Shown: positions 1-31,400 of the stretch, one piece after another
Numbering within the stretch: the stretch's first letter is position 1
Layout: each line of letters begins with the position of its first letter
Source of the DNA: a virus
Strand: one strand, 5' to 3'
IMG/VR virus record: IMGVR_UViG_3300029787_000212
Coordinates: 1-31,400 of that record
DNA: 31,400 bases
Made by a program: the position numbers and the translations under genes
Notes under the pieces: generated by a model
Told to the model about the DNA's origin: nothing
Databases searched by the model: none
Seen by the model: the letters and a program-made list of their open reading frames with translations, nothing else

Positions 1-75
1 ATTGTTTGCTGTAATAGCACCAGGATTTAAATATTCAGGTTGATCTGGTAGCCATTCGCCAAAGGGTAATTGCAT
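1..75 (-). CDS. Phage tail protein, N-terminal fragment cut by window edge
   Basis: The first 25 codons of a minus-strand gene lie here, starting at the ATG complementary to 73-75 and running off the left edge. The peptide begins MQLPFGEWLPDQPEYLNPG. This proline-rich opening resembles the start of large tail/stabilisation proteins that follow the head-tail adaptor gene in pelagic podoviruses (P22 gp10-like position). The gene starts just downstream of the adaptor gene, which fits a tail component attached below the portal. With only the N-terminus visible the family call rests on the opening motif and gene order. Confidence 0.6.
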   Translation of the reverse strand, partial: MQLPFGEWLPDQPEYLNPGAITANN

Positions 76-82
76 TATAATC

Positions 83-757
83 CTAAGTATTGTTGTTTGT
101 TACTTTTGTATGATCTGAAAAAGGAGCTGCCACTGTTACATCTGATCTTATTTGTAATGGCGAACCACTATATTGATCTTCTCTATCATTTCTTTCTAAT
201 CTCTCAAGTGCAGTTGTGTACATACCTTGCCATTGAGCTAATCTTGCAGGTTCAACTCCACCTAAAAAATTAGCGGCATGATAAAGCGAACCATATAAAT
301 AAATTGCAGGATGACTTGCTAAAATAAAATTTGATGTATTGCTATCTGATAAGGGATCAAAAGCTTTATAAAAATTTAAAGTTCCTGCATAACTAGCAGA
401 AGGTATAGGAGCAAATCTAAATTTATCTCCAAGAATAGTATAAACTTCTGGCATACCTGAAGTAGATGAGCCTTTTATTTGATCCATTTGCACTGGAGTC
501 ATATAGGTTAGTGAATGTTTAGTTCCACCTTCTGTAATAAAAAAATCTCTTACTTGTAAAAATCCTGTAGGTAAGTCTTCTGTTTCAGCATCAATAGTTA
601 TAGATGTTTCTGAAATCATTTTTCTTATTCTTAATTTTGAATTAATATCTTTTTCTGTAAGAACTATAAAATCACCTGTTATTTCAGTTGATAAATCTGA
701 TCTGTTTAACCAGTTTGCTATAGATGTTTGTAATTCTGCGTAAGTTGATAAAGCCAT
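83..757 (-). CDS. Head-tail adaptor (SU10/P22 gp4-like)
   Basis: A protein of 224 residues that opens MALSTYAELQTSIANWLNR, the typical start of phage adaptor proteins related to SU10 and P22 gp4. These form a ring under the portal and join head to tail in short-tailed phages. The middle contains hydrophobic/aromatic segments such as FRFAPIPSAS and LYGSLYHAANFLGG seen in this family. Its ATG overlaps the TAA of the upstream gene by one base, so translation is probably coupled. It lies between head genes and the first tail gene. The family call is from motif resemblance and synteny. Confidence 0.75.
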   Translation of the reverse strand: MALSTYAELQTSIANWLNRSDLSTEITGDFIVLTEKDINSKLRIRKMISETSITIDAETEDLPTGFLQVRDFFITEGGTKHSLTYMTPVQMDQIKGSSTSGMPEVYTILGDKFRFAPIPSASYAGTLNFYKAFDPLSDSNTSNFILASHPAIYLYGSLYHAANFLGGVEPARLAQWQGMYTTALERLERNDREDQYSGSPLQIRSDVTVAAPFSDHTKVTNNNT

Positions 758-1086
758 TATAATTTTCCTTCTGCTGTTCTGAAATACCTAAACTCACTAC
801 TATTTAGTTTTTCTTTTAATATTTGCTTTTGAACTTCTTTTGGTAGTCCAAACCAATTACTATCACCATTATATTGTTTTGCCCATACAGATAATGCAAT
901 AGTTGGTATAGAAGCTACTCTTTTTAGCTCTCTTGATTTTGAATATCCATCATCTTGAGTATATAAAGATTTATTATGTTTTAAGTGTGGGTCTATATTA
1001 ACTTGTTCTTTGATGATAATTTTCTTTTCCATATCATCTTTAGAATAAGTAGTTTGTTTTAAACCATCTCTAACAATATCTTTCAT
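757..1086 (-). CDS. Hypothetical head-region protein, 109 aa
   Basis: I do not recognise a named family. The N-terminal half is charged and lysine-rich. The C-terminal half (about residues 55-109) holds PTIALSVWAKQYNGDSNWF and a helix-like EVQKQILKEKLNSSEF. It resembles small proteins of unknown function between capsid and adaptor genes in pelagic phages. It overlaps the upstream basic protein gene by 4 bases (ATGA) and the downstream adaptor gene by 1 base, so it belongs to the same late translational chain. A role in head completion or virion structure is inference from position only. Confidence 0.7.
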   Translation of the reverse strand: MKDIVRDGLKQTTYSKDDMEKKIIIKEQVNIDPHLKHNKSLYTQDDGYSKSRELKRVASIPTIALSVWAKQYNGDSNWFGLPKEVQKQILKEKLNSSEFRYFRTAEGKL

Positions 1087-1217
1087 CTACCTTGTCCTCT
1101 GTATTTTTTTCTTCTTGGTATTCTTTTGCTTATGTTTTTTGTATGACGACCAGGTCTTTTTTTTCTAGTGCGTTTTACATAATTTGAAACACCGAAAAGA
1201 GGTCTTTTCTTAGCCAC
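1083..1217 (-). CDS. 44-aa highly basic virion-region protein, GTG start
   Basis: Reading the minus strand from the GTG at 1217 gives a 44-residue protein beginning MAKKRPLFGVSNYVKRTRKK, with 19 Lys or Arg residues and no acidic residue. The GTG overlaps the TAG stop of the upstream gene, and the TGA stop overlaps the ATG of the downstream gene as ATGA, so the start is well constrained. Similar arginine/lysine-rich mini-proteins occur at this place in pelagiphage head modules as far as I recall. Nucleic-acid binding in the capsid is plausible from charge alone and is inference. Confidence 0.7.
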   Translation of the reverse strand: MAKKRPLFGVSNYVKRTRKKRPGRHTKNISKRIPRRKKYRGQGR

Positions 1218-1510
1218 TAAGCACTCATTTCAGTAACATAAAGAACTGCACTATTTGTTGCATTTAACCCAGCAATCTTTTCACCTGGACTAACTTTGAA
1301 TATTTCAGGTTGGTCGGCAGTTATTAAAATTTTTGCTGCGGTTGCAGTTGGATTTACTCCAAAATCAACAAAAAAATCTACTGCTGAAACTAATCTAACA
1401 TATTCTGTTTGTGAACCAAAAGCACTAGATTGTACTGATGCAGTTGTTCCACCACCTGCCATAGTTATATTGTTTATTACTGTAGGTCTTAAAGCATAAT
1501 TAAAGCTCAT
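1217..1510 (-). CDS. Small beta-rich head protein, 97 aa
   Basis: A 97-residue protein that begins MSFNYALRPTVINNITMAGG and alternates small and hydrophobic residues through its length (VRLVSAVDFFVDFGV, AAKILITADQ), which suggests a beta-sandwich. It lies two genes after the capsid gene, where head decoration or fibre proteins commonly sit. A clear ribosome site (AGGAG) precedes the ATG, and the stop overlaps the GTG of the next gene. An upstream GC-rich hairpin at 1532-1562 separates it from the previous gene. Decoration protein is an inference; the exact family is unknown. Confidence 0.7.
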   Translation of the reverse strand: MSFNYALRPTVINNITMAGGGTTASVQSSAFGSQTEYVRLVSAVDFFVDFGVNPTATAAKILITADQPEIFKVSPGEKIAGLNATNSAVLYVTEMSA

Positions 1511-1531
1511 ATTTTTTTCTCCTATTTGTTA

Positions 1532-1562
1532 TGGGGGAACTTCCGCTAGGCATGAACCCCCA
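1532..1562 (-). other. Intergenic GC-rich hairpin between two small head genes
   Basis: TGGGGG at 1532-1537 pairs with CCCCCA at 1557-1562 around a 19-nt loop that can add a short TTC/GAA pairing. It lies between the stop of the 115-residue gene and the ribosome site of the 97-residue gene. There is no T-run after it on the minus strand, so an RNA-processing or stabilising hairpin is as likely as a terminator. Confidence 0.5.
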
Positions 1563-1572
1563 AGTATTATTA

Positions 1573-1920
1573 CTATCTTCTTACAACTATTGTAAAGTGT
1601 AAAGTATGTGTATTTGTAGATGCACCATCAGTTGCTAAAGCAATAAAATCGCCTTCAACAACATTATTTGCAGCAGTTGGTTCTGCTGTATCTATATCAC
1701 CAGCAGCAGACCCAGAGTGAGCTACAGTTATTGCACCACCAGTCATATTAGTAGTTCCAATTTTTGCAGTCACAGCAGCATTTGCAGTTGCGATTGTTCC
1801 GCCTAATACAGTAGTTATTTTAATAACTTTACCAGCATCTGGTACAGGTATTCTTACTGTAGAAGCAGTAGATACATCATCAATTACTCCATATAAAAAA
1901 TAATCGTTTAGTGTTCTCAT
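1573..1920 (-). CDS. Putative head decoration-like protein, 115 aa
   Basis: This 115-residue protein follows directly after the major capsid gene. It is rich in Ala, Thr, Val and Gly with alternating beta-strand pattern (TVRIPVPDAGKVIKITTVLG, NTHTLHFTIVVRR) and has no cysteine. Size, composition and position suit a capsid decoration or cement protein, or a small head-fibre protein. The ATG is preceded by CGGAG seven to eight bases upstream. It is isolated by hairpins on both sides (1532-1562 and 1984-2015), which may allow its level to be set separately from its neighbours. Family not recognised with certainty. Confidence 0.7.
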   Translation of the reverse strand: MRTLNDYFLYGVIDDVSTASTVRIPVPDAGKVIKITTVLGGTIATANAAVTAKIGTTNMTGGAITVAHSGSAAGDIDTAEPTAANNVVEGDFIALATDGASTNTHTLHFTIVVRR

Positions 1921-1983
1921 TTTTTTTTCTCCGTTTGTTGTTCCGCCTATAACCTTACTAAGACTTCAACATTGGTTAAGTAA

Positions 1984-2015
1984 TGGGGATGTAGTTTTTA
2001 AAGGTTACACCCCCA
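1984..2015 (-). terminator. Hairpin after major capsid gene
   Basis: Arms 1984-1993 and 2006-2015 form a 10-bp stem with a 12-nt loop. One pair is a G-U wobble only when read as minus-strand RNA (it would be an A-C mismatch on the plus strand), so the structure fits a minus transcript. It lies 14 bases past the capsid stop codon. No T-tract follows, so this may be a partial terminator or an mRNA 3'-end stabiliser. Confidence 0.5.
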
Positions 2016-2028
2016 ATTACAATTAAGA

Positions 2029-2979
2029 TTATGATGTTGTTAAATCGTAAACAGCACCACTAGCTTTTTCGTTTCTTGACTCAAGAGTGTACTCAGCTAC
2101 CATGAATCTCTGATCTGCGTCAGCAGTTTGTGCAGGATTCTGTAAACTGAAGTCTCTTAAGAAGGCTACTGCGAAATAGTCCATCTCTAAAATTAGAGCA
2201 TCTTGACCTTTTTTAGCAGCAGTTGAGTTAGCACCTCTAATGAATCTATTAGGAGCAACTTGGAGTGTTCCAAAGTCACTTTCATAGACATCAATAGATG
2301 TAACTAATCTTCTGTCTTCTGCTTGGTCAAATCTAGTTGAACCACCAGTAAAGCCAGATAGTTTTTGCTTGTTGAAAGCACCAACCATAACCATGTTTGG
2401 GTTTCCTCCAGCATCAAAACAACTTCTTAGAACACCTTTTAATTGGTCTTCTGTGAAAGCTCTTTGAGTACCATCTGTTCTTATTGCTCCACCACCTGAA
2501 CCAGAACCACCAGCACCAATATCTACATTAGAAGAAATCCAAGTTTGGACTCCACCTAATTTTCTTGCTGTTGTTGCGTTTCCAGCAGCAGCAGCTACGT
2601 TAGATAAAAGAGCAGTTTCCATATCTCTTTTTAATTCTTTCGCAGACTTTGCTACTTGATAAGCTAACTCATTGTTTCTTCCAGCAGATGTTACAGCATC
2701 ATTTGTTCCTGATACTTGCACAGCTTTTGTAGAAATCTGAGTGTGGTTTGTTAGTTTAGTTGTTGCTGATAATGTTGGGTATGAGATTGAAGCACCTTCT
2801 ACCGCAGCATTAGCCGCTACATCAGCCAAAGCATCTGTTTGCCATTGGTGAGATGTGTTAGTTGCTGATGTTTTAGCAACCCCTGACATAAATGGAGTCT
2901 CTGTTGGACTTATTGAGTAAATAATGTCCGCTAGGTCTTCTCTTATGCCGACTGTTTGGTATGTTTGATATACAGCCAT
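2029..2979 (-). CDS. Major capsid protein (SU10/DUF5309-type)
   Basis: A 316-residue protein whose N-terminus contains GIREDLADIIYSISPTETPF, the hallmark opening of the SU10-type (DUF5309) HK97-fold capsid family. It continues with an extended region rich in Thr/Ser/Ala, a helix with KSAKELKRDMETALLSN near residues 110-125, and GGVQTWISSN soon after. Length matches the family. It follows the scaffold-like gene and has a strong ribosome site (GAGGAG) before the ATG, as expected for the most abundant virion protein. A hairpin closes the gene downstream. The family call is from remembered motifs and is strong. Confidence 0.9.
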   Translation of the reverse strand: MAVYQTYQTVGIREDLADIIYSISPTETPFMSGVAKTSATNTSHQWQTDALADVAANAAVEGASISYPTLSATTKLTNHTQISTKAVQVSGTNDAVTSAGRNNELAYQVAKSAKELKRDMETALLSNVAAAAGNATTARKLGGVQTWISSNVDIGAGGSGSGGGAIRTDGTQRAFTEDQLKGVLRSCFDAGGNPNMVMVGAFNKQKLSGFTGGSTRFDQAEDRRLVTSIDVYESDFGTLQVAPNRFIRGANSTAAKKGQDALILEMDYFAVAFLRDFSLQNPAQTADADQRFMVAEYTLESRNEKASGAVYDLTTS

Positions 2980-3003
2980 TTTTTTCTCCTCTTAGGTTAG
3001 TTG

Positions 3004-3999
3004 TTATAAATAACCTTTCAGAAGATTGACAGCATCTTTTGTGTTGCCTGACTTCTTCAAGGTTTTAATTTGAGCCAACCTTGATTTACTATCTTTTTCA
3101 TCCTTTGTACTTTTAACACCTGGTTTAACAACTTGAGATGGCTTTACAATTTTTTTTGCAAAATTAGTTTTCACTGGTCTTGCACTATTTAAAAATTTCA
3201 TTCCATCCATGACCACATCAAACATTCTGCTATCATAAATACCAGAAATCTCTTGATCTGAAAAACCTCTTTGAAAAAGATAGTTTCTCATGTTTGTTTT
3301 AACTGTAGCTCCTTTTAAAGGATCAGCAATTTCAGGATGCTTAATAGCAACCTTTCTTTGTTCCTCAGTTAAAATTTTCTGAAACTCTTGTTCTTGATGT
3401 CGTTTTAGTTTCTGTTGAGATTGCTGTAAGCCTTCTCTCCTTCTTCTAAGTTTTCTTTCAAGCTTTGCAGCTTCAGTTGGGTCTTCCTCATAAAGTTTAT
3501 CCAACTCTTTTGAGTTTAGTTCGCTGTTAAGTTCAGCATTAAGAGTAGCAGTAAGACTATTTAGATCATCCATCTTAGTTGAATACTCATTTTTCAAACG
3601 ATCACTTTCAGATTGTAATTGTCTTTTTTCAATCGCAATTTCTTCAGTTTTTCGTCTGTAGTCGGCATCTTTTTGATAACCTGCTTTTAATTCTTCAAGG
3701 TCAACTTCAATCTTTTCACCATTTACAATAATTTGGTGTAGATCAGTTTCTTGTTCCTCTTGAGCATTTGAATCTTCTGATGCTTCTTCTTGCACTGGAG
3801 CTTCCTTTGGTGGTTGAGCTTCAGGTTGTTGTTGTTCCTCTTGATTATCTTCGGCTTTAACCTCTGGTTCTTTTGGTTCAACTGGTTTAGCTTCTTCTTG
3901 AGGTTTAGAAATTACTCCTTTAGAGTCTAATAAACCTTCAATATGTTTAGCTGCACCTTGCACTGAACTTTTGTTCAGTAGCGGATTTGTTTCAGACAT
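3004..3999 (-). CDS. Scaffold-like head assembly protein
   Basis: A 331-residue acidic, low-complexity protein between portal-side genes and the capsid gene, the usual place of a scaffold. Residues about 35-90 are dominated by Glu, Gln and Pro. About 90-215 is a long charged coiled coil, including KRQLQSESDRLKNEY and KLERKLRRRREGLQQSQQ. The C-terminal part is basic (KTNFAKKIVKPSQVVKPG), as in scaffold proteins that bind capsid subunits through a positively charged tail. No protease motif was recognised. It should act inside the assembling prohead. The call rests on composition and synteny. Confidence 0.75.
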   Translation of the reverse strand: MSETNPLLNKSSVQGAAKHIEGLLDSKGVISKPQEEAKPVEPKEPEVKAEDNQEEQQQPEAQPPKEAPVQEEASEDSNAQEEQETDLHQIIVNGEKIEVDLEELKAGYQKDADYRRKTEEIAIEKRQLQSESDRLKNEYSTKMDDLNSLTATLNAELNSELNSKELDKLYEEDPTEAAKLERKLRRRREGLQQSQQKLKRHQEQEFQKILTEEQRKVAIKHPEIADPLKGATVKTNMRNYLFQRGFSDQEISGIYDSRMFDVVMDGMKFLNSARPVKTNFAKKIVKPSQVVKPGVKSTKDEKDSKSRLAQIKTLKKSGNTKDAVNLLKGYL

Positions 4000-4015
4000 A
4001 TTGTCTCCTATAGTT

Positions 4016-4059
4016 AAGCTCCCTAATGGGTTGGCTTATTCTAATCTTTTGACTAGAAT
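4016..4059 (-). other. Two small hairpins before scaffold gene
   Basis: AAGC (4016-4019) pairs with GCTT (4034-4037), with an inner CCC/GGG pairing around TAAT. Next to it ATTCTA (4038-4043) pairs with TAGAAT (4054-4059), the latter arm touching the stop codon of the 95-residue gene. They occupy the gap between that gene and the scaffold gene, where most other late genes abut. The individual stems are weak. Confidence 0.35.
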
Positions 4060-4346
4060 TATTTTTCTTGTTGATTTTGGAAATCAGCTAGTTGTTTTTC
4101 TGCTAATTTTCCTGTTTCAAGAATTTCTTTAAAATGCTGCTCTACTTTTCCTAGAACTTGGTAAGCTAACCATAATTTTTCTCTAGCTTCACCATCTTTT
4201 GCTCCAGTTTGTTCAAACAAAGCATTTGAATAAATTTTTTTAAGCTCTTGAATAGAATCTTGAAAAAGTTTATTCTGTAATATCTGTTTCGCCTGAGATG
4301 CTCTGCTCAATTCTTGGCTTCTCTTGGCTTTGTCTTTGTGATCCAT
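4059..4346 (-). CDS. Portal-adjacent helical protein, 95 aa
   Basis: A 95-residue, mostly helical protein containing AREKLWLAYQVLGKVEQHF and EILETGKLAEKQLADF. This pattern (RExLWLA, then ILETGKLAE) resembles a widespread phage family of unknown function encoded next to the portal. The gene overlaps the 3' end of the portal gene by 77 bases in another frame, more than a typical coupling overlap. It probably takes part in head assembly or packaging, but no mechanism can be read from the sequence. Confidence 0.7.
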   Translation of the reverse strand: MDHKDKAKRSQELSRASQAKQILQNKLFQDSIQELKKIYSNALFEQTGAKDGEAREKLWLAYQVLGKVEQHFKEILETGKLAEKQLADFQNQQEK

Positions 4347-6486
4347 CTAAACCTTGTATCTGCTTACCTAGCATATTAGCAGATTTTTGTGCTTCTTCAA
4401 GTACCTTACTGTTACTTGAGACAATCATCTTATCTAATTCTGCATCTGCTTTTAACTTTGTAGTATCTAATTGTGTACCATATTTCAATGTCATTTCTTT
4501 TATTTTTGCCTCAAAGTCTAATAACATTTGTCTTTGTTTCTGTTCTAATTCTTTATATTCTAATTCAAGATCAGCTACTTTTCTCTTGTTTTCAGCATCA
4601 ATTCTAGTCATTTCTATTTTTTCAATAGGAGGAATTGGAGGAGCTGGTGGTGGAGTTACATATTGTTTACCTAATTCTGGATTTATAAAGTAACTATCCA
4701 CTGTTTTTAATCCTGCATTTTCTACAATCTTAGATAATGTATTGTAAATGTTTTTTAAACTGACCATTGGAAACTCTCTTTGTCCTTGTAATTGAAAAGC
4801 TTGTAACTGTTTATCTAAAATATTATTTAAAATTACAATTTGTTGTTCTTTAGTTCCTGTGCCAAGACCTACTTGTATTGTAACATTAAATCTATTTTTC
4901 CATTCTGTAGGCATCACTGGTATATATTGATTATTTAATTGTATAATTTTTTCTCTATCTTGATATTTAACTGAAAGTTCAAACATTTTTCTAAATAAAT
5001 CTTTAACACCAGTCTCAGCAAATATTCTTGCAATTAATTCTGCTCTCATTTGAGTTTGATTCATAATTGCAGAAATACCTGTAGCTGTTTTATTTAATGA
5101 ATCAGAATCTAAACCTTGATTGTATTTTGTAACACCTGTTCTAACTTCTCTAACTGTATCTAAGTATTCTAATAATGGAAAAGCTTGTTGTGAAATCGGT
5201 TGAGCTTGTATGGGTTGCATAACTTGGTTAGGTTGTTGTTTAGTTCTTACAACACCACCAGGTCTTGATGTAAGTAAATCATCCATATTTACCATACCAT
5301 CCATAACTGCAACTCTATTATTATTTGTTAAATACATATTATCTAACAACTGTCTCATTACAGTTGATTTCATTAATTGAATATCTTCAACTAATTCTGC
5401 AACTGATCTACCATAAAATCTGTGCGGCATTGGAATAGGTGTAACTGAAACAAATGGAATATTATCACAAGGCATATTTTCTAAAACAAATTCTGAAGTA
5501 TCACCAACAGATAAAACTTTTCTAAGTTCTGCAACACCATCACCATCTGCATCATAACGAATATAATTTTCATAAACTGTTATAGTTTGTGTAGATTTAT
5601 TATCAGATGTATTAAATGGAAAATCTTCTATGTTTTGGTATCTTGCTAATCTTTCTGTGTTTAATGTTGATGCGTCTGAAGTTGGAAGACTATCTACATC
5701 CTCTTTATCATAACCCATACTAATTAATTCTGATCTAGTCATTTGAACTCTATGTGCAACAAAGTTTGCATCTTCAAGTTTTATAGCAGTACGATCAATT
5801 AAAAATTCTTCTGGTGGAACAGACTCAACTTTTATTTTTCCTTCAGTTGTTGTTCTTTTAATTTTACAATCATGTAACTTTGGCTCTGGTAAATTTATAT
5901 CAATACCTTGTTGTTCCATTTGAGCTTCAAACTGTTCAGCAGCTTGTTCAGCTAGTTCATCTGGTTTTTCTGATGACTCAATAACTTCTACATTTTCATC
6001 AGAGGTTAAATCTTCATAATCTTTATCTGTTAAATTTTTGTATGTTTCATATTCTACTTTTTTTGTTTCATCATAGAATACTTTTAAAATTCCATTTTTT
6101 TCTAATAAAGCATCTTTAAAAAAATTATATAATAATTGAAAGCCATCATTTTCTTTATAAAAAATATGATTTAAATATGCTGTAGCTTGATCTGCTAAAG
6201 GTGCATCTTCTGATTTAACTGGTTCGCATACCACAACTTTATCTGATGATGTAAAAACTCTTAAAAGATTTGGAAGTAAACTCTCAATCGTATCTGCAAC
6301 ATCTGTACTAACAACTTGTGATCTACCATCTATTTCATTACCAAGTTTATCACCTTGATAATATTCTAAAGATTTTTCTCTTTCAGAAGATAATGTACCT
6401 CCTAAAAAACCTAACGAATTATGTATGTGAGATTGTAAAGTATTTTTTAATTCTAAATTTTCTAGTCTTTCAATTTTTTTTGCCAT
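4270..6486 (-). CDS. Portal protein (P22-type)
   Basis: This 738-residue protein should form the dodecameric ring at the capsid vertex through which DNA enters and leaves. It opens with a helical segment and SSEREKSLEYYQGDKLGNE, followed by GRSQVVSTDVADTIESLLPN and LLRVFTSSDKVVVCEP, the conserved N-terminal signature of P22/SU10-type portals. A long crown/barrel-like helical tail follows, rich in Lys/Glu/Gln from about residue 620. Length fits the family. It sits three bases after the large terminase, in the usual terminase-portal-scaffold-capsid order. Its last 77 bases overlap the next gene. Confidence 0.92.
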   Translation of the reverse strand: MAKKIERLENLELKNTLQSHIHNSLGFLGGTLSSEREKSLEYYQGDKLGNEIDGRSQVVSTDVADTIESLLPNLLRVFTSSDKVVVCEPVKSEDAPLADQATAYLNHIFYKENDGFQLLYNFFKDALLEKNGILKVFYDETKKVEYETYKNLTDKDYEDLTSDENVEVIESSEKPDELAEQAAEQFEAQMEQQGIDINLPEPKLHDCKIKRTTTEGKIKVESVPPEEFLIDRTAIKLEDANFVAHRVQMTRSELISMGYDKEDVDSLPTSDASTLNTERLARYQNIEDFPFNTSDNKSTQTITVYENYIRYDADGDGVAELRKVLSVGDTSEFVLENMPCDNIPFVSVTPIPMPHRFYGRSVAELVEDIQLMKSTVMRQLLDNMYLTNNNRVAVMDGMVNMDDLLTSRPGGVVRTKQQPNQVMQPIQAQPISQQAFPLLEYLDTVREVRTGVTKYNQGLDSDSLNKTATGISAIMNQTQMRAELIARIFAETGVKDLFRKMFELSVKYQDREKIIQLNNQYIPVMPTEWKNRFNVTIQVGLGTGTKEQQIVILNNILDKQLQAFQLQGQREFPMVSLKNIYNTLSKIVENAGLKTVDSYFINPELGKQYVTPPPAPPIPPIEKIEMTRIDAENKRKVADLELEYKELEQKQRQMLLDFEAKIKEMTLKYGTQLDTTKLKADAELDKMIVSSNSKVLEEAQKSANMLGKQIQGLDGSQRQSQEKPRIEQSISGETDITE

Positions 6487-6488
6487 AA

Positions 6489-7757
6489 CTAAACTATATA
6501 ACTTGTATCAACCTGGACTGGTTCTTTCCAATTAGTTTTTTGTCCACCAATAAATGTGCAGCCATATCTAAATGCGTCTGCTGGATGTGATGCAAAATTG
6601 TGTGTTGGTCTGTTTTTGAAACACTGATTTTTTTCATCCCATTTTTTTGAGTAAGCTTTTAATGCTTCTACACCCATTGATGTTTTTTCTTTATCAAAAT
6701 AACAATTAGGTAATGCTTTTCTGACTGCCTCAATACCATCTTCAATAGAAAGTTTTGGTGCAATATCAAAAGATATACCTAATTCCAAAGCAATTTCCAA
6801 CCTTGATTTTCCAAAAGCTCCTAATTCCCTAACTTTTATATCATGCGGAGCTATATGTCTATAATATTTATAAGGTTTGCTGTCCAGCAGGTCTGCATAG
6901 AAGTCTAATCCCTCACCTGAGTTTTCTTCATAATCAATAACTCTTATTTGATTTAAATGTCTTTGAACAAACCAGATTGCTGTGGAGTCTTTTAATCCTA
7001 AATCCCACCAAGTTTCTGTATCTAAGTTTTCATCATAAGGCACAGATGTCATTCTTTTTGCTGCTTCTAGCTTTTCTATAATAGCTCCATAATAAGAACC
7101 TGTAATAGCTGCTTGAAACGAACACTCAAACTCCTGGTTATATAGATCATCTGACATAGTATTTTGTGCAGATTGTAATTCTTCTTTGTCTAAGATTTCT
7201 GTTTGAGATGCTTTGAAAACCCCTGTCCACCAACCCTTTTGTTGTGCAGCATCTTTATGTAATTTGTAAAAATAATTCTGACCTTTTGGTGTACCTATGA
7301 ATACACACCATCCTTTCCTGTCGGCTAATGCTGGTCTTATAATTTCTGGAAATAATGATGGACTAATATTCTGCGTTTCATCCATAACACATCCATCTAA
7401 AAAAATACCCCTTAATGCTTGATCGTTTTCAGCACCTAAGATTGTTATTCTTGAGCCATTAGGAAAATCACATCTAAGTTCTGATTCATTGAATTTAACA
7501 AATGGAATATTCTTGGCGAAATTTTTTATATAATCCCATGCTGTACTTTTACCCTGTTTGAATGTTGGCGATATAAAGGCATATCTAGGATTCGGCTGAG
7601 TATTAGTTAAAGCATCCCTTATCATGTGGTTAATGCACATTACAGTTTTGCCAGACCTCCTATGTGCAACAATAACATTGAATCTGCTTTTAGGAATTTG
7701 TGTGTGCAAAAATTTCTGAAGCTTTCTTGGTGAATATGGAATTACAATTTCTGACAT
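6489..7757 (-). CDS. terL: Terminase large subunit (packaging ATPase-nuclease)
   Basis: A 422-residue protein that packages DNA into proheads. The N-terminal ATPase has Walker A HRRSGKT at residues 32-38, a Walker B with acidic pair D126-E127 (IFLDGCVMDE), and the coupling motif IGTP near 154-157. The C-terminal RNase H-like nuclease shows D252 in WWDLGLKDS, D305 in APHD and D394 in HPADAFRYG, the expected acidic triad. Nothing essential appears missing. The portal gene follows at once. Unusually, the small terminase gene is separated from it by a short gene and a 298-bp intergenic region with promoter-like signals. Confidence 0.95.
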   Translation of the reverse strand: MSEIVIPYSPRKLQKFLHTQIPKSRFNVIVAHRRSGKTVMCINHMIRDALTNTQPNPRYAFISPTFKQGKSTAWDYIKNFAKNIPFVKFNESELRCDFPNGSRITILGAENDQALRGIFLDGCVMDETQNISPSLFPEIIRPALADRKGWCVFIGTPKGQNYFYKLHKDAAQQKGWWTGVFKASQTEILDKEELQSAQNTMSDDLYNQEFECSFQAAITGSYYGAIIEKLEAAKRMTSVPYDENLDTETWWDLGLKDSTAIWFVQRHLNQIRVIDYEENSGEGLDFYADLLDSKPYKYYRHIAPHDIKVRELGAFGKSRLEIALELGISFDIAPKLSIEDGIEAVRKALPNCYFDKEKTSMGVEALKAYSKKWDEKNQCFKNRPTHNFASHPADAFRYGCTFIGGQKTNWKEPVQVDTSYIV

Positions 7758-7774
7758 TTAAAATAAAACCCTAC

Positions 7775-7948
7775 CTAGTGAATAGTGTCATTCTCAGTAA
7801 AAGGCAAGTTTTCTATGTTGAGTTCTTTACCGATATATTTGGAGAAGTCTTTTGCATCTTCATAATCTTCAAAACCTTCAAAGTGAACTGATACAGAATT
7901 AGTTGCTTCTGAAACAAGAATGATTGCGTATATTTTTGGCTTTTCCAT
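7775..7948 (-). CDS. Hypothetical 57-aa protein upstream of terL
   Basis: Starting at the ATG at 7948, chosen because GAGGAG lies seven bases before it (an upstream ATG at 7963 lies in the same frame but without a ribosome site), the product is 57 residues. It begins MEKPKIYAIILVSEATNS and is a compact alpha/beta mini-protein with an acidic middle (FEGFEDYEDAKDF). The family is not recognised. It is the first gene after the intergenic control region and may be the first translated product of the terL-portal transcript. Any role in packaging is speculative. Confidence 0.6.
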   Translation of the reverse strand: MEKPKIYAIILVSEATNSVSVHFEGFEDYEDAKDFSKYIGKELNIENLPFTENDTIH

Positions 7949-8019
7949 AGTCGGTCTCCTCATCTATTTATATATACCTCCTAATAACGTAAGACAACCT
8001 GCGTAATTTTTTTAGCGGT

Positions 8020-8039
8020 GGGGTTGCATTTAAAACCCC
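8020..8039. other. GGGGTT/AACCCC hairpin in the control region
   Basis: GGGGTT at 8020-8025 pairs with AACCCC at 8034-8039 around an 8-nt loop. It lies in the untranslated region before the 57-residue gene, downstream of a minus-strand extended -10 element. It could be a leader hairpin or attenuator. No T-run follows on the minus strand; on the complementary side a short A/T run (TTTTTTT at about 8007-8013 on the plus strand) lies before the stem. Confidence 0.45.
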
Positions 8040-8061
8040 CAGCTTAAATTATTACAATACA

Positions 8062-8070
8062 ATTATAACA
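8062..8070 (-). promoter_or_regulatory. Extended -10 promoter element for terL transcript
   Basis: Read on the minus strand this is TGTTATAAT, a perfect extended -10 (TGnTATAAT). No good -35 hexamer lies 16-18 bases upstream, as is usual for extended -10 promoters. It would begin transcripts just upstream of the 57-residue gene and terL. Confidence 0.5.
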
Positions 8071-8135
8071 AGCTCTGATAATCTTCTATTATGACTGCTA
8101 TATGTAGGTTGCATAATACATTTTAGGGTTTATCT

Positions 8136-8180
8136 GCCTACAACTAGCAATTTATTTTAATTCTTATAGGTTGTGTAGGC
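8136..8180. promoter_or_regulatory. Inverted repeat over a late promoter, possible operator
   Basis: GCCTACAAC at 8136-8144 matches the complement of GTTGTGTAGGC at 8170-8180, apart from a 2-base insertion in the right arm. The arms flank the -10 and cover most of the -35 of the minus-strand promoter proposed at 8154-8182. That arrangement suits a repressor or activator site. The regulator is not known; the XRE protein at 16648 is a candidate. Confidence 0.4.
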
Positions 8181-8182
8181 AA
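8154..8182 (-). promoter_or_regulatory. Sigma70-like promoter between small and large terminase genes
   Basis: On the minus strand TTGCCT (8177-8182) is followed after exactly 17 bases by TAAAAT (8154-8159), matching 4/6 and 5/6 of the -35 and -10 consensus. It points toward terL and the head genes. It is embedded in an inverted repeat. Confidence 0.45.
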
Positions 8183-8246
8183 CTTTGTGCGAACAGGTTG
8201 GAAGATCAACAACAATAAATGTTGTATTACTTTACTTAATTAATAA

Positions 8247-8654
8247 TTACTGTGACTTTTCCCACTTAACAACAAGAGGTGTTTCTGCGTTAAAACTGTG
8301 TTTAACTTGTTGTTTGTTAGAATATTTAGGCAATAAATGCGTTGCTTTCCACTTGGTTAAAGCGACAGCTTCTTTAACTAAATGACTGATAGCAAGGTCG
8401 CCTTTACCATTTATTTTGAAGTCTGCTATTGCACTTTCAAGCTGTGATGTAGCTTCACTTAATAGATAATCAACTCCGTCTTGTTTGGCTTGTTCATATT
8501 CTTGTCTCACTTTGGGCTTTTTGTGTAAAAGCTTTCTAAAGCCTTCCCATGATAATGACTTGGCTTCTAATACTCTTTTAATAGATTTACCCAAAGCTAA
8601 TTCACTGAATATGGCTTCTAATACTTCTGCTGTAAATTTAATCTTATTACTCAT
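8247..8654 (-). CDS. terS: Terminase small subunit (Sf6 TerS-like)
   Basis: A 135-residue protein with an N-terminal helix-turn-helix (about residues 8-45: FTAEVLEAIFSELALGKSIK, then SLSWEGFRKLLHKKP) followed by VRQEYEQAKQDGVDYLLSEA and a helical oligomerisation region. This is the arrangement of Sf6-type small terminases that recognise the packaging site and hand DNA to TerL. The ATG has no obvious Shine-Dalgarno sequence. The gene diverges from the early plus operon across a 99-bp spacer and is separated from terL by 298 bp. The call comes from the HTH pattern and position. Confidence 0.75.
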   Translation of the reverse strand: MSNKIKFTAEVLEAIFSELALGKSIKRVLEAKSLSWEGFRKLLHKKPKVRQEYEQAKQDGVDYLLSEATSQLESAIADFKINGKGDLAISHLVKEAVALTKWKATHLLPKYSNKQQVKHSFNAETPLVVKWEKSQ

Positions 8655-8675
8655 AAATATGTTATTGACTAGGTA

Positions 8676-8704
8676 TTGACAAGATAGTCATAATTTGTTA
8701 TAAA
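8676..8704 (+). promoter_or_regulatory. Near-consensus sigma70 early promoter
   Basis: TTGACA at 8676-8681 is followed by a 17-base spacer and TATAAA at 8699-8704: perfect -35, 5/6 -10, ideal spacing. A second TTGACT lies 11 bases upstream (8665-8670). Transcription would start near 8711, giving a leader of about 43 bases before the first early gene. The strength suggests immediate early expression by host RNA polymerase. Confidence 0.8.
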
Positions 8705-8753
8705 ATACCTATGTTGAATATATACAAAAAACCAACAAATGAAAGGGTAAAAA

Positions 8754-9047
8754 ATGAAAGCATATAAAACAACTATTCACACTGATGGCGATACTGTCAA
8801 TGTGGTTCACCATTCAACTAAAATTATTGAGCATGATTTAGTTAAAAAGACTATCAAACTTAATAATGGCGGTTGGTTCTCTAAAACAACAAAAGATAGG
8901 ATAAATTCTTATTTCAATGAAAGCAATTTGACTGCTTTTGGCATATTCCAAAAGAAGGGTAATTGGTTTGTTCTTACACCTAACAATGACCACAAAAACG
9001 CATTACCTTATGAAAATGATATGATCTTGGAGGTTGCCAATGCTTAA
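8754..9047 (+). CDS. First early protein, 97 aa, unknown function
   Basis: A 97-residue protein that begins MKAYKTTIHTDGDTVNVVHH, with alternating beta-like hydrophobics then NNGGWFSKTTKDRINSYF and a C-terminal KGNWFVLTPNNDHKNALPY. No family is recognised. As first gene behind the strongest promoter it should be made immediately on infection, typical of host-takeover or anti-defence proteins, but this is inferred from position. AAAGGG precedes the ATG. Its last 8 bases overlap the next gene, whose ribosome site GGAGG lies inside this coding sequence. Confidence 0.75.
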   Translation: MKAYKTTIHTDGDTVNVVHHSTKIIEHDLVKKTIKLNNGGWFSKTTKDRINSYFNESNLTAFGIFQKKGNWFVLTPNNDHKNALPYENDMILEVANA

Positions 9048-9195
9048 AGCTTTCTATTTTGCTCTGTGTTATGTGTTAGCCATGTTTGGGTTGCTAGTCA
9101 TGACACAGATTAACTTATGGCTAGGTTTATCAATGTTCTTTCTGTTCCTTGTTAAATTCTGGCTACAACTACCAACTTATGAGGGGGGAAGATGA
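9040..9195 (+). CDS. Early two-helix membrane micro-protein, 51 aa
   Basis: The ATG at 9040 lies six bases after a perfect GGAGG (9029-9033). The 51-residue product begins MLKAFYFALCYVLAMFGLLV and continues TQINLWLGLSMFFLFLVKFW, which gives two closely spaced transmembrane helices (about residues 4-21 and 25-42) with a short polar tail. It overlaps the previous gene by 8 bases and the next by 4 (ATGA). It should sit in the host inner membrane early in infection. A part in superinfection exclusion or membrane takeover is inference. Confidence 0.7.
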   Translation: MLKAFYFALCYVLAMFGLLVMTQINLWLGLSMFFLFLVKFWLQLPTYEGGR

Positions 9196-9515
9196 GTATA
9201 TTAGACAGCAGGGACTTAGAAGAAGAACTAAATAACCCTGATACAGAAGAAGAAAGAAAGAAAGCAATCAAAGAACTAAAAAAAGAAACTGAAAATTATG
9301 GTTGGGAACATGGAATAATTTTTATTTCTGAAATAGAATGGCAAGATTATTGTCAAAATTTTGCTGAAGATTGTGGTTATCTTGAAAGCTCTACTAATGG
9401 AAGCACAAATCCATTAACTTATTGCATTGATTGGGAAAAATGGTCTAATGAAATGGCTATGGACTACTCACAGTCAGACTTTGAAGGTACAAGCTATTAC
9501 TGGAGGGAAGCATGA
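9192..9515 (+). CDS. Acidic early protein, ArdA-like C-terminal motif
   Basis: A 107-residue, strongly acidic protein. Residues 1-35 form a charged helix (EEERKKAIKELKKETENYGW). The rest contains WQDYCQNFAEDCGYL, NPLTYCIDWEKWSNEMAMDY and FEGTSYYWREA. That second half (hydrophobic helix, then IDWE..A..L.MDY...DFDG..YY.R) resembles small phage proteins often annotated as antirestriction/ArdA-like. The acid charge would suit a DNA mimic. Function is not proven. GGGGGGAAG precedes the ATG, and both gene ends overlap neighbours by 4 bases. Confidence 0.75.
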   Translation: MSILDSRDLEEELNNPDTEEERKKAIKELKKETENYGWEHGIIFISEIEWQDYCQNFAEDCGYLESSTNGSTNPLTYCIDWEKWSNEMAMDYSQSDFEGTSYYWREA

Positions 9516-9628
9516 AAACAATAATTGAAGGTTTAATATTCTTTGCGTTTATGTACTTCTTGCTTTTCTATGGCTTAGAAATGGCAATGATATTTGAGCA
9601 ACATATAATAAATAATAGGGGGATATAA
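9512..9628 (+). CDS. Early single-pass membrane micro-protein, 38 aa
   Basis: The ATG at 9512 overlaps the preceding TGA (ATGA) and follows GGAGG by six bases. The product begins MKTIIEGLIFFAFMYFLLFY and is almost wholly one hydrophobic helix (about residues 4-28) with the short tail EQHIINNRGI. The stop codon overlaps the next ATG as TAATG. Tight coupling and good ribosome sites on both sides support that it is a real gene. Function unknown. Confidence 0.65.
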   Translation: MKTIIEGLIFFAFMYFLLFYGLEMAMIFEQHIINNRGI

Positions 9629-9729
9629 TGAAAAAATATATAGATAAATTTCATGTTTGGCACATGGTTTATAGACAAGAAATAATTTGGTTTGTTGTTG
9701 GTTTTGTTGTTGGAGCAATATTATTATGA
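9628..9729 (+). CDS. Early single-pass membrane micro-protein, 33 aa
   Basis: This 33-residue product begins MKKYIDKFHVWHMVYRQEII and ends in a hydrophobic helix WFVVGFVVGAILL, with a basic N-terminus, so it is probably tail-anchored in the inner membrane. Small-xxx-small spacing (VGFVVGA) could support helix packing with another membrane partner. It starts within a TAATG overlap after GGGGGGATATA and ends in an ATGA overlap. Function unknown. Confidence 0.65.
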   Translation: MKKYIDKFHVWHMVYRQEIIWFVVGFVVGAILL

Positions 9730-9842
9730 GATATATATTTTATTTCTTTATGCTGTTCATTTTGGGTTGTTCTCAAATACAAGACTTTGACCCCAATCCA
9801 AGCACAACAATAGTTAAAACAATTTTAAAAGGGAACAAATGA
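9726..9842 (+). CDS. Early mini-lipoprotein, 38 aa
   Basis: A short signal peptide MRYIFYFFMLFILGC ends in a canonical lipobox (ILGC, Cys at residue 15), followed by SQIQDFDPNPSTTIVKTIL. After lipidation the mature part would be only 24 residues, probably displayed on the periplasmic face of a membrane; Ser at +2 favours the outer membrane. It overlaps both neighbours by 4 bases. Phage lipoproteins made early can block receptors (T5 Llp principle) and late ones can be spanins; the early position favours the former, as inference. Confidence 0.65.
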   Translation: MRYIFYFFMLFILGCSQIQDFDPNPSTTIVKTILKGNK

Positions 9843-10003
9843 TGCTTGAAGTTTTTATAAATATGATAATGCAAAAAGAGTTTCATATATTGCTATTGAC
9901 AACTATTGTAGCAGTTGTATATTTATCATGGAAGGAAAATAGAAGGGACTATGAAAGATATAAAAAATGGAAAGCTAGTCAAGGTTGGACAGACTGCGAA
10001 TAA
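9839..10003 (+). CDS. Early membrane protein with basic tail, 54 aa
   Basis: The ATG pair at 9839/9842 follows AAAAGGG. The 54-residue product has a transmembrane helix at about residues 14-30 (FHILLLTTIVAVVYLS) and then a charged cytoplasmic-type tail KENRRDYERYKKWKASQGW. It overlaps the lipoprotein gene by 4 bases and the following gene by 53 bases in another frame. It closes a run of five tiny envelope-directed genes. Function unknown. Confidence 0.6.
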   Translation: MMLEVFINMIMQKEFHILLLTTIVAVVYLSWKENRRDYERYKKWKASQGWTDCE

Positions 10004-10292
10004 AATGCAGATTAAAACTGGTCATATACTTTGGTTAGAAAGTGAAACAAAAAAAAATATAAAAACAAGAAAGGACAAAATGTATTTACCTATAAAAAAT
10101 AAAGATGTTTCAAGATACATAAAATATTATGAAGATTGGTATAATGTTTTTGACAAAGAAGGTTATAAATATGTCATTGAACAATTAAGTTATGATTATA
10201 ATTTTGATTATAATAAATATTATAATGAAATAATGACTTCTCTACATAATTTTATTAAAGGTGGTGAGTTTTATAAGGTATTGGAAAAATAA
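9951..10292 (+). CDS. Hypothetical early protein, 113 aa
   Basis: I place the start at the ATG at 9951, which follows AGAAGGGAC; a longer reading begins at 9915 without a ribosome site. The 113-residue protein begins MKDIKNGKLVKVGQTANKMQ. It is Lys/Tyr-rich, with a Tyr/Asn/Asp segment YDYNFDYNKYYNEIM near its end. No family is recognised. The 53-base overlap with the membrane gene before it is larger than other overlaps in this operon. Confidence 0.6.
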   Translation: MKDIKNGKLVKVGQTANKMQIKTGHILWLESETKKNIKTRKDKMYLPIKNKDVSRYIKYYEDWYNVFDKEGYKYVIEQLSYDYNFDYNKYYNEIMTSLHNFIKGGEFYKVLEK

Positions 10293-10293
10293 T

Positions 10294-10479
10294 ATGCTTA
10301 GAAAAGGGGACATAGTTTATCATAGAGACAAACAAATTCATGGTTATGTTATTAAACCACCTACAAGGAACACTAGCGACTGTACTATTGTTGATCTTGA
10401 AAAAGAAATGCAAGGTATGACAGCTAAAATGGTAGTTAAAGAATATGACCTTGAATTACAATGCAATGGGGAGGGATAA
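10294..10479 (+). CDS. Hypothetical early protein with SH3/KOW-like beta pattern, 61 aa
   Basis: From the ATG at 10294 the product is 61 residues, beginning MLRKGDIVYHRDKQIHGYVI. The opening RKGDIVYH...GYVI followed by a second strand looks like the small beta-barrels that open many phage mini-proteins, but this is only a pattern. An upstream GTG at 10261 would add 11 residues with an AAAGG site, so the start is uncertain. The C-terminus NGEG is encoded by the ribosome site of the next gene. Confidence 0.6.
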   Translation: MLRKGDIVYHRDKQIHGYVIKPPTRNTSDCTIVDLEKEMQGMTAKMVVKEYDLELQCNGEG

Positions 10480-10727
10480 TGAAAGATATTAATTATAATT
10501 GGGTTGATAAGGAAATAAACAAAATAAATAAAAAAGATATACAGTTAAGAGAACAACAAATGGAAGAAGCTGATAATATTTTTTGGAAATATATTGAAAA
10601 ATATCCTAGTTCAAGAAAGTATTTAGTCTTTTGGAACAAGCAAGAAAATTGTGGCAACGATACAGAATTGGGTCATGAATTGTTTCATTATATAGATTGC
10701 ACACTTGAACAAAAAGGGGAGGGATAA
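10479..10727 (+). CDS. Hypothetical early protein, 82 aa
   Basis: The ATG at 10479 overlaps the previous TAA and follows GGGGAGGGATA; a longer reading from 10461 would ignore this site. The 82-residue product begins MKDINYNWVDKEINKINKKD and is largely charged helix at first, then a tryptophan- and tyrosine-containing stretch ending CTLEQKGEG. No family is recognised. Confidence 0.65.
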   Translation: MKDINYNWVDKEINKINKKDIQLREQQMEEADNIFWKYIEKYPSSRKYLVFWNKQENCGNDTELGHELFHYIDCTLEQKGEG

Positions 10728-10924
10728 TGAAAAAATATATAATTAATTCAATGCCAGTTATGAGTAGAAACACAGTTGTTTATGCTACAAATGAAGATGA
10801 AGCATGGGAAATATATTGGGGTAATAAAAAAGGTAAAATAGATCATGCAAATATAGGTGATTTAGAATTTACTGATTTTAACGATTATGTTGACCCAGAA
10901 CTAGAAGAAGCAAAGGAGGGATAA
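10727..10924 (+). CDS. Hypothetical acidic early protein, 65 aa
   Basis: This 65-residue acidic protein begins MKKYIINSMPVMSRNTVVYA and has NEDEAWEIYWGNKK and GDLEFTDFNDYVDPELEEA. The pattern of a short beta strand, an Ala/Glu helix (ATNEDEAWEIY) and another strand is common in phage early mini-proteins that append to larger complexes. Start and stop both sit in TAATG overlaps with GGGAGGG-type ribosome sites. Function unknown. Confidence 0.65.
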   Translation: MKKYIINSMPVMSRNTVVYATNEDEAWEIYWGNKKGKIDHANIGDLEFTDFNDYVDPELEEAKEG

Positions 10925-11061
10925 TGAACAAAGATAAAATAGTTGAAGAATTAAAAGAAATCATTTTTGACTATCAAGACACAATGACAAAAGACGTTGA
11001 GCAATCAATAAAGAATTTGATTAGTCAAATTGAAATGAAAGAAGTAAAGGAGGAAAAATGA
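10924..11061 (+). CDS. Small helical early protein, 45 aa
   Basis: A 45-residue product that begins MNKDKIVEELKEIIFDYQDT and continues as one or two amphipathic helices. It starts in a TAATG overlap after GGAGGGATA and ends in an ATGA overlap with the next gene, whose ribosome site (GGAGG) it encodes. Too short for a family call; the tight coupling supports that it is expressed. Confidence 0.6.
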   Translation: MNKDKIVEELKEIIFDYQDTMTKDVEQSIKNLISQIEMKEVKEEK

Positions 11062-11354
11062 AGAAAAGCAAAAAGCAAAAAGAACAAGACCTAATGAAAC
11101 TTCATACTTTAGTTATGAAAAAACTAGATGAAGCCATGATGTCCGTTGAAGCAAGTAATCAATGGAAGAAAGTTAAAGCTGATTATGGTTTTACTGTGGT
11201 TATGAGTTGGGTCGTTGAGGAGTGTCTTTATAGGTGGCTAGATGAAGCTTGTATTCATACTGTCAAAGATGAATTGAATAATAAGCTACAATCAATCACT
11301 ACACATAAAGTTATTCAAGCAAAAGCTGATAGAGAAGAAGCTACACTAAATTAA
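11058..11354 (+). CDS. Last gene of early operon, 98 aa, unknown
   Basis: A 98-residue protein that begins MKKSKKQKEQDLMKLHTLVM, with helices around EAMMSVEASNQWKKVKADYG and a hydrophobic middle FTVVMSWVVEECLYRWLDEA. The middle helix is hydrophobic but interrupted by charges, so a soluble helical bundle is more likely than a membrane span. No family is recognised. A strong GGAGG site precedes the ATG. Two hairpins follow the stop codon and probably end the operon. Confidence 0.65.
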   Translation: MKKSKKQKEQDLMKLHTLVMKKLDEAMMSVEASNQWKKVKADYGFTVVMSWVVEECLYRWLDEACIHTVKDELNNKLQSITTHKVIQAKADREEATLN

Positions 11355-11363
11355 TTGGAGGTA

Positions 11364-11400
11364 GGCAGGGGGAAAAAGAAAGGGTAAGATTCCCCCTGTC
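11364..11400 (+). terminator. Hairpin ending early plus operon
   Basis: GGCAGGGGGA (11364-11373) pairs with TCCCCCTGTC (11391-11400), a 10-bp stem with one G-U wobble as plus-strand RNA and a purine-rich 17-nt loop. It starts 10 bases after the last early stop codon. There is no T-tract, so intrinsic termination is not certain; together with the next hairpin it separates two convergent units. Confidence 0.55.
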
Positions 11401-11403
11401 CTG

Positions 11404-11423
11404 ACTATCTTTGAGAAGATAGT
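11404..11423. terminator. Second hairpin at convergent gene ends
   Basis: ACTATCTT (11404-11411) and AAGATAGT (11416-11423) form a perfect 8-bp stem with a TGAG loop. It lies 20 bases before the stop of the convergent minus-strand gene, so it could serve either transcript. No T-run follows on either side. Confidence 0.5.
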
Positions 11424-11443
11424 TAAATACCTAGATATTGTGT

Positions 11444-11713
11444 TTAAACATTTTTATTATACTTGATCTTGAGCTTATCTGCAATTTCTTTTTCTAAGCT
11501 AGGATTTTTTTCAACAGCTTCCCAATATTCCCTGACAATTCGGTCAATTTCTGCGTCAGAGATATTAATACTGTCTAAATAGTTCAATAGACTAGGCAGG
11601 GGGGGTGTTTTCGGTAGTTGCTTCTTGTTTCTGTTGATTGCTTGTTGGTATCGGAAGTCAAAAGACTTCCTAGTCTTGTTAATAATATTGTGTATTAACT
11701 TTTTATTAGCCAT
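11444..11713 (-). CDS. Hypothetical basic protein, 89 aa
   Basis: An 89-residue protein, basic at the N-terminus (MANKKLIHNIINKTRKSFDF) with a Pro-rich linker PKTPPLPSLLNYL and an acidic helical C-terminus (ISDAEIDRIVREYWEAVEKN). No family is recognised. It is the last gene of the minus unit 13370-11444 and starts just downstream of two palindromic repeats and an AT-rich tract, so it may be controlled from them. Confidence 0.65.
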   Translation of the reverse strand: MANKKLIHNIINKTRKSFDFRYQQAINRNKKQLPKTPPLPSLLNYLDSINISDAEIDRIVREYWEAVEKNPSLEKEIADKLKIKYNKNV

Positions 11714-11717
11714 ATTC

Positions 11718-11750
11718 TAACTAGTATATATTTATATTATATCTTTATAT
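11718..11750. other. AT-rich tract beside palindromic repeats
   Basis: The stretch is almost entirely A and T, with runs of TATATA and TATAT, apart from one CTAG near its left end. It lies between the start codon of the 89-residue gene and two GGTG-N9-CACC palindromes. It could be a promoter region or an easily melted element of a replication origin. Confidence 0.4.
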
Positions 11751-11752
11751 CA

Positions 11753-11792
11753 GGTGTAATTATTTCACCTATCTAGGTGCAAAAGTTTCACC
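11753..11792. promoter_or_regulatory. Two tandem 17-bp palindromes (GGTG-N9-CACC)
   Basis: GGTGTAATTATTTCACC at 11753-11769 and GGTGCAAAAGTTTCACC at 11776-11792 share the outer GGTG and TTTCACC and have the same length. They are separated by 6 bases (centre to centre 23 bp, about two helical turns). They lie in the 86-bp gap between the winged-helix gene and the 89-residue gene. They look like dimer binding sites: an operator or replication iterons. The binding protein may be the adjacent winged-helix protein or the XRE protein. Confidence 0.65.
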
Positions 11793-11799
11793 CTCACTG

Positions 11800-12216
11800 C
11801 TAGACCTTCCTAGCTTGTTTCAACAAGATGACCCCTTCTTTCTCTGCTTGTTTTAACTTTCTTTTTTCGTACAAAATCTTTTGTTGCTTACTCATTTTAG
11901 TTCTTAATCGTAGGTTGTGCAAAAGGATTGATTGAAAATCAGGATTATCTCTAAATATAAATCTATTGGTTTTACCTTTGCCTCTATTTTGCCATGTTAT
12001 ATGACCCAATAACTGCAATCTATCCAAATTTCTCACCAAAGTTTTAGACGATTTAAGCTTCAATCTTTTCTTTAGATACAGATGGCTAGGGGTACACCCT
12101 TTAGGAGCTGTCCTGAGCCTTCTGAGGAGCATTAAAAGGCATTTCTGAGTAGGTGTTAAAACCTGATCGTCTATTAATTCATGCTCTACTTTTAAGAATG
12201 GTTTACTTTTGTTCAT
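11800..12216 (-). CDS. Winged-helix DNA-binding protein (HTH_36-like)
   Basis: A 138-residue protein with VEHELIDDQVLTPTQKCLLM, then CTPSHLYLKKRLKLKSSKTL and VRNLDRLQLLGHITWQNRGK, ending GKTNRFIF. Helix, PS-x-x-x-L turn, recognition helix and a beta wing (residues about 10-95) match the HTH_36-type winged helix found in phage regulators and replication proteins. The C-terminal 40 residues are very basic. Two 17-bp palindromes follow the stop codon within 10 bases, which supports a site-specific DNA-binding role such as replication initiation or autoregulation; this last step is inference. It overlaps the oxygenase gene by 14 bases. Confidence 0.7.
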   Translation of the reverse strand: MNKSKPFLKVEHELIDDQVLTPTQKCLLMLLRRLRTAPKGCTPSHLYLKKRLKLKSSKTLVRNLDRLQLLGHITWQNRGKGKTNRFIFRDNPDFQSILLHNLRLRTKMSKQQKILYEKRKLKQAEKEGVILLKQARKV

Positions 12217-12874
12217 TTTGGGTCATCTCATCAAATATAATAGTAGTATTAAAGCTAAAAGATATTCTCTCAGCAGTTGTATCATCACTATTAAATGGAT
12301 AAACAAAATGCTTTAAATTTGCTGGAAACAAATAATAGTCTGCCAACATAGGTTGTACCAAATAATTAGCATTATTGAAAATGTTTTCAGACCCTTCACA
12401 AAACTCAATCCACCCTCCAACCTGATGATGTTTGGGTGCATTAATATGAGGTTTCATTTTAGGTAATTTTAAATATCCAACACAAGACAAGTCTGGACTT
12501 AAAGCTTTGTTAGTGAAATGTGTGTGGGTATGTAATGGGTTATAATCATTTTTCTTTTGTGTATTTGTCCATGCAGAATTAATTACACATCTTGCCATTT
12601 TATTATTTTTATAATGGCTTTCAACATAATGTTTAATAATATGGTCAAAGTATTTTTGCTTCCATTTCAACATAACTTCTGGACTAATTAATAATTGTTT
12701 ATAAATAGTTCCAGCAAGTTTATCATCAAAGGCATATTGTTTTGCTTTGTCTGGGTTTTGCCTTATGTCGTATAAATCTTTTAAAAAATCTTCAATTAAT
12801 TCTTTTGGCAAAGATGACTTGGCAATCGTTGAGCCGAAAGGTTTTAATAATCTACATTCTATTTTATCACTCAT
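12203..12874 (-). CDS. 2OG-Fe(II) oxygenase-like protein
   Basis: A 223-residue protein. Residues 110-120 read DYNPLHTHTHF and are followed by SCVGYLKLPKM, the pattern of phage 2-oxoglutarate/Fe(II) oxygenases in which an H-x-H/D pair binds iron. The distal ligand is probably H189 (FPANLKHFVYPF), and R203 in ERISFSFN would bind 2-oxoglutarate. Such enzymes hydroxylate protein or nucleotide substrates; cyanophages and pelagiphages often carry them. The substrate is unknown. It overlaps its downstream neighbour by 14 bases and its upstream neighbour by 8. There are three histidines (115, 117, 119), so the exact iron ligands are uncertain. Confidence 0.75.
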   Translation of the reverse strand: MSDKIECRLLKPFGSTIAKSSLPKELIEDFLKDLYDIRQNPDKAKQYAFDDKLAGTIYKQLLISPEVMLKWKQKYFDHIIKHYVESHYKNNKMARCVINSAWTNTQKKNDYNPLHTHTHFTNKALSPDLSCVGYLKLPKMKPHINAPKHHQVGGWIEFCEGSENIFNNANYLVQPMLADYYLFPANLKHFVYPFNSDDTTAERISFSFNTTIIFDEMTQNEQK

Positions 12875-13370
12875 TTTTAAACTCCTCTATTGGTTTTAAT
12901 TTTTCAATAGGTACAGACCAAACATAAGGTCTTGTTGTAATATTAAAGTTAGTCCATGAACCTTTTTTAGTTATATCTTTTGCAGAAATGTAGCCAAAAA
13001 ATGTATATTTTGGAGTATCATCACCGACTAAAAAATAATAATCACTTTCTTTATACCCTTGTCTTATGATAAGATTGTTGGTTTTTTTTGTCATAAGTTG
13101 CGATCTAACTTGTATGCTCTTTCCGTCAATATGTAAATCAGAACCTTTAAAATTATTAACTGAATGTGTAAAGTAGCTGTCCATTTTTTTTGCAAGTGCT
13201 TGTTCACATATAGAACCTGATACTGTCATACCCCACTGCTTATAAATATCAAAATTAGCTCCATGACCCCAGCTTATATTCTGTCTCATGCTTTCTGTCT
13301 GTCGCAAAAGTCCAGTAATAGCAGAAGATAATATTTCTTCCCACTTCAATTCAATAGTTGGATAATCCAT
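12867..13370 (-). CDS. PD-(D/E)XK-like protein with altered active site
   Basis: A 167-residue protein. Residues 51-90 read as E56 in SICEQALAKKMDSYF, then FKGSDLHIDGKSIQVRS with D78 and Q87-x-R89. This is the E ... D ... (E/Q)-x-K layout of restriction-endonuclease folds, but with Q-V-R where E-x-K is usual. The following strands (NNLIIRQGYKESDYYFLVG, TFFGYISAKDITKKGSW) resemble a phage family of unknown function with a conserved Q-V-R. It may bind DNA without cutting or use an unusual site. It is the first gene of its unit and has its own promoter-like signal. Confidence 0.55.
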   Translation of the reverse strand: MDYPTIELKWEEILSSAITGLLRQTESMRQNISWGHGANFDIYKQWGMTVSGSICEQALAKKMDSYFTHSVNNFKGSDLHIDGKSIQVRSQLMTKKTNNLIIRQGYKESDYYFLVGDDTPKYTFFGYISAKDITKKGSWTNFNITTRPYVWSVPIEKLKPIEEFKNE

Positions 13371-13414
13371 ATATAGTGCAACCCTTAATTGTCATAACAA
13401 TATCTTGTATATAA

Positions 13415-13442
13415 CTTATAACCATTCTAAAACTAATTGCAA
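13415..13442 (-). promoter_or_regulatory. Promoter for minus unit 13370-11444
   Basis: On the minus strand TTGCAA (13437-13442) is followed after 16 bases by TATAAG (13415-13420). It lies 45 bases upstream of the PD-(D/E)XK-like gene. AAGGG precedes that gene's ATG by 11 bases. Match is 4/6 and 5/6. Confidence 0.5.
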
Positions 13443-13449
13443 ATACTTA

Positions 13450-13476
13450 TTGACATCTTAATATAAATAGTAAATA
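13450..13476 (+). promoter_or_regulatory. Divergent promoter for recombination unit
   Basis: TTGACA at 13450-13455 is a perfect -35. A -10 could be TAAATA at 13471-13476 (15-base spacer). TATAAA at 13462-13467 is a better hexamer but too close to it. With the first choice transcription would begin within a few bases of the exonuclease ATG at 13485. Confidence 0.5.
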
Positions 13477-13484
13477 AGTTGTCT

Positions 13485-14414
13485 ATGCCAGAAAGGTTTA
13501 TAGATGAAGCTTGGATTAAAGGGGATTTCAAGAAAGCAACCATATCAGCAAGTCAATCAGCTTTAAGTGATTGGGTTTGGTTTTTAAAATATCCTTTTTC
13601 TCTTTACGCAAAATTCAAAAAACAGAAACCAAGCATTAGTTTTCATGCTGGGACAAAAGTACACCATTATTTTCAACAAATTATACAAAAGAAAATGAAG
13701 ATAGAAGATGTGCAGCAAGATTTTAATAAATCAATAATTGAAATTGATTTAAGTGAAAAAGAAAAAGCAAAAGCTAATTTTATAAAAGAAAGAATTATTC
13801 AATATGTGCAAAATCATATCAATGCACTTATAGAAATATCTAATAACGCACATCTTGATAAATGGAATTGTGAATTATTTTTTAGTGAGTGGTATGATGA
13901 AAAATATTTTAGCAAACATCTAGGTATAGAAACAGAATTATATGTAGATTGTGCCTCTGAATTTTTACAAAAACTATCTGAACATAAAAATAGATTTGGT
14001 TCAGTATATAAATATAAAGATAAAAAAGGTAATTCTACTTGGAAATGGAGAAAGTCTCAAAAAATTAGATCACCACAATTTACACACTGCATACAAACAG
14101 CAGTATATTCAAAGTCATTACCAAATTATAAACCTCACTTAGTTTATGCTGATGAAGAAAACTACACCATATTTAATCAAGATAATTGTTATGAGTTAAG
14201 TCCAGCAGGATTAAAATACTTCTTTGAAAAATACATTCAGATCAATATTAGAAGACAAGAAATGTTAAGAATGGCAGATGGAGATATAAAAAAGTTAGCC
14301 ATGATAATTGGGATTGATTGGTCTGAAATAAGAAATAGAGAAAACAATCCTATACTTAACACTATACAAGATGAAGACATACAAAAACTAGAGGAGTTCT
14401 ATGATAGTTTGTGA
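13485..14414 (+). CDS. RecB/Cas4-like exonuclease paired with ERF
   Basis: I start at ATG 13485 (a TTG two codons earlier is in frame); the product is 309 residues. Residues 19-27 (TISASQSAL) and 54-64 (HAGTKVHHYFQ) match the helical entry and first motif of RecB-like nucleases. D155 (TELYVDC) is motif II, and Q204-TAV-Y208 fits the QxxxY motif. A clear E-x-K is missing; TWKWRKSQK (185-193) stands there. C-terminal ADEENYTIFNQDNCYELSP resembles phage nucleases next to ERF genes. It should resect DNA ends for annealing. No ribosome site precedes the ATG. Confidence 0.7.
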   Translation: MPERFIDEAWIKGDFKKATISASQSALSDWVWFLKYPFSLYAKFKKQKPSISFHAGTKVHHYFQQIIQKKMKIEDVQQDFNKSIIEIDLSEKEKAKANFIKERIIQYVQNHINALIEISNNAHLDKWNCELFFSEWYDEKYFSKHLGIETELYVDCASEFLQKLSEHKNRFGSVYKYKDKKGNSTWKWRKSQKIRSPQFTHCIQTAVYSKSLPNYKPHLVYADEENYTIFNQDNCYELSPAGLKYFFEKYIQINIRRQEMLRMADGDIKKLAMIIGIDWSEIRNRENNPILNTIQDEDIQKLEEFYDSL

Positions 14415-14568
14415 TGGTATATCACCAGAAGACATAAAAAGAATTATAAACAGTAGAGTTCTTGAAAAGCTAATCAAGGATAAAGCTAAAGAAGTTTATG
14501 ATGATGAAAAACAAAAAGAAAAAGAAGAAATCATTGGTAATGCAAAAGGAAAGGAAGGAACAATTTGA
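14401..14568 (+). CDS. Hypothetical 55-aa protein between exonuclease and ERF
   Basis: The ATG at 14401, after GAGGAG, starts a 55-residue product MIVCDGISPEDIKRIINSRV followed by a lysine/glutamate-rich helix. It overlaps the exonuclease gene by 14 bases and the ERF gene by 4 (TTGA). The conserved spacing suggests co-translation with the recombination pair and perhaps binding to one of them. No family is recognised. Confidence 0.65.
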   Translation: MIVCDGISPEDIKRIINSRVLEKLIKDKAKEVYDDEKQKEKEEIIGNAKGKEGTI

Positions 14569-15224
14569 CTAAAAATATTTATCAAAAATTAAAATCTGCT
14601 TCAGAAGAAGCAAGAATGGTTAAGAAGACAGAAAAAAAAGGTGGAATGAATTTTAATCCATTAGAGCATGACGCAGTACAAGCTGTGGCTATGGAGGTCT
14701 TAAATAAAAATGGTTTATATCCATACTGCACTTATAAAGATTTCAACATACAAGATATGTTTGTTCAAACTACTTGTAAGATGACTATTGTAGATGTAGA
14801 TAATCCAAAATCTTTTATTGAAATTGAAACTCATGCTATTGCAAAGACAGATAAATATGGTTCAGGAAATTGTATGTCTTATGCAAGAAAGTATGCTTTT
14901 TTAAATGCCTTAAATTTAAGAACAGGCATGAAAGATGATGAGGTAGAAGCAAAAGATAATGAGGATGGTTATAATGCACAACCATTATATAAAAAAAACA
15001 ACTTAACTACGACAAAAAAAAAGATTTCTTTAGATAATAAAATTGAAGCTATTGAGGTTCATTTATCATCTGAGAAACCTGATTTAACCACTACCAAAAA
15101 ATTGATAATGGAATTTAAATCAGACAATAAAAATGATTATGATGATTTTATCAAAAGCGAAATAGGTAAAAGACTTATAGTCTGTGAAAATAAGCTAACA
15201 AAACTCAAAACAAATAGGAGATAA
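14565..15224 (+). CDS. erf: ERF-family single-strand annealing protein
   Basis: A 219-residue protein starting at a TTG that overlaps the previous stop (TTGA) after AAGGAAGG. The ERF signature is clear at residues 99-118: GSGNCMSYARKYAFLNALNL, followed by a GMKDDEVEAK acidic stretch matching the usual (E/D)DDE. The N-terminal half has the LNKNGLYPYCTYKDF pattern of the fold. ERF proteins form rings on single-stranded DNA and anneal complementary strands, here probably after resection by the RecB-like nuclease, for circularisation or recombination of phage DNA. The C-terminal 80 residues are charged and variable, as in the family. Confidence 0.88.
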   Translation: MTKNIYQKLKSASEEARMVKKTEKKGGMNFNPLEHDAVQAVAMEVLNKNGLYPYCTYKDFNIQDMFVQTTCKMTIVDVDNPKSFIEIETHAIAKTDKYGSGNCMSYARKYAFLNALNLRTGMKDDEVEAKDNEDGYNAQPLYKKNNLTTTKKKISLDNKIEAIEVHLSSEKPDLTTTKKLIMEFKSDNKNDYDDFIKSEIGKRLIVCENKLTKLKTNRR

Positions 15225-15225
15225 C

Positions 15226-15420
15226 ATGGGTGATTTCGTACTAAAAGAAGGAACAGGATATATGAACAGGGATAATGAAAACCCTGATAAATTCTGGGGT
15301 TCATTTAAAGTAGATAAAGACTACAAAAAAGGTGAACAAATAAACTTAACAGAATACATCAATCGTAAAGATGATGGTAAAGAAGTTCATAAATTACAAG
15401 TTAGAAAACCAAAAGTATAA
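15226..15420 (+). CDS. Small protein of recombination unit, 64 aa
   Basis: A 64-residue protein that begins MGDFVLKEGTGYMNRDNENP and continues KFWGSFKVDKDYKKGEQINL, ending in basic strands VHKLQVRKPKV. The KEGTG...N.....W.G..KV.KDYKKGE pattern resembles small phage beta-barrel proteins of the DUF736-like kind, often found near single-strand DNA genes. A link with ssDNA handling is plausible. It starts one base after the ERF stop, with AGGAG within the ERF gene. Confidence 0.65.
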   Translation: MGDFVLKEGTGYMNRDNENPDKFWGSFKVDKDYKKGEQINLTEYINRKDDGKEVHKLQVRKPKV

Positions 15421-15430
15421 CTTGTAGTAG

Positions 15431-15486
15431 GGGTGCTGGGTCATTTTTCCTCCCTAAGGTTTACGTAAAAAAAACATTCAGCACCC
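15431..15486 (+). promoter_or_regulatory. Long-loop hairpin between recombination and secreted-protein genes
   Basis: GGGTGCTG (15431-15438) pairs perfectly with CAGCACCC (15479-15486), extendable by a G-U and an A-U pair, around a 40-nt loop containing TTTTTCCTCCC and AAAAAAAA. The right arm ends five bases before the next ATG, and no Shine-Dalgarno sequence lies there. It might be a terminator after the 64-residue gene or a translational control element for the next one. Confidence 0.5.
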
Positions 15487-15491
15487 TTCTT

Positions 15492-15719
15492 ATGAAAACT
15501 TTTTTCTTGTATTTGTTCTTCACAACATCTGCAACAAGCTATGACTTTTACAAAATAAAAGTAAAAGACTTTACGACTTGCCAAGATGCTTTAGAAAAAC
15601 ATACAAGCATTAGTTATGATGATGGAGTTATGTATAAAAACAAAAGAATATTTATGTATTATTGTAAAACAAAGGATGGACAATGGGCAAAGACGACAAT
15701 ATCAAATGGATTGATATAG
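15492..15719 (+). CDS. Small secreted protein with two cysteines, 75 aa
   Basis: The 75-residue product begins MKTFFLYLFFTTSATSYDFY, a signal peptide with likely cleavage after about residue 15-16. The mature part has two cysteines (C30 in FTTCQDAL and C58 in FMYYCKTK) placed to form a disulfide in the periplasm. The spacing resembles that of small secreted proteins at 18936-19160 and 20967-21167 in the late region. No Shine-Dalgarno sequence is seen; the start is next to a hairpin. Function unknown. Confidence 0.7.
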   Translation: MKTFFLYLFFTTSATSYDFYKIKVKDFTTCQDALEKHTSISYDDGVMYKNKRIFMYYCKTKDGQWAKTTISNGLI

Positions 15720-16021
15720 GAACTAAATTGACAAAAGAATTATTAAAAAGAAAACAAAAAGAATATGGAGACTTTGAAAGTAATGCTTACATTATAGCAA
15801 AGTTTATAAAGTCAGTGTTGGAGGTTGTTAATAAGCAAAAGTTAAAAGTACCTATAACTATTGTACCTCAACTTATGATTGTGTTAAAACTTACAAGAAC
15901 CATAGAAGATGGTAGTAAATCAACACTTCATAAACCTGACACATTTGCGGACATCAAAGGTTATTGTGATCTATTAGATGATATGGTGAAGCAAATAGAG
16001 AAAGATGAGAATGGGAAATAA
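15683..16021 (+). CDS. DUF6378/MazG-like small protein, 112 aa
   Basis: A 112-residue helical protein. LKRKQKEYGDFESNAYIIAK, then VPQLMIVLKLTRTIEDGS and HKPDTFADIKGYCDLL match phage proteins of the DUF6378 kind (K-x-YGDF...N...IA..., ...MM.LLK..R......D...DI.GY). That family looks like a reduced MazG/dUTPase-type helical fold but lacks known activity. A role in nucleotide metabolism is possible. The ATG lies within the previous gene (37-base overlap) after AAGGATGG. Confidence 0.7.
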   Translation: MGKDDNIKWIDIGTKLTKELLKRKQKEYGDFESNAYIIAKFIKSVLEVVNKQKLKVPITIVPQLMIVLKLTRTIEDGSKSTLHKPDTFADIKGYCDLLDDMVKQIEKDENGK

Positions 16022-16274
16022 AGTATTTTATAGTCCAAAAATCAAACAAATTATTGATTTTATGATAGAGTACCATAAAAAGGAACAAGCTTATCCTAGA
16101 CTAATTGAAATTGGAGAAGCTTTAAATTTATCTAAACAAAGGATTGGTATTCTTATGAAAAATGCTGTTAAGCTTGGTTTGGTCAAAGAGATGGATGTCT
16201 TTATGAGAAAGTATCATTTGACAAAATCAATTAAAAATAGTAAATTTAAAGTCAATAATTACTATGAGTTGTAA
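16005..16274 (+). CDS. Small winged-helix/LexA-N-like DNA-binding protein, 89 aa
   Basis: An 89-residue protein. Residues 10-65 read SPKIKQIIDFMIEYHKKEQA, then YPRLIEIGEALNLSKQRIGI and MKNAVKLGLVKEM: a helix, a P-x-x-x-EIG...L.LS turn-recognition helix and the link to a wing, as in the LexA N-terminal or MarR-like winged helix. It should bind DNA, perhaps as phage regulator. Two ATGs (16005 and 16011) are possible; I keep the first, after GAGAAAG. It overlaps both neighbours. Confidence 0.65.
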   Translation: MRMGNKVFYSPKIKQIIDFMIEYHKKEQAYPRLIEIGEALNLSKQRIGILMKNAVKLGLVKEMDVFMRKYHLTKSIKNSKFKVNNYYEL

Positions 16275-16485
16275 TAAGTTATCAACTTATGAAGTTGTGG
16301 TAGTTGTTGAAGAAAAATTCAACAGTGTTCAAGATGCTGTTGATAACAAAGACGCAATAGGAGAACCTGTTGTTAAAGTTGTTAATAAGAGGTTCTTGAA
16401 GTCTAACATTAAGTTGGAGGATAAACATGGACTACGATCCAAAGAGGGTAAGGGAAGCTCAGGAGAGACTGGAGAGAGCAGTTAG
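16264..16485 (+). CDS. Hypothetical 73-aa protein
   Basis: The product begins MSCNKLSTYEVVVVVEEKFN and continues SVQDAVDNKDAIGEPVVKVV, a beta-alpha-beta pattern like small ferredoxin-like folds. The C-terminus (KEGKGSSGETGESS) is low complexity and overlaps the next gene by 59 bases in another frame, where codon choice may be set by the other gene. No family is recognised. It overlaps the previous gene by 11 bases. Confidence 0.6.
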   Translation: MSCNKLSTYEVVVVVEEKFNSVQDAVDNKDAIGEPVVKVVNKRFLKSNIKLEDKHGLRSKEGKGSSGETGESS

Positions 16486-16594
16486 GGTAATGCAGAAAGC
16501 TAAAGCTCTTGTACAGAAAAAGAAAAATCAGATTGCTGTAATCAGTAATCAAATTTTATCTGAGCAAAATAAACAAATTAGAATTTCAAGCTAG
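16427..16594 (+). CDS. Basic coiled-coil micro-protein, 55 aa
   Basis: The ATG at 16427 lies six bases after a perfect GGAGG. The product begins MDYDPKRVREAQERLERAVR and continues QKAKALVQKKKNQIAVISNQ, a single long amphipathic, Lys/Arg/Gln-rich helix likely to form a coiled coil. The strong ribosome site supports it despite the 59-base overlap with the gene before. Function unknown. Confidence 0.6.
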   Translation: MDYDPKRVREAQERLERAVRVMQKAKALVQKKKNQIAVISNQILSEQNKQIRISS

Positions 16595-16647
16595 AGAGAA
16601 ATTCTAAAAACAAAAAAGGCAAACTAGAAGAAAGGAGAACTATCGCT

Positions 16648-17031
16648 ATGGCAAAATGTCAAGATAGTAAAGAAACAATCATCAGTCAGCATATAGGTAA
16701 GAAAATAAGAAGAAGAAGAATTGAGTTAGAGATGACTCAAACTGATCTTGGAAATCATCTACCTACAAGCTTTCAACAAATTCAAAAATATGAGAAAGGA
16801 ACTAATGCTGTGTCATCACCAAAGCTATTGTATTTATCATTAGCTTTGAAAGTTCCAGTGTCTTATTTCTTTGAAGGATTTGATATTGTTAAAGGTGTAA
16901 GTAATATTGCTTACAAAGATAATCCACCAGAACTGCATAGAGGTAATCAGGTAAAAAATGCAAAGTATTATCCTGATCCACAAGCAGTTGAAGATCAAGT
17001 GATTATAGAAAAGTTAGAAAAAATAATTTAA
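16648..17031 (+). CDS. XRE-family transcriptional regulator
   Basis: A 127-residue protein. Residues 16-76 form a Cro/C1-type helix-turn-helix: IGKKIRRRRIELEMTQTDLG, then SFQQIQKYEKGTNAVSSPKL and ALKVPVSYFFEGF. The FQQ(I/V)QKYEKG recognition helix and P(V)SYFFE end are typical of the alphaproteobacterial subgroup. The C-terminal 50 residues are polar and without a peptidase motif. AAAGGAGAAC precedes the ATG. It closes the second plus-strand unit and may repress or activate the early or late promoters; which sites it binds is not shown. Confidence 0.88.
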   Translation: MAKCQDSKETIISQHIGKKIRRRRIELEMTQTDLGNHLPTSFQQIQKYEKGTNAVSSPKLLYLSLALKVPVSYFFEGFDIVKGVSNIAYKDNPPELHRGNQVKNAKYYPDPQAVEDQVIIEKLEKII

Positions 17032-17038
17032 TTAATGG

Positions 17039-17078
17039 GAGTTAGGGGTGTCCTAAGAACAAGGTACACCCTTAACTC
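17039..17078 (+). terminator. Terminator-like hairpin after XRE gene
   Basis: GAGTTAGGGGTGT (17039-17051) pairs with ACACCCTTAACTC (17066-17078): 13 bp with one G-U wobble valid only as plus RNA, and a 14-nt loop. It starts 7 bases after the stop and separates convergent units (next gene ends at 17100). No T-tract follows. Confidence 0.65.
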
Positions 17079-17099
17079 AAGGTATGCACCTAAACTATA

Positions 17100-17297
17100 T
17101 TAGGTTTCTTTCTTAGGTTCAATCTCTAATTGTCTCTCCTCATCATCCTTTTTCATACAAGCATAATGAGCAGGTATTCCACCCATAAACATTACAAAAG
17201 ATTCATCAGAAACAATCATTTGATTGCAGTATTTGCAAAGACCAACATTTCTAATAATGTTTTTTTTTCTGTTCCAAGTCTTTTTACGTCTTAGCAT
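17100..17297 (-). CDS. Small zinc-binding protein (CxxC...HxxC), 65 aa
   Basis: A 65-residue protein with basic N-terminus (MLRRKKTWNRKKNIIRN). Residues 21-24 CKYC and 44-47 HYAC, separated by a 19-residue beta-rich loop with DESFVMFMGGIPA, form a likely single zinc site (C2HC). The C-terminus is acidic. It is the last gene of the late minus operon and overlaps the next gene upstream by 14 bases. Fold resembles small treble-clef or LIM-like knuckles found in phages. The role (DNA or protein binding) is unknown. Confidence 0.65.
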   Translation of the reverse strand: MLRRKKTWNRKKNIIRNVGLCKYCNQMIVSDESFVMFMGGIPAHYACMKKDDEERQLEIEPKKET

Positions 17298-17523
17298 AAT
17301 TTGGTTTTTTACCTTTTCTTGTTCTTCTTTCAGCTTTCTTTTTTCTTGATACAGCAGAAGCTCTTTGACTGGCAGACATTGATCTTACTTTTGCTATAGG
17401 CAAACATTTAGGATAGTTTCTTCTTTTCTCACCTTTACTTCTACCACATGGTGGATATGAACCATCTTTTCTTCTATTGGCAATATCAACCCACTTTTCA
17501 GATGTCCACTTTCTTAAACTCAT
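17284..17523 (-). CDS. DUF5872-like basic protein, 79 aa
   Basis: A 79-residue very basic protein. The pattern KWTSEKWVDIANRRKDGSYP, then PCGRSKGEKRRNYPKCLPIA and SMSASQRASAVSRKKKAERR follows the DUF5872 kind (W.DI...K.G.Y.PCGR......YPKC.P..K...M...Q..SAV.RK). The two cysteines and Gly/Arg turns may bind a metal or nucleic acid. The family is found in phages and in large eukaryotic viruses; its function is unknown. It overlaps both neighbours. Confidence 0.75.
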   Translation of the reverse strand: MSLRKWTSEKWVDIANRRKDGSYPPCGRSKGEKRRNYPKCLPIAKVRSMSASQRASAVSRKKKAERRTRKGKKPNYAKT

Positions 17524-17657
17524 CTTCTTTTCTTAGATTTCTTTTTACCAACTTTACCTTTACAATATTTACTAGCCCACATATTTGCGTATGCACTAGG
17601 ATATACTTTAAACTTTCTTTTGGCGGCAGCTTTACCTGCTGGACATAGTTTTGCCAT
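17520..17657 (-). CDS. 45-aa basic protein with PSAYANMWAS motif
   Basis: Minus-strand ATG at 17657 gives MAKLCPAGKAAAKRKFKVYP followed by SAYANMWASKYCKGKVGKKK and a basic end; 16 of 45 residues are Lys or Arg. The (C)P.GKAAAKRKFKVYPSAYAN.WAS.YC.GK pattern occurs, as I recall, in many marine phages and some viruses, always small and uncharacterised. Its ATG overlaps the neighbour's TAA, and its TGA overlaps the next ATG. A virion DNA-binding role is inference from charge. Confidence 0.75.
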   Translation of the reverse strand: MAKLCPAGKAAAKRKFKVYPSAYANMWASKYCKGKVGKKKSKKRR

Positions 17658-17854
17658 TATTGAAACTCCTTTAATATTTTTAATTTATCTTCGGCATCAG
17701 CTATTTTAATAATGAGTTTATCTAACTCTGTTATATGCTGGGGATGTTCACCAATGCCAACACTATTGTTGAGATATATATGAACAGTTGCATCTGCTTC
17801 TGCTATCTCTGCCTCATACTTTTTTTCTAACGCATCTAATAATGCTTTCTTCAT
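17657..17854 (-). CDS. Hypothetical helical protein, 65 aa
   Basis: A 65-residue protein made of two helices around a conserved-looking turn: MKKALLDALEKKYEAEIAEA, then NNSVGIGEHPQHITELDKLI and KIADAEDKLKIL. The NxVGIGEHP turn is distinctive, and similar proteins appear in other marine phage late regions as far as I recall. It probably folds as a helical hairpin. It is acidic, in contrast to its very basic neighbours, with which it is overlapped at both ends; it could be their partner or chaperone (inference). Confidence 0.65.
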   Translation of the reverse strand: MKKALLDALEKKYEAEIAEADATVHIYLNNSVGIGEHPQHITELDKLIIKIADAEDKLKILKEFQ

Positions 17855-17994
17855 CCTCTATGTTGCTTTTGTACCATAAATGATGCAGATTTTACAGCAC
17901 CTTTGTGGGGTTTATAAGCACCCTTCATAAGTTTATAGCCACCTTTTTTTTTCATCCAGTGAAATCCTCTAGGTGCTTTTACTGTTTTCTTCAT
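17851..17994 (-). CDS. 47-aa basic protein (GFHWMKKKGGYKLM)
   Basis: The ATG at 17994 starts MKKTVKAPRGFHWMKKKGGY followed by KLMKGAYKPHKGAVKSASFM; 14 of 47 residues are Lys or Arg and acidic residues are absent. The KAP.G.HWM....YKLM motif recurs in small proteins of pelagic phages as far as I recall. ATGA overlaps at both ends support its frame. Function unknown; nucleic-acid binding plausible from charge. Confidence 0.7.
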   Translation of the reverse strand: MKKTVKAPRGFHWMKKKGGYKLMKGAYKPHKGAVKSASFMVQKQHRG

Positions 17995-18119
17995 ACTTTT
18001 TTCTTTCTTTTTTTCTTAAGCATAGCAAAGTCTGCACCAGTTATTTTATCAAATGGTGCTGCCATTTTTGCTATCTTCATTTGTTTCTTACTATATTTTT
18101 TATTTTTACCTTTTGGCAT
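17991..18119 (-). CDS. 42-aa basic protein (AKMAAPFDKITGADF)
   Basis: The ATG at 18119 follows AAAGGAG and starts MPKGKNKKYSKKQMKIAKMA, then APFDKITGADFAMLKKKRKK; 16 of 42 residues are Lys or Arg. The central PFDKITGADFAML is the only part with fold-like character and looks conserved in similar marine phage proteins. It overlaps the next gene by 4 bases. Function unknown. Confidence 0.7.
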   Translation of the reverse strand: MPKGKNKKYSKKQMKIAKMAAPFDKITGADFAMLKKKRKKKV

Positions 18120-18151
18120 ATTATCTCCTTTGTTATTCCCTCCAACAACCC

Positions 18152-18168
18152 AGCTTAATCATTAAGCT
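18152..18168. other. Perfect palindrome between two basic micro-genes
   Basis: AGCTTAAT (18152-18159) and ATTAAGCT (18161-18168) form a perfect inverted repeat around one base. It lies between the polylysine micro-ORF and the 42-residue gene. The tight loop makes a DNA-binding site at least as likely as an RNA hairpin. Confidence 0.4.
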
Positions 18169-18172
18169 TCAC

Positions 18173-18238
18173 CTAGTATTTTTTCTTTTTTTTGTTTTTT
18201 TTCTTTTTATTTTTCTTCTTCATTTTTTTATTGTACAT
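18173..18238 (-). CDS. 21-aa polylysine micro-ORF
   Basis: An ATG at 18238, after AAAAGGAGAAACC, opens a 21-codon frame that is nearly all lysine (14 Lys, 3 Asn) between tyrosines at both ends. It sits in the gap between two conserved basic protein genes. The good ribosome site is the only evidence of expression; the run of A residues may instead be slippage-prone junk or a worn-out basic gene. Confidence 0.4.
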   Translation of the reverse strand: MYNKKMKKKNKKKKNKKKKKY

Positions 18239-18253
18239 GGTTTCTCCTTTTTA

Positions 18254-18493
18254 TTACCAGTTTTTACAGCTCCAGTACCTTGCACTGAAGACATCTTTAG
18301 CTGTAGCACATTTATGTCTTGCTCTAAAGCTCTTTCTAGCTGCTGAATTTGATTTACGAATTTTCATATTAGCATCTCCATATCTAATAATCTTTTCTCT
18401 ACCACCTTTACAGGCTTTGACTACAAATTTTTTACCACCAGACACTTGACGTTTAGGACTATTACACTTCATACTAGATTTATCTATCGCCAT
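18254..18493 (-). CDS. 79-aa basic protein (KCNSPKR...RARHKC...ARYW)
   Basis: A 79-residue basic protein with MKCNSPKRQVSGGKKFVVKA, CKGGREKIIRYGD, then ARKSFRARHKCATAKDVFSA and RYWSCKNW. The pattern KCN.P.R....K..VVKAC.GG.EKIIR.G.....KS..AR.SF.ARH.......S..YW matches a conserved small phage protein seen in T7-like cyanophage and pelagiphage genomes. Four cysteines could bind zinc. It overlaps the endolysin gene by 10 bases. I would expect it in the virion or bound to nucleic acid, as inference. Confidence 0.75.
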   Translation of the reverse strand: MAIDKSSMKCNSPKRQVSGGKKFVVKACKGGREKIIRYGDANMKIRKSNSAARKSFRARHKCATAKDVFSARYWSCKNW

Positions 18494-18936
18494 TCTATAT
18501 ATCCTTCGCCTTTATTTTTAATTAATGATTCTTTTCTGTTATCAGATTTTTTGTAAGATACATGAATCCAACCACTATCAGGTACATCCTTTATATAGTA
18601 TTCGCTTATAAGTTGATCGAAGTCAAAGTTGTTTTTTATGTGTGATGCAACCTGTCTGTTATCAAATCCTGCTATTTCAAAATCACAAGCTTCTCCTTTA
18701 CAATGTTGAGATTGCCTTGAAGATTTAATCGCCTCTGATAATTCAGGACTGCGAAATCCAGATGTAATAGTTATAGGTCTGGACTCATAATATTCTCTTA
18801 ATGGTTCTAATATGTTCTCACATATCGCCTTTAGGTTTTCTATCTGTTCTTCGTTGGGGATATTATCTATTCCCATTCTTAAAGCTGTTGATGACTTAAT
18901 CATTTCTTCAAGACTAAAATGTTTTGATAATTGCAT
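18484..18936 (-). CDS. Peptidase M15-type endolysin
   Basis: A 150-residue enzyme of the M15 (D-Ala-D-Ala carboxypeptidase/L-Ala-D-Glu peptidase) fold. The zinc ligands are H78 and D85 in SQHCKGEACDFEI and H125 in GWIHVSY, with the substrate loop ITSGFRSPELSEAI just before. The start FSLEEMIKSSTAL resembles the opening helix of phage M15_3 proteins. There is no signal peptide, so a holin is needed to reach peptidoglycan. A holin-like gene lies two genes upstream on the same strand. The C-terminal 25 residues are charged. Confidence 0.88.
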   Translation of the reverse strand: MQLSKHFSLEEMIKSSTALRMGIDNIPNEEQIENLKAICENILEPLREYYESRPITITSGFRSPELSEAIKSSRQSQHCKGEACDFEIAGFDNRQVASHIKNNFDFDQLISEYYIKDVPDSGWIHVSYKKSDNRKESLIKNKGEGYIEWR

Positions 18937-19160
18937 TATGCTCCTTTTTCTAAAGTTTTTGTATCATAGTAACAATTAAACTTTACTATAATCTCATGTT
19001 TAATTATCTCTTTTTTACCTATTTCTTCAGTTTTTTCAATAGCTTCAGTATATCCACCAATTAAACAATCATATAAATTATTAAAATGACCTATGAAATG
19101 TGGCTTCATACAATCACCAGCTATTTGACTACACATTATCATTACTAAAGCTACCTTCAT
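18936..19160 (-). CDS. Small secreted cysteine protein, 74 aa
   Basis: A 74-residue product that begins MKVALVMIMCSQIAGDCMKP, a short hydrophobic signal or anchor. Mature part has C17, C32 (NNLYDCLIGGYTEA) and C63 (VKFNCYYD). The ...YDCL...Y....I...F.CY layout resembles other small exported proteins in marine phage late regions. The ATG-TAA overlap with the endolysin gene suggests coupled expression with lysis. It may act in the periplasm, function unknown. Confidence 0.65.
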   Translation of the reverse strand: MKVALVMIMCSQIAGDCMKPHFIGHFNNLYDCLIGGYTEAIEKTEEIGKKEIIKHEIIVKFNCYYDTKTLEKGA

Positions 19161-19396
19161 GGGTGTTCCAATAACATTTTATTTGTTTTCTTCATATCGG
19201 TTAATTTGTCCTCTAATTCTTTTAATTTTTTATTTGATTTTTCTAAGTCTTCATTAGCATATTCTAGCTTTTGCAAACACCTCTTGTTAGCAGAATCTTT
19301 GCTTTTATTCTGATCCTCAAGTTCATCAACTTGTTGTTTGAGTATTCGGACTTGATCTTTATACTCATTAATAATCTCTCTACTTGTGTCGGACAT
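19157..19396 (-). CDS. Coiled-coil protein, 79 aa
   Basis: A 79-residue acidic/basic heptad-rich protein: IINEYKDQVRILKQQVDELE, then LQKLEYANEDLEKSNKKLKE. It is one continuous coiled coil with a single cysteine and without membrane segment. It lies between a secreted protein and the holin-like gene, overlapping the former by 4 bases. It might be a soluble lysis regulator, but there is no specific evidence. Confidence 0.6.
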   Translation of the reverse strand: MSDTSREIINEYKDQVRILKQQVDELEDQNKSKDSANKRCLQKLEYANEDLEKSNKKLKELEDKLTDMKKTNKMLLEHP

Positions 19397-19411
19397 AAGT
19401 TTTGATTTTAT

Positions 19412-19801
19412 TTATTTTTTCTTAAAAGTAGATACACCTTTTATACCTAGTATTGTACTGAAAGCACCTACCACAAGAGCTTGATAGAACATTGGAAGGT
19501 TAGAAAATTTATTAAAGAAAATATCTATCTTCGCTTGTATATCAGGGTCATCACTAAATACAGACCAAGCAAGTAAAAGCAGGGGAATTGAAATAAGGAT
19601 AAGACAAAATTCATCTTTCCAATCATTTCTATGTGAATCAATGACAGCTTTCTTAAACTCAACTTCACCATTAGCCATTTTCTCAGCTAACTTAAGTTCA
19701 GCAACTGATTCTAATTCTTTGGTTCTTCTTCTATTAGAAGCAATAGACATACCTGTTTTAATAATGCCTGGCACTAATTTAGATGCAATATTTAACCACA
19801 T
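19412..19801 (-). CDS. Putative holin (GTA-type 3TM-like)
   Basis: A 129-residue membrane protein. An N-terminal amphipathic or weak membrane helix (residues 2-22) is followed by a charged helix with KMANGEVEFKKAVIDSHRND, and then transmembrane helices at about 66-82 (CLILISIPLLLLAWSVF) and 104-120 (MFYQALVVGAFSTILGI). The tail is KKK. The W-D/R-P region before the first strong helix and the final GIKGVSTFKKK resemble holins of the gene-transfer-agent 3TM kind. Position beside an endolysin supports the call. Confidence 0.65.
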   Translation of the reverse strand: MWLNIASKLVPGIIKTGMSIASNRRRTKELESVAELKLAEKMANGEVEFKKAVIDSHRNDWKDEFCLILISIPLLLLAWSVFSDDPDIQAKIDIFFNKFSNLPMFYQALVVGAFSTILGIKGVSTFKKK

Positions 19802-19804
19802 AGT

Positions 19805-19870
19805 CTATTTATAAAAGTCTTTGAATAACCAATCAAGATATTTCTTCCACAATTTTTTGATAAAACCCAT
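19805..19870 (-). CDS. Amphipathic 21-aa peptide next to holin
   Basis: The ATG at 19870, after GGAG, encodes MGFIKKLWKKYLDWLFKDFY plus a final lysine. With three-and-four spacing, Trp/Phe/Leu fall on one face and Lys on the other, like membrane-active peptides. Similar 20-residue frames near holin genes occur in other marine phages, as I recall. It could assist membrane disruption or be an antiholin; this is inferred from sequence character alone. Confidence 0.55.
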   Translation of the reverse strand: MGFIKKLWKKYLDWLFKDFYK

Positions 19871-19888
19871 AGTAATTTACTCCTTTTT

Positions 19889-20173
19889 TTATGGTTTATA
19901 GAGGACATAAGTTAATGTTAGTTCTTGATCTGCTTTAATATCTTTGTTTGTTTTTAAAAACCATCTATTGTTATGTTTTTTTTTAACACAATTAGAATCT
20001 TCAGAATGATTAATCCAACCTCCTAAAGGAGTTCTTATAATATCATTGTCAATCTCTATGTGTGTCATACCTATTGTTGTATCTTTAGGTATCTCTGCAA
20101 GACTATGTAAACCCAATCCATGTATGTTAGATTTTTTTATAGTTAAATAAAATGGTAATGGTTTATAGTTCAT
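19889..20173 (-). CDS. SET-domain protein (lysine methyltransferase-like)
   Basis: I start at the ATG at 20173, after AAGG and 1 base past the previous stop; a longer reading from 20224 would overlap that gene. The 94-residue protein has SET motifs: IKKSNIHGLGLHSL (12-25, the S-adenosylmethionine GxG strand), GGWINHSEDSNC (51-62, NHSxxxNC pseudoknot) and KDIKADQELTLTY (78-90). The final motif has T88 where ExLTxDY has Asp, and no post-SET cysteine cluster is present. Such domains methylate protein lysines; a host or virion target is unknown. Confidence 0.8.
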   Translation of the reverse strand: MNYKPLPFYLTIKKSNIHGLGLHSLAEIPKDTTIGMTHIEIDNDIIRTPLGGWINHSEDSNCVKKKHNNRWFLKTNKDIKADQELTLTYVLYKP

Positions 20174-20174
20174 T

Positions 20175-20675
20175 TTATTTACCTTCAAATACAGGTCTAT
20201 CAGGATTTTCTTTTTTCCAACCATCTTTTAATACAGTCCAATAGCTAATACTTGCATCAGGTCTATCATCAGAATATGTTGTAGATGTAACACCTAACTT
20301 TAAACACATATTAATTAATTCAGCAAACTCTACTGGTGGTGGATTAATTCTAGGAACTCTTTTACATTCTTTTACAAGTTCAAGTTGGGTCTTTAATTTT
20401 TGTTTCTTCTTCTGTTCAGCAATATATTCATCATCACAGACTGTGCCGAAAGGCATACGAAATCTAAAACCTAACATTTGATTTTGTGATTCAGCACTAG
20501 ACCCTGACTTGTATTCGTTTTGTCTAACTTCTGAGTATGTTTCCCAATAACCTTTTTCACAAGCATAAGCACCATCATTTAAATATTCGTTTCTAGCTTG
20601 TGCTGATATTGCCACACATAAAAAAAATGCAATCCATAATAGATTAACGATTAAGGTCTTTAATATCGTATTCAT
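20175..20675 (-). CDS. Exported hypothetical protein, 166 aa
   Basis: A 166-residue protein with a clear Sec signal peptide: basic start, hydrophobic core TLIVNLLWIAFFLCVAISA and cleavage likely after AQA (residue 27). The mature part has four cysteines (YACEKGYW, GTVCDDE, VKECKRV, NMCLKLG) and two polar linkers, so it should be disulfide-bonded in the periplasm. No family is recognised. It starts inside the previous gene (32-base overlap) and may take part in lysis or envelope binding; the latter is inference. Confidence 0.7.
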   Translation of the reverse strand: MNTILKTLIVNLLWIAFFLCVAISAQARNEYLNDGAYACEKGYWETYSEVRQNEYKSGSSAESQNQMLGFRFRMPFGTVCDDEYIAEQKKKQKLKTQLELVKECKRVPRINPPPVEFAELINMCLKLGVTSTTYSDDRPDASISYWTVLKDGWKKENPDRPVFEGK

Positions 20676-20964
20676 GTTGCCTCACTTGATCTGCTAATTG
20701 TTGAAAAATATTTTCTGCCATATCCCATGTAGCTTCTGCTCTAGCCAATCTTTGTTTTATATCATTGACCATTTCTTTTTGTATCTCTAAGTCTTTAGTT
20801 ACTTGTGTTAATATTTCTTTATTAACTTGAATAGTATCTGTCATAGTTAAAACATATCTAACAGATGTAAATGTACCAGCTAGTATAGCTCCTACTACAG
20901 GAACTATAACTATATTTTTTTTAAACCAATCTAATTTACTTTTGTTTTTTTTAATTTTAATCAT
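20644..20964 (-). CDS. Membrane-anchored coiled-coil protein, 106 aa
   Basis: A 106-residue protein: a basic cytoplasmic start (KIKKNKSKLDWFKK), one transmembrane helix at about 17-40 (NIVIVPVVGAILAGTFTSV) and a periplasmic coiled coil to the end (EILTQVTKDLEIQKEMVNDI, then LADQVRQHEYDIKDLNR). This topology is that of an inner-membrane spanin (Rz) or of a related small phage protein. No outer-membrane Rz1 lipoprotein is nested in it. The following secreted gene overlaps it by 32 bases. Confidence 0.6.
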   Translation of the reverse strand: MIKIKKNKSKLDWFKKNIVIVPVVGAILAGTFTSVRYVLTMTDTIQVNKEILTQVTKDLEIQKEMVNDIKQRLARAEATWDMAENIFQQLADQVRQHEYDIKDLNR

Positions 20965-20966
20965 AA

Positions 20967-21167
20967 TTAACTTTTTGATATACTTATTATTTTACCATCT
21001 TTTACTTCTGCTTTTACTTTGGTGCAAACATAACTTACTCTTGCACCACTATTTCTATTTGCAATTCTTTTTTTTTCTAAACACTTAGAAACAGTAGGCA
21101 TAAGTGTATGTTCTTTTAATACAGCAGGTTCACCTAAAAACATTAATAATGCAATAACAGTTTCCAT
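20967..21167 (-). CDS. Small secreted protein with two cysteines, 66 aa
   Basis: A 66-residue protein with a short hydrophobic N-terminus (METVIALLMFLGEPAVLKEH) and mature cysteines C29 (TVSKCLEKKR) and C48 (SYVCTKVKAE), followed by two basic beta strands (KDGKIISISKS). The layout (signal, SKCLEKKRIAN, YVC, then strand pair) resembles the 75-residue gene at 15492 and, as I recall, small pelagiphage proteins. It is packed between two membrane/coiled-coil genes. Function unknown. Confidence 0.65.
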   Translation of the reverse strand: METVIALLMFLGEPAVLKEHTLMPTVSKCLEKKRIANRNSGARVSYVCTKVKAEVKDGKIISISKS

Positions 21168-21497
21168 TTAGTGACCATTCATTTTTTTCTGCAACATATC
21201 TATCTGTTCTTTAAGATGATCTATGTTTACTTTATTGTATCTTGATGCGTCTATTTCTTTTTCTATGCTTTCTATCTGACCAGCAAGGTGTTCAATAAGC
21301 ATATACATCTCTAAGTTCTTAGGTTCTTGTTCTGCTTTTTTAAGAAGATCAGCTTGAAATAATGTATCTGCTGTTTCTAATCTATTAAGTCTTTCTTCTA
21401 TACCAAAGTAAACCCACACACCAATAGCAACTCCTGCAACAATAGATAAAATTGTTTTAAGGTCTGTGCTTACTTTTGTGCCTTCGTTAATCTTCAT
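21168..21497 (-). CDS. Membrane-anchored coiled-coil protein, 109 aa
   Basis: A 109-residue protein with N-terminal KINEGTKVSTDLKTILSIVA, a transmembrane helix at about 15-33 (GVAIGVWVYFGI) and the motif ERLNRLETADTLFQADLL followed by a long coiled coil (EHLAGQIESIEKEIDASRYN). The EGTxV...LKTxLSI..G...GVW.YFG..ERLNRLE pattern is conserved in small late proteins of marine phages as I recall. It shares topology with the gene at 20644. A spanin-like or tail-associated role is possible; neither is demonstrated. Confidence 0.65.
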   Translation of the reverse strand: MKINEGTKVSTDLKTILSIVAGVAIGVWVYFGIEERLNRLETADTLFQADLLKKAEQEPKNLEMYMLIEHLAGQIESIEKEIDASRYNKVNIDHLKEQIDMLQKKMNGH

Positions 21498-21849
21498 AGT
21501 TAATCATCAAAAGTCTTATACCTAATTTCTTTTGCTCCCTAGTTGGTGTTCTATGTATTTTATAAGAACCTTTAGGTTTATTCTTTAATATTTTACCTTT
21601 AGCTCTTTTACGATATGTAATTGTCTTAATATCTAAAAGTTGTATTTTACCATTTTTATCTACAATCACAATATCAAAAGGACAGGTAGGGTCACAACTT
21701 TTTGCTACATAATAACCAGCTTTAGTAAGCTTTGCTATAGTATCATATTCTCCAACAGTTCCTTTGATGGATGATTGTTTGCCTTTTAAGACAGAAGATT
21801 TACGACTAAGTTTATTAGACCACTTAGACTTATTGTTACAGCTACCCAT
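21487..21849 (-). CDS. PD-(D/E)XK endonuclease-like protein
   Basis: A 120-residue protein. Residues 29-76 contain E34 (KGTVGEYDTIAKLTKAGYYV), D59 (CPFDIVIVD) and D73-x-K75 (KIQLLDIKT), the complete catalytic set of PD-(D/E)XK nucleases. N-terminal 28 residues are basic; the C-terminus is KLGIRLLMINYED. The ATG at 21849 lacks a Shine-Dalgarno sequence, so an internal start is possible. It overlaps the previous gene by 64 bases. A resolvase-like, packaging-related or homing nuclease is possible; its place among membrane genes is unusual. Confidence 0.75.
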   Translation of the reverse strand: MGSCNNKSKWSNKLSRKSSVLKGKQSSIKGTVGEYDTIAKLTKAGYYVAKSCDPTCPFDIVIVDKNGKIQLLDIKTITYRKRAKGKILKNKPKGSYKIHRTPTREQKKLGIRLLMINYED

Positions 21850-21992
21850 AGAAGTTTATAGATTGTACCTACTTTTGAATCAAGGTGTGCAAGATGATTG
21901 TCTCTAATATTAGTTATTTTCTCATGGATAACTTTTAACTCACCTTGAATTTTAATTATTTCTTCTGAATTTTTTTGTGATTGTGATTTCAT
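21786..21992 (-). CDS. Tail-anchored coiled-coil membrane protein, 68 aa
   Basis: A 68-residue protein with a coiled coil (QGELKVIHEKITNIRDNHLA) and a C-terminal transmembrane helix at about 46-66 (LLWVAVTISLSGLINLVVNL). This hemolysin XhlA-like topology is common in phage late genes. The ATG overlaps the stop of the large ejection protein gene (4 bases), which supports the frame. Its 3' end overlaps the nuclease gene by 64 bases. Confidence 0.6.
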   Translation of the reverse strand: MKSQSQKNSEEIIKIQGELKVIHEKITNIRDNHLAHLDSKVGTIYKLLWVAVTISLSGLINLVVNLLS

Positions 21993-24900
21993 CTTTTACC
22001 GCCAAATTCTTTTATCATAGTGTCAAGATATTCTTTACCTAAATAACTATCAAGAAGTCTTCTCTCATCTTTTGATAATTTTTCTATCTCATATCTCATC
22101 AAGTAAGGAGCTAAATCAGTGTCTCTTTTTATTTTTTCAGAAGCATCTTTTTTAATATCTGTTAAAGCTTTTTTTAAAACAATAACTTTTGTTTCTTCAT
22201 TTAATCCCTGATAGTAAGGAGAATCAACAAGAACAGATATACCTATAGCAATTTTAGGTGCTATTATTTTTTTTAATGCTCCATCTAATTCAGGTATTCT
22301 TGTGCTTTTAAAAATTTCATTTCTTGTAAATTGTAATCTGTCAAACTCTTTTTCAGCAGAATTTTTAGGAGCTTGAAATGTAATTCCAGTAAACTGTCTT
22401 ACACCAGGTGATTCCCTTCTAAGTATTCTTGGAACTGGTATGCCTTGATCGTTGTACTCAATGGATGTTGAAGATGTTAATGGAGGATAATCATTTGGAA
22501 CTGGTATTCTTTTTTTAAATTCACCCACAAAAGGGTCTTTAGATATATCTTTTACAACAGTCATTTCTGGAAAAAATGAACCAGCTAAATCTGTCCATGT
22601 TTGTAAAGGAACAGCAAAACCTGATAATAATTTTCCAGCAAATTTTTCCAATTCTTCTCCTAATTTTATTTTAGGATTTTGACCAGTAGTTGCTTGAACA
22701 ATTCTATCTACTAAATATAAACCAGTACCAGCTCTTATACCTAAAAAAGCAGCAGCAAAATCTTTTAAACCTATATTTCTTAGTGTTCCATCTTGTTTTC
22801 TTTTAACTAAGTCAGCAACAAACAAATAAGAAGCAAATGGATTTAATGCTCTTGTATCAATAGTTCTATTTCCAACATTAAATTCATACCACTTTTCTCC
22901 TGCATAAGGTTGACTTCTCATCCAGTAAGCAAGACTTAACATTCCTGTTCCTAATACAGCTCTACTTATTTTAGATGTATCTCCTGCTTTTAAAGCTAAT
23001 CTTTCACCTTTGCTTAAAAAATTTAACAAACCAAGCGGACTAAAATCTATATGAAATTTTACTGAGTTCATTAAAAATCTTGGAAAAGGTAGAAGTAAAG
23101 AACCTGTAAAAGGAATTTTATTTACAAGATTTATAAAAGCATTAGCAAATTGTTCATACCCACCACCATACTTATCAAAATTTTTAGCAAATGTTACCTC
23201 AAGAGCATCATCTACAGCACCTGCTATATCTTCTTTTCTAATGGTTAATGTTTTATTGTTTTGAATTATTTGTCTTAAATCTTTTCCTTTATAAAATTGT
23301 TTATTTGATGCAATTCTTTCAGCAAGTGAAGATTGAAATATAGCTCTCCTTGTAATAAATTCTTGACCTTTATTTACAACATTCAACAACTGCACAGCAG
23401 CTTCTGTTTTATCTAATATACCACCTTTTGCAGCTTCTTTAAAACCTCTTGCAACAACATCATTACTAAATCTTAAAAACAATCTATCTTGTTCTTTAGG
23501 AAAAGATGAAAGAATTTTATCTGTTTCTTTTTTTACTATCTTAAAATTTTTAGGTCTAAATTGTCTAAAAATATTTCCCATTCCTTTGAGTGATTCTAAG
23601 GGATCAGCAAATTGAGTTATTTTTAAATTTGGATTTATTTTTTTTGCTAAATTTTGCATACCAGCATCAAGACCTTTTTGCATTACATTTAAACCACCTC
23701 TAGTTACTTGTGATTCAAAGTTTCTTACAGCAGTTGCTAACTGTGTAACCATAAGACCTCTACGAATATTATCTAACCTTCTCCAAAATCCTCCTGCTGT
23801 ATCTAAAAGATCACTTTCTTTTAAAATCATTTCTTTAAATTGTTTATCTGCACCTGGAACTTTTGCTAATTTATTAAGCTGTCTTTGTATTACCGATAAA
23901 GATTGTAAAGTACGACCAGCATCAGAAGCATTATAAGAAAAAAATTTGGCAAAGTCTTTATCTGTTACTTTATATTTATTTAATATTTTAATAAATGTAT
24001 CATCAGCAACTCTGCCTGTATAAATTAAATCAGCTATTTGTTCATTAATTTTTAAATTAGGATTTCTTACAACTTTACCTTCTTTTAAAATTTCTAATGA
24101 TGCTTTTTCAACTGGTTCAGTTACAGATTTTTTCAAAGCAGGTCTTGTTATAGCAGGTGGAACATCTACACCTTCTAATGTTTTTTTTGTTCCAAGTGTA
24201 TCTTTTATGCTTTGTGTTTGTTTATATTTTTCCTCAGCAATAGTATCTAATGTTTTTAATTTATTTTTTGATTCATAAATTTTATCTTGATTTTCTCTTG
24301 ATAAAACTTTGATATTATCTAAAACTGTTTTTTCATTTAATTTAGCACCAGCACTAATTTTAACATTATCAGCTCCTTTGGTAATGTTTGCTAAAACTTC
24401 AAAAGGAATACCAAGTAAAGCACCCTCAGCAAACATTTTTGCTCTAGCAGCATCTTCGCTGTCTGTGCCTACAGCTTGTAAATAATTAGTTAATGGATTT
24501 CTAAATGTTGGAGATGACTCTACTAAATTTGATAATCTTTTTTCGTAAGGAGAAAAAGAAACTTGCTCTGCCAAACCACCTTTACTTAAAACTTGTATTG
24601 ATCTTAAAACTTTGTTTTTAAATTTTGGAATTTTTAATAAATCACCTGCTTTATCCACACCTTTAAACCCTACAGCAAAACCTAAGAGGTCTCTTGATAA
24701 ACTGCCACCAAAATAATCAGGTTCTTCTATTGTAGGTAATTTAAGATCAATAATATTTTCCTCTACATTAGGTAATTTTTTTGCAACATAATTAGTAAAA
24801 TCAATCGTACCTTGAGCTAAATCTCTAGCAGAACCACCATAAGTTCTTTTTATAACTTGTTCTTTAAAATCTTTCCATGCTGAATATTTAAATTCATCTT

Positions 24901-25090
24901 GAACTTTTTTATAATCATTACCACCATCAATAACAGAACCTTTTAAAACATCTGTTTCTTCTTTTTTATCTTCAGAAAATAAACTTTTTAAAGATACACC
25001 TTTTTCTTCTTTATCTTCAGAAAACAAACTATTTAGAGATACTCCCTTTTCTTTTTTTTTCTCAGGAAATAATTCTTCTAATGTAGCCAT
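21989..25090 (-). CDS. Large internal virion (ejection) protein, 1033 aa
   Basis: At 1033 residues this is the longest gene. Size, position after fibre/ejection genes and helix-rich amphipathic composition fit an internal virion protein ejected with DNA to form the trans-envelope conduit (as T7 gp16 or P22 gp16/20). Residues 4-45 hold about two and a half 15-residue repeats of L-x-x-LF-x-E-(D/K)-K-x-E-KGVS. From 120 to 700 are helical segments with Gly/Lys-rich loops; no lysozyme, nuclease or methyltransferase motif is seen. The 3' end overlaps the 68-residue gene by 4 bases. Confidence 0.7.
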   Translation of the reverse strand: MATLEELFPEKKKEKGVSLNSLFSEDKEEKGVSLKSLFSEDKKEETDVLKGSVIDGGNDYKKVQDEFKYSAWKDFKEQVIKRTYGGSARDLAQGTIDFTNYVAKKLPNVEENIIDLKLPTIEEPDYFGGSLSRDLLGFAVGFKGVDKAGDLLKIPKFKNKVLRSIQVLSKGGLAEQVSFSPYEKRLSNLVESSPTFRNPLTNYLQAVGTDSEDAARAKMFAEGALLGIPFEVLANITKGADNVKISAGAKLNEKTVLDNIKVLSRENQDKIYESKNKLKTLDTIAEEKYKQTQSIKDTLGTKKTLEGVDVPPAITRPALKKSVTEPVEKASLEILKEGKVVRNPNLKINEQIADLIYTGRVADDTFIKILNKYKVTDKDFAKFFSYNASDAGRTLQSLSVIQRQLNKLAKVPGADKQFKEMILKESDLLDTAGGFWRRLDNIRRGLMVTQLATAVRNFESQVTRGGLNVMQKGLDAGMQNLAKKINPNLKITQFADPLESLKGMGNIFRQFRPKNFKIVKKETDKILSSFPKEQDRLFLRFSNDVVARGFKEAAKGGILDKTEAAVQLLNVVNKGQEFITRRAIFQSSLAERIASNKQFYKGKDLRQIIQNNKTLTIRKEDIAGAVDDALEVTFAKNFDKYGGGYEQFANAFINLVNKIPFTGSLLLPFPRFLMNSVKFHIDFSPLGLLNFLSKGERLALKAGDTSKISRAVLGTGMLSLAYWMRSQPYAGEKWYEFNVGNRTIDTRALNPFASYLFVADLVKRKQDGTLRNIGLKDFAAAFLGIRAGTGLYLVDRIVQATTGQNPKIKLGEELEKFAGKLLSGFAVPLQTWTDLAGSFFPEMTVVKDISKDPFVGEFKKRIPVPNDYPPLTSSTSIEYNDQGIPVPRILRRESPGVRQFTGITFQAPKNSAEKEFDRLQFTRNEIFKSTRIPELDGALKKIIAPKIAIGISVLVDSPYYQGLNEETKVIVLKKALTDIKKDASEKIKRDTDLAPYLMRYEIEKLSKDERRLLDSYLGKEYLDTMIKEFGGKR
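24956..25081 (-). repeat. 45-nt tandem repeat encoding LxxLF motifs
   Basis: Within the start of the 1033-residue gene, codons 4-18, 19-33 and 34-45 repeat with a 15-residue (45-nt) period: LEELFPEKKKEKGVS, LNSLFSEDKEEKGVS, LKSLFSEDKKEE. The DNA units are also visibly similar (CTTTATCTTCAGAAAA on the plus strand). The number of units could vary by slippage. Confidence 0.85.
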
Positions 25091-25096
25091 TTTTCA

Positions 25097-25831
25097 TTAT
25101 TTTGGAGCTGGAACAGGAATCATATTCTGTCCATCCCATCTATAAAATTTATCTTTAATTTGATATAGCTGATTTGATTTAAGAAGTTTTTCATCAGGCA
25201 TTGAATCTAATACTACTGCTGTATTTTGTGATTCTATACCTGACTTAATGAGTTCATCAATAGCATTTGTATTGCCTTCTATTTTATTTTTGTAAAGAGA
25301 TTTTTCTGCTTTAGATAAATTTTCATAAGCTGTATCAAAAGCTTCACCAGTTAAACCTTTCATTTTATTGTAAACCGCTAAAACCTCTCTGCTTAAAGTA
25401 GGTTTTTCTAATTTTGTTTTTAATTTAGTTTGTATGTAAAGCTCTGGAGCAATTTCAAATATTTCTTTATCTTCAGGAGGAACTTTGTCTGCATATTCTT
25501 TTATTAATTTTCTTTTTTTTTGAGCTGTTCCTAATCTTGCAGCAGTTTCAGAAAACTTCATACCTTGCATAACAGAATCACCAGCAGCCATACCAGGTGT
25601 TTGTCCTCTTTGACCTCTTGAAAATAATGAAGCACCAATACCTACAAATGGATTTGAAGCTATATCGTATAAATTTTGTGTATCAGGTTGTTCAAATGTG
25701 TTTAATAATCCACCACCCATCTCACCACCTTGTCCTATTAACCCTCTAGTACCTTGATCCGTCATAACATCTGATGTTCCTGATGGAGGTTGTCCGTACA
25801 TATATCTTCTGTATAAATCTATTAATGCCAT
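25097..25831 (-). CDS. Virion/ejection-region protein, 244 aa
   Basis: A 244-residue protein that begins MALIDLYRRYMYGQPPSGTS, with a Gly/Gln-rich N-terminal part (GLIGQGGEMGGGLLNTF, then GIGASLFSRGQRGQTPGMAA) and a helical C-terminal half. It ends FYRWDGQNMIPVPAPK. Glycine-rich then helical composition is typical for ejection proteins of podoviruses that lie between fibre and large internal proteins. Exact family unknown. It overlaps the preceding gene by one base (TAATG) and ends 6 bases before the large protein start. Confidence 0.6.
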   Translation of the reverse strand: MALIDLYRRYMYGQPPSGTSDVMTDQGTRGLIGQGGEMGGGLLNTFEQPDTQNLYDIASNPFVGIGASLFSRGQRGQTPGMAAGDSVMQGMKFSETAARLGTAQKKRKLIKEYADKVPPEDKEIFEIAPELYIQTKLKTKLEKPTLSREVLAVYNKMKGLTGEAFDTAYENLSKAEKSLYKNKIEGNTNAIDELIKSGIESQNTAVVLDSMPDEKLLKSNQLYQIKDKFYRWDGQNMIPVPAPK

Positions 25832-26844
25832 TATATTAATCCTTGTCTTCTTGCTTCTGTAAATATTCCATAAGATGGACTTACATTAGGAGCAGATACA
25901 GTTAAATTTATATTTTGTTTAGCTGTATCATATCTGTTTAATATATCAGACCCTGCTTGTCCAACATTACCAAAGAATGTTTGAAACACAGATGTTGGTA
26001 ATGCTTCGCCACTAATCAATCCTGGTAATTGTGGTATTGCTTGATTAATAGCATCACTATCTAATGTCTGACCCTTAAGATAATCTTCTGTTGTTAAAAC
26101 TCCACCTGTTTGTGCATAGTCTGGTGATAATCTTCTACCATCATATCCTAAAGTTTTTAATGCTTGGTCGTTTTTATAAGCATCTTTTGCTGATCTTACC
26201 ACAAGTCCTGTTAAAGAAAAACCTGATTTTGCAAATGTTTCCAAAGGTTGATCTCTAAATGTGTCAACATAAGTAGCTGCATCTGCATCTATTTTGTCTG
26301 TATATTGATTATAAAAAGCATCTTCTCTTATATTATCCAATGTTGTTTCTAAATTTTCTTGTATATAAGATTTAGCTTCTCTATCAACATTAGGTTTACC
26401 AGTATCATATTTTGAATTTGCTATACCTTGTAATTGATTAAGCATATCAACTTTAGCTTTATCTGATATTGTTGAGTCTAATAAATAACCTTTAATGTTT
26501 GCTGTATTATATTCTAAACCAGATACAATACCTTCGCCTTCAGTTCTAACACCTGTAAATTTACCTGTGCCTTGTTCAAAAGTTGGAACAGCAACAGCAC
26601 TTACATTTTGATAAGCTTGTGTTTCGTAATCTTTTAAATTTTGAGTTTCTCTAGTTAAAGCAGCAGCATCAGATTCTCTTGAAGCCGCAGCACTTTCCAT
26701 AATTTCATTATAAGCTTCTTGATCGCCACCAGCTCCACCTTCAGCTACAGAATAATCCATAATAGATTCTGTTGCTAAACCTGATTCTACGTCTGCTGTT
26801 GATCTGTCTGAACCGCTAGAATCAGAACCTGAACCTGAACTCAT
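25831..26844 (-). CDS. Virion/ejection-region protein, 337 aa
   Basis: A 337-residue acidic protein with a Ser/Gly/Asp-rich disordered start (SSGSGSDSSGSDRSTADVES) and an extended helical body (AKVDMLNQLQGIANSKYD, TLDNIREDAFYNQYTDKIDA). The C-terminus is VSAPNVSPSYGIFTEARRQG. No enzyme motif seen. It is placed among internal virion proteins and has similar composition. Membership in the ejection complex is inferred. Confidence 0.6.
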   Translation of the reverse strand: MSSGSGSDSSGSDRSTADVESGLATESIMDYSVAEGGAGGDQEAYNEIMESAAASRESDAAALTRETQNLKDYETQAYQNVSAVAVPTFEQGTGKFTGVRTEGEGIVSGLEYNTANIKGYLLDSTISDKAKVDMLNQLQGIANSKYDTGKPNVDREAKSYIQENLETTLDNIREDAFYNQYTDKIDADAATYVDTFRDQPLETFAKSGFSLTGLVVRSAKDAYKNDQALKTLGYDGRRLSPDYAQTGGVLTTEDYLKGQTLDSDAINQAIPQLPGLISGEALPTSVFQTFFGNVGQAGSDILNRYDTAKQNINLTVSAPNVSPSYGIFTEARRQGLI

Positions 26845-26853
26845 GTTAGCTCC

Positions 26854-26964
26854 TTATAATATGATTGCTATGACAAAAAGAATGAATAATCCAATTAAAA
26901 ACTTTGAAGGGTGTTTTTGGATATAGACATCAAAATCATAATAAATTTTTTGTAATTTTTTCAT
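26854..26964 (-). CDS. Membrane micro-protein in ejection operon, 36 aa
   Basis: The ATG at 26964 overlaps the preceding TAA (TAATG). The 36-residue product begins MKKLQKIYYDFDVYIQKHPS and ends in a transmembrane helix KFLIGLFILFVIAIIL. It lies between two virion-protein genes, which makes it an unexpected membrane gene. It could insert into the host membrane or be a minor virion component. Confidence 0.6.
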   Translation of the reverse strand: MKKLQKIYYDFDVYIQKHPSKFLIGLFILFVIAIIL

Positions 26965-27674
26965 TATAATAATCCTCCTAATACTCCACCTAGTCCACCA
27001 AGTATTGCACCAGATGCACCGCCTAAACCATAACCAATGGCAGCACCACCTAAACCTGTTGTAAATGGATTGGGTGTGAATTGTTGTTGAGTTGATGTTG
27101 TTGGAAAACCTGAAGCTAAAGGTGAAACAATACCAGCATATTGTTGTAAGTTTTGAAATGGAGATAATTGAGCTTGTCTTTGTAATTGTTCAAGCTGTTG
27201 TCCTGTTTGAACTAATGTTGGTGTTTGTCTAGCAACTTGTAATTGTCTTCCTCTTTCAGCTTCTGCTGCTTGAAAAGCAAAAGGTAAAGCTTGTTGTGCA
27301 ACTTGTGTTGCTACTTGTTGTTGAGCCATAGGAGATGTAGGTGTTCTTCCAGCTCCTGAAAATTGTTGTGCAACTGATGTATAAACATCACCAGCAGCTC
27401 TTTGTATTAATGGATTTAAATATGGATTTGCAAAAGCACCAGACAAAGTATCAGATAATTGTTGTTGAGCAGCAGTTCCTAATGTTTCTTGTCCAGCAAG
27501 ACCTGTTAAAGTTTGTTGTGTTGGAGCTACATATTCACCAACTCCTGATCCATAAATCTGACCTGCTTCTGAAATAATTTGATTTAATGCTGGTTGTGCT
27601 GCTGCATAAGGTTGCACTGATTGTGTTCCTGTACCTGCTCCTGCTGATGATGAACCGCCTCCGCCAAAACTCAT
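26964..27674 (-). CDS. Gln/Ala-rich ejection protein with glycine-zipper tail, 236 aa
   Basis: A 236-residue protein: Gly/Ser head (MSFGGGGSSSAGAGTGTQSV), a Gln/Ala-rich helical body (QQVATQVAQQALPFAFQAAE, GQQLEQLQRQAQLSPFQNLQ) and a C-terminal glycine zipper at about 208-236, with GLGGAAIGYGLGGASGAILG then further GG repeats. Such tails insert in membranes. Composition and position fit the small internal ejection protein (T7 gp14/P22 gp7-like function) that opens the conduit in the host envelope. It overlaps the GNAT-like gene by 4 bases. Confidence 0.65.
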   Translation of the reverse strand: MSFGGGGSSSAGAGTGTQSVQPYAAAQPALNQIISEAGQIYGSGVGEYVAPTQQTLTGLAGQETLGTAAQQQLSDTLSGAFANPYLNPLIQRAAGDVYTSVAQQFSGAGRTPTSPMAQQQVATQVAQQALPFAFQAAEAERGRQLQVARQTPTLVQTGQQLEQLQRQAQLSPFQNLQQYAGIVSPLASGFPTTSTQQQFTPNPFTTGLGGAAIGYGLGGASGAILGGLGGVLGGLL

Positions 27675-28114
27675 TTTTTCTCCTCTTGTTTTATTTTTTT
27701 TTCTAACACAACATGGGTTCTTTTATACCCATAATTGTTTAAAATTTTTTGCCAACCTGGTCTAGCAATTAACTCCATCATTTGACATTCTTCATCTTTT
27801 GCAAACTTCTCAATGTCTTTGACTAAGTATTGCCACTTATGTCTTTGTCTGCCAGTCATAATATAGATATGACAAACTTTACCTAACTTTCTTTTTATAA
27901 GTTCTGTAACTACAACACCAAAATATTTTTCTACTGATGTTGCTTTAGACTTATCCCACAAAACCCAGATTTGAAATTTACCATCCTTTGCAGTCTGTAA
28001 AACAAATTCTGAATCAGTAAGTTGACTTGAATAATGTAAGGCATCTCTAACATCTTTTTCAACTAGACCCCAAACTTTATCAAGTTCTTTGATAGGTATT
28101 CTAACTAATTCCAT
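27671..28114 (-). CDS. GNAT-like internal virion protein, 147 aa
   Basis: A 147-residue alpha/beta protein. KFQIWVLWDKSKATSVEKYF, then KVCHIYIMTGRQRHKWQYLV and MMELIARPGWQKILNNYGYK followed by RTHVVLEKKI give the strand-helix order of the GNAT fold, with a final G(Y)-x-x-x-x-x-x-L-x-K strand. T7 gp13 and pelagiphage homologues of this kind lie beside internal core proteins and may not be active acetyltransferases. The A-site Q/R-x-x-G-x-G/A for acetyl-CoA is not clear (GRQRHKW stands there), so activity is doubtful. Confidence 0.7.
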   Translation of the reverse strand: MELVRIPIKELDKVWGLVEKDVRDALHYSSQLTDSEFVLQTAKDGKFQIWVLWDKSKATSVEKYFGVVVTELIKRKLGKVCHIYIMTGRQRHKWQYLVKDIEKFAKDEECQMMELIARPGWQKILNNYGYKRTHVVLEKKIKQEEKK

Positions 28115-28138
28115 AAATACACTAATAAAACACTATTG

Positions 28139-28477
28139 TTAAGCACTTTTTTCGTCAAATATCTCCAAATAGCTTATCATGCCTTCAATTTTGTTAGCAG
28201 TATCAACTTGTATCTTAACTATATCCCCACTCTCTAAAACAAGCGGAGCTACTACACCATTATCTGTAGTGTCGGCTGCTATGTCCTTATGATAGATTTT
28301 AAAAGAAGCAGATGCAGATGTATCTGTAACAGATATTTCAGTTTGTATTGCACCACTATGATCGTTGTTTATTTGTATGCTTTTGATGATAGCTGTTCTA
28401 TCAGTAGGACAAGTATATACAGTTGTTAAATTTGTTGTACTTAAATTAAAACCTGCGTTCTTATAAACATTAGCCAT
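28139..28477 (-). CDS. Small beta-sandwich fibre-associated protein, 112 aa
   Basis: A 112-residue protein: NLTTVYTCPTDRTAIIKSIQ, ESGDIVKIQVDTANKIEGMI and a C-terminal strand SYLEIFDEKS. This is a jelly-roll-like pattern (TAIIKSI.I.N, LE.GD.I.......I......) that I associate with head-fibre or tail-fibre associated proteins in marine phages. It begins within a TAATG overlap after the fibre gene. A role in fibre attachment or folding is inferred. Confidence 0.65.
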   Translation of the reverse strand: MANVYKNAGFNLSTTNLTTVYTCPTDRTAIIKSIQINNDHSGAIQTEISVTDTSASASFKIYHKDIAADTTDNGVVAPLVLESGDIVKIQVDTANKIEGMISYLEIFDEKSA

Positions 28478-29562
28478 TATCTTGCCGTAGCTATATCGCC
28501 ATTTGATGCTACGAAAGGTTCAGCAGCCATAGCTAAATATAAATAACCCTCATTACCACTATTTGTTCTTGCATCATTAGCTTTCATTTTAAATCCATTA
28601 GAATGAAATTGGATTTTTTCAGCAGAACCTATTTCTGATTCAGTATTAGATGTGTTTGACCATAAGACAGTACTCATAGGATTAATGTCATAAGAAACTG
28701 AGTTTACAGTTGGTCTTTTATTATCAAATATACTCCATTCTCCATAGCTTGTAGAAATATTTATTCCTTTTAAAAGAACAAAAGCTGGTTTGAAACCAGT
28801 ATAAGCAAACGCACCATTGGTTGTAGAATTTCCCATATATTTTCCACATTTAATAAAACCATTTGTGTCAGCAAAACAATAAGCAATTAAAGTGTTACCA
28901 CTTCCATTACTTCTAAAACTTGTTCCAACAGAAAATACAGAACTTGTTGGAGCTGTACTATTGAAAGCAGTAGAATCACTAGCTTCTGTGCTAGTTGTAT
29001 CTAAAGAAATTCTATAAGTTGCCGATGTTAAAGATTTATGATAAACTATCCAATTAGCACTTTGAGAACAATTTTTTATCATAATCATTCTAGGGGCTGT
29101 ACTTAACCCATGTCCTACTGTTGCGTTAGCACCTGTTCCTGTAAATTTAACTATTGAAAAACCTGTAGAAGCAGTTGTTGAAACTGTTGAAGTTATAGAG
29201 CCATCTGTATTTGATGAACCTGTTGAATTAGCTGCTTTCCAATTCCAAGATACAAAATTATCTCCATTAGATGAATTCCAACCTCTATCTCCTGTAGATA
29301 AAGTATAACCATCTGCATCAAAAGAAGTAATAATTCCTTGTGTACCAGCAGCATTAGCTGTACTACTTGATAGTTGAGAAGAATTACTAGAACTTACCCA
29401 TCTTACTTTATCAACTATTTTATGATTGTCAGCATAACTTCTGTTTTTAGTCCAAACCCAATCAGGTGTAAAACCAACTCCTGTCAATGCTTGTGCTGAA
29501 CCACTACCTGTATATAGTTTAGTCTTAAAATAATCTTTTGGTTGAAAACTAATGAATGCCAT
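28477..29562 (-). CDS. Tail fibre protein (DUF7483-like)
   Basis: Starting at the ATG at 29562, after GGATAAT, the product is 361 residues (an upstream TTG at 29571 would add MDN). It starts MAFISFQPKDYFKTKLYTGS, then GVGFTPDWVWTKNRS and later GLSTAPRMIMIKNCSQSANW and TGFKPAFVLLKG: three copies of a G(F/L)-x-P-x-(W/M/F)-(V/I)-x-x-K motif, each with aromatic strand. This is the DUF7483-like repeat of phage tail fibres. It should bind host surface glycans or proteins. It follows the LamG/SPRY fibre gene in the same operon. Confidence 0.75.
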   Translation of the reverse strand: MAFISFQPKDYFKTKLYTGSGSAQALTGVGFTPDWVWTKNRSYADNHKIVDKVRWVSSSNSSQLSSSTANAAGTQGIITSFDADGYTLSTGDRGWNSSNGDNFVSWNWKAANSTGSSNTDGSITSTVSTTASTGFSIVKFTGTGANATVGHGLSTAPRMIMIKNCSQSANWIVYHKSLTSATYRISLDTTSTEASDSTAFNSTAPTSSVFSVGTSFRSNGSGNTLIAYCFADTNGFIKCGKYMGNSTTNGAFAYTGFKPAFVLLKGINISTSYGEWSIFDNKRPTVNSVSYDINPMSTVLWSNTSNTESEIGSAEKIQFHSNGFKMKANDARTNSGNEGYLYLAMAAEPFVASNGDIATAR

Positions 29563-29563
29563 A

Positions 29564-30931
29564 TTATCCAAACTCCTTTAAATTTTTTGTGCAAAGTGTA
29601 TAAAATCCTGTAGGTACTGCATATTCCATAGCACCATGACCATTTGCGTCTGCGTTTGCACTTGCCACAGCCGAAGTTCCAAAATATCCTAAACCAAAAT
29701 TACAATTCCAAAGTGTTCTAGTTCCACCCCAATCTAATGCACAGAAAAAATAACATCCAGCAGGAGTTTCAAATGGGTCTGTTATAGTAAATCCATTTGC
29801 TCCAGTTGATGGATTTTGACTAGATACATAAGTTCCATTTTTTGCTAAATACAATTTATTGTTATCACAATCTATTGCAACAGATATTATATCATTAGTT
29901 GTGTAAGTGCCAATCGCATTTTGAACTCTAGCATTATTACTCCAAAGATTACCTGCATCTCCTGATACTGTTGTATTATACCAAGCATAATTATGTGCTG
30001 TTTTTCCTGTCCAATCTCCATTAGCAGTTCCATAATTACTAAAAATACCTACAACATTATCATTGTTTGCTGTATTAGTTTTAAATTCTGCATACCATTT
30101 ACCTTTATTAACTCCAATAGTAGAACCAAAAGGTCTATAATTTGAACCAGCAGCTTGAACAGTTAAATTATTATGACTAAAAGTAGCATTTTCAGCCATA
30201 CTTGAACAATCTAAATTATTCAATGTAGCAAAAAGATTTGTAGGAGTATCTTGAACTTGTAAGAATGTTCCTGAAACTGCTAATGTGTTTGATTGACCTG
30301 AGCTGTCTGTACCCATAGCACCACTATTGTCAAATTTTAAAAAGAAACCATTAGTTCCATAAGTTACTGATGGTGCAGTTTTTGGAGTCCAAATTCCTGA
30401 AGTAGCATTAAATTCTCCAAAAGATGACGCATCATAAGCATAGCCATCACAATAGTGAAAATGAGATACAGTACCTTGTACATAATTACCTGACCCACTA
30501 TAACTTAAAAGATATGGAGTATGTTGTATTTCTAATTCAACATCTTGGTTTGGATAACTATTTGTATCTAATGGTTGTTCTACACCATTTATATAAAGTT
30601 TAGCTCTATTTGTATTTGTTGATTGCGTTGTATCTACTTTTGCTACAATATGATACCAAGATGCAATATCTTCTAATTCTGTAGTTGTTCTTAAATCTAA
30701 AACTGATGAGCCACCATTTCTTCCAGTAAGTCTTAATTGGTCATAAGGTGAATTTTCTTGATTAATATAAAAAGTTAATCTGTTATCATTACTTGCAGCA
30801 CTATTAAAAAAACACATATCACTTGTTGTTGAACCATGATCTCTTACCATTGGTTTTTTATACCAAAGAGAAAAAGTAAATTTCTTTTTGCTTGTTGGTG
30901 TTCCTGCTGTTCTTGTTAATGAGACTCCCAT
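29564..30931 (-). CDS. Tail fibre with LamG and SPRY-like domains
   Basis: A 455-residue protein. Residues 10-180 are LamG/concanavalin A-like: KKKFTFSLWYKKPM, SWYHIVAKVDTTQST, RAKLYINGVEQPL and VSHFHYCDGYAYDASSF. From about 255 to 420 lies an SPRY/B30.2-like domain: GKWYAEFKTNTA, VGIFSNYG, DIISVAIDCDNNKLYLAKNG and ending in a WGGTRTLWNCNFGLGYF strand. Both are carbohydrate or protein binding beta-sandwiches, here likely host recognition modules. The gene stops two bases before the next fibre ATG. Confidence 0.82.
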   Translation of the reverse strand: MGVSLTRTAGTPTSKKKFTFSLWYKKPMVRDHGSTTSDMCFFNSAASNDNRLTFYINQENSPYDQLRLTGRNGGSSVLDLRTTTELEDIASWYHIVAKVDTTQSTNTNRAKLYINGVEQPLDTNSYPNQDVELEIQHTPYLLSYSGSGNYVQGTVSHFHYCDGYAYDASSFGEFNATSGIWTPKTAPSVTYGTNGFFLKFDNSGAMGTDSSGQSNTLAVSGTFLQVQDTPTNLFATLNNLDCSSMAENATFSHNNLTVQAAGSNYRPFGSTIGVNKGKWYAEFKTNTANNDNVVGIFSNYGTANGDWTGKTAHNYAWYNTTVSGDAGNLWSNNARVQNAIGTYTTNDIISVAIDCDNNKLYLAKNGTYVSSQNPSTGANGFTITDPFETPAGCYFFCALDWGGTRTLWNCNFGLGYFGTSAVASANADANGHGAMEYAVPTGFYTLCTKNLKEFG

Positions 30932-30940
30932 AATATTATC

Positions 30941-31400
30941 CTATGTTATAAATCCTGAGTTATTAATTCCTACTGTTATTGTTATACTGAAAGCTCTGTC
31001 TGCCGTTTGACCTTGAGCATCAGTAGCTCTAATTGTAAAGCTGTAAGTTGTTTCACTTGTTGCTCCACTTTCAGTTCCTGTAATCGCACCAGTAGAAGTA
31101 TTTAAAGATACACTTCCTGGTAATGAACCTGATTGTACTGCAAAGCTAGTAGCATTAGTTGCAGCTACTGTGTATGAAACTGAACTACCAGCAGCATTAC
31201 TTCCAAGCGATCCAGCAGAAGTAGTCCAAGCTGGAGCATCTGAAACTGTTAATAATGCAGAAGATGATCTAACAGCATTACCATCATTATTCTCAACTCT
31301 TACAAAATATGTTCCATCAACAGGTAAAGTAAATTTTGCTACAATAGATGTTGAAGAACTAAAAGAAACTTCATCAGCTCTAACAATAGCACCTGTTGAA
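30941..31400 (-). CDS. Tail fibre with Ig-like domains, C-terminal fragment
   Basis: The frame is open from the right edge to a TAG at 30941 and gives about 153 residues. The first part VDGTYFVRVENNDGNAVRSS resembles an IPT/TIG end, and the second is a cadherin-like He-PIG domain: FAVQSGSLPGSVSLNTSTGA then TYSFTIRATDAQGQTADRAF. The final VGINNSGFIT is short. These modules extend phage fibres and bind surfaces. The N-terminus and start are outside the window. The fibre genes continue 9 bases further with the LamG/SPRY gene. Confidence 0.75.
   Translation of the reverse strand, partial: STGAIVRADEVSFSSSTSIVAKFTLPVDGTYFVRVENNDGNAVRSSSALLTVSDAPAWTTSAGSLGSNAAGSSVSYTVAATNATSFAVQSGSLPGSVSLNTSTGAITGTESGATSETTYSFTIRATDAQGQTADRAFSITITVGINNSGFIT

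Follow-up and report, generated by a model that had tools for sequence, protein, structure and literature searches.

The DNA analyzed here, a 31.4-kb record of a virus contig (referred to in its full length as the window), encodes a large terminase that shares 58% identity over its full length with the terminase of Pelagibacter phage HTVC106P and ∼50% with those of HTVC010P-type pelagiphages, together with a portal protein, an ERF-type annealing protein, a 2OG-Fe(II) oxygenase, and an XRE regulator. On the minus strand, a gene for a 138-residue winged-helix protein (11800-12216), proposed below to be a short O-like replication initiator, is followed by a gene for an 89-residue protein (11444-11713), and the intervening DNA contains two GGTG-N9-CACC palindromes and an AT tract. 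The palindrome nearest the winged-helix gene spans 11776-11792 (GGTGCAAAAGTTTCACC on the plus strand and GGTGAAACTTTTGCACC on the minus strand), and the one adjoining the AT tract spans 11753-11769 (GGTGTAATTATTTCACC and GGTGAAATAATTACACC, respectively); neither is assigned a strand. Each is 17 bp long, and their centers at 11761 and 11784 are separated by 23 bp, exactly where a first-pass annotation of this DNA had placed them. That annotation was also right that the pair adjoins the end of the winged-helix gene, although the gap from the nearer palindrome to the stop codon (11800, minus strand) measures 7 bp rather than 8.

GGTG-N9-CACC was matched three times in the 31.4-kb window against an expectation of 0.10, and none of 100 shuffles reached three matches. 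The third match (24156-24172) is a single copy within a structural gene. A scan of the whole window for pairs of same-arm palindromes (4-base arms with at least two G/C, within 60 bp) returned only the candidate origin pair and an unrelated GTTG pair at 8170/8197.

The AT tract (11714-11751, no strand assigned) separates the palindromes from the start codon of the 89-residue gene and is proposed to be a DNA unwinding element. It had been described as nearly pure AT; its A+T content is 87% (33 of 38 bases). By nearest-neighbor energies, no other 30-bp duplex among the 31,371 positions of the window is as unstable as 11721-11750; the tract also holds the second-lowest distinct 40-bp stretch by stability. 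Cumulative GC skew, which had been suggested as a check, was calculated for the window and gave no origin signal at the site. At third codon positions, minus-strand genes show positive skew to either side of it (0.11 and 0.17), and because skew follows gene direction, the check is uninformative. Matches to the DnaA box (TTWTNCACA) in the window numbered 7, with 7.0 expected, and none was at the site. A scan of the minus strand between the winged-helix and 89-residue genes, covering promoters of the σ70 type only, revealed no σ70-like promoter that the palindromes might overlap. Elsewhere in the window, good σ70-like letters (TTGACA, then TATAAA or an AT-rich −10) are present at 8680-8712 and ∼13430-13470, where they precede rightward early genes, in contrast to the intergenic stretch 11714-11799. 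A terminator-like hairpin on the plus strand (11653-11670, GGAAGTCAAAAGACTTCC) lies within the 89-residue gene and might halt rightward transcription ahead of the proposed origin.

Relatives of the locus were located with the winged-helix protein and with the 89-residue protein as queries. In those with enough sequence, the winged-helix gene, the two sites, the AT tract, and the 89-residue gene form a cassette, the last gene always being beside the site. Both palindromes are kept in 11 of the 12 close relatives that cover the site, with left arms GGTG or GGTA and right arms CACC; the palindrome centers vary among relatives and the arms are constant. The second palindrome is degenerate in L013, which derives from the same contig as L172. 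In L174-L177, both copies read GGTA-N9-TACC, again at a spacing of 23 bp (one copy in L175 contains undetermined bases), and the winged-helix protein, as measured for L174, is ∼57% identical to that of the window. In L173, a perfect GGTA/TACC site is accompanied by a half site 23 bp away, and L144 has two imperfect sites 22 bp apart. The AT tract (ATAAAGATATA..ATATAAATATAT-ACTAGTTAG) is nearly invariant across the relatives compared, including L174-L177, and four long records, one of them the window, contain the palindrome pair exactly once apiece. The comparison with relatives that the first-pass annotation had called for therefore finds pair, spacing, and AT tract conserved, and the outcome it had named as adverse, loss of the palindromes from close relatives that keep the gene, is not what was observed.

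Two further features around the cassette vary among these relatives. The 2OG-Fe(II) oxygenase gene (12203-12874, minus strand), which in the window lies between a 167-residue gene and the winged-helix gene, is missing from that place in L144, L173, and L174, so that the cassette holds together without it; it looks like an accessory gene that has been inserted or lost. Past the AT tract, L173 contains three tandem copies (730-784, AACTAGTTAACTAGTTAACTAGTTAG) of a conserved ACTAGTTA element that is present once in the window and may be a further protein site.

The variation in the palindrome arms bears on which protein would recognize them. XRE-type repressors bind palindromic operators, and an XRE gene (16648-17031) is located in the same early region and is present in relatives, such that the palindromes might be operators of this repressor. 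Its recognition region (SFQQIQKYEKGTN in one protein and TFQQVQKYEKGTN in the other) is, however, nearly unchanged between the window and the relative G001, in which GGTA takes the place of GGTG in the arms, which makes the XRE protein an unlikely ligand. Nor is there a palindrome pair at the promoter region of the XRE gene itself, and on these two grounds the XRE protein was rejected as the cognate repressor, a role we regard as very improbable.

The 138-residue protein matched phrog_270, annotated “replication initiation protein,” at 1.2e-5 and HTH_36 at 24.9 bits, just under the curated cut-off of 25. Its orthologues score 29-38 bits with HTH_36, above the cut-off, and down to 9e-11 with phrog_270, so it is through them that the HTH_36/PHROG 270 threshold is reached. 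No match to Phage_rep_O (PF04492) was obtained at E ≤ 0.001, the winged-helix profile found nothing among PDB sequences, and tblastn of this protein and of the L174 orthologue against phage GenBank records gave no match. The AlphaFold2 model (mean pLDDT 75) comprises a winged helix at residues 22-88 followed by a long helix at 94-127, which could serve dimerization; a C-terminal helicase-loading domain is not evident. Foldseek comparison of the predicted fold gave weak-score likeness to MarR/Rrf2-type regulators, and the top matches included the plasmid centromere-binding winged-helix proteins pNOB8 AspA and TubR. These last matches would fit a centromere-like partition site bound by the winged-helix protein, but the best E value was ∼0.01, matches between winged helices are generic, none of the genes scanned was recognized as encoding a partition ATPase, and the sequence families point to replication initiation. 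A partition role was rejected accordingly and has, in our estimate, almost no probability.

The product of the neighboring gene, an 89-residue protein without an assigned function, is predicted with modest confidence to be all-helical. Family and fold searches yielded nothing credible for it. That it is a partner of the initiator is a speculative possibility. In a separate case, Armadillo-repeat matches to L045 were discarded, as they cover a repeat-encoded segment of L045.

Support for a replicative role comes from IMG/VR, which was scanned for pairs of GGTGNANNNNNTNCACC sites separated by 1-22 bp. Such pairs were found in at least 119 stretches, compared with 15 in all for scrambled arms, at least two of which (L145 and L152) also resemble HTH-type initiator genes by eye. 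The longest open reading frame enclosing the sites was taken at 109 of the listed loci, and among these matches 92 of 109 frames matched phrog_270 and 88 of 109 matched HTH_36; “replication initiation O-like” and “DnaD-like helicase loader” were other frequent matches. Many of the contigs behind the 92 of 109 are kin to each other, so the figure denotes a strong association rather than 92 independent cases. Neighboring sites among the matches listed were mostly 21-24 bp apart, and GGTG-N9-CACC repeats at this spacing are thus linked to a gene of the HTH_36/PHROG 270 type in these phages as in the window. The initiators concerned, for example relatives of the SfV, ST64B, and mEp460 replication proteins, resemble the window in palindrome type, spacing, and families; they differ in that their repeats are coding (Gly-Ala-Pro-rich) within genes mostly of ∼250-330 residues, whereas those of the window are intergenic. 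As an annotation rule, it is suggested that paired GGTG-N9-CACC sites spaced by 21-24 bp be taken as a marker of HTH_36-type initiator genes in many phages.

The same evidence weighs on the possibility, raised in the first-pass annotation, that the pair is an operator for the 89-residue gene. If it were an operator only, the winged-helix protein would be a transcription factor for that gene, and perhaps for its own, and replication would start elsewhere. Palindrome pairs spaced by about two turns commonly serve as operators, this pair is directly upstream of the 89-residue gene, related genes in HTVC010P-type phages carry the annotation “putative transcriptional regulator,” and the MarR/Rrf2-like fold predicted with weak scores points the same way. 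Set against this are the lack of a σ70-like promoter on the minus strand between the genes and of a second pair at another promoter, family matches that are to replication-initiation families, the occurrence of these palindromes within the coding region of initiator genes in other phages, a setting in which they are unlikely to act as operators, and conservation of the AT tract over its full length and not just over a promoter-sized element. The operator proposal is weakened by these results and disfavored as an account of the sole role of the site, for which we hold it to be unlikely; a dual use, in which the initiator may also repress the 89-residue gene from the same sites, is plausible.

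Taken together, the association of the palindromes with initiator genes, their constant spacing, the AT tract, and the presence of one pair per record give strong comparative support to the origin reading of the first-pass annotation. From these sequence comparisons, the site is most likely a phage replication origin of a minimal λ-like type, with the 138-residue winged-helix protein as a short O-like initiator. Counted against an origin are the presence of only two iterons, their position outside the gene, unlike in most initiators of the IMG/VR scan, the imperfect sites in L013/L172, L144, and L173, the want of an evident helicase-loading domain in the protein and of a recognized P-like gene, the HTH_36 score below the cut-off, and the want of GC-skew support.

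In phage λ, O dimers bind inverted-repeat iterons, and a neighboring 40-bp AT region opens (PMC5043065). The minimal unwinding unit of λ consists of two iterons and the AT tract (PMC7466680, citing Dodson 1986; PMC5043065), and the window site has this composition. Like oriλ and O, it combines palindromic iterons beside an AT-rich tract with a linked winged-helix initiator gene and a reliance on host replication enzymes; both the multiple iterons with internal inverted repeats (here two conserved 17-bp palindromes) and the adjacent, easily melted tract of a λ-type origin are present. By contrast, λ has four iterons inside the O gene, whereas the window has two, of different arm sequence, that lie 3′ of the gene and end 7 bp past its stop codon. 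The site is not of the strict λ form because its iterons are adjacent to and not inside the initiator gene, its mode of action being a separate matter. Further differences are the length of the initiator (138 residues), the absence of a recognized P-like loader, and the lack of a PF04492 match, and the label of λ O orthologue was withheld given this last point and the location of the iterons. The kind of origin proposed is a known one, from which the window departs in having its iterons outside a shortened initiator gene.

In the proposed minimal mechanism, the 138-residue protein would bind each 17-bp palindrome, probably as a dimer, and, with the palindromes about two helical turns apart, the bound complex would strain the DNA and so melt the AT tract next to them (11714-11751). 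The helicase, primase, and polymerase of the host would then be recruited to the bubble, the helicase perhaps via the 89-residue product. We infer each of these steps, namely binding, dimerization, melting, and helicase recruitment. Recruitment of host enzymes is invoked because the phage has no detected DnaB-type helicase or PolA-type polymerase: DnaB_C and DNA_pol_A were absent from the window, three long relative contigs, and HTVC106P, which upholds the earlier statement that the window has no replication enzyme for the two families tested. Among the proteins scanned, no member of the P-like helicase loader family was recognized.

Comparable arrangements were found in isolates of the pelagiphages, a group reported to be highly abundant in ocean waters (PMC10504331). 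HTVC106P gp70 scored 39 bits with HTH_36 and 1.8e-12 with phrog_270 and is followed by a 91-residue gene (gp69), the same order as in the window. The gp70 gene contains two GAYTACCC-N7-GGGYARTC-like palindromes 47 bp apart with scores of 15 and 14 out of 16, whereas the runner-up in the genome reaches 11; GGTG..CACC occurs in HTVC106P as just two lone copies away from gp70. In HTVC010P-type phages, the winged-helix gene is the one annotated “putative transcriptional regulator,” and in 8 of 10 of them it carries at codons 99-113 a 12-base repeat pair (at least 11 of 12 bases identical) at a spacing of 21-22 bp. Only 1 of 37 control genes reached 11/12 identity, and 0-17 of 300 codon shuffles matched the score for those eight phages. 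Single repeat pairs are modest, but their shared position makes the set convincing. In HTVC203P and HTVC204P, the winged-helix gene has no significant repeat pair.

Both HTVC106P and the HTVC010P-type phages thus resemble the window in having a winged-helix gene with repeat pairs close to, or beyond, the stretch that encodes the winged helix, and in HTVC106P this gene is of the HTH_36/phrog_270 type and is followed by one of ∼90 residues. They differ in their arms (GAYTACCC..GGGYARTC and GATAGCC.., respectively), in the location of the repeats within the gene, and, for HTVC106P, in the 47-bp spacing. Pelagiphage replication has so far been described only as relying on the host, and a literature search for pelagiphages and replication origins turned up no paper whose title or abstract dealt with the origin of such a phage. 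According to a published analysis, the HTVC010P-type pelagiphage Skadi has no polymerase, helicase, or primase of its own and possesses a λ-like helicase loader (PMC10504331). It is conceivable, though we would advance it only tentatively, that pelagiphages of several groups share a stripped-down λ-like replicon, with an initiator as short as 138 residues and as few as two iterons that co-evolve with it, that in the window's group the small helical protein is a new helicase-recruiting partner for the SAR11 machinery, and that the “putative transcriptional regulator” genes of HTVC010P-type phages are initiators with the origin inside. These genes merit re-examination as replication initiators, and, with a target that is compact and present once per genome, the question can be put to a direct test, also in HTVC106P and HTVC010P-type phages that are in culture.

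Two observations were made in addition on the isolates. The “putative transcriptional regulator” gene of HTVC034P (L183) contains at codons ∼99-120 three near-tandem 21-bp units (ATGGGTATTAAAGAACAC..) unlike in sequence the GATAGCC repeats found in other phages of the HTVC010P type, as if a switch in iteron specificity had occurred. HTVC024P gp26 (L160:8415-8969) has a DnaA C-terminal DNA-binding domain (Bac_DnaA_C, 6e-16), and HTVC010P gp46 (L161:26998-27531) resembles it by eye.
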